DNA of 64,000 bases from positions 558,001 through 622,000 of the forward strand of contig NW_026570253.1 in NCBI RefSeq assembly GCF_019649055.1. The letters run 5' to 3'. Below are positions 1 to 64,000 of this stretch, piece by piece. The position numbers and the translations under genes were made by a program. Position 1 is the stretch's first letter; every line of letters begins with the position of its first letter. Under the pieces are notes generated by a model that saw only the letters and a list, made by a program, of their open reading frames with translations, searched no databases and was not told the origin of the DNA. The DNA is from Paramacrobiotus metropolitanus (taxonomy: Eukaryota; Tardigrada; Eutardigrada; Parachela; Macrobiotidae).

Positions 1-455
1 TGCATCTGCAATAAATCACAAAAAAACGCTAGAAAAGCTAAAAACATTCCCATGCTACCCTGTGTGTGAAGCGACTATCGATTATTTCGCCTTCATTATT
101 TTATAAAGTTACGCCAGCCTAAGTGCTCTTCTTTGTCAAAAGATTCCATTTATGCGATCGGATGACATAGCCGCGCGACAAGTGCATTGCAATTTATCAG
201 TGCTCCGCGCAGATGGCTTTTTGTGTCCGCAATGTGTCGTGCTAACATCAGCACGCTTTTCATTACACTACACACACCATGCAACTAGATCAGGACGAAA
301 AAGTGTCCCTGCGGGACAGGAAACGGATACCGTGTGTGCACTGTGCAGTATGCGCCGTTCCAAGAGGGTGTGCACTGTTGTCCCAAGGACAGAAAAGGCG
401 GCTTGATGGATTTTTAAATGTAATTACACAAAATTCATTGACGGCACACTCTTAC
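1..455. other. Glutaminase intron, no exon recognised
   Basis: This stretch follows the last visible glutaminase exon on the minus strand. It begins with a good donor (GTAAGA, read leftwards from 455). I looked for the next conserved glutaminase segment on the minus strand and did not find it, so the remaining exons lie beyond the left edge. Short open frames here look like chance. Confidence 0.5.
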
Positions 456-2160
456 GCATGAAACGTCTCCCTGTCCAACGTCAGGCCGTATAAGTCAGAC
501 AGATCACTGTTGGCTTGTTGGGCATTGAGAATGTGACGATTAAATTCTTCCAATCTCGGATCATCTTTCCGTAATCCGGTATTCAGCAGAGTCTAAATGC
601 AAAGAAAAAGTTAATTAAACTGAGCACTACCATATCGAACGTCAACATGCTGGTGACTGTGAGGCGGCGTTTCCTATTTTTACAATAATATTTTAGCCAG
701 TTGATTTTTCACAGGCTACGTTTAACCAAGATCTAAGGATATCTGTAGGGTTCACCATAATATTATATATCTTGGTTTAATTAATGAACTATGCAGCAGA
801 GAGACGAAAATACGAATAATTTCCATTACTAACAGTAAGTTCACCCTCCAGTTAATCGTAAGTAATAATACTTTACTTTATTAGTTAATGTTCTTAGTCC
901 TGACTGATTTGCCAGAATTTACATTTGCCACAGTATTCCATCATAAAACAAATAAAACACCAAAATGTGCATATCTAACTTTCCATATCTATTCCTGGAA
1001 GTGCAAATTCACAAAATCAAGGAGAAGTACAGTAATTTATAGAAAAAAAATCGCGCATTAATTTCATACAAGAATTACTACCACAGCAGCGCTATTGTAA
1101 TACGAGAAGCAGAAGTTAACAATTCGTGGTTAATTTCACTAGGACAAATTTTTGCTTGTTTTCGTTTTCTTAACATTACACAAGTCTTAACGCGTCATAG
1201 ACACTGAGCGCACTTTTCAAAATTCTTCCAAAATTATTCTCAAAATGATGTGGACTGGTTGCTGTTCAGATATCAGCCCAATCTTTTCCCAAACAAAGGA
1301 GCAGTAAAAATGTAAAATGCTTAAAAACGCCGCGTGACCGCCTGAATTGACAAGTGAGAACTGAATAATAGTAAATACATATCGTGGGCGGAAATAATTA
1401 TCCGCATCAACTGCGCATTCACAAATCAATGCCGTCGATTATTATTTCACAACAGTCAAAATACAGCGACGTCAGCCATGAATTAATACGCTGGAAAAAT
1501 AAAATAAAATCGATTTGGAAGATCTTTGTGAAAAATCAAAAGGTACGGTTATTAATCATCGATTTTCCCAAAACCCGCGTGGAACGAAATCAATCATCAC
1601 TGCCACGCTAGAGACGCTCAAACGACTCTGATCATCCCGCTTCCACCAGAATCCGTAATTACCCAACTTGAACGCTTACCTGCACGAACTTGCCCACAGG
1701 GACGCGGCCCTGTTCATTTTTGAACACATCAAAGAGCAGATCCTCAATATTGCGCACATCCGGATTCGTGGTGACATTGGATGGCATAGCGCTGGGAATC
1801 AGATACGGGATCCTGCACAAACACACATCCATCACGTCTACAGGGCACTTGAGGCAGCACTTAACAAAGCATTCAGTCTCACTCTTTCACACTGTCCCCC
1901 TCGCGCTCATAATCATCGGGATCAGGCTGGTGCGCGTACTGGATAACCTGACGGTTAAGCGGTTGGGATGCGTACCTGGCACGGCGGGATTCGAAGGCGT
2001 GCTGCTGACTGCGGGGAATGGCGGATGCGCCCGCCGCGGTGGCCGCCGTCAGTGAGCTGCTCTTCATCCGCATCGGCGTCGTTCTCCCCGGAGAGAGACT
2101 CGCGCTGCGTTTGCTCACTTCGCGGACCACCGCCACCACCCCGTGCGAATAACGAAACAT
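456..2160 (-). CDS. GLS: Mitochondrial glutaminase, N-terminal part (3' truncated by window)
   Basis: Glutaminase hydrolyses glutamine to glutamate and ammonia in mitochondria. Only the N-terminal part is in the window. Visible exons on the minus strand are 1883-2160, 1680-1812 and 456-592; the rest lies left of position 1. The ATG at 2160 opens an Arg/Ser-rich, acid-poor leader expected of a mitochondrial presequence. Exons 2 and 3 then match the EF-hand-like four-helix domain that precedes the catalytic domain in animal glutaminases (IEDLLFDVFKNEQGRVPVGK, continuing with TGLRKDDPRLEEF). Intron phases are 2, 0 and 2 and agree across every junction. The intron at 593-1679 is long (1,087 bp) and I see nothing else in it. 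The catalytic domain is not visible, so kidney-type versus liver-type cannot be told. The family call is firm because the domain is distinctive. Confidence 0.88.
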
Positions 2161-4761
2161 ATTCGACAGTTTAATCAACGAAAAAACGGAAAAAAATCAG
2201 ATGAAACAAGGGAACAAAAAGAACAGACAAACAGTCCGCCCGAATTCTAGCTCCGGCCTGAGTTAAACGAAGACGGAGAATTCTTGATTAGTCATCCACA
2301 ATATTTATTGCATAAATAAACTACGTCACATGCCGCCCCGAAATTCTTATCGAAAGCTGTGTGTCGCAAACTGATTTATCATGACTCATCAAAATCACCG
2401 CATGCTCGTATTTATCCGCATGTGATAACGGCAACTGGCAATTCGGGGACAACACCGGATTTAACGCGCTAGGCAATTACGTCACGGAAAGCTACTTTTT
2501 TTAACCGAAGCCCCAGTCGATCCTTTCGCGGTTCATGAGCAAACCTGCAAACAAACCGCATACCGGACGTCACGTTTGTTTGCGGAGACACACCTTTAAA
2601 AAGCACAAATCCGCGAAAAAACCTGCTGTTTGCGTCATATGCACAAAGTTTATTTTTATCAAAAGTAGATGATAACGTGAGATGGTTAGTCTGATGAAAT
2701 CCGCGATGCCGATTGCTAAAGCATGCAACGATACCTGAGACGGCGAGACCGTGCAACTGCTGCCCGGGCTGTGGCCTGACCATGTTTGGCAATACGCCAA
2801 AAAAACTAGACTAACGAAAATTTTAAACCAGTCAATACTGGTCAACGACCGTAAGCGCCGAAGCGCGTTGTATTATGCTAATCAGCAAACGTAATTTTCA
2901 CAACCCATTCACAAATTAAAAGACTGCGTCCGGTTGATTTAAGGCCACATGCAAAATACACACGTAACTTGACGTAAGTAAGTACTTAACTTGTAAATCG
3001 TTATATCTACAAAAGTTTACGTATTTCCACTGCACAAGACGCTATCGAAGTAACACGAATTCCAACAGACAGAGGACAATTACGGAAAGCCAGAACGGCC
3101 CAAAAGTAAATCTAACATTTGACTTACACGAGAAATCTGGATCGTGGTAATAAACTACATCGGTTTTGGGATTCAGACAATAATATAACAGGCCGAGAAA
3201 CAGAAGAAAAAATTATACACTGCAGGAAGTGCAACACTGAATCCAGAAAAAGTAAGGAATTACTTAACTTTCTTGCAAAGGACCATTTCAGAATTATTAA
3301 GAGTTTAGAGACAAATTTTAAAATGTGGATAAGTTTACTACCGTACCCACGCACAAGCTTGAATAAGCGGCGAATGTGAAAAAAGTTAGGATATCTGCAG
3401 TTCTGCACTGATTACATTACACGATCATTCATCGGTCGGTCGGATGTGACTCGAGACGGATTTCACAACACTCCTACCGGGTAGACGGATTTCCATCGCG
3501 GTTGTACCGACGTGTGAATGTAGGAGCACTACTCGTACTGTAGTGCGGTTTTGCCGTCATCGGAACTTCGCGCCGCCTCCACAACAAAGTAAACAACACT
3601 GAAACCGGCACACCCATTTTTTCGGTACGTACTCGACTAGAGATACGTAGGAGTCCAGTAGGAATCCCAACAAGGCAACAACAATACGAGTATCATTAAC
3701 TTAGGTATCATATATAACTTAATATTTAACTTAGGTATCATATTATTATATAATCCATCTATATATTATTGGCTATTATTAATAGGTTATTACGTATTGT
3801 TCATACATTTTTATTGTACGAGTACTATGGCACTTGTCCAATAAAATTATTAAACAGTCTACACTTGTATTGTACAATACATATACTATAGTATGATATG
3901 AATATACTCTAGTACACTACCAAGCCGCTTCAAAGGCGGTAATTAAGGATTTTCAATGTGCTATTACAAATTTCAATTGTAGCAATGTAGCTTCATAAAT
4001 TATCCAGCCAAGCTAACAAAGATTATCGCAACGCGTATTGTACAGAAAATGTAATTGCTGTACGATATATTTTTACAAGTTTCTAGTTTCTGGAATACTC
4101 TTTTCTGCCTAGGAAAAGTATATACAGTGCGTCGTTATTCTTTTTACTCAGCAATCAGCATGTTTCTGAAAGCGCCAAAGTCAACTACAAATGCCATCAT
4201 CTCCTTTGAATAAAACCAAACGAAAACCAATACTGCTATGTACCGATATCGATATATCGATTCTCTCGCAGAATGCGTCAGAGAATTCGGCTATTTTGTT
4301 TTCTTTATTGTTAGCTTTGATGTGGAACGTGCATGCCGCATTCATTTTTCTTGTTCCTGTTTTCTTTTGTAACGCTTCCGGAAATTACTGGCGACAACTC
4401 CATCAGTCTCCATGTGACGCAAACCTTTGCCAGCCGAATCAAGCTGGGTGTTTGCGAGAACCAAAGCCAACCTTTTACAGGAAATCAAAGGACACTAATG
4501 TTTTCGCGCATCAGCAGTATTTTATTTATTACACTTTACTTAATACGAAACGCGACCATAATTCTATCAAATTAACTCAGTTTAAAAAATTTCCAGAAAA
4601 TTATTCTGGTCAAAAAGTTCTTGATCACAGAAAAGATCATTTCGCAACCGCAAGGCAAAACACAACAAAACACCAGAAACAATAAATAAAGATCCGAAAT
4701 AAACAAAAAAAGACTCGTCTATCACAAAAAGAAGAGTAATGATTCAATCGCACTGGCCCAA
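2161..4761. other. Intergenic, glutaminase promoter side
   Basis: AT-rich sequence between the glutaminase start (which reads left) and the 3' end of the SLC18B1-like gene. It should hold the glutaminase promoter. An 18-bp direct repeat (TTAACTTAGGTATCATAT) occurs near 3698 and 3726. TACTCGTA-type words lie at about 3528, 3671 and 3822. The longest open frame, 4191-4685 on the plus strand, shows no recognisable domain and I do not call it. Confidence 0.5.
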
Positions 4762-7700
4762 TCACACCGATACCGCAATACTGGGAATATCGTGCTCCAA
4801 GTCCACCGGAATCACACGTACAAACTCCTCCCCATTCTCGTCTTCTTCGAATTTGGAGGGAGGCAGCTCTGGCGTGGGCGCCACACCACCGTCCTCCTCG
4901 ACAAACGGCCGATAATGGAAATTATTCCGTCCGCAAGCGGTGGCGTGTCCGTGTCTGGGTACGCGCCAACTGGCCAACGCCGACCGGTGTGTCTCGGCAC
5001 GCAGGCGCTTCCGCTCAATCACACGGAACACCCAGTCGCCCAGTTTGTAGCCTACATACAGGACGGCCACGCCCAGACAGCAGGACGCCATTACTGTTGA
5101 GCACATTTCAAAGCCGTAGAGATCGTCCAAGTAGCCACCGAGGGCCGGTCCCACGACTTCCCTGTTTAAGCGTTATTAACGTACATATTACTAGTAACAC
5201 TAGTGCACTTAACATTACAACGTAAAATCAAATTAAAATCTCAAAATATCAAACACTCACCCGAGTGAATATGCAGAACCCCACACACCGGAAACGACTG
5301 CATAAGTTCCCATATTTTCTTCCATGCCGGACTCTCTATAAATCAGAAACACATTTCAGCCACTTCAGCGGTGTTAATTTCTGTCGTTGATGTTGTGATT
5401 ACAAACCGCAACACGTAAAAGGTACATATCACGCGAGGCGATAAGCTTACTCTGCAATGCAAAGAAGGGTTTCGAAAGTCGGAATCAGCGCCATGGAGAT
5501 AGCAGCGCCCAGGACGCTCAAGCACACCAAATTAACCCAAAGATAACTGTAAAAGCGAAATACCGGTCCATTTTTTCTCTATTACCTCAAAAAATCGCAA
5601 AGGCGTACTTTTCTAAAAACTGCAGAAATCTGGACGGTCCCAAAAACAGCAGAGTTACTCCCGCGATGATTAGTCCGAGCACCATCATTACGTCAGTATT
5701 CTCCACTTTCTCGGCGATCCATCCCCAAAGTGGTGAAAATATCGCGTAAGATGCTGATATGAGTAGAAATACCAGTCCAACCATCGCAGAACTCAGATTA
5801 AACTGTAACAAATTTGAAACTGCTTTCGTAATACAAATGCAAATATCTCAAGTTCATCGAGTTTTCGGAGCCGGTAAATCAAATACGTGTTCCGAAACAA
5901 ATACCGTGCGGACTAGGTGACGGCAAAATAAAGCAAAAACAGAGGAAGTATCATACCTGTTCCAAGTGCGGCTCAAGTGTAGGGTCCAAAAATCCCCAAA
6001 CACTGGACATAATTAGTATGGTTAAACACACGACATAGACGGAAGGATTCTTGAAAAATTTCATCCGTGATCCCTTTTTGGGCTTGCACACAACATCTGT
6101 GTACACAAGTGATGTTTCTCATGATCATTTCACATCGGTAGACATAGCTCCGTAGGAGTCTGTGATTTCTTACGTTCTTGAGTAGGTAACAACCACATGT
6201 TTAGTGGAACGGTGAGAAACATGATGGACCCAACAATGAAAAATGGCAGTTTGAACCCTCCACACTACGAAGAAAAAATTATATAAAAGGTACACAGAAG
6301 CGCAGCTGGACAAATATAACGGATAGTACATAAGTGCGAAAAAATATATACAATATATACAACTATTACTAATCAGCCGTCATTAATAAAATAATGATTG
6401 TATAAATGACTGCACTATGCTAAATGCAAAATAAAGCGATTACAAGAAAACCACTAAGGGAAAACCTGGATGCAAACAAGATCGTAGCCGCAATTGAGCG
6501 TGTTTCATTAATAATCAATTTCATCCATAAGGTTAAGTACTGCCAGTACCGAATAGAGAAATCCTCCTAAAGCTGGTCCAGCCGTCATGCCGATTCCGAC
6601 AAACGATTCCAAAGTTCCCTACGAATCAGCTTGACATTTTCATAATCAGTGCAACGATAAGATTTATCGCCCTTATCATCAGCGACGAAATGTTTACAAA
6701 TTGTGCGTGAGCGATAAACTTACGAAAACCACCGCCACATTCCCGCTGAACTCGTATGCCAAAATACTGAAACTCGCCGTGCAGAAACCTGCCATTTCCA
6801 AACAATGGAAACTATGTCACAGCATAGTTGAAATCATTACACAGCAAAAATTTACCCGCTGCACCCACTCCTTCTACAATTCGGATGGCAAATGCTAACA
6901 CCGTGAACGTGAAAGGATCGTCAACATACTCCAAAAATCTGCGGAAAGCAAACGAAGGTAGATTAATTTTTTAAAAGTAAACAATTATGCTCTCCATGCA
7001 GTTGAAAAAATATTAGGGAAATGCAGTCAAACTATCATCTTACCCGAAAAGAAAATTGCATCCGCTAGCTAGAAATACGCCCGCGATAAACGTAAATTTC
7101 GCACCCAAAACAGGAATCTAAAATGGAGAAATAACATGTCTCTATATTAAATCGTGTAGAGGTATATAAAAAATCTGAAGCGTACAAGTTTGGCAAAAAC
7201 CGGCGATGCAAGGAAAACGGTCAACGCGTATACCGCAAATACAGCACCGGATATTGTTTGGCTGGCACCAACCGCAGCAACCTTAATAAACCAAGATAAA
7301 TAAAGTTTCCCAATTATACAACGAGTATCATCATGACTTAATTTTGCAGAGAATGTTTTGCGATAGCAGATTTTTGCTTTTTACAACAAACTTATTTCCA
7401 TTACGAATGACCAAAAGCTAAACACAGAATATTAATTATTACCATTTAAAACAAAAAATTAAATAGACCATACCATTAGAAAGATTGTAAACAAGCAACT
7501 ATTAAGACTTTATTTTAATCAAAATTATACCTCAAGAATTTAAAGTTTACATAACTAATGTAAAATTCTCGTACCAGTACCACTAAAAATTACATTATAC
7601 ACATGAAAGTAATCAGAAAAATTAATCAAAATGTATGCGATCAAGAAAAGTATACGTTCATTAAAGCAATGAAAAAGTAAAAATTAGAAAGATGAAAACT

Positions 7701-8108
7701 AATTTTCTTACTTACTTTGATGGGAAAGAAGGGTGACATAATACTCATGCAGAGATAGGAGAACATATCTACCACCGCCAAACACAACAGCGTCAGTTTC
7801 TCGTTGCGGCTCATGGCCAGGAAGGAGAACTTGGCCTCCAGCTCAGCTTCCTGCGACTCCGTGATGGGCTCGATGTGATCCTCGGCGGAGAGACGTCGCC
7901 ATGCGGCGGAGTGCAAACCATCCAGACTGGCGGAGCGCTGGAGAAATCTGCGCGGATCTTCCGCTCCACCGCGCAAACTGCCCGATGCATAGCGCGCCGC
8001 GCGTCCCACATCTGATAATAAGCGCCGCGAACTCCGGTGCAAACTGGGCAGAATCCAGGACGTCTTGGGACTCCACACGTCCGGCTCCTCGAGATCATCG
8101 TGGAGCAT
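4762..8108 (-). CDS. SLC18B1: SLC18B1-like MFS transporter (vesicular/polyamine type)
   Basis: A twelve-exon major-facilitator transporter of 591 aa. Minus-strand exons are 7716-8108, 7186-7281, 7044-7117, 6856-6938, 6724-6788, 6550-6618, 6174-6264, 5957-6096, 5609-5802, 5451-5546, 5261-5335 and 4762-5161; all phases close. Family landmarks in order are FFPIK after TM1, VGASQTISGAVFAVYAL, LGAKFTFIAGVF, TASFSILAYEF, GPALGGFLYS, SSVWGFLDPTLEPHLEQ, VGLVFLLISASYAIFSPLWG, ALIPTFETLL and VGPALGGYLDDLYGFE. In mammals SLC18B1 is a vesicular polyamine carrier; the substrate here is inferred. Unlike the human protein it has about 100 cytosolic residues rich in Arg and Ser before TM1, and an acidic tail of about 70 residues. 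Two donors are GTACGC and one is GTACTG. I chose the ATG at 8108 because it is the first in frame. Confidence 0.92.
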
Positions 8109-8928
8109 GGTGCAAGGGGAACACAGAAGACGATTAATCACTTATCACCATCGGTAAATTCCCATTAACTGAAAATCCATGTGCATATCTTCGCTGTTGC
8201 AGTGTTAAGACGGTATCAATGGAATTCCGCAATAACATTCCACTTTTTTGTTGATCAAGTTTCCTTCCCGTTACGGAGATTGCTATCCAAGAGCGGCAAA
8301 AGACTGACACAGAAATCTGCATTAAAATCGACACAAATAAACTACTTCAAGGTACAAACTTTATTGACTGTTGACTGTGGAACAGAAAAAGTACGGACGA
8401 GAAAGCGAAGAATGTTAACGATAAAAAAATTATAAAAGCACAAAAGCCGACATAAACAAATCCAGTCGCTTCAGCTTGCATCGTTTGCGGCTTTGAAAAT
8501 TTTGAAGCGACACGGCGTGCATATCTACAATCAGCTGATTCACGTTTGATATGGAGTTGTTACGTACGGTACTCGTACCGCTTTGTACTGTACTACTCGT
8601 ACAGTCGTACTGTATGTAAAAACATACAGTAGCAGACCAGAGGCAGTAGTTCTACTGTAGTAGAGCTAGACATTCATTGTAAATATGGTAGGTACTACGT
8701 ATGTTCAAATTTAAATCAATATGAGGCGTACACTTTGAATATCAGGCATACTACTTAAGGATAAAAAAGTAAGTACAGAAAAATGTAAGCTGGCAAAAAT
8801 CGGCGAACACAGGCGCACGAATGATGAAAAACAGGAAACAACGGATCGAATAACAATTAACAACAGCTTGCGCTAATACCGCAACAGAATACTTCAAAAA
8901 AGTTGATACAAGTGACATGGCATGACTG
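8109..8928. other. Intergenic, SLC18B1-like promoter region
   Basis: The gap between the SLC18B1-like start and the KMT5A stop, both on the minus strand. It holds a dense cluster of short words at about 8563-8665: TACTCGTA twice, and TACTGTA or TACAGTA at least four times. No gene is seen. Confidence 0.5.
8563..8665. repeat. Cluster of TACTCGTA and TACWGTA words
   Basis: Within about 100 bp upstream of the SLC18B1-like gene there are TACTCGTA at about 8571 and 8595, TACTGTA near 8588, 8612 and 8655, and TACAGTA near 8624. It is the densest example of words that recur throughout the non-coding DNA of this window. Confidence 0.7.
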
Positions 8929-10900
8929 TTACTGCTTGAGCCATGGGAACGCCGCCAAACTCTTTGGATCGCGGTCACCATAATCATACAATAACTCTTC
9001 GTCTATCGCGATTTTACGCGTGGCACGCAAAATTAGATGGATCTTCTGCTTAGAAATTGGAATCTCCATTACTTCCGGTCGCAGATTAGCGTGGCGGCAC
9101 GAGTGGTTCAGTAGACGGCCCAGACGCTCAGTCTCAGCCGTCGCATCCACACTGAAAACATTCAATGAGATTTACAATTAACTCCAGAAAAATATCACAA
9201 CATGACCGGAAACCACCAGAAAATCATGCAGGCGTATAAGGCTAAATAGTATAGTTTTATTTTAAACAAGCTTTCTGGAAAGTCCAGAACTCACCATAAT
9301 TTTTTCCCTTTATGCGAAAAATAATACATGTAGCAACCGTATTTAGTAGGCTCTTTGGCATATTCCTCCTCTAAATTCTTAGCTCGGTGAATGTCGACCA
9401 AATCCCCAGCATATTCCACCACAAAATCGTTCTCCTCAAAAATGCGGCGCGCCACCAGTCCTCGGCCTTTTCCTTCGAAAATTCGCGACTACAAGCACGA
9501 AGCCATGTTGCTAACGCCATGTCTTGAAATTTTTACCGGAGAAGACAATGAAAATTCTCCGATAAAAAAATCCTATTAAACTAACGCGCTATAATGCGAA
9601 TCTGCGATCCATCAAGACCACAGGCATGAAGCTGCTTTCTGGAAACATTATGCGCAAAGGTACTATTACAAACCCAAGAAATTAATACGAAAGTTCACCT
9701 CGACACCGGGATCCTCAAGACCGTTAACAATCATGTGAACAATCTTCGTCATTTCTTCTTTCCGGCGCACACACAACTCCAGACTGGCCTTGACACGTTC
9801 ACTTTTGAGTCGCAGCGTCTGACTGCCCCTAATCGTTGCCGTGCCGGTCAAAGGTCGTCGTCCGATTTTCGGAACAGCTGGAGCGATCTCGGGAGAAATA
9901 ATTAGGTGGCCACGTGTCATCGCTGCTGCCTTAATGGGCGTTCGTGGTGTTGGTGCACTCGCCAGGACATCTTTCTTGGACGGGGTGTTGGGTGGCGCTT
10001 CTGTGAAATGTAACTGCATTTTTCGGAATACCTATGGCCTTATTCGAATACGTATTTTTGATACGAGCACTGTGTGTAATGATGTGAACTGCGCAACATT
10101 CAATTGTGCATGCTCTGTTTCAAAAAATCTATTAAAAATTATAACTGTCATATTTGCAGCACTAGAAAATCCCCTCACATTCCAAGATTTATTACAATTA
10201 GTAAATGCCAGCCTGACATACTTTACTTTCAACTGTTTGCTGATAAGCATAGGAACAGCAAGTTCAAAAGGATAAAAACCGAAGACCAAAATTATTAATT
10301 AAAAGAAATTTATCATTTTAATTCAAACAAAAATACGTTTTTCATACCTAAGGGATAAGCGGTTCATTATTAGAAATATACACAAGAACGGACCTGCCTC
10401 ATCCATTACTAGGACTAACAATTATCACCTACTGTAGTACCTACCAATTTACAGTTTGACGCGAGAATAATAATAACTAAACCGAAAGAAGGATCGTGCT
10501 ACTGTTTACTCAAACACAGTTCCCATCACAACTAAATATGCCGATAAGTAATTAATGTTGAAATTAGCCTACTCAAATTTTGTACGGCATGTTTTCGGAC
10601 GGCAACCTTGAAAGGCGATGGTTTGCGAAGACCAGAGGAAGGAAGGGCTGATGATGATTTCTCCAGCGCTCCAACGGGATCCACCGTAGCTTGTTCCGAT
10701 GCAGCCACGAGTTCACCATTGTGATCCTCTTCAAGGGTTACTGCCTCTGGTGCTTCAGGATCGGCAATAAAATCGGAAGCAATGCATCGGGCTGACTGGC
10801 GATGGAAAACATCGGTTAGTGTAGTTTGTTTCGAACTGCAAACTGCTTTCCGTGGTGGATTACGGCGTGCAGCGCCCACACACGTGTTCTTCAGCGTCAT
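8929..10900 (-). CDS. KMT5A: Histone H4-K20 monomethyltransferase (SET8/PR-Set7)
   Basis: A four-exon gene of 348 aa, close to the human length. Minus-strand exons are 10573-10900, 9699-10000, 9295-9488 and 8929-9151. The C-terminal half is a complete SET domain: EGKGRGLVARRIF, FVVEYAGDLVDIHRAK, YGCYMYYFSHKGKKLC, VDATAETERLGRLLNHS (cofactor-binding NHS) and EELLYDYGDRDPKSL, ending FPWLKQ as the family ends HPWLKH. It monomethylates H4 lysine 20 in the nucleus. Residues 25-32 read QTTLTDVF, at the place where vertebrate SET8 carries its PCNA-dependent degron (see findings). Exon 2 ends in a charged helix before the SET domain, as in the family. The ATG at 10900 is the first in frame in exon 1. 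The frame is open further upstream to about 10984 and a coding exon ahead of it cannot be excluded. Confidence 0.94.
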
Positions 10901-13900
10901 AATAAAGGGATCAAAATGCACGGTATCGAAGTCACTGCGAATAACTGCAACCCACTCTATGATGGCTAAAATCGCTAAACACACCAGTCTTCAGAATTGT
11001 TACAATACAATATTTGAACTTTTCTGCATCCAAGAGTAGAACTCAAAGACTCAGGGAAATCCAAGACAGGAGCTTTGGGGTTTTGCAGTTTTACCAGTAT
11101 GGAATTTTTCAATTTCGATAAGTAAACAGCGGTGCGTACGTAGTCAACTCCCAGTGAGCGGTTTCGGCAACGAAGGGACCCGCCTTTGCTTGACATTTAC
11201 GTTAAAGATGCGCTCATGTGTCCAGAATCTCCAGATTCCAGTGTCCATCGGATGGTCCGAACTAGGTAGTAGGTACTGTAAAGGAGTTCCGAAGTCCAAA
11301 CTGTCCACAATTAGTTTTAGCTTTTCTGCTGTTCCTTACTGTACCTTTATGGCATATTTCAAATTTAATTACTGTTAAAATAGGTCCTTCAAAAAATCGT
11401 AAATGTGCCACATAATTTTCGATAAGTCAGTACGTAACTAGAGACGAAGTTCAGATTCGTTGACTTTCGGGGCTAAATTTAATTACAGTAATCTGCAAAC
11501 CGAGTAAATAAAGATCTCAGATTAACTAAATTTGTTAGAATAATGCATTATTTATACCAATTAATGTTCTCTCCCCCGCGAACAGAGTCCCCTCTCCTCT
11601 CGAAAGCTCTTTTTGGCATAGATTGGAATAGAAACGTTCCTAGCTTCCTGTTCCTATCTGGAATAGGGACGACCTTTCTGTGAATGTACTTTCTGACAGG
11701 AATGATAGCCCAACTCTGAAGCATAATTTTTTATAACTATACCCGTTTTCAGTGACTTTTTACATTCGTACGTATTTTAATTGCAGCGCATTATGAAGGA
11801 TGGCGCCGGCCGGCACCTTTGCAATAAAATTACTGTATCATAGCGTATACAGAGTAGGTATAAATGCAAATCAAAGTGTCAGTACAGTAATACAGTATAA
11901 TTCCTATAAAATTAATAATAACATTGTTATTGTACGATGTACTGTACAATACAAGCGTGAGCAGCTGCAATTGGCATTGCGCGACTGTTTGGCTTCCAGC
12001 AGACCATTTCGTTAAGCAGACCGCGAGATGCAACCACATGTACAGTTACTGTAGTAAAAATTTGATAAAACAATGGCAGCATATACGGCGCCAAACCTTA
12101 CATTTTCTGGTTGGATACGTGACTTAATAACGCTGCAATTAATTAGACGCATTCGGCACATGATACTCACAATCAGCCGCTGCTGTAACAGAATTCGCTG
12201 CCACGCATGATGAACGCATGATTACTTTGTAAAGCCGCGGTAGGGTTGTACCGTTGTAGCGCTTCCGTCGGAAATTAAAGTGCTCGTAAGTCGTAACCGA
12301 ACAGTGCCGGCAGTTGCACTGGTGCGAATAATCCTGACAATGTTGTCGTATGTATTGTATATATGCAACGTGTGCGCGTTTGACAACGGCTGCACCAGTG
12401 TTTGCCCTATTAAATCGCAACATTTACTTGGTCAAGCACTTCCAGCAAAAATCCAAACAATTCTGTAACGATTATTGCATGATGTCCACTTTATAGAATG
12501 TCGTGTTAGTCCACGCGGGATGTTATGGTTTTGTTCGAGCGCGCCTTGTGCATGAATGGCATGTTGCCGCTATATACTAATATGAGCGCGTTTATGGTGG
12601 ATTTGTTCGACAAATTGTGGGTACAACCAATATTCACCGTGCTGATTGATCCGTGATGTATTGGGAGTTTATTTGCACGGCTGTTGTAAAACTTTGTATA
12701 CTTCTACCGCTATTCACCTTTTGCATCAGAGAAGTACGAGATATTCGTACATATTCGAAAATTATGGCAACGCATCATTGCATAATTGCACAGACAGCAA
12801 ATATACCATTAAATATGAAGTTTATATCCTCAACATCTTTTTTGGGTTGACATAATAAAGCTGGATTAACTGGAAACTCCTCATGGCACGGCGGCTTATA
12901 GCCAAAATGAAACTGTTCATTGGCATCTTTATTACCACCGGCACCGTGTATAATTGCGCAATTTTCTTTTTCTCCTATTTTTTCTTTCTCAGTTAATTTT
13001 TTTTGTATAATTGGTTGTATTATTGATCCCGATATGGATTCAGTAAATTATTTGCGTTAACTGCTACTCGTAGTAGTTGCTAATACACACTAACAGCAGC
13101 CGTAATTGCATGCATCCATAGTGTACTAGTTAGTACACTGCTCCAAATTCATCCATATGATCGGTCAGACATTGTGATCATTAACCCCGCAGATGACATG
13201 TTGTATTTGATGAGGACATTAATAATATTATTGATGTTTTACCTTTCGGGACTGTCTGGTGACCTTTGCGTGTCCTGAACAGGTGGAGAGTATCCAGGTA
13301 CGACTGAACAAAAATAAATCACGAATTCATACTTTTAGAGTCCAAATGAAGGAGATTCGGAATAGATGCTTTATTCGTACAATTTCGGGCCACTTAGCGA
13401 GCAGTGCTGATCTGAATGTGCAAATAGTTATATGTATAGATATTTGTTGCCGGTAATGTCTAGAGTATGTAGTTTTTTATTTATTTTCGTATCTCCTAGT
13501 ATCCGGTATCATTTGCATAAGTCCCGTAATTGTTATTCGGCTTCGTTTCCGGTCTCATTCTGTCAGCTATTTTTTCCTTACAGAAATTTTGTCGGTCGAT
13601 AAATCGTTAGGTGATATAAACATCTTCACAGTATTTGTTTTGACAATTTAGCCGAAACTAGTCTCCTGTTAAACGTTTGTTGAATATAGGATATCGCAAA
13701 CGTTATTACTCACTTTACTTTTCAAATCGATAAAAGGTATCGTATCGCATTAAGCAGAACAAAGGATGCCCTAAGTACATATTGGTATATGAATATTTTA
13801 TTTATGACCTTAATTCGGCTCGTCGGTTTCAAAAAAAACTTACTTTTTGAAATGTTTTGTGCGTATGTGTCATCTACATAATTATGTAAAAGTATGGAAT

Positions 13901-14838
13901 TCTTGACAATGCGGTAACTGCAGGAAGCTGGAATATGAAGAACGATCGCTTGTCAATCTTCATGTATTTCGGCTTTTATTCGGTTAGAAAATCGATTGTG
14001 AGTTTCGACATAAAACACTTATTCCTGTCTATTGAGCGCGCTTAAGAAACATGATGAGAATTGTTAAGAGAACTTAAAACTGGCCGAATTGATGAGTTCC
14101 GATACTTGAAGCACACACAGACAAATTCCATCCCACAAAGGCCGCACTTTATCCCGTTCCCACAGGGAATCCCTTTCACGCGTTTATGTATGCAATTGCG
14201 TATGCAACAAAGAATGCACAATTCCGGCGATGCCGAGCGCGCCTCATGATCAGACGAAGAAAGCGCAAAAAACTTCGCTTGTCTGGACATAAATTTACTA
14301 GTTCTCCCAATTAACATATAGTACGACATTACAATAACTATGTACTATATAATCACGTAACTTTATATAATTATACTCAACTTTATAAGCTAACCAAAAA
14401 CAAACTGCAAATACCAATACCGCAAAATAATGTTCTGATAAAGATAAAGCAATGGCGGTATGAAAGATTAGCTTTATAATTTTATTCCTAATTTTACATA
14501 TACAGCGAAAAGTATAATAATACAATTTACATGTGATACCTCTATAATTACAGAATAGGAGTATCAACTGGTGGCGGTGTAAATAATCTTTACATAATCG
14601 GATTGCGTTATTAAATAAATGAAGTATCGCATAATAAATATAATCGATGCTCGCATTGCGAACGCCAAAGTTGTACCTGTTTCAGAAATCCGAGGAGCTG
14701 TTCTCATGTGATGTGGTAGTTACAGTATATGGAGGATTTGGATTAACACTGACTAATTCCGGCTTTTGGAGTGGCATTTGATGTGTGCTTTAGTTCCCTG
14801 TCATATACGGTGGTAGCAGCATTCCTATCGGTTTGATC
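10901..14838. other. Long intergenic region between divergent KMT5A and tetraspanin
   Basis: About 3.9 kb separate two genes transcribed away from each other, so both promoters should lie here. No conserved protein is recognisable. The minus frame at 10975-11196 opens with MSSKGG and might be a 5' exon of KMT5A, but its phase does not join exon 1 cleanly. TACWGTA words recur at about 11275, 11883, 11890, 11938 and 12048. Short hydrophobic frames at 12525-13278 are listed separately. Confidence 0.5.
12525..13278 (+). pseudogene. Possible remnants of a multi-pass membrane protein (speculative)
   Basis: Four short ATG-initiated open frames follow one another on the plus strand. They are 12525-12656 (43 aa), 12656-12850 (64 aa, its ATG overlapping the previous stop, containing VKLCILLPLFTFCIREVRDI), 12883-12996 (37 aa, MKLFIGIFITTGTVYNCAIF) and 13198-13278 (26 aa, LMRTLIILLMFYLSGLSG). 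Each carries a membrane-like hydrophobic stretch and some end near plausible splice sites (GTACGA near 12735, CTTTCTCAG at 12985-12992). I cannot join them into one clean frame or match a family. They could be a decayed or very divergent receptor gene, or chance in T-rich DNA. Confidence 0.2.
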
Positions 14839-17179
14839 ATGGCGATGACCTGCGGGATCAAATGCGCGAAGTATCGACTTCTCACCTGCAAATTAGTAAA
14901 CGTTTAATGAAGTGTTACTGTAAAGTGCTGTTGCAGGATAGTCCTTGTGATATTCAATATGATCTTCTTCATCGGCGGTCTGGTCGTGATGGGGATCGGG
15001 ATCTGGCTATTGGTGAGAATGTTACAATGGCTAAATACAAAACAAAAAATAAGCACAAGGCACATCTCTTATCATTCATGTACATTATGTAACACGTAAT
15101 TTGCATCTATCGTGCTTTTTAAATATTAAGCAAATTTTTTAATGCAAGGGTTACAGTAAGACTAGATCCATGAATATATCGATCAGTCGCAAATTATATA
15201 TTAATGCCGTTGTCCATGTTCTAATGTGCATGTCTAAAATCGAAACATGTACGCATATTATATATAGGACCATTTTTAAATTTCATGATGGTGTTCAGCA
15301 TGTGCTGAAACAATTTCGGTGTCGAATTTGGTGAATCTTATGATCCGATCCGAACGTATGATTCCATCGTGTAGCGACCACAAAACAGATTTCAAGCACC
15401 CAGCGGATCGCTTGGTTAATACCCAGAACTGGTTGATTCAAAATGGCTATAACTTTATAATTCACCATTACGCGCGACAACTTCTTTTGTATCAAAAATT
15501 TTCCCTAATGTTTCTTCATCTTTTGACGCTTTGGTTGGCAGATCTCAGGAACCGGATCCTGTTATAACAGGAGATTTCATCCAGAACCGGGGGTTATTGT
15601 GCATAAGCTGTTAAGCTGTAGGTGCACCTAAAATTACTGTAATGATATCTAATTCTTGACCTTTGCGGCCAGGTGGACAAGAGCTCCTTCGTGATCCTGA
15701 CCGCGCGCCTGCAGGTCAACGAGGATTTGACGAAGTTCGAGCGGGCCGACACGATGCTGCAGCAAGCAGCCTATCTGCTGATTGCTAGCGGCGTAATCGT
15801 TTTTGTCGTTGCCTTCCTGGGCTGCTGCGGCGCTCTCAAGGAGTGGCGACCCCTGCTTATCACGGTAATGTCATCTAACCACTGTGTGCAGATAAGTAGC
15901 GACAGACAGAGGGATCCACACAGAGAAGGATTTCTGTGGATTATGACATGATGATGATGATCGAATACTTACGTGGTACGTCCTGTGTCGCAGTATGCCA
16001 TATTTCTCATCATCATCCTCGGACTGGAGATTGCTGCCGGCATTTACGCCGCGGTGTACCGCAGTACATCCTCCGATTATGTGCCGACGACGATGCGCTT
16101 CACGCTCAGCAAGCGCTACCAGCACGACGGCGTCATCACCAACGGGACGCATTTGCTTTTCCGTCCGGCCAACTTCTGGACCAACACCTGGAATAAGATG
16201 ATGATACAAGTATGAGGATTTAAGTCTTCTTGCAAGTAGTGACAGATACCGCTTCCTAAGGTCACAAATGATCTATCGCACACACTTGAGTAGACCGGTA
16301 GGAAGTTCAACTGCCTATGGTTCAACACTAAATTTTCATAGATAAAAAGATATAAATATAGTAGAAAAGAAGGAAATAATATTTCCGCAAGTACAGAATC
16401 TCATAATTATGCGAGCATTAGTAAATACTAAGAGATAATTCATAAACAGCAAACAGTATTCCAAAGTAAATTGCTTTAAATGATAAAAATTTTTCGACGT
16501 TTCTTTTTCTTCCTCTAGCTGGAATGCTGTGGCATCGACAACGGCAACGATTTCATAACGATGAATCTTGAACAGTTCAAACCTCTTACCGGACCAGGTG
16601 ATTAACACACATTTACATTATGATTCAGTAATATTTTTGGCTCTGGCTTCGTGTACGGTCGAACTGGGCAGAGAAATACAAGTAACTGAATATATACAAG
16701 GAAACAGTTATACAATTATATACGGATTTCAGAAGCGCCAGTAACGTGTTGCAAACTGCGATCCCTACAGTCGATGGAGATGGTGGATTATTCCTGCGCT
16801 AATTCCCGTAGTAAATTATGGACGCAGACGTCCACGGCGGATGGATCGACTAATTTGAAATTTGTAAGCCGGCCGAATACGACTGCGGTCGGTCGGCAAT
16901 GACTCGGCATCAATCGCATTATAAGTAATCGATCGCTTCGAGCCTTCGATGAGCGGCAAACTTCCTCATTTTTGCCGCAGTGTATTATCGTAATCCCGTT
17001 GCTTTGGTCATTCTGGGCTGTTGTAGGGCTGCCTGCGCCGGATACAAAAGTGGCTGGATGATAATTTGAAAATCCTAATCGGTGTCGGTATTGGCATCGG
17101 TTTACTGCAGATTTTTGGCATCGTTTTCGCTTTTTGTCTATGCATAGCTATCAAAACGGGTAGGAACGAGATCTCATGA
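14839..17179 (+). CDS. Tetraspanin
   Basis: A seven-exon, 292-aa four-pass membrane organiser. Plus-strand exons are 14839-14870, 14937-15012, 15673-15864, 15994-16209, 16519-16597, 16733-16863 and 17027-17179. The N-terminus MAMTCGIKCAK and TM1 (FNMIFFIGGLVVMGIGIWLL) are typical. TM2 ends in the intracellular LGCCGALKEWRPLL motif. TM3 is YAIFLIIILGLEIAAGIYA. The large extracellular loop has the diagnostic CCG (LECCGID), then PVTCC, YSC and GC, so six loop cysteines, plus an NGT glycosylation sequon. TM4 (GVGIGIGLLQIFGIVFAFCL) leads into a short tail ending TGRNEIS. Exon 1 ends at an unusual GTATCG donor, chosen because only it keeps the conserved CAK junction in phase. Intron 2 (15013-15672) shows no other feature. 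The subfamily is uncertain. Confidence 0.93.
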
Positions 17180-18409
17180 GCCGAGCGACTGTAAATTATT
17201 TTATATCTTGCAAACGTCCGATTGGGTAGCGGTTCGAGTGTCTGGTTTTCGCACAGCCTCCGGTCTCCATAATTTTATACGGATCTATGTTTTTACGTGC
17301 AGAAGTATCATTTATGTGTTTTAAGAAAAATATGTGTGCGAATACAAAAATAACTCAGTGACTGTTTGGGTATTTTGCATAACCTACATATTAAACGAGT
17401 TGAATGAATAATTGTATTGGTTGGTTGGCGCATTAGTTTATAAATCACCGAAGACCTTACTCAATAAACAGCATAACAATTAATTCAACAACGACTGGAA
17501 CTGAAATCACCGTCTCACATCCCGAGTTTTCCATATTGCTCAGTTCCGTCGGCAGGTTAACAAATCCGATGACATTACACTACTCTGTACAGCGTAGAAT
17601 TCTGATGCTGTACAATACGCACATGTTGGAACCGTGTAACCGGGATATGATTCTGGCCACTATTTCTCGGTCGACACCTTTTATGTACCCTTACAAATTC
17701 TATTGCGTCCACTATTGCAATGCGCATAAGCGCACTACAAATATTAGGAAGTGTGCATACAATGCCATAATTAAAATTATTGGTTGTCAGAGGTCACGTT
17801 CGTTAACATTTTACAATTAGAATCATTGTTGACCATGTGCATGTGCTACTGTACTTGATAGCACTCGTTTCCGGCATCTGAATTTTGCACTTGGAAAGTT
17901 GTGCTGTAAAAAAGTGCCTGGGATCACTATCTTGAAGGACTTGTCTCGAAGATGACCTGGGAGTTGGGGAAAGCACAACTGATGTAGTTTTACAAAGTTT
18001 CGAACAATACCAACAAAGGATACCAAAATATATTGGGATTCGGTGAAGTAATTCGTATGAAGTAATTCGTACGAAGTAATTCGTTCGAACAGGACATTTC
18101 GGTTCTGCACGGCCATTGCCCATTCGATGTCAACTAGCAACAGTCCGTCAAATTTGACAAACGGAGCATGTACATGTACTAATTCCTTGAGTTTCGGAGT
18201 ATAGTTTTCAATACTGTACTATTTATTTGGCAGTCACCGAATTCACCACAATTCAGAGCCACTAACTTCCAGAGAGCAAAATCCACAATGCGGTAACAGC
18301 CCCAAAAGACCTTTTTAATTACTGTGATTTTCCCTAAAAACATTCTGTTTCACATTTTACCAAACAAAACCAAAAATCAAAACCGCTACAAAATCATACC
18401 AACGGGTGA
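17180..18409. other. Intergenic between convergent tetraspanin and MRPS28
   Basis: The region holds the 3' ends of two convergent genes. I see no conserved coding sequence. Open frames at 17536-17820 and 17803-18140 have no recognisable domains. A 14-bp tandem repeat lies at 18045-18086. Confidence 0.5.
18045..18086. repeat. 14-bp tandem repeat, three copies
   Basis: Three head-to-tail copies of GAAGTAATTCGTAT, GAAGTAATTCGTAC and GAAGTAATTCGTTC, differing only in the last bases. It is a short minisatellite in intergenic DNA. Confidence 0.85.
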
Positions 18410-19593
18410 CTATTCTGCCGCCACCGCAGTCCGTCGCGGCGGTATTTTCATGGGACCAATCAGCGCCGCATCGGCTTCCAGCAGCGTCAGATCCCGATCC
18501 GCGCCCAGGAAGCGTGTCGACAACTCCAGACTGTTCAGTCGCACCCGGACAAAGGCGCTGCGGTAGTACAGGTGCTCGTCGCGTTGCGGCCTTTTGCAGA
18601 CGCAGGGGAATTTCCCGCCGAAATCAATGTACAGATCATCGGCCACCACGTGGTAGATGCGACCGACGACGATCTTCCCCTCGGGATCACCCAGTTGGAT
18701 GTACTTGGAGTGGCGCAGCATGCTGGCGAAGGATTCTTCGCGTTCGGGAAAGGGCGGCGGCTGCAGTTCGTGAATGTTGCGGAAGCGCTCGAAAGCGGCA
18801 GCGAAACCGCGGCGCGGTCGGGATCGTACTACCAAAACAGGCAGGCATTAGACCAATACTCATGGTCAGTTATTTTAGGCTTTTTTCTGCATCCACAGTA
18901 TTTAACTAAATCCGTAAAAGTCTGATTATGTGTGGTAGTCTGCTTTACGAAATCCATTACCTGATGTCGACTTCCCATTTTAAAGTCATAGGGTTTTTAA
19001 TTCATAATAGTATGCATACGAATTTGACGAAACCCGGTTACGCTTAACGTTCGAACTGTGTATTCATGCCCATTCCTTATATACATAGTTTCACTTTGAA
19101 AGTGGCACCTAGACAGGCTACACTACTTCAGTACACAAACTTACTTATCAAAGAACACCTACATTACCGAAATACATTTATTATCAAAAGGCTGTCCGCT
19201 ATAAAAATAATTAGAAACAAAATTTACTTTAGAGCGTAGCTCGAGAGAAAACTAGTGTCAACAAGTGATAAATCATTTGTTGAGCTCGAAACATAACACC
19301 AGCACGCTCAGGAATTCTATTATAGCATCACCATAATTATTTCCATTACTTAAATAACTTAATGCATGCTTACCGGGTGGCTCGGACTGTTCGGGCAGTT
19401 CTTCATTGCCTAGGGAAGACTGTTCCAACTGCGCTGTGCTCCGCTCATCGTTTATTCCTCCGCTTTTATCTGAAAACCCTTCGCCTTCACCGGAATTCGA
19501 ATGCAGGCATTTGTATGCAAAGATTCCCGTCGGCTCGGATTGTGCTGTGCGCCAAAGGATAGAGCCGAAGATAGTCCTTGAAACCCACATCAT
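18410..19593 (-). CDS. MRPS28: Mitochondrial small-subunit ribosomal protein bS1m (MRPS28)
   Basis: A two-exon gene of 212 aa on the minus strand, exons 19374-19593 and 18410-18828, joined in phase 1. Exon 1 starts MMWVSRTIFGSILWR, a basic amphipathic leader fit for mitochondrial import, then a hydrophilic Ser/Glu-rich linker. Exon 2 carries the family core: ESFASMLRHSKYIQLGDPEG, VVGRIYHVVADDLYIDFGG, KFPCVCKRP and LNSLELSTRFLGADRDLTLL, which closely follow human MRPS28. It is a component of the mitochondrial ribosome small subunit. The 545-bp intron (18829-19373) shows nothing else recognisable. The two adjacent ATGs at 19593 and 19590 cannot be told apart. Confidence 0.93.
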
Positions 19594-21248
19594 AGTAAGT
19601 GGCGAAAATCAGCACGAAACTGAGGTTCTCGTGAAATACCACTTGCAAGTTGTACTACGACGCAAAGAGAGCTAGATTTTACAAGGAGCTTTTAAGCTCC
19701 CAAGGGCCAAGAGTGCCAAGACTCAAAGTTCCAGTTGCGACAGCTACTGTTAGCAGCTTGCAATCAAAGTATATGAGCCGAAAGCTCAACAAACACTGAA
19801 AAAGCACTAAAAAACTCTGTATCCCTGCAATCGCAAGTAAATAAAAGTGCAAAATTAATAGCAAATCTAAAAGAGGTGCTTTACGAGATCCTGAAAATAA
19901 GGAGAAATTGCTGAAATTCTTAGCGTAATTACTCGTATTGTAAATTATTTCAACTCTGGCAGAGTCTAGCTACTTAGAAGTACAGTACTACCCTAGCATA
20001 ATAATGCAAAATGATATGAAATAAGTACTGTAATAAATTCGGATTTCCTTCGATCGAATATGCAGCCGCCCTACGGGCGGTGCGGCGATGCTCATTGTCC
20101 ACTTTTCTTTTATTTTATGACATATACTTCGTATACGTAGTTTCAAGTTTGCATCCAAATCTGATTTGTACGAGTACTTCATAATTTTCCAGAAAATATG
20201 TTAAAATTAATAAGGATTACGAATAATTTTACCGAAAACCCAAGAAACCCATAATAGTTATTATTAATGTAGTAACACATTGGTAATTTTATTAATTTTT
20301 CCCTTCGGATAAGGTTCGACATCCGGATTGTTGCTTTTTACCCAGTCAGCTCTTTAGACATGGAGGGTAACAACCTGGAGGAGGGAGGGAGGGTTCTCAG
20401 CCTTTAATGACATCACCGTAAAATTATTACAGAAATTTTTAAATTGTTGGTGCGACAAGGGTAAATTCGAAAATGTAATTAATTGCATATTAGCATAAAA
20501 GCTACTCGTAGCAGTAGTCAAGTAAATAAACCTACAAATAAGAATGTTTCACGCAGCCGGTCCGGAATGGTGCATTTAATCTGCAGAGCCATCTCATCCC
20601 AGTGCGCGTTCACTACAGTAATATTTTCCTATGACTACCTTCCTGAATTTTTTACCATTCCACTGACAACGAAGAGCGGAAGCACTTGTGGATGTTCTTG
20701 AATCGGCAGCTGTGGAATTCCCGGTTTCTCAAGGACACGCCTCCGGATTGGGAATTCCGCTTGTGAGTGGTCCGTTGTGCAGCCTAGCAAGTGGCAAGTT
20801 CGTTGCTGTCTCTGCAGCAGCTCACACTCTGCACACACGCTCACAACATACACACATTGCGCACAGCGATTGCCATAATAAAATTTCCAGCTATGGTGCG
20901 AGCGCGTCCGCTGCTCGACGTTCATTAGCGTCTCACTTGTTTTTGCAGTTTTCCCGTTTTACACCTAAATGTGTCTTTATGAATCCCCTGTTCATACATT
21001 TCCACAGCGGAATCCAGTCTAACCACCCTGTATCGTGTAAAAACGCGGGGTGCGAAGGGAAGATTGCTGCTTGGCGATTTTGGCAGTTCATCTTGTATAT
21101 ACTTACTTGGCGTGCAGATATTTGACCGTGAAACGGTGAAAGTTTGACTATTTGCACTCGTTCGCGGGTGATCCAGTGTAATGAGTCTAATGCCGTGGGC
21201 TGAATTGTCGTGCTGCCTGTAGTTTTATTTTCTTGCCGATTCTTCCAA
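19594..21248. other. Intergenic between divergent MRPS28 and ZNF800-like genes
   Basis: The shared upstream region of two divergently transcribed genes. It contains small palindromes (GGAGCTTTTAAGCTCC near 19685; CCGCCCTACGGGCGG near 20066) and TACWGTA and TACTCGTA words at about 19930, 19981, 20022, 20170 and 20507. Open frames near 20483-21125 begin at non-ATG codons or lack domains and are not called. Confidence 0.5.
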
Positions 21249-24200
21249 ATGGCGCAGGTAACCATACCGTGTTCAATTGCTCAGCAGCGCTGCTTGTATG
21301 TGGCGCTTAAGTGATCGCCGTGCTTGTTCTGTGTGTGCAGAATAAATCAGCACGGGCTCCTCCGCTGACGGGGACGTCGCGTCTGCTGCAGAATTATCCG
21401 ATGGAGCCCATCGGATCTCGGCCGAGTTATGTGGGGGAACTGATATCGCTGGTCCGCGATGGGACGGAGGAGATTAAATATCTGCTGGAAGCAGAATGGT
21501 GAGAAACTGCGATTCGCTCTTCTGGTTCTGATTTGATGTGTAAAGATATTTCTGCTTGCTTTTACAGTGACTTGCGTTTCAACTGCAAGGTAAGCACAAG
21601 GTTTCGAAGTGCGAACCATGATATATGTATCGGGTTACATTAAATAATCGTGGTGTTGTTTGCCCGTAAGAAGTTCAGCATTTTTTAGAAATTTTAAAAA
21701 TATTGTTTGACTATTTCGAGTTCTCAAAAAGATTTGGGTGAAAACAGCAGAATTTTCATTTCTTGTAAAGTCTGCGAGTAAAACTCCGTAGATGGTCTCA
21801 ATCCGCCAGCCAAGTATCGTTTTAGAATAAATTTCTTGCTATATATGGGGGTAGGGCATAATGGGCGAAAAAGCTTTCCGGCTTAACCCTGAAAGATATA
21901 ATTATTAAGCCCTGAAAAACAAACAACAAAAAACCCTGAAAGGTATAATTATTTTTTTTATTAAGCTGATCGTGATTGTTAAGAGCTTCTGTCTGCTACA
22001 ATTCTCATTAGCAGTTCTTCAAGTTAAAGGCTAGAAGTACTCGTACCTGTCGTAAAAATTTTTTTTTATTGCTAAAATGTTAAATTATGCTAAAGAGTTA
22101 GATTTTTATATGGAAAATGCTGCATTGCGTGGTACACATAACGCAGTGAAAGCTCACAGGTGTGCGGATCCATTCTGCCCACCGCCCGCGCCTTTGTGAT
22201 CCATAAACGCCAGTTCTGTACTTCGAAATACATTGACTATCAGCGTAAGAACGTGGCCGTCATGGAGCGACTATCGAATCTGGTGTCCTTTGAGGACCGC
22301 TCCCTGCAGACGGACAACCTTGACGCCCTGGAGCTCCTTAATCCTATCAATGCGTCACTGCTGATTCCCTTGCCTGTCGCGCCGTTGCACACCAACGGGT
22401 ACGCATTCAGCGATCCTCCCAATCCCGCCAGCGGCAGCACACCGCGCAGTGATGATAACGAGGAGATGAGCGACGAAGCACAGGAAGTCGATGTTCCTTT
22501 AGGTGTTGAGGTGAGTACAATATGTTCGGAGTAGCCTTGCAAATCTTTTTTTAAATAACTGTTGTTTTTTATTTTTAAAAATTGTGTTTTGGAAGTATGT
22601 TATTTTGCTTTTGTTAATTTTGTGTTTAATATGCATTTATATTAATTAGTTTTTGTGTTAAATGGCGTTTGAGTGATTTATGTTTTCCTGAAGTGAGAAA
22701 TTTATTGTTTCTTGTAGGGATTTTGTGGTAAATTTTTTTTATGTATTTCTTTCCTGTTGTTATCACGCGGAATACGGGTTGATCTGTGCAGGTGGTAGTT
22801 CCTGCACGTCCTCCGGTGGACGGTGTGTACCGTTTCGGAATGGGCAGTGCAAATCTGCTGGCCAGTCGGAAGAAGAAGTACCGGACAAACAGTATGGCGC
22901 CGCCGAAGAAGAAAAAGCCAAAACCTGTTCTGTTCACTTTTACTGATGAGAAGAATTGCCCGGCACCGCCAGCTGCCATTTTGCCGAAGGCTCCACCGCA
23001 GAAGGTGACCCGCGTGGAGGAACCTGTTACCTCGACGTCATCCTCCTCCAGTATTGTGGAAGCGAATGATACCGCGTTAGCGCCGCGACCGACAGAAGAG
23101 GTAAAGCGCGGCGCATCGTTTGCGCCGGCCGTCGAACGAACGCCGCTCCTTCCGCAAGGCCACGGACGGACAGATTCGCCTGTTAAACGCTCCAGGCGAC
23201 TCGCTGGGGTTCCGCGTAAGTCAGACATTCTCAGCGACGTAATGCAGACTTTGTGCGTACACTTGATAGTACAAATTGTACATTTTTAAAAATTACGAAA
23301 AAGATTCCAGTTTTCAGCTGTTCAGTGTTTGCTAGTGTGTATTTTGTTTCTGAAAAATTTTGAAGCTTGTATGTCTGAAATGCTTATTTGAAGTTAATAC
23401 AATGATACCGAAATGATGATACGTCTTTTTCAATTTGGTTGCTTTGAATGATGCCAAATGCTGATATGCACCGACTGCTAGCAACCTAACAGACTGCCAA
23501 AAATATGGAAAGGAAGCGATTAAGCTTCCAGTACATGTGCCACAGGGCGAAGAATTTCGCCGCCACCCCTGCGGCATTATTATTGTGATTTAAGTAATTT
23601 TGGACGTTTGTGATTTTGTGTAAGGGTTGATTCTTGTTGTATAACGCGGCGCTAAAACATAATCACAGAAACCGGCTCATAGTATAATACAAAACGAAAA
23701 TTGCAGATAATGCGGAAGACCTGAATGGTCTCGGCCACTGCAGTGACCGTAACGAGCCGAAACCGACACCGGAACAATCGGAGCGGATGAAGGACATCCG
23801 CGATCCCCGCTTTGTTCGCAACCTGTTAGAGCAGTTGGCCGAAGTGGCAGACTATGCCAGTAAAACATGTAAAGAGTGTAATCGAGTCGTGGTCAGTATT
23901 TACAATCTGGATCGGCACGTTGCCACACAACATCTGGGCCTACGGGAGTGCGAGTACAGTCTGATCAGTAAAGAGTTGCGCCGTCTGCGACAAGAAGTGT
24001 ACGGTCCGCTGAAACACGAAGACAGCCAGGAGACCTCGGAACCAACACTATCCCGGGAAGTTTCCCATGTGGACGACGTCCCGGGCGAGGAGGGTAAAGA
24101 GGAGGAGAAGAGTGATACAGTGGATGAGGAGAGTAATGAGGGGGAACATCAGAACGGTCTGGATGTCCCCACATCCACCAATACCCCGTCCACCGATTCG

Positions 24201-24581
24201 GAGACGATAACCGAACGATTGGCGGCTATTACCCGTAATCCGCAGGCCTTCAAGGAAATTCTAACGGCCAAGGAGAAGGAGGCCGTGCATGTGGATTACA
24301 CACTGGATGAGCTAGTGCAGATCCATGCGCAGATCCTGGAGGCGGCCGATACGTTTCTGCAGTGTTGCCGACTGTGTAATAAGCAGTTCTTCGACGTGTA
24401 CGTGCTGAATCGGCACGTGATGACTGTGCATCTGCGTCTGCCGGAGCGCAGCTGCGGGACGATCAATAAACTCATCAAAGAACAGATGAAACGCCATCCA
24501 CAGGCTTTCGGTCTGGCCGCTGATGCTGAGAAAGCGGCGCCGACGACAATAAATACGACGAACGATGCGTCCGGCGAATAG
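21249..24581 (+). CDS. ZNF800: ZNF800-like zinc-finger protein
   Basis: A six-exon gene of 612 aa on the plus strand: 21249-21257, 21341-21498, 21568-21589, 22160-22510, 22792-23215 and 23707-24581. The first coding exon holds only MAQ, and exon 3 is a 22-nt microexon. The start of the protein matches the ZNF800 N-terminal module (VRDGTEEIKYLLEAECDLR, then FNCKVCGSILPTARAFVIHK), a C2HC-type finger formed across exons 3 and 4. A long Ser/Pro/Lys-rich linker follows with basic nuclear-localisation-like runs (PPKKKKPKP). Two C2H2 fingers lie at 23868-23933 (CKEC...H...H) and 24366-24431 (CRLC...H...H), each preceded by an amphipathic helix and followed by a similar HLxL segment. It is probably a nuclear transcriptional regulator. 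It has fewer fingers than human ZNF800, so orthology is likely but not proven. Introns at 21590-22159 and 23216-23706 hold nothing else I recognise. Confidence 0.85.
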
Positions 24582-25978
24582 CGTTGTTTTTTGCTCAGTG
24601 ATTATGCACGGAAAGATCGTAGCGGGGGAAACGAAGAGAGCGCCAATGCGCATGCGTGCACATCTGTCCTGTTGATCAGGGCTCTTTTGACCTATTTTTA
24701 CAGGTGATCGGATTATGCTTGCAGGATAAAGTATGGATTATACCTGTCTTCTTTTTGTTTTCCACGGCACAAATCTTGCGCACTGGCGTATGTGTAGATA
24801 TTATCCAAATGGAAGCAGTCCAGCCACTTCCTGTCGACCAAGGTTTGATTGATGTTAGTGCTTCCAGGATGGAGGATTTTTACACAGGAGTTTAATATAC
24901 AACCCATACGCGCGACACTCCTTATAGGATTGTACAGAGTCCTGTTTTTTGAGTTTGCGTTGAGCACGCTGTTGTGGCGTTGAGCACGCCAAGATTCGTT
25001 TGCCGCGTATACTGTTGTTTATATGATTGATCTGACTGTATCGCTGATTTTTACTTTTAAATGCTTTTGCTTTGTTGCCTTTAGTGTTTTATTTAATTAA
25101 AATCTGAAATCGGTGATTTGAAGTACTAGTACGACATTCCTAACTTTATACTGTAGGTTTGTAGTGACACTGTGTACTAGTACTATTAATTATACGATGT
25201 AATTCAATAACTCACGATACTAGCAATAAGTTGTTAGTAACTGTACGTAGAGGCTAAGTAAGTGCAATTATCTATCATTATTTATAACTATTCACGTTTT
25301 GGCCGTGTAGATTAATAGTCCAAAAATACAAACATACCACGGATAATACGAGTATTTCCAAGGTTTCCTCACATGATTGATTTTCGACTACACTTCGTTG
25401 CATATGTAGAGACACAATTTTACAGATATAGACATAATATTACTTAACTAACGTTCAGTAATTTTATGATACATATAGATATAAATATAGACAGATCATA
25501 ATATTATAGTACAGTAAGTACACTACAAGATATTCTACAGACACATGCAAGCGTTTTTATCGGGACTATTGCCATTTGGACATTTTAACTGGGATACTCC
25601 CTTTTGATGAAAATGTTTATCAAACGTGCATGCGTTCGTTTAACGCTTTTAAAACTAAAACGATAAGTGCACTGTATACAGTATGTTGTACAATACTACT
25701 CGTATAACATGAGAAGACAGGTTCACGATCTTATACACATTAAACGAATTTGTAAATACCAAATCGACAAAATCAAAATGAATTATAAATCAAAGCCTAC
25801 AGATCAAAAATGTCAGGGAATATTAAACGGACGAAATAGTAAAATGCCGTTTCAGAACTATGTATGTAACCCGATAGGATAACTGCAAGCACTAAGCTTA
25901 ACCGAGCATCAGTTCTGGGCTAAAATATAAAATCCACAACATTAGTAGCAGCTGCGAAAGAATGTAATAAAGAATCGC
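24582..25978. other. Intergenic between convergent ZNF800-like and SERINC genes
   Basis: About 1.4 kb of AT-rich DNA holding two 3' ends. No conserved open frame is seen. TACTCGTA words occur at about 25350 and 25702, and TACWGTA at about 25152, 25511 and 25677. Confidence 0.5.
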
Positions 25979-28645
25979 TCAGTTGCTGAACTCCCGGTCC
26001 TTGAAGATGACTGGCGCTATCAGTGTCCAGACGTAGAGCAACACACACACCCAGCTGGAGGAGATCTTCACCCAGGCGGACGGCTTACTGATGGCGATAT
26101 TTTCCACGCCTTGGCCAGCGCTCTCCGGGTTTAGCCAGTTGGTGATGGTCATCATGACGTACAGGGTGCCCAGCAGCATCATCATATGGAAAAAGGAGTA
26201 ACTGTACGTCACCTGATCCTCTTCATCATCATACACTTTAGCACCTTCAGCGTCGGGAGCTGGAACATAATCTGTATACAATGTAATCCACTAAATTATT
26301 GTTATTTTGCAGTTCATTTCATCCAAGTCTAAGCATATTCCAGAGAAAACCTAATATAATTACCAAATTCAAAAAATATAAAATAATAAAAATTCAATTA
26401 CTACAGGCTCTCAAAATATGCTTTTTCTCTAGTTCCATTTAATGATTCTGTACTGACCGCCTTTCGATTCCGCCAGCGTTGTCTTCTCGCCGCCTCCGGT
26501 CAGTTTGGTAACGTTGCTGTTTGTGGAATTGCGTATGGTGGACCAGAGAATACAGGCGAACCAGATGATGAGACCGACAATACCGGAAGCGGTCACTGAC
26601 TTGCCCGAGGTGGAGGCGCCCATAAAGCTCGGATAGCATTGACCGTCGCTATCTATGTCCGCACAGCAATCGTAGAAAGATAGTCACAACTCGCAGCGCA
26701 CATTACATGGCGACACTCACGTACCAGGTTGGTTGCTCAACGAAGACCAGGTTACGTAAATCACGTATAAGCTGATGATGGACGACTGCATCAAGCCCGA
26801 ACGCGGCTGTCCTGCAGACATAAAAAGAAATATGCTGATAAGAGCAAGAAAATATAAAACACCAATTATTTTTTAAATTGCGTCGGCACATTACAATGGT
26901 CACAAAACCTGGAAATATACAGGATATAAAATTAAGAATTATTTGGTTCCGTACAAAGTCGCATTAGAAAAATTTAATCAGCTCACTTGCAAACCAAATG
27001 GTCAAAAGGCAATACACGAAATTAATTAAGGACTTACGTTCTTGCACTTTCGGAAGGACGGCGACAACCGACAGAATGACGCATAGGATCATGTTAAAAC
27101 TGATGAAGAATTTATTCAACGGGCAGCCTTCGGTCTACATATAAAATAAATTAACTAAATTATTTTTTCCGGAAACGGATTTGCCATTCAGCCTTACTTT
27201 CGTGTAAAATACGTAGAGGAGCACCACTGCCACGATGGCAGCAATATAGCACATAACCGTAACAAAAATAACACCTGCAAACATAATTATAATAATATGT
27301 GCATACGATTATTTACTTTCCGCATCGTTTCGACTGAAATGGTGATTTACCAAAATAATACACTTTGTTGTCAGTATCCTCGAATTTCCCGATCCAGTTC
27401 TCAGCCCAACTGTGGGCCAGATCAATCAGTAGAATCAACTGAACGAGAATGAATCCAAATCCACCGATCATGCCAATGTACATCCATACTGTACATCAGA
27501 AAAAGCTGAAGTATTTGCAAGGTCGATGTTGCAAGAAAATCGATTTTGGTCAAGGACGAACCTGTACTGAAGTCATTACCGGGAATGTAGAACGCACCAA
27601 CGCAGATTCCGATAATGATGGCATATTTCCAGAACCAAAACCTGGGAAAATATTACTTCCATATCACCCTGTATACAGTAACTCCCCAACAGGAAATAAA
27701 TATTTAAAATAATATAACAAGGATACAGTCCAGTGCTAAATTTCTTTATCCAACCAAATTTTACCAATTAAAAATAATGTTAAATTCTGAAGCAATCATT
27801 CATTTTATTAAGTATCCAGCAATCAGCTCCCTAAAAAACTTACATGCTTTCATTGCTGTGTTTATCGTTTAAATTTTAAAACTTTTATTTTTAAAAACTC
27901 GAATGAATTGCTTTCCCACAATAACATATTCTACGCAGGACAGTCACAAAGTGAAAAAACTTGCACGTTTCTTAACGTTTAAGTCGCTAATGCACCATAC
28001 CCGTTTTGGATGCCGGATCGGAAATCCTTGGAACTGCGCACACCGAACATGATGACCATCATGAGGAAGAAGAAGCAGGCCACAGCGAAGCACACACGGT
28101 AGACGCCACTGTAACCAGCCACCTTGGAGCAGTCGACGCCCGCATTGGGAACGTTGGGAATTAAGGAATTCGTGCCATTCTGATCGCATATGAACTTATT
28201 CGCCCAACCCTGAAAGCATTACCTTTTTATTCCCGATTTGATTTGATTTATTTTCGAGTAGCCAAGCCCGACTTATCACAATCTCGACATAATATGTGAA
28301 TTACGTATGTTGCTTCGTACATCGGCCAGCTGGTGCTGTACTGAGGGCGCCAAGAGGATAAAGCACACGATGGTCCACAAAAACAGCATGATTCCGTACA
28401 TAATGCGCGTCGAAGTGGAATTTCGGCAAGTTGGACATGATTGACAGCATAGGCCACATGCTGCACTGCCACAGCAGCAGGCCAACTAAAGTTAAATAAA
28501 ACATACAGATATGTGCGTTTACAAAATCGTTACAAATTACTACATAAGAATTTAAAAAACTGAAAAAAATTCCAACAACCTGATGTCAACCATGAGGAGC
28601 ACAAACCTGAGCGAGACAAGTTGGGACGGCTAAAACTGCTCCCAT
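25979..28645 (-). CDS. SERINC: Serine incorporator (SERINC/TMS1 family)
   Basis: A ten-exon, 459-aa multi-pass membrane protein. Minus-strand exons are 28607-28645, 28321-28485, 28001-28209, 27562-27641, 27351-27488, 27198-27274, 27038-27134, 26725-26811, 26458-26652 and 25979-26271. The 13-codon first exon [13 protein letters not shown] joins [13 protein letters not shown] and [11 protein letters not shown], the family's cysteine-rich N-terminus. Later landmarks are [78 protein letters not shown] and the C-terminal [20 protein letters not shown] and VWVKISSSW-type block (here [20 protein letters not shown]). Family members are lipid-handling (scramblase-like) proteins of plasma membrane and endomembranes linked to serine lipids. 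Several donors are unusual (GTTTGT, GTACGA, GTTCGT, GTACGT, GTCAGT) and were fixed by phase and homology. Confidence 0.94.
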
Positions 28646-29441
28646 TTCAAAACGTTTCTCAGAAAAGGAGCAAGGTGATCCTTTCAGTGAAGAAGAAAAG
28701 GTCCTGAGTCGATAAGATACGGTAAGTGAAGATATGCAAAGCGATCCCAGGAAGCTGAGAGAGGATTGTTTGATCTAGTCAGACATCATCAGAATTAACT
28801 CACTATAACAGAAGATTTATGTTGATACAGGAGGCGATCCTGAAATGAGAAGCCCCGTAAAACGAAAACGATGAGAGTGTATAATCTGGACTGCCACAAT
28901 GTGATCAAATGTGGGGAAAATCGAAAGAGTGACACTTGCTGCGGTTTCGTTGAAAACAAAATGGCAACACACAAGTAAATGACTAATATGGTACAGTACA
29001 TACAGGGATTTGCTGCACGGGCGCCAGCCGGTCAGTTTTATTTCCGACCCCGATATACGTTCAATACAGTAAATAGCTCTTTCTCTGATTTTGTGAATAC
29101 TTAACTCAACAACATATTTTTAAATTTTTGTTTTGAGCTGCTTTGATAGAGACCGCCACAAAATAATTGTGGTCACTCACTCTCACTCTCAGTCAGGCGT
29201 CCAATCCTGCCCTAATTAATTTTGTAGTCGCATAACCTACGAACTGTGCAAACCAGACAGTACACTGCTCTGCGTCTGTCTACTTACTTTTTTGCTATGT
29301 TGAAATTGTTTTCCTCGCAAACACTGAAAACAGAAGTTTTTTAGCCATGCTCGAGAATTTTTTTATCTGTCTTGGCGGCGTTTGAAGCACAATCTCACTT
29401 TTGATTTATGAGTATAATCTCCTTTGTGTGCCTCTTGCAGA
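28646..29441. other. Divergent promoter region of SERINC and LRPPRC
   Basis: An 800-bp head-to-head intergenic region. A CT/TC-rich track (TCACTCACTCTCACTCTCAG) lies at about 29174-29193. A probable splice acceptor (CTCTTGCAG) ends at 29440, one base before the LRPPRC ATG region, so LRPPRC likely has a non-coding first exon here. Confidence 0.5.
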
Positions 29442-32400
29442 ATGTCATCAGCAGTAGGAATTCGCTGTTCTGCACTGCTGGCGAAGCTAATCCGTATCCA
29501 TGCCGCTTCGAACCCACTGCGCACATATAGTGTACTGCGCGCGCCTGTCCAGCGTCGGGCGCCTGTTGCGAGCCGTTTCCTGGCAGCACGTGCCGCTCCT
29601 GCCTTAGCTGAGGAGCCGAATGCTGCTACGAATGCACCGGCGGCGAAGACCGCCCGAAGCACCCCTGCCGCTGCTGGTCGCAGCCACACGGACCGCGGGC
29701 GAGCGAGCGGTGATGCAAGAACCGCGGACTTTGAGAAGAGCCTGGCGAAATTGGATATGGATGTCAAACGCACGGGGCGTGTCAGCCTAGCGGATTTCAC
29801 AGCGTGTTATGAGATTCTCAAAAAAGCTGGTAAGCTGACGGATGCAAGTGAGTGCGTGCACACTGGCACGAACTTACGGATGCAACGGATTCTGAGTTTC
29901 TTTAATTTTATTTTATTCGTAAAATAAATTGGGCATTTTAAAGTACATTATTCTCAATTTTCTCAGATACTTTAAGCCGAACTGCTAAATTTTAAAGTTA
30001 GTGTTTTTAAAGCAGTTTACCATCTACGAAAACTGTTTTGCGTCCAGCGTTTCTTTGGGAAAAATTCGTTTTTGCAGTGCATGTTTATGTTTCAGATAAA
30101 AAATTACCAAAAACACAAGAGCAGCTAGAAGATAATTTACGCAGTATTAATGCCCTCTACTTTTGTATTTATTCAAAAATATGTTTTGCAGAAAGTATTT
30201 CAAGTCAAACTGCACTGCTGATGATCCGCTGCTGCGGAAGTCTCCTGTCCGATTTGAAACCGGTGGACCGCATCAAGCTGACCACGGAACTGTGGGACCG
30301 GTTGGTAGCGAGTCAGACCCGGCTGGACATCAGCCACTACAATGCCCTGCTCAAAGTTCACCTGGAGAACAACTACCACTTCGACCCTACCGCCTTCCTG
30401 GCGTTGTTGGAGCAGAACAAAATTGCCCCCAATCGTGTCACCTACCAGCGTCTGGCCGCCTTTTACTGCCAGCAGGGCGACATGGACGGTACCACCAAGA
30501 TCCTGGAGTTCATGCGTGCACAAGATATCCCCATCAACGAGACTGTCTTTAACGTCCTGATCCAGGGCTATGCACGCGCCAACGACATGACCAGTGCCGT
30601 GGGTGTCCTGGATATGATGCGCAATTCCCAGCTGGAACCCAGCACGACCACTTATCGCACCCTGCTAGAGGCATACGCTGAGAAGGGCGACATGGAGAAT
30701 GTGAGGAAGGTCCTGGCGGATGTGGAGAAACGCGGGATAGAGTTGAGTGATGCGGATTTCCTGGATGTGGTGTGTGCTTTGGCTAGTAAGGGGCATACGC
30801 AGCATGCCGGTGAGTTGTTCGCCCGTCTGCGCCGTCACCCCGGTTTCTTCCACGATGCCCTGGACTGTTCTCTGCGTCTGTTAGACTACGACGCCTCCGA
30901 TCTGGCATACCAAGTGATCGGAATGCTGCAGCTGAACAAAAATGTGGCCGATCGCTCCGGATTTGGGATTAGTTTTCTCAAGAAGCTAATCCGTTACGGG
31001 CATCCCGTGGAGGAGATCTGGCACTACGCTTCCGATATGCGCCAGACCGGGGCCAATCCATGGGCCGTGGAGCGGGCCTGTGAAATCAGTCTGCAATTGG
31101 GCCGGTTTGATTACCTCAAAGAGTTCTTCCGCAAGATGGCACAGAATGGCATACCGGTGCGGTCGCATTATTTCTGGCCATTGTTCAGCGCCTGTCGACG
31201 AGATGGTAACACCAAAGAGGTCTGGGAGATCATGGGTTTGATGCACGAGGTGGGCGTTAACCTGACACTGGACACGCTGACGGATTATGCGCTGCCAGCA
31301 CTGGGTAATATGCCATCGGATGAGATCATCGCTGAAACGCGCAGCCGCTTTCCGGCGATGTCCATCGTCAATCCCCTGTTGGTGTACCACCTGGACAGTG
31401 GGAATATTAAGGAGGCCACGCGCTTATTAGACGGCCACGATATCCACATTAATCCGTCTGTCATGATGAAGCCCCTGGCGGAGGCATATGTGAAGGGCGG
31501 GGATTATGGCGCCGTGGAGGGGTTACTGCGACATATTGCGCAGCAACGGTCTGTTGACGCATACGATTATGTGGGACAGTTCCTCATGAACGTCGTGCAG
31601 TTGACCAAAGGGGACGAAGCTGCGATGGCCAACGTGTTGAAGAAACTGGCCGGGAGTGGGTTCACGGTATCGTCGGCGGTGCTTAACAGTATTGATGACC
31701 AGTTTGGCGGGAGGGTGCCGGAACAGGTAGGGGCGCTGTTGGATCGTTTGGTTAACCGACAGACGAATTTGCGGTTGGATACGGAAGGAGATTACGGGAA
31801 GCATCCGCGGCATATGGGCATCGAGGAATTGGAGGATCATCTGAAGGAGCTGAAGAGCAAGAATATGAACACTAGAGGTGAGGTGAACACCCAAGATGCA
31901 ATCATTTAGCGATACTTACCTATTTGCCGAACTTAGCAGGATCGACTACTATTCGAACTAAAATTGAGTGAGATTACAAAAAAGAATCCCCTTGTTATTT
32001 TTTTATGACTTGCATCATACGGTGGTGATTCGGTGAATAGTAGAATGGAGTTTCATACGACGCATAAGATGAGTAAATGTTGAGTCTGTATGGCATTTAC
32101 GTCTGCAGGTGTTTTGCGTCGTCTGCTGGTTGAGCATGCTCGTGAGCGCGATGTGAAGCGGGCTGAAGAGATCCGCGCTGAACTGGAAGCGGGCAATTTT
32201 GTTTATTCCGGTGCCATGCATGCCCAGCTTATCGACATGTACACCGCCACCGGCGACGTGGATAAAGCCATGGCCATCCACCAAGCACTGGAACAAATGG
32301 ACAGCCAGTTCGTCATTGATTCCTACAAGATCTTCAATCTGGCGGCCTTGCTGGTGGGAAAAGATCGCGCCCCAGAAGCCATCCAGCTGCTGGAGCAATA

Positions 32401-35400
32401 CATCCAGAAACGGGGTAAACCGTTGGAGCTCGATTCATTGGAGCGCAACATTTTCCGTCTGTTGAATGCTGCGGCAGAAAAAGGCAATCTGGAGGTGGTG
32501 CGGAATTTGTGGGATTTGCTGCCGAAGATGGGGAATATGGTACCAACGAATCAGTTGTGCGGACCACTAGTCAAAGTGCATCTGGTGAAGAACGATCTCT
32601 CCGGTGCCATTAACGCGTTCGAAGAATGCACGACTCGGCACAAGGTGACGCCTTGGAAAAATGAGTTGATGCGCAAATTGATCGAGGCAGAAGATCCGAA
32701 GACACTCCAGCAGGTGAACGCCATTTTAAAAGTCATTTTGTAGAAAATTTATTCAGGAGATTATGAAGAAAACTTTTGCGCACAAAGAAATATTTTTTGT
32801 GAACAACTTTTTCTGTTTCTTTCGTAGCAATAACATACGAATTTTTGCGCCTTGGCGCTGTCGACTTATCCGTAGCTGATGTGCCATGTATTAAAAATCT
32901 GGAAATTTAATTAGGTTATGGACGCCACTATCAAAGTCCATGGCGAAACCAATGCGCTGTACGATCTGGCCTTTTCTTTCATCGAAGCCGGGCGGGTGAA
33001 ACAAGCGCAGAAGATCTTCGACACTCCCGGCCTGCGAGCGCGTCATGATCGTCTGGAGGCGTTTGCGGAGCGCTGCATGGATAACAATCGTCTGCCGGAA
33101 TTGGAGGGGCTCATCGGTGCCACGCGCGACATCTTTGACATTGATCGCGATGCACTTTATTACCATCTGATCAGGCTGTACGGAAAGAACGACCAACCGG
33201 ACAAAGCATTAGCGATGTGGACCAGTATGCAGGAGGAGAATGTGCTAGCCTCGGGAAAGACACTCCGCGCACTGGCCGAAATCCTTCGGCAGCACAATCG
33301 GGAGATACCCTTCGATGTCCCGGAGGATGTAACTGATCGGGAATCTGCCATGCCGCCAGAGGAACAGAACCTGCTGCAGTGTATCCGAGAGGATAATCTG
33401 GATGAGGCGATGGAATGTAAACGGCGGATGGGCGGCAAGGGTCAGGCGTTGTCCGTAAAAGGTTATTCGTACCTGATTGAAGGACTGCTGCAAGTATGCT
33501 CCACGTTACACTTCTTTGAATTAAATTTTGATGTGCATTTTGAATTATTTATTAATAGTGGGCAACAGTACCATCAGATGGTTATATGTTATATAATTTG
33601 TACCTCATGGGATTTGAGAATAGTAGTTTTTGTAGTAAATGTGTTGGTGCCACAAACTAGTTCTATTGGAAGGATAATTTAATTGCTCGTCCAGTACAAA
33701 AACGAAATAATATGGGCTACTAAGATTGATTCCATTAACTTTTTATTTCCTTTTATTTTCTTCTACGTTCCTTTCATTTGCAGAAAGAAAGAATACGAGA
33801 AGCCGTCAAAATGACATATGAGTTGCTGGAAAACAATCAGCATCCCTACCCGGCTGTTTCTCGTTTCCTGGTGTCTAAACTGAGTCGTAGTGGCGACGTT
33901 GCCCAACTGGTGAGGCTTCTTAGCATCATAGCGCTCTATGCTTCGTTGGTTTTCTGCTTGATTTGCAGTATCTATTTTATCGCTGTCTTCTTCGTGTTTT
34001 GCTTTTTTTATCCTTTCCCTTTTGATATGTTTTATATAGGAAGAACTGCTGCAAGCCTTTCCGGAGCGCATCGCGAGCTATCTGCAGTTGAATAAGCATA
34101 TGTTTTCAGCATACGTCCACGCCAACCGTGTGGACGAAATCCTGGACCGTTATGAAAAAATGGAGCCCACCGAGTACCGTCTTCCCATCACCGGTCTCAT
34201 GGCTCTCCTGCAAAAATACCCCAACTATCTGCCGCGCATCGAAGCCCTGACGGAGCGTTGTGCCCAAGCGGGAATGCTGCACCCGGCAATAGCTGTGTGG
34301 AATTACCTATTTACGGAACGCCGTTTCGATGATGCCAAAAAACTGATGGACCGGTATCCGGATTTGAGTGTGCGTCTGCGCACCCTGCCCATTTGTGAGC
34401 GGGCCCAAGAGACCAACGATCCCGAGCTACTGCGCCAGCTTATTGTCACGCTGCGCGATCACAGTCGGTCCAATGTGGCGCTGGCCTACAGCTACCTTAT
34501 CGGACTGAACTGTCATAATCGCGATTACAAGGCGGCGCTCGCCGTGCTGCAGGAAGCACAGGAGCAGGCCGGAATGGTCCTGCAGGAAATACGGCTGCCG
34601 GCGTTGCGGATGCTGGAACGCGGATTGATCCAAATGGGACAGGTCGGTTTGATTTTCTTCCGATGTTTATGGGAATTTAATTAATAGTTTCATTAATAAT
34701 TGTTTTGTAAATCTTTATGAAAGGGACGAAACTTCAGTAACTCAATAATTAGTTAAACAGTGTTTAGAAATGTATTGGGTATGTTGTCGGGTAGCAAAAA
34801 TAATATAGAAAAGAGTGGAGCAGTGACCGATGTGTTGTTCGCTCCATAGTTTTATCGTTTGGCGGTTAATGGTTAATGACCATTAACAACAGCGGCTGCA
34901 TTTACGTACCCGAGACTGGAAAGATTTTAATTGTTGGTGCGACTCAGTTGGGTAGATTTTCGTCAAATCATGTTCGTGATAGTAGTTGTGGTTAATTGCG
35001 GAGTTTCCTGGTAGACGGCTGGCAGGTTCTTTACAATGGTTTTATGGCGTGTTTATGAGTATAATTATCAGTGTTCTTACGTCACAGCTTCTCAGAGATT
35101 TCTGTCTCCCTGTAAAACTGGTTCGATAAAGTGCCGTGTAACGAATCTATCGAGAACCAAAGCAAGTGTTATGAAATCAGCTAATTTACCGTGCTGTATT
35201 GTGAATTTTGTATTTGAGTGTACTAGGGCCCGTTTTCGCAAATAAGTAAGTCGATAAAAGTAGCGTCTGGTTGGATATCATGGGTAGCGGTTGTTTACGG
35301 AAATGCCGGCGCTTGTGGAAAATGAACTTGATTTCACTTCCAGGTGCTCAGGCGAGGACAATGTGATAGATTTTGTTTGGCTTGTTAATTTAATGTGTAT

Positions 35401-35797
35401 CACTGTAGACGATCGCGCTTTCGCTCTGGAAATCTAGATTTCCCGTCTTGTCAACAATGAGTCATAAAACTTTAAATAATTTATATTTAGTAAGGGGAAT
35501 ACATGGTTACTTGGTACTGTAGTTAAAACACGTAATAATATTGGCTTGCCTTGCAGTTGATGTTTCGTTTCGTTTTTTAACATTTGGATTTAAATTATTG
35601 TTGTATATCCGACTGCAAACTTTGAGGCAAAATATGGAACGGTTTTATTTACTGATAATATTTCTCTGCAGCCGGTGCCATTCAGAATACCAGAACATCC
35701 GCGCACCACCCAACAAGAGCGCCAAATGCAGCAAGATATAATGCCAGATGAGGCCGATAGCGACGACATAAAGGAGCGGAAGTCGTTCCAGAATTAG
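29442..35797 (+). CDS. LRPPRC: Leucine-rich PPR-motif protein, mitochondrial
   Basis: A seven-exon gene of 1,376 aa, nearly the human length of about 1,394. Plus-strand exons are 29442-29847, 30192-31877, 32109-32713, 32915-33493, 33784-33909, 34040-34642 and 35672-35797. LRPPRC binds and stabilises mitochondrial mRNAs with SLIRP. Residues 1-60 are Arg/Ala-rich and lack acidic residues, a good import leader. The PPR array opens with SHYNALLKVHLENNYHFDP and APNRVTYQRLAAFYCQQGDM, followed by NETVFNVLIQGYARANDM and STTTYRTLLEAYAEKGDM, all closely matching human repeats. Downstream landmarks include IPVRSHYFWPLFSACRRDG, ARHDRLEAFAERCMDNN and TSMQEENVLASGKTLR with EIPFDVPED. The last exon is short and hydrophilic. 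Donors for exons 4 and 6 are GTATGC and GTCGGT. The 1,029-bp last intron (34643-35671) shows nothing else. The ATG at 29442 lies just after an acceptor, so a 5'-UTR exon is likely. Confidence 0.95.
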
Positions 35798-36318
35798 ACG
35801 TGGAAAATGTGTGTCGCGTCGTGAGTTAATTTTGTAGCAGTTGGTTGATTCGGTTGTTCATTTTCTGTACTTAGCTGCGGTGTACTGTATGCGTACGCTT
35901 CGTGTGTTAATTAACGAGGTTGATATCGTATTTGATCTACATTTTGTGTGGTGCGCCAAACACTTGTTGATAAGACGGCTGCCAATAAAATCGTTTGTGT
36001 AACGAGCACTGAATACCGAGTGACGACTACTGGTGGGAACGGTATTTATTGCAACTGCACACACCACTGCACGGAAAAATTACACGAAACGGCAGCAGAC
36101 TTAAACCAACGCCGTCAACCATTAATAACAACCGCGTGACATTATAATACAAAAAAGTTTTAAAAAAAACTGAACGAGGAAAACATAAAAGCATAATTTA
36201 TGCGAATGGATGCGCGCGAGGCGGAGCGAAATATCTGCTAAAATAAAACAAGCTTGATGCAAGCGGATTTTTGTCGAATTGAGCAGTTTGTGACAAACCA
36301 CATAATAATTATAAATGT
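35798..36318. other. Intergenic between convergent LRPPRC and SLC35G-like genes
   Basis: About 520 bp with the two 3' ends. No conserved coding sequence is seen; the 35948-36139 open frame has no recognisable domain. Confidence 0.5.
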
Positions 36319-38141
36319 TTATGGTTTTGCCGGTGGAAGAATCTGAATGATCTCTGTGTGGACCACGGCCACCGTTTTCGATTGCGGATGACAGCAGGGA
36401 AAGAGTTCCTGCGCATCGATACGGCGAGCTATCCGGCCCATGCCGGAGGAAGCCGGCATCTTCTTGGCGGCATCCCATAAACTGATTGTCAGAACACAAA
36501 AAACAACCAACAAGGCACCGATAATACTGAAGTAATGGGGAATAACGCGGAATAAGACAATCTGCCAGATGAACGACCACACTATGTCCCCGGTGCGTAG
36601 CAAAGAAATCAACCCGGCCGATTCTGTAAATTTCGTAAATTAGATAATAGGTAATAATGCACATAATTATTATATATACTAGTCAAATAGTTGTACATAA
36701 TTTTTCTTGATTTAAAAAAAATGTGAATCGCAGGAATGATATCGCACAAAATTAAAAAAGAAGGTAATTAATAAATCACAATAAACTCCTAGCCGAGCTT
36801 TCAATATTTCAATTAACAAGTAAGAACGAAGCAAACGCAGAAAAATAAGCATTAAAAATATATATCAGTACATCTTGCTGGAATTATCCGGTAAATGGCA
36901 CTTCTCGTGCAAGATAACAACCTACCTAATTTGAGCGCTCGATTGAGGGCATCCTGTGAGACTAACGTCAGCACGCCCACGCCAAGGATGTAGAAAATCT
37001 CATAAATATCCGTAGGGAATGCGAAGTGGTCAAGCGTCGCCGTTGCCACCATGGAAATGATAAAGCCGACAAACGCCGTCCAGAACAACACAATAGTGCT
37101 GTCCACATCTTTTAACTGCCTCACCTAGAGAAACACCGAGAAGCATGATATATTCAACCGGTCAAAACCAGATGGACAGGTCGGATTATCGGCGGATTAA
37201 AGGCGATCTGTGTGAGAGGCAGAGAGAGAGACAGAAAGACAAATTTTCTGATCACGCGCACATACCGTGACATAGACCGAAGCCGTGAAGATGGCTGAAG
37301 CCAACGCCGCCACACTGCCCCACATGTGGTCATCCCATTCCAGATCCGGATTGTAACCGGCCGAACCGAAAATGAACGTCGGCCGGGACACCAGTGTGCA
37401 CCCGCTCAACGTAACCAAAATAGCCATACCGTGCAACCAGTGGAAGCGCTCTTTCAGGAAGATCAACGCCAACAACGACGCAAACACCGGACTGGAAAAC
37501 AGTATAACGGAGGCGTCGGCCAGCGGCAGTTTGTGCAGGGCAAAGTATTTGCAATAAGTGGACGCCGAACCGACGACGGCCCGCAGGACCAGCATGGCGC
37601 CGCGGCTCTTCAACAATTCCCAGCGAAACGGATTCATCCGCTTACAGCCCAGCGTAAAAATCAACGGTACGATCATCACCACGTAGCGAAATACCGCAAT
37701 CTCAAAGGTTCCGATGGTTTCGATTAATTTCACCAGCAGGGCTACCAAGGAATTGGTGAAACCCGATGTCAAACCGAAGAACACACCCAACGATGATTTA
37801 CAACAATGGGCTTTCTTCTTCGGCTCGGGTTCGGGCTCGGCCGGATCCCCGGTTGAGAGGGGACCGTCGTCGAGATTCATGAGAGGCAGTTGCTTCTCGT
37901 CGTGATATGGATGATCAGATTCCTCATCCAGGGAATTCCGTCCAGAATAGTATTTTACGCGTTCATCCGCGCTGATAATCGTCTCGATGGATGAGCCCAG
38001 CTGGGAATCATGCTCGAAGTCGGCCGCGGAATAACTGTTGCGCTGCTGCTGATCGGCTTTGCATTTGACACTCAGTATATCAGAAGGAATGTCGACTGTC
38101 GTCATGTCCAACGGTGCGACGTTGATTTTCTTGTCCAGCAT
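36319..38141 (-). CDS. EamA/DMT-family transporter, SLC35G1-like
   Basis: A three-exon, 459-aa membrane protein on the minus strand, exons 37266-38141, 36926-37124 and 36319-36623. The first 112 residues are hydrophilic and acidic, followed by KKKAHCCKSS. Ten predicted membrane segments form two EamA repeats. Diagnostic stretches are GLTSGFTNSLVALLVKLIE, FEIAVFRYVVMIVPLIFTLG, GSASTYCKYFALHKLPLADA, SVILFSSPVFASLLALIFLK (E follows), then in repeat 2 GVGVLTLVSQDALNRALKLE and AGLISLLRTGDIVWSFIWQI. This is the drug/metabolite-transporter pattern found in SLC35G1 (POST) and relatives of ER and plasma membrane; the substrate is unknown. The tail of about 45 residues contains ELFPCCHPQ. Phases are 0 and 1 and close exactly. 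An AG-rich track lies in intron 1 at about 37207-37240. Confidence 0.88.
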
Positions 38142-40041
38142 TTTTGCAACAACAATCAGGGGAGAGATAATTATGTCGTAAAGATATACTCCGGGAAGCC
38201 GTCCAACTGACTCACAAGATGATCAATCGGCGCTGTTGATGTTGCACGAGGACAAAATTATTGCCGACATGCAATCATCAAGGTATAAGTCATAATAAGG
38301 GCATTATCAGCATGTAATATAAGCAGTTTCCAGGAGCCTGGAATCATGCGAACACGAAACCATACAATCACAACAACACCTTGGTAATTTGAGCAAATAC
38401 GTTAACGAGAATCAAAGAATGAGCTTTTTGATTGCGCGACAGAAAAAGATATATGGATAAAACCGCGAATTAACTTATATATATATATGTATATATATAC
38501 AAGAAATACAGTAGCACGCTTTGGCGGAATATTCTGCACCACAAAATATTACATATGACTGCCGTAGAAGTACAGTAAAGATTTTTGTGAGTCACGGTTT
38601 GCCACGAAGAAATACAAGGGTTCATGGTATAGTGCAAAATTGCGAATAACGTTAATATCTCGGCGAATCGCCCAATGGTGCACGTGTTTATGTTCATAAA
38701 GGCTGGCATAGACGCGTCCCACATGGTACTGTACGCACATAAAATTTAATGTCGATACTATACAGTAAATGAGCCGGTGCTGTGATATGGCCGCGTAGGA
38801 AATGACCACTATCAATTCGCCGGAGGGAATCTTGCAGAACGACCAAAATGGTGTTCATCTCCTACTGCTATTTGGCATAATAGTTGCTTACAATTGATAC
38901 ACAAGCGGGAAAATCGGGAAGATGAGTACCCCGAGTAACCAATTGCAATTAACAATAGTGGACATGAGTTCCAGTTCGGTGCACACCGCAAACGGCAAAA
39001 TAAAAATTCTGTCACCACGGCTGCGGTAAATGTAGAAAACGGATCAATATGGACCACAAACTATTACCACTACTTGTGTATTAATGATTACATAAATTCC
39101 CGGCACACAGTGACATTCGACATATCTAGATCTGTAATTGCCTTTACCGATAATTTATAAATCTAAGTGTTATATATGCACTGTTACAGAAACACCAATT
39201 TTTGCTTTGTCAAAGCAAAAATTGGTGTTTCTGTAACAGTGCATATACTGTATAACACTTAGACTTATAAATTATCGGTTACAAAACTTAATTCTCTGAG
39301 TGTTTGGAACGATCATGGCTAATGTTTCATCAAAACGAAAATTTATTCAAATTTGCCAGGATTAGAAGTATCGCGTTTTAAATCAATGTGGTTAATGCAA
39401 CTGCAACACTACAGATACATACGGTGTTATCGTTAGACAGTAACGACTAACGACCTTTACTTTGAGCAAACTACTGCAACTTTACCAAACCATACAAAAA
39501 TGCATTTTCACGCGAATGGTTACCGAATTGATGAGAAATTTGTTAGTTTGTCTGAAATAGAATAAATTTAAAGGTGTGATGTATTTCAGCTGCTTTCGGT
39601 TTGAACTGATGCGATTATTTTCTACTAGCCCGACAAGTTCTAATTTTAGTATTTTTGGCACCATCGCCGCGTGCAGCGCGTTTTATTAATTTCGACAGTA
39701 GCGCCGTGATGTTCCGCACCCATACTTCCGAAGTACTTTTGCTGATTGATGACGGTTTCTATCTCTTTCTTCCCGGAGGGGAGCGATTAGGAGTAAAAAT
39801 TTTCTTCTTGGTCTACATCGTTCTTGATTGCTCACGTTTACTACTGCAAATAAAGTCTGTCGACAAAACGACCGGAAAAGCTTATCACACACCATTAGAA
39901 CATTTTGTAACAAAGTATTGTTTTTTTGCACACTTGTTCTCACATTCATTGCTGCACGAAGTTTTGAGACAAAAATCGTCAAACGATAAAAAAGCACACA
40001 AGTAACTTTTTCTCACGGGCAAACACGTGCCGTAAGAAACA
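38142..40041. other. Intergenic upstream of SLC35G-like gene
   Basis: About 1.9 kb between two minus-strand genes. It contains an AT dinucleotide run at about 38476-38500 and the long inverted repeat at 39146-39279. The 39655-40005 frame begins with TTG and has no recognisable domain, so I do not call it. Confidence 0.5.
39146..39279. repeat. Long inverted repeat, 64/69-bp arms, 1-nt spacer
   Basis: The left arm 39146-39209 is the reverse complement of 39211-39279 apart from a 5-nt insertion (CTGTA) in the right arm and one substitution. The innermost 37 bp are perfect (CAAAGCAAAAATTGGTG and onwards). Transcribed, it would fold into a long hairpin with almost no loop. No target-site duplication is obvious. 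Confidence 0.95.
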
Positions 40042-40946
40042 TTAGAGAACAATGTCCACTGGTAGAACAATATCCGTTAAAGGGTCATTTTTTTCCCTTT
40101 GGCTCTCCAGGCCAACGAGTACCGGTTGGATGTTATTCGGGGCCTGGTAGACTTCCATGTGCAGGTACCGGTCAGGTCCGTAGCGTATCTGTATCAAATT
40201 TTATACATATCACTTCTGTCATCAAACTATTTAAATATCTGGCAAATAACAAATCAATAAATGATGCAATGACATACATAAATTACAAAAATGTAAACAT
40301 AAAAAATATTAAATAAAACAATAGCATACTTGTTAAAACAATCAATCGCTGAAGCTAATTACAATCCGTGTACAGTGAGCATGATGATTACAAGTGTCAA
40401 AGTATTCGTGTGCGATATTGAGAAATCCCAATGACTCATAGTAAGCGTTTAGAAAGCCAAACAGATTTCTGATAATAGATAATAGACGAGGTTGCAACTT
40501 GCTACACATATTCTGTGCACTTAATACAGTAATTTAGTGATAGCTATCTGTAGGACGAAATCTTGATGTCTCTTGAGCAGTGTTCTTGTAAGAATTGAAA
40601 TACTCCGAAACTACCAGAAAACTCATTTCTACTTGTAAAATCTCACCTTAAAAGAAGTATAAGTGGTCTCCTGTAGTTTTGACGTGACGTATTGCATAAC
40701 GGTAAATTCGGACAGGGAGCCCAATCGCATTTCCACATCCTTGCGAGCCTATTGCAGAATACCAGAGGTAGAGGTTGCATGCACCGACTGAACCGGAAAT
40801 CGTTGGTAACTTCTCATAGATGATTTGAATGCTAAATTTCACTACAGTTATAACATTAAGACACTGATCTAATCCAAAAATCATGTGTAAGAGTACTGTA
40901 CCTGGGCTGCCAGAATTTGGACTGCTGCGGGTATGGTCTGTGACAT
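40042..40946 (-). CDS. Stefin (type-1 cystatin) copy 1, degenerate inhibitory loop
   Basis: A three-exon gene of 97 aa, the usual stefin length. Minus-strand exons are 40902-40946, 40647-40748 and 40042-40188, all phase 0. There is no signal peptide or disulfide pair, so it is a cytosolic type-1 cystatin. Exon 3 carries the family's second half (RYLHMEVYQAPNNIQPVLVG then NDPLTDI), equivalent to the YMHLKVFKSLPGQNEDLVLT region of human stefin A. Where papain-binding stefins have QxVxG, this copy reads SKLQE ahead of TTYTSFK, so the essential glycine and valine are missing. The N-terminal glycine is also absent (MSQTIPAAVQ). It may no longer inhibit cathepsins. Intron positions equal those of copies 2 and 3. 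Intron 2 (40189-40646) shows nothing else. Confidence 0.85.
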
Positions 40947-42174
40947 CGTTACGTTCCCACAATTGCAATGCCGTGGGAACAGGGAGAACACCTAGATTTC
41001 TGGCGTTTTCCTAAGAGCCCGGCTGCTTTTTATGTTAGTGTCATATTTTTAAATGTTCCTGATTTACTGCCACGCAAAATTAACGTAAGAGCCGTCGTGT
41101 AAGCATCAAATACGTAAGTATATTCTGAATATTATCTAAGTACTACGAGTAGTAAGACTGTAAGCAGTATCTACAAACAATGAGAGCAATGTTCTCGGCT
41201 TGCGCAATCGCACGCTGTATCGGTCTTCGCATGAATACAGCAGTTTTTTTCGCATTACTCTCAGTGTCGAGCACAGGTTTATTTTATCGCCCGCAGCTTT
41301 TTACAGACTTACAGAGAACTGTAAACTGGATCAGTTATTTGCGTTTCTGATATTAGTTTTCAGACATCGCGATCCTACATACACTGAACTCACATGTTCT
41401 CCAGTGTATTGTTATCGCACAGCAGTGCAGTATACCGTTACAATAGTGAAAAGTGGCTATTGTAAAAGTCCTCTGTGGACTGTGGTTTAAAGTAACGCTG
41501 CACACACTTTATTGTGTTATGAGAACGTCTTGAGAATCTGTGTGATACTTTCTTACATTTTTGCATGTTGTTTTTATTTCTTTAATTTGTTTAACTATCT
41601 ACCAAAATGCTCATAGTTTTGTTGTATTAATGTTTCAGTGCCAAAAAACTTTGTACATCCTAACGAAAAACACAACCTGAACTTGAAATCCCTTGAACTT
41701 GCTGAACTTGAAATCCCAAAGGTTGTGTTAGCCATCACATTAGCTAAAGCAATAAAAAGACTACAATAAAAGTAAAAGACCATACCAAACAACGATACCA
41801 ACGATGCACTTCGAAAGGTCAGCGACGTTAATCCCTAAAAAATGTGAAGTTCTCTCAGCAGAATAAATTTGGCAAGTTTTGCATTGTTTTCTCGTGTAGG
41901 GATTTCTACCCCGTATTACTGTAGTAGGTATCACAAAATATCGATAGTTATAATAAACACTTTACAAGATCTTTAAAAGCGTACGAAACGTTTGCTCTCA
42001 GTCTCAGCTATCTTGTTTGTACAAATTACCTCATCTACCACCATCTATACACAGCTTATGTAGCAGTCATAATTATACATAGCCACATTATGTATTAAAA
42101 AAGTCTTTGACAAGACCTGTACGTCTACGAGCACAAACAATGGCAATACAAAAGCTGGAAGTTTACTGTCCTTC
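40947..42174. other. Intergenic between stefin 1 and the Spätzle-like gene
   Basis: About 1.2 kb. I searched both strands for another stefin exon (VLVGLE-type block) and for conserved frames and found none. The 41200-41490 frame has no recognisable domain. Confidence 0.45.
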
Positions 42175-43595
42175 TTACACCAGAAATCCGCGCCATCTCA
42201 TCGGGCTGGCGCCGGAGGATACCGGCTCATCAGCTAAGGGACCGGCCTTCATCCCATCACTGAACAATCCCTCCGTTCGCGACGTCAAAGCTACCGGTAA
42301 TGCTTTTTTGACGAATGCCCGTTGACCTGGAGCCGTTTGGGTGGGGCGTGTGGCCTCATCACCGTACAGTCCAAATACCGGCACAGTCTGTGGTGGTTGC
42401 GGGGCGTTGAGGTTAGCGCATAACGGTCCCCGGGCCATCGCGTCGTTGGGGATCAGGCGACAGGTGCAGTAACTGGGCAGGCGGAAGATGTCAGTTCCGG
42501 TTTGGACGACGCCGTTAATGTCCGTGTCGATGGTGGTCAGCCGGTGCTCCATCTCCTGCTGGGAGCAGATCGACTGGAAGCCGGGAGGCACGCCGACATA
42601 GCTGCACGGGGAGCTAATCGGTGCCGGTCTGCAAAGGGCGCATTTATCATATATAGTTCACGTACTTAGGCAAATAACGCTATCTATATTTCATGTCTAA
42701 CAAAAACTGTACAACCCGGAACGGTTTCATTACAACTTAGCAGAACTAGAAATAGTTCAACCGTATAAAATGGCCTGTGTCCGAATAGGCTGATGATTCT
42801 AGCATTTTATAGATCACAGTTTTACGTACAGGCAACGTTCTACGCGGATCCCTTGCATGAACGGCGGGAAATTTATTAAGAATCTGCGTTGACCACGCGT
42901 ATTGAGTGCTTCTTGTGGGAAGATAACTGACACATCCGATGGGCAGATTTGAATTTGAATATCACCGTACTGTGAATAATAAGGATCTGCAAATATTGGC
43001 ATCTAACAGTAGTGATGGTGACTGTACAACGGTTTTCACAATTTTTTTAAGACATGCATAGAATAGTATTGCTCACCGTCCTCGCTGACTTCTTTGTTCG
43101 GCTTATTGGTGATTTGTAGATTCTTCAAAAATTCCAGCGAACTGTCATTTGTCAGTTGCTTTTGTTGGAATATGGAACTACCAAACATGAATAGCTCAAG
43201 AAATTAAATTATTATCGTACATAAATCTAAACGTAGACAATTATTTATCGAATGCAGAATTGTAAGACTTGTGCATTACAATACATACACAAATTCATGT
43301 AGTAACCTATAGTGACCATAGCTCAACATCACATTGTAGACATATGCTGTAAGATGGCAAGCGTACAAATATTTACTATAACGTTTTACTTCATTTTTTA
43401 ATATTTTGCTGGATTATGATAACTTTTACAGTATTTGCCATTTGGCGAATAATTACATTACATTGGATATTCCATGGATTTTTCACAAAACGTTTTCCCA
43501 CAAGTGGTCTGCGACCAGTTGGACTTCATGGATGCCACACGATGGCTGATGGAAAGGAGCAGGACCAAATTAGACAATAAAGGCCAATTCCGCAT
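42175..43595 (-). CDS. Spätzle-like secreted cystine-knot ligand
   Basis: A four-exon, 281-aa secreted protein on the minus strand, exons 43462-43595, 43077-43177, 42830-42986 and 42175-42628. The ATG at 43595 opens a signal peptide (MRNWPLLSNLVLLLSISHRV). A short hydrophilic prodomain follows, then a Spätzle/neurotrophin-type knot: IQICPSDVSVIFPQEA, FMQGIRVERCL, SPCSYVGVPPGFQSICSQQE, HRLTTIDTD and TDIFRLPSYCTCRL. The last segment parallels DTFRxPSCCxC of Spätzle, with the first cysteine replaced by tyrosine. Spätzle proteins are cleaved extracellularly and activate Toll receptors. An 80-residue Pro/Thr-rich tail after the knot is unusual. An in-frame upstream ATG at 43649 would add 18 residues and bury the signal peptide, so I prefer 43595. 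It sits inside the stefin array on the same strand. Confidence 0.85.
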
Positions 43596-44540
43596 CCTGT
43601 AGTCAGGACGGTGCACGCCGGTGGGCCATGATACGGATCGATAAGACATTGCTCTAACAACTGCCTCTTGCGCATCAGTTGTTGTGGTGGTGTTGTTGTG
43701 GCAGTGCGATCTGCGGCAGAATATGAAATTGCCAAAAAAAACGAAAATCGCAGCCTAACTGAAACAATCTGGCAATAAACCTGGAAAGAGTTGCTTTAAG
43801 TAAACAGTGTCAAAAGCAGCCGGTAGTCTTCATTAACGAACGAACTGAAGGTCACTTCAGTTCTGCTGATCACAGGTGTGGAACGGCATTGTGAACGCTG
43901 ACCTTTCTGAGCAATTTGCATTCTAACTGCGCCCGGCAAGTATCATACGTGTAACTTCGGTCGGTATGAAACAGTTTGCAGTTTGAAATAGCTTTATAAA
44001 AATACTGTAACGTTTTCACATGCAGGATACGTGCATCTACTTCGTATAAATAATTTTTAAGGCATATGAAAATCAAAATTTCTGGAACTTTTACAGTAAT
44101 ATTATGTTAACCCGGGAGCGCTGACTATCTGAACGAGTGCGAGTTTTTGCTGGAAATCCTGAATTTCCCGGTGAAAACATTAATTAAAAATGGGAACTTT
44201 CTGTGTTCTAGTGCTGACCATAGGTCGGCGGTGGTGAGTTCAACCCTGTTCATTAGGCACTAGTACTTATTAAATTAGACTTGAACTGGAAATTCCACAT
44301 TTAATGGCAACCAATGATTTGCATGGGCAGCGCTGCCATGCATTAACAAATATAGGTATTTGAATTTATATCATGAAAAGAGAAATTACAGCATATGGTT
44401 CCTTATGATAAGAATGAACAGACATCATCTCGAACAGTGCTCGTAGATCAGCTTTTAAGATTTCCTAGCATATTTCGGTATCATCACAGTCAAGCGGGAC
44501 ATATAGGTGTAGGTACATTCTAAAACCAACAAAATTATGG
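43596..44540. other. Intergenic between the Spätzle-like gene and stefin 2
   Basis: About 0.95 kb. No conserved coding sequence is seen on either strand. The open frame at 43526-43735 is a shifted frame over the signal-peptide exon. Confidence 0.45.
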
Positions 44541-45917
44541 TTACGCTGCATAATGAGCTACTTCGATCAGCGGATCATCGGCGGTGCGGTATCGTTCCAG
44601 CCCAACCAGGACTGGTGGACTGCCGTTGTGCTGGAAGACTTCCGCGTGTAGGTAGCGTCCGCCGCCCGCTCGAATCTGTTATACACAACGGCAATTTGTT
44701 ATACAGTGCATAGAATATAATCAGGCACACGATTACGAAATATCAACGTATATGTTCCATAAAATGTCAAATGCTACTCTCAGATGTAAGCTTCTGAGAT
44801 TTTAATTATTAACAAAATTTTATGTCATTTATAACACACATTTTCTTCAAATTGAAAATTTTAGAACGCGGTTGCCCAGTGAAAAGGTCTATTCCGCGTC
44901 CGATACGGTCCAGTAGGCTCTTAGGTTATTCTTTGAATACATATACACATTTCGCTCCACAAGCAAATGACAAAATACTGCCTAAATTATTAATAATTAA
45001 TAATTTTATTGTAGGAATAATTAAAATTTGAGTGGCTTAAAATAACCTAAGAGCCTACTGGACCGTATCGGACGCGGAATAGACCTTTTCACTGGGCAAC
45101 CGCGTTCTAAAGAGTTTTTCCGGCAGCGTTTGTCGATTCAGATTTGAAGAGGGAACACGCTGTGTGTTATGGGAAAGTTTGCCGGACATGAAAAACATTT
45201 TTTCGTTATAGCTTGTTATAATGTTTTTGTTTTATCTTTTACTTTTTGGGGGAAAAATATAATATTCACAATAGAGTAGAGAACGATAAATGAGTTGATT
45301 AGTATTCAGAAGTTGGTGAATTCGTCCGCACATCGCGTTCGTGCTTGCCTTGCTAATCTGCAAGGCAAGATCGATCCAAGACGCATACACGCCCCTAACC
45401 TTGAATGCCGTATATAAGCTTCCCTGGACATTTTGTATGCGAAATTTTTCCACAACGAATTCCTGGATGGGTCGACCACTCCGCATCATTATGCCGTCTT
45501 TGACCTGTTTTAAATTACACAAATCACCGATTTATCGTACATTCTTTTCGCATTAATGGTGCCGCACCATCGCCTCTATCAGTAATGTGTTATTGTTCAT
45601 TTGAATGATACCGAATCGTTTGCTTGCTACTGAATCGGACAGGTGGATGGCAATTAATTCATTTATTACTAATAAATACTACGTTATATATGGAGTTAGG
45701 TGATGGTCGTACAACTGTACACGGTAAAGGTGACATGCACTGTGTTGAACCCTTTGTTCAAAGGAGACAGTTACAGCGAGAATTCAGAATCTTACACTGT
45801 ACCTGTACGTCGATATCGTAATATTATTGTATTTTGCCGGACCAGCTTGCATTCAAAACATGTACGTACCTGATCCGCGAGCGCCTGCATTTCAGCCAAA
45901 GTGGGTGCGCTAGACAT
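44541..45917 (-). CDS. Stefin (type-1 cystatin) copy 2
   Basis: A three-exon gene of 95 aa on the minus strand, exons 45870-45917, 45400-45504 and 44541-44675, all phase 0. Exon 1 gives MSSAPTLAEMQALADQ. Exon 2 has the intact papain-binding loop QNVQG (IQNVQGSLYTAFK). Exon 3 gives IRAGGGRYLHAEVFQHNGSP and VLVGLERYRTADDPLIEV, the second hairpin and final strand of stefins. It should be a reversible inhibitor of cytosolic or lysosomal papain-like cathepsins, although the usual N-terminal glycine is missing. Donors are GTACGT and GTTAGG. Intron 2 (44676-45399, 724 bp) contains a perfect 71-bp inverted repeat, so the pre-mRNA would carry a long hairpin. Confidence 0.88.
44860..45111. repeat. Perfect 71-bp inverted repeat in stefin 2 intron 2
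   Basis: The arms 44860-44930 and 45041-45111 are exact reverse complements over 71 bp, separated by 110 nt of AT-rich loop. The arms are clearly richer in G+C than their surroundings. On the plus strand the right arm is open in one frame from about 45046 (PKSLLDRIGRGIDLFTGQ) and stays open past the arm to about 45147, so it may be a captured coding fragment. Perfect identity implies a recent origin, gene conversion, or an assembly artefact. Confidence 0.95.
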
Positions 45918-46779
45918 TTCGGACTGGGGAGGCGCTCTGTCGTTGACGGTTGAAATTCTGTCCTGTCCTGTCGGTTGAAATTCCAAGCGGGATCACAGTA
46001 TCCACCACAGTTTCCGGTGAATTGTTCGAAGTCCTGGAGCACTAGTTATGTTGCGTGAATGGAGCCTATTGTGTACATACTGTGGTTCATGAATTATGAT
46101 CACAGTATGTATCATATCAGTTTGGAAGGTCGTGATATCGCACGCACGGCTTTGAAGCCGGCTTCACTGATTATTTTACGAAGTTTCCATCGATTTCGCC
46201 TGAAGTGGTAAACGAGCATAAGTCCCTGCCGGCAACATGAGCTCGGCTCGCAATGGTTTGCATTTATTTATGACAGAAATGAGAAATATAGCAGATGAAT
46301 TTAACACAAATTGGATTTTTACTGATTTTATAGTATCAACATGATACATTTCTGTACAGATAAGAGTGCGATACCTATAGTTATCTTTAATTTGGAAGCT
46401 GCATAGACGGACGGAAGTACACATACTCACGTATGTCGTTCTTGTCAAGTACACAGTACTTGATCAATTTAGCGAAATATCATCAACTAAAATTTGTGGA
46501 TTCCGAATTCAGATCGATGCCACTTCAAAAGAGTTTTCGCAATCCCGTACGCATGTATCGTACGAGGACGAGCTTAGTACATATGATAGACAAAAAAACT
46601 AGCGAGAGAATCTGATAACCATGCCCGGCCCGTGCAACACGGGCAACCACCCAGGTCTGTCAGTGCTGGTAAATACATCACATTTAATACAAATAATCAC
46701 CCCAGTATTAAATACCGCACGCTTTATTTCTTACAGTAAAACTTTGACTTTGTAGAACCACATGTGAATTTCAGAGTAC
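45918..46779. other. Intergenic, upstream of stefin 2
   Basis: Holds the presumed stefin 2 promoter and the left arm of a long inverted repeat (46561-46622). No conserved frame is seen. Confidence 0.45.
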
Positions 46780-47464
46780 TCACTTTTTACCCATTCTGAA
46801 AGATTTTTTAATTTTAGTCGGAGTATTTGTCACATCGCTAAGTCCGCTACGAGTGTTTCTTTTTCGCTTATTTTTCTGCATCAGTTTTTCTGCTTCCCGT
46901 TGCTCGAGCGCTGCGATTACTTTACTGTCAGTCGCAATAAGCCCTGCTTCGGCGCGCAGATTTAAGTTTTCTCTTTTTCTGAGGACGTCGCTGGCAGGTT
47001 CCTCCACACAATTCTCACTCAACGGTAGGCCCGAAACAACGCTGATACTCGTGAAAGAAATCTCCATCGCAGGTGCAGAAAACAAACTGGCAGGTAGCCG
47101 TACGTCGGTGATATTCTCAATTTCTCATCGTAGTACATCTCGCCAGATGAATCTTTATATTTAGATGGTAATTTTATAACATTACTATCAAGAGATTGGT
47201 TAATTAATGTCAGTCACTGGTTACTGGAAATTTTGCGGAGAACCAATTATAAACAAAGTTATAAACCAAAACAAAACTCGCATTTAAATTTCAATACGAG
47301 TGTGCGTTACAGTAAATAGCAGACCGTGTTCAGCTAACGGCTGCGTGACGGCGCGCGGCTACCGCCAGCCTAAGGTGGCTGACAGTGTTGCACAGCACGC
47401 AAATGGTTATCAGATTCTCTCGCTAGTTTTTTTGTCTATCACATGTACTAAGCTCGTCCTCGTA
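46561..47464. mobile_element. Possible inverted-repeat element enclosing a small ORF
   Basis: The 62-bp segment 46561-46622 is the reverse complement of 47403-47464 with a single mismatch. Weaker similarity continues inward on both sides, around a shared GTGTTGCAC, to roughly 46660 and 47365. The left arm region also contains a small hairpin GCCCGTG-CAA-CACGGGC at about 46627-46643. The 780-bp interior holds the unidentified frame at 46780-47067. The layout fits a small DNA transposon or foldback element, but I see neither a target-site duplication nor a transposase. Confidence 0.45.
46780..47067 (-). CDS. Unidentified small basic protein or exon
   Basis: I do not recognise this frame. From the ATG at 47067 it encodes 95 aa: an acidic start, then a probable helix (VIAALEQREAEKLMQKNKRK) running into a strongly basic tail with RSGLSDVTNTPTK and ending KKSFRMGKK. 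The stop overlaps a good donor (AA then GTGAGT at 46783), and the frame is open upstream of the ATG to about 47112, so it could be an internal exon of a longer gene. It lies between the arms of the inverted repeat at 46561-47464 and between stefins 2 and 3 on the same strand. The charge pattern suggests a nuclear protein, but that is only a guess. Confidence 0.4.
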   Translation of the reverse strand: MEISFTSISVVSGLPLSENCVEEPASDVLRKRENLNLRAEAGLIATDSKVIAALEQREAEKLMQKNKRKRNTRSGLSDVTNTPTKIKKSFRMGKK

Positions 47465-47643
47465 CAGCTGCAACGCAGTTTTTTACTCGTACTTTACTAA
47501 AAGAAACACTACCCGTAGCACTGCATGCAGCAATGGTGTACTGTACAGAATCAGCAAGTGATACCCATTGCCGGCCATCGGTTATTTCATACTAACACAA
47601 ATCAGAAACGTTTCCTCTTAATGCTCAGGCGATAATAGAGCGA

Positions 47644-48290
47644 TTAATGATCAGATAGATGTGAAACTTCTGTAAGCGGGTCTTCAGCTTTTCTGTAGCG
47701 TTCCAGTCCTACCAAAACCGGAGCCGTTTCTTCGTTGGGCTGAAATACTTCCGCGTGCACAAAGCGCCCACCGCCGCCGCGAATCTGTAGACAAAAGAAT
47801 AATTTGTTTGAATTACTGCTTGTCAAGAGCAGCACATCGTCAGTCGCTACAATTGTAGATGAAACTCTGCTTATTTTATTAAACTGTGAGAATTATACAA
47901 TAATTACAACGACGTTCATCGCAAGAATTCCATTATAAGAATCAGACAAACTTACTTTGAACGAAGTGTAAATTGAGCCTTGTATTCGCTGTGACCGCGA
48001 CTGCACGACAACGTATTCCTGAAGTGCACCTGTTCGCTCTTCCACACTTGATCGCACCTGCAACCAACATCGCTATTTTTAATTACTGCATTTATACACA
48101 TGCAAGTGTCCAGTGTCCAGAACGATATGAATTGTGAACCCTGCACCAGAAACGTTCACGTTATTTCGCTACAGATTTATACCCATTCTGCTGTCCTTGA
48201 TTACGAAGTGTTAAGTAACGGTACGAATATAATTCTGTATGGCACTAGTACCTGATCGGCAATGGACTGATCTTTGCGCTGCGTCGTCAT
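47644..48290 (-). CDS. Stefin (type-1 cystatin) copy 3
   Basis: A three-exon gene of 93 aa on the minus strand, exons 48252-48290, 47956-48057 and 47644-47784, all phase 0 and at the same positions as in copies 1 and 2. Exon 1 is MTTQRKDQSIADQ. Exon 2 reads VRSSVEERTGALQEYVVVQS and then RSQRIQGSIYTSFK, so the inhibitory loop is QRIQG, a conservative V-to-I form of QxVxG. Exon 3 is IRGGGGRFVHAEVFQPNEET with VLVGLERYRKAEDPLTEV, most like copy 2. It is likely an active intracellular cathepsin inhibitor. No signal peptide is present. Confidence 0.88.
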
Positions 48291-49014
48291 AATAGTTTCC
48301 GAATATACGCTAAAATTTACTGACGATCTAAATTCATGAACCGCAAAGTGCGGGTGTATGTATGTACAGAATAGCACAAGGACAAGACCGTTCACGTGTT
48401 CTTCTGTTGGTGAGGCACTGTTTTAAATAATTCCACTATTATACAAAATCCGCTAAATAACGTTTATAAAATGGATGTTGATGCACGAGTAAATAGGTAA
48501 TTCAAACACCGAGAAGGGAAACTGAAAACCTGTCCTGCCATCATTTACCCATACCGCACACGCTTTCAGCAAAGCAGAATCATGGGTAGTTGCACGTATG
48601 AACAGATAAACAGCTGTGAGAAATGCTTTACTTGTTCGTCAACTTTTCAACTTTCAACATAGAGGCACTGTTACTGTTTTTACTGGTTTCATCAAAGAGT
48701 TATCTTAAGAAATGCACATGTACCGGTAAGCACAAGACCGCACCGTTCTACCTCGTCAGCGGGACGAATTCTGCCGTATCAAGAACAATCTCTCCGCATG
48801 CTACAACTAAAAATCACGAATACTTCGTGTAAAAGAAAATTCCCAAGATTTACGTTAGTGAATAAATTTCCACAAGGCATCAGCAGTACAACCAAAGCAT
48901 ACACCACGAGTGCGAGTACAAATAAAACCTGATTAAAAACCACTGTTGTGTTTCCCCATCGCGCTCCTTTTGGTCAACACCAGATACGGCCCACCATCCG
49001 GCGCCTGTGCGCGT
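48291..49014. other. Intergenic between stefin 3 and the Josephin gene
   Basis: About 720 bp with the presumed stefin 3 promoter and the Josephin 3' end. No conserved frame is seen. Confidence 0.45.
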
Positions 49015-51424
49015 CTACGCGCTCTTCTCAGCTGAGATCGGCTGCTGCACCACCACCAGCATCTCCCCGCCCTTGGTCCCCAGAGCCTCACGCAGGAAGG
49101 TAATAACGGCGGCCTCGTTACCGATCAGCAGGGGCGCCTTGAATTTGGAGTCCAGATTGTAGAAGACCATGCGTTTTGGCTCGCGCCCGGCGGCTGCCGG
49201 ATGGGAGGAGGGCGGCGGTGTTCCGGCCACGCTGACCGGCCGGATGCTGATCCAGTGTCGGCGTCCCAGCGGCAGTTTAAAGGAACCGATACCGTAATCG
49301 TTGGGCAGGTTCAGAATCAGCCCCACCACATTCGACAGGTCCAAGCTCGACAGGTCACTGCAACAGCGAAAAGTGCTCCAGTATCATTTAAAACACACCC
49401 CTTCCTAGGATATTACTATTCCAATCCAGGTAACTACCATCAAACAGGATCAATATAACTAAACACGATAAATACAAGGGTGACACTATTGCCAACCCAA
49501 ACACCCCCATTATTAATAGCCACCGCTTTTCCACACCCCGTTAATTATATGCACCCTTAAACAAGATTAATATAACTAAAATAGGCTAAAACACAAGTAA
49601 AACAAGATAAATATAATTTTGATCAGCTTTAATCGCAAAAGTTATCGCCAGAAGATTAATTTATTAATTATCCATATATATATTCTGTACAGTAAATGCA
49701 GCTTATCCCATTAAACATCAGACGGAGCAGTGTACCAAAACTCGTTAAATTACCACGCACAGACAATCTCTAAAATTAACAACTGAAAAGAGTAACAAGT
49801 GGAACCGCTCAGGCTATTCAGATAAACAACTCCCAGAATTCAATTAATAACATTTCAAATCTAATAACACTCGTTCAGCAGAATTCCTTATTACACTATT
49901 ATTATTACTATTCCTTATTACACGTTACACCTTACCACCATTACGATGATGCTGTGTTATTCTATACCTACTGGCATGTTTGTGACGTTAAACAATAAGA
50001 AATTTTAGTGAAGGAAGTGAATATCAAGTTAGAGAGTTTTAAAAAGACCCAAACCAAAGCAACGTGAACACTTGAACTTTAGAGGATGTTTTAAAAAATG
50101 ACTTCGGACACAGAACAACCGACAACCGCATTTCGTAAAGGCGTTGGACAAATTGATTAAAAATCAATTTGTCCAACGCCTTTACGAAATCGTTCGCAAA
50201 AGACTAAATTAAAATCAACAACCAAAAATGTGGGCCACAAAACAATCCTGCGTTTCGCCAAATCTTGAAATGTCCAGAGCTACAAGAGCCCTAGAATTCA
50301 GTCAACCAGAAGAGAGCGTGCTAATAACGCCACAGCACATCAACCACTTACTACAAGAAATCACCCGTACTCATTATGAGAAAAGAATATTTACAGAAAC
50401 AATTCCTGTTCAATTTGCATATCGTAGCCTGGAAAACTACTTATTTTTGCAAAGCCCCCGAAACACAGAGCAATCTACTGTACACACCGATTTCGTAAAT
50501 AGACAATAGTCAATACAATGGTAAATCCTAAACCTACACCAAATCGTTTTAATCCACTCACAGTTTCAGCAGAAAAGTGCAGAAATTATGCCTTCCTATA
50601 CAAGAAATAATTAATATCAATCGATGAGTTATAATACATAAGCAAGATCGTCCAGACTTCAGCGTAAGTATTTCAAAATCCCATAGGTAACACACTTATT
50701 TTGTAGAAATAAAAGAAAAACAACCTGATGATCACAAACTTAGAAAGGGTACAAAAAAAGCTGGTACACAAATCAAAATATCAACCGTTAGATCAACCGC
50801 GAAACCGTTAACAGTAAAACTGACAAAAAGCCCCCATTAAACTCACGCGGATCACAAAAGAGAGGCTGAAACTGGATTTGGCACTGATAAAGACACAAAC
50901 ACTAAGGGAAGAAAACCACAAAAAAAGATTCCTAAAATCGAGAATTCAAAGAATACAATAGATGATCAGTCTGCAATAAACTCGGACATTCTGACTGCAT
51001 CCCGTGGACGAACGTTTCTAACTGTCAATAATGTTCGTCCACGTTTCTGTGACCGTCTATAGCAAGATCACGTTTATTTACTAACAAAGCGAAACTCACT
51101 TGCGTTTATCCCACCAGATGGCTTCACAGTTGCGCGACTGGACCGCCACCATGACGACATTGACATCGTAATTCCCGAATCCGAAGAAGGATCGGTGGGG
51201 ATTCGTCCATCCCTTGGAAGGAGTCAGTCTGCACGCGCAGCAAGGTGAACAATGAGCACGCTGTCATGGATAAACGAACACACCAGCACTCACCTATCGC
51301 AGATCTCGTCTAGGGATTTCTTGGAGAAGCACGGCTCTCCGAAGAGATTGTTCAGTGCGTGCATGGCACAGAACTGCTTCACTTGATGCTCATGATACAC
51401 TTGCGGATGACTGCGTGAATCCAT
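49015..51424 (-). CDS. JOSD: Josephin-domain deubiquitinase (JOSD1/2-like)
   Basis: A three-exon, 200-aa cysteine protease that removes ubiquitin. Minus-strand exons are 51294-51424, 51100-51228 and 49015-49357, with phases 2 and 2. The catalytic cysteine is Cys19 in VKQFCAMHALNNLFGEPCF. The catalytic histidine is about residue 121 in LGRRHWISIR. The third residue lies in FYNLDSKFKAPLLIG. NPHRSFFGFGNYDVNVVMVA, then CEAIWWDKR, aligns closely with human JOSD1. Between the His strand and the LDSK segment there is an insertion of about 20 Pro/Ser/Ala-rich residues absent from the human proteins. Intron 2 (49358-51099) is 1,742 bp and contains a 29-bp perfect inverted repeat and a smaller hairpin. 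The 50228-50509 open frame inside it has no recognisable domain. Confidence 0.94.
50130..50190. repeat. Perfect 29-bp inverted repeat, 3-nt loop
   Basis: The arms 50130-50158 and 50162-50190 are exact reverse complements (ATTTCGTAAAGGCGTTGG and onwards) separated by AAA. It lies in the long Josephin intron. Confidence 0.95.
51003..51043. repeat. 11-bp inverted repeat in Josephin intron
   Basis: CGTGGACGAAC at 51003-51013 pairs with GTTCGTCCACG at 51033-51043 around a 19-nt loop, 57 bp from the exon 2 donor. Confidence 0.8.
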
Positions 51425-52325
51425 GCTCCCAACACTTCAATGTCCTTTATCAACAATGTCTTTGAAGTCACGGTACACGGGTAAGTCGGGGATGGTCATG
51501 GATCAAATTCCAGTGGATACCTTCCTTGCGAGAAGATTTCCTGGTAACTTGGAGCTGGGTACTTGGGAATCAGTACTGCTCCAACTTAACACTTGAAACG
51601 ATTAAACTTAAAGTTAACTCAAACTTCACAGCATAATTTTTAAACGTTCACACACTATCGTAACGGTAACTTTGTCAAAAGTAGTGACTTCAACTACGCT
51701 ACTCAGTACTCTAACTCCACAGTGACTTCATAGTGCATTTATATTTCCAATTCCAATTTACTGGCAGTAGATTAGTAGTGCACATCCATGATCAATTGAT
51801 ATCTAGAGTAGGGACTTACATAAAAAACAAACTGGGAAACTGAAAAATGCGAAAGCAAATAAAGGAAATAGCACAAACGACTAAAAACTGCATTTTTTCA
51901 ATTTCATCATAGGTATCACGCCACGAAATGCCATGCTGCGGAAGACGTACGTAGCGTTGTACGCGTACGCGTATGCCATCAGAGCGCCGTACAAAAGAGG
52001 TGCTTTCTATTTACATTTTACGTGTACCCCGCTATTTATCGTTTATGTTTTTATTACGCGTTTTTGTTACTGTTCGTCAGTTCGTGCTCTCTGATCTTCC
52101 AGCTCTATAGTTTTGGTTACAATTTTATCCAACAGGAGTTCCATCGCTTTCGAGACTACAGTAACCACAAGTGACAAGTCCTGTTCAAATTTATGACTAA
52201 CGTGAGTCCTTATTATAATCTTTTTAAAAAAAGTTTGCAGTACTGACATAAATTTAATATTCCCTGACTGTGGGTTTCTCTGCAGGCCTGAAGTTTAAGT
52301 CCGCTTTCGGTTGTCTGTCGAGAGA
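51425..52325. other. Divergent promoter region of Josephin and BTB genes
   Basis: A 900-bp head-to-head intergenic region. A CTGCAG acceptor-like site at 52283-52288 may end a non-coding first exon of the BTB gene. No conserved frame is seen. Confidence 0.45.
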
Positions 52326-53015
52326 ATGTCTTCGAATGGCCATGGTGTGAGGCAGTCACGCAACCTGGCGAACTTCGTTCGTCGCCAGCAAGAATGGTTG
52401 GCATCCGAGCAGCATCGGCGCAATGCTGACTTTATCCTGCGCTCCAACGATGGTAAGAAATTCCCGGCCCACAAATTCCTGTTGATGGCCCATTCGCCCG
52501 TTTTCGCGGCGATGCTAACGCACGATACGAAGGAGATACAGCAGGGACAGTGTGATTTGTTGGACACCGATGGGCAGTGTGTGGAGGTGCTGCTGGATTT
52601 CCTGTACAGTTGCGGCAGCATGGGCAAGATCACCGTCCAAAATGCTGAGAAGGTGCTGGTAATGGCGGATAAGTACCAGATTGATGATCTGTGCAGTTCG
52701 TGCGAGGTGGTACTGGCGGGAAACGTTGCAGCGGAGAAAGCCATGCATTATCTGATACTGGCCAGCCGACACCGTTTGCCGGTACTGAAAGAGGCTGCAC
52801 TGCGTGTCATCCCCAAGAATCTGGCCAGTCTGCTCAAGGGAAACGAGCTGGAGAAGGTGTGCCAGTCGGATCCGGAAGTAATTCGCCTGATTCTTGAACA
52901 CTGCTCCAAGAAGATGCGCGTCGTGGAACCCGCGCCAGTGACGGCGCCGCTCGTTTATAAAGTGAAGCCGAATCCCCCTCCCAGCTCCAGCAGCGAATCC
53001 GATTCCGATTATTAA
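52326..53015 (+). CDS. BTB/POZ-domain protein, single coding exon
   Basis: An uninterrupted 229-aa frame, ATG at 52326. After a basic, helical leader of about 32 residues, a BTB/POZ domain spans roughly residues 33-135: NADFILRSNDGKKFPAHKFL, LMAHSPVFAAMLTHDTKE, VEVLLDFLYSCGSMGKI and AEKVLVMADKYQIDDLCSSC. A BACK-like helical extension follows (NVAAEKAMHYLILASRHRLP), then a Pro/Ser-rich acidic tail ending SESDSDY. The domain most resembles the SPOP/TD-and-POZ group, which supply substrate adaptors for Cullin-3 ubiquitin ligases, but no MATH domain is present. The intronless structure contrasts with the multi-exon neighbours. An upstream in-frame TTG at 52311 is not needed. Confidence 0.88.
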   Translation: MSSNGHGVRQSRNLANFVRRQQEWLASEQHRRNADFILRSNDGKKFPAHKFLLMAHSPVFAAMLTHDTKEIQQGQCDLLDTDGQCVEVLLDFLYSCGSMGKITVQNAEKVLVMADKYQIDDLCSSCEVVLAGNVAAEKAMHYLILASRHRLPVLKEAALRVIPKNLASLLKGNELEKVCQSDPEVIRLILEHCSKKMRVVEPAPVTAPLVYKVKPNPPPSSSSESDSDY

Positions 53016-53779
53016 AGTGATTTTAGGAGTGAGGAAAATAACCGATTGCAGAACGGGTTTTTTTTATCTGTAGTTCGGTTGTGTTTTAGTAGTAAGTCAG
53101 TAACGTATCTGCTGAAATACATCTTCCTAAATACAGCTGGTGGTTTTGTTCACGCGATTTTTGCAGTGGTTTTTTGTACTTGCATTCGGTTCGGTATTGG
53201 GTAATTGTTGTTGTGCGATAATACTTATGTGCGAATATCTATATATCTTATTTCTTAACAGTTGGAACACCTAATTAAGGTTTTATTAGAAATTGAAATG
53301 TTGATACTGCATCGGTTCTGTAAAATGGTACTTTGTTTCAATCTGTCTGTCTGTGACTTCCATTCTTCCAGTACTTAATTCTGCCGATTCGTAAACGCTT
53401 TAACAGTACTTACGGGTATCTGCATTACAAAGCACACGAATGATTCCGTTCGGTATGTACAATTTTAACGGGCACATAGGGCATTAAAGTCTGGCGCTAA
53501 CATTAACGATAATATCTGTAATAACATCCTTTCAGTTTAAGAAACCTTTTATTATTAGACATTTGTACGATTAACAATTAATGGCTATCATATCTGCGGT
53601 AATATGTAATACAAAGATTCTGCAGCAGCACGCGTAGGTTCACCTGATATTACAGCGGCATCCATCGAAGTTTTCTGCAACAACGACAACGCTGCATATT
53701 TACGATGGAAAAATATCACAATATCCGAGGCGGCCACAAACTGACACTTTCTCTATTAACTGGGCAAACATCTTTCCAT
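53016..53779. other. Intergenic between convergent BTB and LRR genes
   Basis: About 760 bp with two 3' ends; nothing recognisable. Confidence 0.45.
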
Positions 53780-55323
53780 TTACACAACCATAACCGGCAG
53801 GCCGACAAGCAACACTGACGCCAGCAGAATCAAGACATTCCCATGGAAAGTGGCCGCCGCATTGCCGCCGCCCGATTTGGGCGCGGCCGTTGTTCCTGCT
53901 GCAGCCTTATCGGTGGCAGCCCCGGCTGCGGGTTTATCGGTAACCTGCTTGCACACTTCACTGATATTGACATCCTTCGCGTTCACCTTCTGCGCTCCGG
54001 ACACGCAGGCCACATTGATGTCACAGTTGGCGTACATCAGCGCGTTGATTTTGTCCTGCAATGCCCGAGCGGTGGCGTTGAGGCTTTTGCGATAATTCTG
54101 CACCGAGGTCACCGCGCTACAGTCGCAGGGCAGCTGTGTATCGGCATTGGCCATGTCCATCCGCAGGCACTTGAAGTTGCTGCTGTTGACCAGAGTGTCA
54201 GCGAATCCCGCGTTCATCTTCTTCAGTTTGGGGAGGTTGGACAGGAACAGTGTACTGAGCGCGGGCAAGCCGTCGAAGGTGGCCGGACTGAGGCTTTCTA
54301 TCGGCACTTTGTCCAGGGATAATTTGGTCATGTTGACCAGTCCGTCGAAGGCGCTGTCGGCATTGGCACCGATGTCGGTCCCGGTCAGTTCCAGTGTGTC
54401 GATCATATTTATAACGGAACCGCCGCTGCTGACGGTAAAGATATCCCGGCTGAAATACAGACAAATCATACTATTCTATATTATTGTTTTTGGATGATAA
54501 TAATACATGATTAACAATTATTACTACAAATGACAGTTCACAGTGATATTAATATAATTTTTTCTCAGCTACAATCTTATGGCATTAACCAAACTAAAAT
54601 TTTCAGTCATATGTTAAAGCACCACTCATACTAAAAAAACTTTAATTAAATTAGACTTTACCAGTTGTAATGATAATGACAATAATGACATTACAATAAT
54701 ATTTATGATTTACTCGTTTATACTGTGAGACTCTTATCTACACATATTTACAAGTGCAATAAGCTGATTAGTTGTTAGTGGTTAGTGGTTACCCGCTCGT
54801 CGAAGGGTGGGTGCATTTACGAAGTGTGTGCTAATTTTAAGATCGGTAGCTCTATCAATTACCGTTATGGTGTCGGAAACAAATAATTTTTATAATCACT
54901 GATAATAAATAATTTTATAATTTCTTATTTAAAACAATAAACAAACAATTACAAGTACCTGAAATTCAGAGCACCGCCGATTAAGCGCAGATGTATGGGA
55001 TTCGTGTTAACATCCGCGGTGGTCACCATAGGCTTATTTTTGACAAAGTAATCCAGCGCGCTGGATACATCCGCATTTGATGCATTGTTACAAGCGATCC
55101 TTGTGTACGCATAACAGCCCGACACCAGACATTTGGATCCAGCGGGCGACAATTGTTCCAGCACCTTGCACGAAGGGTCATCATCTTTCGGGACGACTGC
55201 CGCAGTATTCACACTGGCGGCGGGCAGCACGACAACCGGCGCGGCGACACTGGCAACAGCCGGATTCGACTGGGCACTGGCCGCGTGCAGGAAGAATACT
55301 ACCGATAACAATACTAGATACAT
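53780..55323 (-). CDS. Secreted leucine-rich-repeat protein, probably GPI-anchored
   Basis: A two-exon, 344-aa protein on the minus strand, exons 54959-55323 and 53780-54449 (phase 2). It opens with a signal peptide (MYLVLLSVVFFLHAASAQS). An Ala/Val-rich stretch and a cysteine-bearing N-cap (CKVLEQLSPAGSKCLVSGC) follow. Leucine-rich repeats then run through exon 2 (SAFDGLVNMTKLSLDKVPI, TFDGLPALSTLFLSNLPKL), closed by a CDC-containing C-cap and NVACVSG. NMT, NSS, NAT and NIS are possible N-glycosylation sequons. A Thr/Ala/Gly-rich spacer leads to a hydrophobic C-terminus (NVLILLASVLLVGLPVMVV) with no cytosolic tail, the layout of a GPI-anchor signal. The molecular role is unknown. The 509-bp intron (54450-54958) shows nothing else. 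Confidence 0.8.
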
Positions 55324-56307
55324 TTCTGGTATATACCGTGATAAAGGTCAGCGATTAGGAAAAGTATAATTTATGGCTAAATCGTGTGCGCACAGCGTTA
55401 GGGCGGATATAAAAAAATGCACATACAGTTCTTGGCACCGAAGGTGGATTAAACACCGATCGTCACATGTTATATAAGCAGTGGTACATTTTTGGAATAA
55501 TTCACTACAGCCGTCTATTATTATGCCGGTATGTGTGGTAAACATGTACGCACCGCTCGGTGCGTACCGGGAATACGGCTCGTTATTATTGTCCAATTAC
55601 GCCTGAGGGACAATATGATCGACGTGTTTTCTAACAGCTCCACCGGTGGAAATTTCGTCCACTGCGTAGATCACTTATTTTGTGTTTGGAAGGATTGCTG
55701 ATTAGCAATGAAAAAATGGCTAACAGTTGACAGTGTATTCATTGGAAGACTTATGTGCCGCAGGGCAAAATTATAATATTAATATATATATGCTGATGTA
55801 ATCCATCGAAAACAGCGTACGACATTTTGTTTAGAGATATCATGTCCACATGTAGTCAGCGAAAAAATTGGAATTTTGCATTGAGAAAATTTGGAAATTC
55901 TTAGAAAAAACGCTTCCACCTGAAAATACTTGGTAAACGCGATTTCTCATGCTATAGAATCGTGTACAAATGCCACAGAATCTGGTTATCATATTTGGAT
56001 AAAATCGGGCAATTTCAGTAGTGGGAACAACTGATTATTTTCAGATAATACCGCTACACGCAGTATTTTATGGCGATGGCTTGTACAGTCATGCGACATT
56101 GCCGGCCGATTTATTATAATTTTTTATTTCCTTCGGAATGTCAGTTTCGGTTGTTATAAAAAATATAACTCAAATCAATTCCGAAGTTCCGGTCAAATAA
56201 AAACTGAAAGAAATTCAGCGTTTAGTAATTTTGAGCAACAATAATAAATTTCTTTTAAAAAATGGATGCTGTTAACGAAAATGATGAAAGGCAGTGGCTA
56301 CTCGGTT
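55324..56307. other. Intergenic upstream of the LRR gene
   Basis: About 980 bp between two minus-strand genes. A short inverted pair GCACCGCTCGGTGC lies near 55550. No conserved frame is seen. Confidence 0.45.
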
Positions 56308-59300
56308 TCAACGTCGGTGCGGTACAACGCCGTCTAAGTCGTTGGGGTTGTATAAGAGCGCTCCTTCGCGAAGACGACGATATAATTCACGCCGCAATAA
56401 TCGGCGTTCCTTGACCGTCTTCTCCATAAAACCGCGATTTTCATGAGCACGCCGAATAAGGTATGGCAGCACCTCGTCCACACTGCCGTACGGCACGCAC
56501 TTCACAACATTGTAGCCGTTGTGAGCTAGAAGGCAGAGAAACTAAATTACAAGTAACTACTTCTTGAATGATTCTTAGTTTTGCTCTTCCAGCAACTCTA
56601 TAACATCAGTTTTTGTCATCTTAACAAAATAGTTCCGGTGCAGAGTGAAATTTTCTGGACTTGGCTTGCTTACCTAAAGTAAAGGAGAGATGATCGCACA
56701 TTCCCAGCAGCTGCCCAAAATACAACTGCTTCGTTTTCTGTGGAATGTTTAGTGCGCGAATCCTACGACATAATTACGTATTATTGTACGCGTTGTCGGA
56801 AAAAGCAGTCACGCGCGCACTTATCGATAGCCCATCGGACGGTATGTTCATTATGCCCGGCAATGACGATGTTGGCTTTGCCGGGTCGTTGCAGCATGTC
56901 CTCCAGAATGGCACTGACCACCTTCTCGTACATCCGGCTGGTGGTCTCGAAATCCGGATTAATGGGATCAGGATAGCCTAGGGACTGCGCACGTTCCCGC
57001 TCCTAATTACGGGAAGATGATTCATATTAAATGTCGGCACAAGAAGCTCTAAAGGTTGCTTGTGATGTTGAAAAGGTGTATATCTAATATCTACCAAAAC
57101 GATGTATGCGCCGCGCACAACTTTGGCTCCGAAGAGAAAACCTTCCTGCCTACTGAGTTCCAGATGCGACATCATATTCACATGGGCATCCTACGAAGGA
57201 AATTTCATAAGAAAGAAATGAATTTATAAAGAACGCCACTACACGTAAATATAGCAAAACCAAAAGCGCGTGTAGTTTTTTACTTTTTTCTTAGACACGC
57301 AGTACAATTGCGAAGTATTTCGACTTGATCATACTTGAATTTCCTGGAATGTGTTTGTATGATTTTTATGTAATGTTTGTATTTGTAACATTTTAACAAT
57401 AAGGGAAGCAAAAGAATCGTACTCGTAAATAACATTGGTACGTGTTGTAAATCGTCGGCTTCTCTTTGTTGTAGCGCCGCATTAATTCCAGGGAGAAACG
57501 TGCAATAGCCGGCTGAAAGTAGCTCTGTTCAGCATCCACCAAGATGCGCATTTTTTTGCGGAAGGCATGCTAAAATCAACGGGGGAAAATGATCTATTTT
57601 GCCGGCAGACGCTAATTGATGTATCAGTATTACGCGCTCGTACCTCGGCGATGGTATCCATGCGCCGAGCCAAATTATGCGCATTTTCGCGCTCTTCATC
57701 GGACAAGAACTGACCCGAGGCGTTCCCGGGAAGAAGAGACATCTGATCCAGCGACATCTTCCGGTCGAGAATATCCCGCCAGTTCAGACTGTCGATCACC
57801 CTACATACGAAGGCCAAGTAATTACAACCGAAAATTACTTACTCGACAACAGAGCAAGACGGGCTGCGTAACGATATTGCACACTGGCTTGCCTTGCCTT
57901 TTTACTACCGTAGTACCGTACTTGCAGTCGTAGCATCGCTACTACGTTTTACGCTCGTCGGCTACCAATATTTTGTCAGCACTACAGACTCTGTAGGTTG
58001 TAGGGGTTACTCGGATAACAACGGTACTCGTACTGCAGATAGTGACCCAATGTTCGTATTTTATTTATGGCGCTGTTTTCGCTGCATAGAAATATTATAT
58101 GATTGCTCATTTATCTTTCTTTTACTTACAATTAGTACCGTGGTAGTACTTATCTATTTTGCGGATATCATTTACAATTATTTCGATGAATAAAACACAG
58201 AAACATCAAATGACTTTAATTTAATGCTTTCCCGAATGCAATTATAAAATCTTGTTTATAATACGAATATGTATGACTATGTAATGGAACACCTGTTGCT
58301 ACTCTAATCGTGCTTATATATATGGATACTGGCTACAGATACAGTACGTGTCTTTTTTATGCTTACGCAAGGAATATGCAACATATTCGCGGCTGCATTT
58401 GAAAAAAGAACTACGGTAATTTCGACTGAACCGACTTGAAATGTGCAGGATATGCAACATACATGTCATCCCGCGTAGCCAGTCCCTTCAACCACGCCTG
58501 CACGGCAACATTTCCGAGATCGTGACCTTTCTCCACCAGCTTGCGCTTCATTTCGTCCATAGGAATATTCAGTGCTGTGACGGGCAGCGCTGCATCCCGA
58601 TCCAGCAAGTGGTTGATAAACATTTGCGACTTGCGGATAGCATCGCTCATTGCCGTCTGCACAAATGAGAACAAATTTAATTACGTCATCAACAACATTT
58701 TCGCTTTAAAAGGATGTTTTATACCACAAAAATACAACAGAAGCATCTACAATAAGCATCACTTTTTGGCTGTTAACGAAAAATATTTTTGAAATTACAG
58801 ATATGTTACCAGCTATACCACCTCCTTTTCGTAATTGAACACCATTGTTAAGTACTAAGTTACCGTTATTACTATTAACAGTGCTTTAAGATGCAGGTAT
58901 TTGTACGTAATTAATGTGCGAGTGAAAAGCAATGCAATTAATGTGCAAAGCAGTTACATGTGCGAGTAAAAAATGTAACAAAAATGTGGCGACGTAATAA
59001 TACGTATCAAATGTAGTACTATAAGAAGCGCGAAAATCGGACCAGAGTTTCCGGCTTGGCTAACGCGGTGACTTTGATGGCGGCGAAGCCCTCGCCATTC
59101 GTCACTTCGGCCATATCATCCACGCATTTCATAAAGTATCGCAGGTTCACATCGCCGGCATCCTCCTTTGGTTCATGCTGAACCCTGTGACATGAAATCA
59201 GAATTCATTTCGCTACCAATGTTAACTGATGAACGGAAAAGTCCACGAAATCCATACATAATTCCTGATTTTTTCTGTTGGCTTCCTTGTTCATCATCTT

Positions 59301-60339
59301 CCACGGCGTAGTTCAGAATGATACTGGCTCCGAAACGGCGCATTCTGGCTGTAAAAACAAATTGCGGCACTTTAATCGAACGATATGCAACTATCTGTAC
59401 ATACATACTGTACAGATACAAACCGCTGCTTATGTGATATTCCAAAAATTAACGGTGGAGGTAAGTACAGTACTTGAAAGTTGAAACCCGAATCTCAGAT
59501 CTCAAACGAAAGGGTTTTTCTTACCAATGAGCGGACGGATTTCATCCACATTTTCTCCCGCGACAAACTGACCATAAAATGTCTTCTTCATTACACGATT
59601 AAAAAGTTTCGGACCCAAGACTTTTCGTCCGAATTTTATCAGCTAAAAGAACAAGCAAAATATTTAGCTGCACTTAAAAATTTATATAAGACGAATATTA
59701 ACTTAATTGATGTTTTATGATTATTACTGTTATAGACAGAATTTTCACATTATACTGTAATCCTCGGTTGTACAACTTGTACTCGTACTTATCGTCAAGT
59801 ATGGTTACGTATTTTAATCATATTAGTAGCCTGAAACAGAATTGAAAAATCCGGATGATCAAGTCTGATTAGATGCCGAAAAAAATAAAATACCCTTCTA
59901 TATAAATCGAATAAAATTATTCATTCTGTATAACTGTGATTACATAATTATGAATTCTACATATGACTGTCAACTATCAAGCAAAATCAACTAGAGTAGT
60001 GATACTAGAAGATGAGTGTGATTAATTTCCGGTCGAAAATTTTCGTAAAAAGGAAGAATCTGTTAAACGAGCAAAAACCTCAAGGAGCACCTTATCGCTG
60101 CTATCAACAAGGAATTCGTGCTTGCAGAAGCTCAGCACCATCCACGAGCGGAACACTTCCCACGTCGTCCGGCTTTGGTAGGCCAATTTGGGATCATCAA
60201 ACTTTACATTTGCCGTATCCGCATGACTACGCGTATGCTCTACCCTACTCGCCGCTGGCGCCGATATCGACACACACCGCACACCACCAAGACTTGTTTT
60301 ATTGTACACCCGCAACATCTCTCCGCATCGGCCCGACAT
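56308..60339 (-). CDS. PRODH: Proline dehydrogenase, tandem copy A (divergent)
   Basis: An eleven-exon mitochondrial flavoenzyme gene of 560 aa that oxidises proline to pyrroline-5-carboxylate. Minus-strand exons are 60091-60339, 59525-59642, 59258-59348, 59043-59184, 58463-58656, 57644-57800, 57423-57569, 57095-57190, 56821-57002, 56674-56762 and 56308-56525. Family landmarks are [123 protein letters not shown] and YLIRRAHEN. The substrate-binding Arg pair plus Glu (RRAHE) and the IKVTAL lysine are kept. Compared with copy B it lacks the [14 protein letters not shown] block and the EF-hand loop, and is shorter overall. Donors include GTACGA twice, GTGCGC, GTCCGA and GTATGG. The start could be 60339 or 60318. 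Introns 57801-58462, 58657-59042 and 59643-60090 show nothing else. Confidence 0.92.
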
Positions 60340-60641
60340 TTTGTGCTAATCTGTATCCACAATCAGCAAAGAGACTCTTTTCGAGAAACACACACAGATT
60401 CCCGCGTTCTGCCAATCCACACACGGCACTCAAATTAACAACAAAATGAGAAATAAATTCCCGAGAATGAAATATCGCAAAAACAAACAAATTCCCGAGA
60501 GATGGTAGCGGAAGAGAATTCCAATTTCTCAGATTAATCCGCAACAGTTCAAACAAAATTCTCCAACACTGACAACATGCAACCCCGAACTGGAAAGACG
60601 ATGATTATGACACACCCATTTGGAAACGCTCCGGGAGAACT

Positions 60642-63600
60642 CTACACCGGCCAATAATCGCCCCGGGGCTGATATGACCACTGTCCAGATAATAAGCGCC
60701 GTTTCAGCTCCGCACCCAATAACCGGCGCTCCTTGGCTGTCTTTTCCAGGACACCGCGATTCTCCAGTGCCCGCCGCGACAGATACGGCAGCACTTCTAG
60801 GACTTCACCGTACGGTACATACTTGTAAATACTGTAGCCCGCTTGGCCTAATTAAAACAAAGTCACAAATCAGCACGAGTGCATCCGGGTTCGAATTGTT
60901 TAATAGGTAGTGTACTAAAAGCAGCCTCACAAGTTTTACCGAGATTGAAACTGATCTGATCGCACATGCCGTACAGCTGCCCGAAGCAAACTACCCGATC
61001 AGCTGGCTTGATACCGAGTTCCTCCATCCTGCCAAAAAAGATAAATTTTTCCACATTTGATTACACAATTTCTGCTATATGGGTGGCCAATAAATGCAGC
61101 CGGTTTCAGCTAAAATGTCAATACACCCAGCGGTTGCACGGTGTATGTTTAATTAGCGTTCACACATCGCATTTTCAACACTGCGGTGAGCGTAACCATC
61201 TTCAAATGCTTCGATAAGGACAAGGTCACATTTTAATCCAGAAATGTGATCGAACTAAACGACCGTGTTCGAAAGATAACCGTTCTATCAATTTCAATAT
61301 ACCATTTAAAACAGACCTATTGAATACAGAATGTTCAGAAACGGATGTAATGACTGAATGCTAATAATAAGTAATTTCTCATAAACTTTCTTATACAGCA
61401 TTTACTTTCATATGCAAACCGAAAAACCATACCAACAACCCAAAGGAACGAATCGTCGTTCCTTAAACTTCCTTTCTTTATCATCAGTTAAAAATTTATT
61501 AACTTCGAACAAATATTAAGTAGCACGTAAAACATTTTTCGATTGTTACCTTCCAGCAATGATAAAACAACTACATCCCGTTTAGCAACCACATATTACA
61601 TAAAACAACTACAATCCGCGGCAATACGGTTTTCGAAAAAGGTGCGGTTGCCGATAGCAATATGACAAGTTCCTGGAACATGCAGCCGCCCAGACTCCTT
61701 ATAAACTCTTTTAAATACTTAAATACTTCTTAGAAATACTTCTTATAAATTTAATATATGTATTATTTTAAAATGCACTTGCGCGGAAAGAATTAGTAAC
61801 TTCCTCTACCTAACAAATTTTCAATTTCTACCTTAAAGCACATTCATGATAGCACCTTCATACTACATACAAAAGAAATATCACAGCTCACTTTTTAACT
61901 GTAAATCGCACGGTGTCCTCATTATGGGTGGCCATCCTGTCAAAAATATCATAATTTACATTTCTTCGGCGCAAAAACGCATAGACCGATCGCCACTAAC
62001 ATGATGGCAACTTTTCGTTCGGCAATGCCGCGCGCCTTCACTTCTTCCAGCGCAGTCGTGACGACCTTTTCATACATTTTCGTAGTTGCTTCGAAATCAG
62101 GATTAATAGGATCGGGATAACCTAATGCCGCCGCTCGATCGCGTTCCTTGAAAGTTAACACATCAGTAAAACAGAAAATAAGAAGACACTATGGTGTCTA
62201 TAAGCTGCAAGACGAAACTGGTTGCACCTGTTTCATGTATGCTCCTCGAACAATTTTCGCACCGAAAAAGAAATCTTCCTTGCGACTGAGCTCAAGATGA
62301 GTTATTATCATACGGTACGCATCCTGTAACAAAAATCGTTTTCTGAAGTCATGCAAGAAAATGCAGAAGCGCAAAATACCGGCAGAAATCCATAAAACTG
62401 TGTTTTGAAACATTACCGATGGATTACCTTCAAGTAGCACTGATACGTGTTGAATATGTATGCTTTTTCCCGATTGTATCTTCTCATTAATTCAACCGTC
62501 AAACGACTGATGGCCGGTTGGAAGTATGTTTGTTCTGCGTCGATCATCATCCGTACTTCCTTCGATATGGCATGCTGTACACACAAAGACAGTAATTATT
62601 AATGAAAGTCTTCCAATATACCGTCCATAACAAACCTCAGTAATGATCTTTAATCGACGCATCATATTTCGGAACATCTCTTCGTCTTCAGGGGTAAATT
62701 TGGAAATCAGGGATTTGAACTGTACTCCGCCCTTGATCGGCAACGGTACACGGAGCAACCGGTCAAACTGCTTAGCATTGTCAATAAGGTCACCCCACTC
62801 GAACAGATCCACCACACTAATAAGAAAAGGTGATACCCAAAGAATTATTAAAGTATCAAGAAATTTACACAAACAGCTTTCGTATTTTGGTTCAAAAAAC
62901 TAAACAAAATAAGTTTCAAGCAATGATCCATAATATTTTAAAACGGATAATAATATTATATGAAAAAAATGGCTCATAATGGATCAAAATGGATCATAAT
63001 ATTATTATCACATATTATGGATCATAATAAGTCATCCGTGTGATCATTCTGAAACCGCATAGCAAACCATTAGCAAACTCAAAAACAACGGAATCCACAT
63101 AAAAAATTAAAAACTACTTAACTATACAGTACAAATAGAATTACCCATCTTTGTTGGTGTCAATGTGAGATAACCAATCCACCACTTCCGGCTTATTCAG
63201 ATCGACCCCTTGATGCAACAAACGCTTCTTGAAATCTTCAACTTTAGTTTTCCTTAAAATAATATACTCTTCCAGGTCAGGGTATCCCAATATTTGATTA
63301 AAGTAGCGGCGAGATTCTACTAGAGCTGCCGATAACCGCATCTGTAAAAAAAACACCAAGTTAATTTACCGGGCATCGAAATTAAATGAACTGCTGCAAT
63401 TCTAACATATTTCAATTATGTAGTTATTACGGTACCAACCAGAGGAATCACAACTGTAAGCTTGTAAAAATTTACCACCTCCACATTCTCACCAAAAGCT
63501 CTGGTCGACCCAGAGCCGTTAATTTGATAGCCGCAAACCCGGTACTGTGGGTTGTGCCGGAAACGGCGTCGATGCACTTGAGAAATGTTGCCATGTTTTT

Positions 63601-64000
63601 CTCGCATTGTGCTTCGTTCTCATACAGATATGTGCGAGCGCTAATAACATCGCGGCGACGATCTCCGAACTGTTTGGAAGGAACGTACTGTTTTAGTGGC
63701 TGTGAAGACGAATCTGTAAACACAGGCGATATTAGCAGCAGTGGCACTTCACGCTGTTCCTCTCGTGAACGTACCCCCGGTAGATTTCTCCACTGCCGTC
63801 GGTACAATCCTACCAAACAAGTAGTTATTAAATGCAAAATAATATAACCCATGTATTCCACGCAAACTTGCGAAGAAATAACATTGCAATTTTGCCAAGC
63901 AAAGACAACAGCTCTCTCGACATGTAATTTTCAAAGGAGGCAAAAAAATCTAAGTACTTTTAATTAATAATGGACTAAAAAGGACTTTAAATTAATCTAA
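60642..64000 (-). CDS. PRODH: Proline dehydrogenase, tandem copy B (5' truncated by window)
   Basis: The second ProDH on the same strand, only about 300 bp from copy A's start. Visible minus-strand exons are 63493-63809, 63145-63341, 62636-62816, 62428-62574, 62228-62323, 62001-62146, 61892-61936, 60940-61028 and 60642-60847; the N-terminus lies beyond 64000. It is closer than copy A to other animal ProDHs: [107 protein letters not shown] (LEN follows). A canonical EF-hand loop, DTNKDGVVDLFE, spans the 63145/62816 junction. A 39-nt in-frame stretch (about 63707-63745) in the first visible exon could be a tiny intron but reads through, so I keep it as coding. An extra intron (61937-62000) splits the exon that is continuous in copy A. 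Introns 61029-61891 and 62817-63144 show no other gene. Confidence 0.92.
62966..63030. repeat. Short degenerate repeat of ATGGATCATAATA
   Basis: Variants of ATGGATCATAATA recur in direct and inverted orientation within a ProDH copy B intron. It is simple AT-rich repeat DNA. Confidence 0.5.

Follow-up and report, generated by a model that had tools for sequence, protein, structure and literature searches.

A perfect 71-bp inverted repeat in a stefin intron of Paramacrobiotus metropolitanus, probably a local inverted copy of a LINE remnant

Intron 2 of the stefin 2 gene of the tardigrade Paramacrobiotus metropolitanus contains a perfect inverted repeat with 71-bp arms, which very probably consists of the remnant of a LINE and a secondary, local inverted copy of part of this remnant made by template switch, and which would have no dedicated function. 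The repeat was analyzed in a window of 64,000 nucleotides, this being the whole stretch of DNA under study, and related sequences were searched in the genome (169.8 Mb in 533 contigs), which also has many matches to the tardigrade CAHS family with identities of up to 65–71%. The intron offers a clean example of how local inverted copying can turn a transposon remnant into a perfect hairpin that has no silencing function. The features of the locus, in positions of the window, are as follows:

45870 to 45917, minus strand: stefin 2 exon 1 (coding part), from reading frame, splice sites and genome matches
45400 to 45504, minus strand: stefin 2 exon 2, containing QNVQG, from reading frame, splice sites and genome matches
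44676 to 45399, minus strand: stefin 2 intron 2, 724 nt, donor GTTAGG and acceptor AACAG, from splice-site reading
44541 to 44675, minus strand: stefin 2 exon 3 (coding part, stop codon included), from reading frame, splice sites and genome matches
44860 to 44930, no strand: left arm, inverted copy of 45041 to 45111, cut off sharply within LINE sequence at 44860
44931 to 45040, no strand: AT-rich loop of 110 nt, unique in the genome
45041 to 45111, no strand: right arm, comprising the 5′ part of the LINE remnant and about 5–8 nt of non-LINE junction
45049 to 45240 (outer end approximate), plus strand: remnant of a non-LTR retrotransposon, consisting of the 5′-truncated 3′ end of the ORF and part of the 3′ UTR, from homology to other copies

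The two arms are exact reverse complements at 71 of 71 positions and form, together with the loop, a unit of 252 bp. Exact inverted repeats in a first-order Markov simulation of the same length as the window did not exceed 12–13 nt, and the repeat is therefore not due to chance. The GC content is 49% in the arms, 25% in the loop and about 40% in the flanking 2 kb. For the minus-strand RNA, one long hairpin with a folding energy of −158.6 kcal/mol was predicted (shuffle mean −55.7; z −20). A perfect repeat around a 110-nt loop, arms richer in GC than their surroundings and an intronic RNA forming a long duplex had all been noted in a preliminary description of this DNA, and these points hold, the duplex as a predicted fold. 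Neither a second copy of the exact arm nor any match to the loop and the left flank was found elsewhere in the genome. On both strands, the Rfam search yielded nothing beyond plant miRNA hairpin families below the threshold, matches of a kind that any perfect hairpin can produce. A second inverted repeat of 24 nt with 83% identity (44787–44810 and 45016–45039) was rejected as an AT-rich chance match, since its order is not the one that an extension of the arms would have.

The position of the repeat in intron 2 of a stefin gene, likewise stated before, was borne out by the gene structure. Exons 1–3 join in frame, the introns are of the GT-AG type, and the product comprises 95 aa. Residues 4–87 of this product matched cystatin A/stefin A in a phmmer search (E 1.9e-5), and QNVQG corresponds to the QxVxG motif of stefins. 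Pfam gave no match at E values up to 1; by this match and motif the host gene is a stefin (type 1 cystatin), called divergent because Pfam does not report it. Within the intron, 288 nt lie between the donor and the hairpin, and 184 nt between the hairpin and the acceptor. All six genome matches of stefin 2 lie on one contig in a local cluster. Also, a minus-strand cluster of divergent stefin genes below Pfam detection is seen in the window at 40069–40200, 44541–45917 and 47656–48060.

The origin of the arms can be read from the sequence following them. The right arm and the sequence behind it (from about 45049) matched approximately 40 other places in the genome with 70–83% identity when the query included flanks. 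These matches span 45049 to 45188–45198, and homology to the 3′ UTR extends to about 45240. The remnant encodes the peptide KSLLDRIGRGIDLFTGQPRSKEFFRQRLSIQI followed by an in-frame stop, with TGA at a position where other copies have CAA. For the 33-aa arm peptide, 150 places were scored among 894 candidates, the longest open frame comprising 1005 aa, and the family has well over 100 copies in the genome; the peptide itself has no match in Pfam. At L031, a locus matching the arm peptide, an open frame of 556 aa contains RVT_1 above the curated cut-off and the reverse transcriptase (RT) motif FMDD; by eye, a CxC...HxxxC knuckle was recognized at the C-terminus, together with an RPDV...DVT stretch resembling the one in R2-type endonucleases. 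A comparison of the RT region with the PDB yielded only weak matches to R2 proteins (E 0.09–0.7), and the ORF had no match in NCBIfam. On this homology, the source of the arms is a non-LTR retrotransposon (LINE), probably of the R2-like kind, to judge from the RVT_1 domain, the weak RT matches to R2 proteins and the zinc-knuckle/endonuclease-like C-terminus seen by eye. Compared with R2-like elements, all that is left in the window is a 3′ end of about 190 bp, 5′-truncated and with an in-frame stop. The earlier impression that one frame of the arms looks coding is thus correct with respect to ancestry, the frame being a fragment of a retrotransposon ORF. In a separate observation, the same LINE 3′ end starts at nearly the same ORF position in another locus (L026, just upstream of locus position 1505), where an AT-rich inverted repeat (AAACGGTAATTTAAATTT...AAATTTAAATTACCGTTT) lies in front of it.

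The order of copying is indicated by the ends of the arms. Past 45111, the LINE sequence continues from the right arm, whereas on the left arm the LINE homology ends exactly at 44860. At their inner ends, both arms share AATAACCT before the LINE homology begins, at a place where longer copies have GGCGCG or similar; therefore, the insertion junction itself was copied. Since the right arm alone continues into the LINE and the junction is repeated, these boundaries show the left arm to be a local inverted copy of the right arm, made when the present 5′ junction of the LINE fragment already existed. Furthermore, the arms are 100% identical to each other, while the LINE remnant differs from other copies by about 17–26%, so that either the insertion preceded the copying or the arms were homogenized afterwards.

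The comparison of the junctions thus shows the pattern of a template switch, namely a reverse-complement copy of a neighboring segment whose ends are abrupt, and an arm that runs on into the surroundings of the source. We propose that a 5′-truncated remnant of a non-LTR retrotransposon was present in intron 2 at about 45049–45240, and that faulty copying of DNA nearby, most likely by a short-range template switch in replication or break repair, would have written a 71-nt reverse-complement copy of the first part of the remnant and its junction 110 bp upstream. Perfect arms would thereby arise in one step, and the pre-mRNA should fold as a 71-bp hairpin and then leave with the intron. It is documented that a single template switch can produce a perfect stem (PMC8794818). 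The mutations described by Monttinen and Loytynoja in that study resemble the present case in being perfect one-step reverse-complement copies of a nearby segment, although the 71 bp found here exceed the 59 bp of the largest pattern of this kind reported there. A template switch is most likely the actual event, and the hairpin is most probably neutral without a dedicated function. Gene conversion between the arms or polishing of the assembly with reads could also contribute to the perfect identity.

The preliminary description had compared the repeat with hairpin RNA (hpRNA) loci making siRNAs against a homologous gene. On this reading, the spliced-out intron or its pre-mRNA would be diced to siRNAs silencing homologous LINE or host-gene transcripts. 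The locus does have a long, perfect inverted repeat that could be transcribed, as seen in sequence and predicted fold; its predicted duplex of 71 bp, the genome matches to a Dicer dimerization domain and to ADAR deaminase domains, the descent of the arms from a many-copy LINE family, and an exact run of 22 nt common to the arm and a degenerate copy (L015, C192:113318) are in favor of such a function. However, the search of the whole genome for a source or target gene, suggested earlier as a check, found no host gene matching the arms and no exact copy, but only LINE copies with about 74–83% identity to the arms. Among the LINE copies read, exact runs are mostly 8–12 nt long, with exceptions of 19 nt (L007) and the 22 nt already mentioned. 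The arms are short, an orthologue is not known, perfect hairpins have a far larger source in this genome (a palindromic element family with 1,622 candidate places), and Drosophila-like piRNAs were reported in the tardigrade Hypsibius dujardini (PMC4323106). Because no close match to the arms was found among genes or LINE copies, it is very unlikely that the repeat is a dedicated hpRNA locus directed against a homologous gene. This part of the preliminary description is therefore not supported, the arms being a LINE remnant and not a host gene, with no close target, and local inverted duplication being sufficient as an explanation. Drosophila hpRNA loci (e.g., PMC10292708, PMC10317233) share with the stefin intron a long intramolecular RNA duplex and homology to other genomic copies, but their endo-siRNAs suppress defined targets, whereas here an intronic LINE remnant lacks a close match. 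A variant in which the stefin 2 intron acts as a young siRNA source against the R2-like LINE family, captured by inverted duplication, is highly improbable; if true, a tardigrade hpRNA locus would be seen here early in its formation. Since the genome matches Dicer dimerization and ADAR deaminase domains, it is possible that one of these enzymes acts on the duplex of the pre-mRNA.

Other explanations of the repeat are also unlikely to differing degrees. In a twin-primed (5′-inverted) LINE insertion, which we regard as very unlikely, an inverted LINE piece adjoins a sense-oriented 3′ piece, as is seen here. Twin priming links neighboring stretches of the RNA that hardly overlap, whereas the same 71 nt are present twice in the intron, both times with the non-LINE bases of the junction, and the two copies are separated by 110 nt of unique sequence. 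An assembly artefact, i.e. a fold-back chimera or an effect of polishing, is very unlikely. The published assembly that the genome matches, of Paramacrobiotus sp. TYO, was built from Nanopore reads with Illumina polishing (PMC8277472), which can homogenize short repeats, and rare differences between the arms could be lost in this way. However, the 252-bp unit is located within one gene with normal exons on both sides, it is easily spanned by long reads at 45x coverage, and an internal 71-bp repeat between unique flanks is not what a fold-back chimera would be expected to produce. Finally, perfect terminal arms, outer ends TTTA...TAAA that can be read as a TA target duplication, and real elements with terminal inverted repeats (TIRs) nearby would suit a non-autonomous DNA transposon (MITE/TIR) with 71-bp terminal repeats. 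Such an element would be expected in several copies bounded by the same terminal repeats, but this one is a single locus in the genome, its arms are LINE coding sequence, and the LINE homology crosses 45111 instead of stopping at an element end. The single copy and the homology across the outer end led us to exclude a TIR element, the probability of which is extremely small.

The preferred origin, a LINE remnant copied locally in inverted orientation, is consistent with what was seen in other parts of the genome. A sample of 244 kb, made up of the window and 180 kb taken from elsewhere in the genome, contained five exact inverted repeats with arms no shorter than 30 bp and a spacer of at most 1 kb, the one in the stefin intron being the longest. 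An exact inverted repeat of 93 bp with a spacer of 147 nt was present in L031, among 3-kb LINE loci that are not a random sample. This repeat is part of a nearly fully palindromic element of about 430 bp (L031, positions 1920–2350), which has 1,622 candidate places in the genome and copies about 90–98% identical; it is likely a major source of dsRNA in this genome. Because perfect inverted repeats with short spacers recur and this large palindromic family exists, the perfect hairpin is nothing special in this genome. The stefin 2 locus alone offers nothing new and looks like an ordinary by-product of mutation. In a desiccation-tolerant animal, the many perfect short-spacer inverted repeats may merit a systematic count.

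Structures of this type were also noticed elsewhere in the window. A perfect near-palindrome of 37+1+37 is located at 39173–39247, and at 50130–50190 two perfectly inverted 29-bp arms are separated by 3 nt. Between two stefin genes, at 46560–47465, lies an element of about 905 bp with terminal inverted repeats of about 92 bp, which shows 97–100% identity to several other full-length copies. Some matches to this element are spaced over about 2.67 kb (e.g., C115:378182-380844 and C106:44078-46745), which suggests longer, possibly autonomous copies of it.
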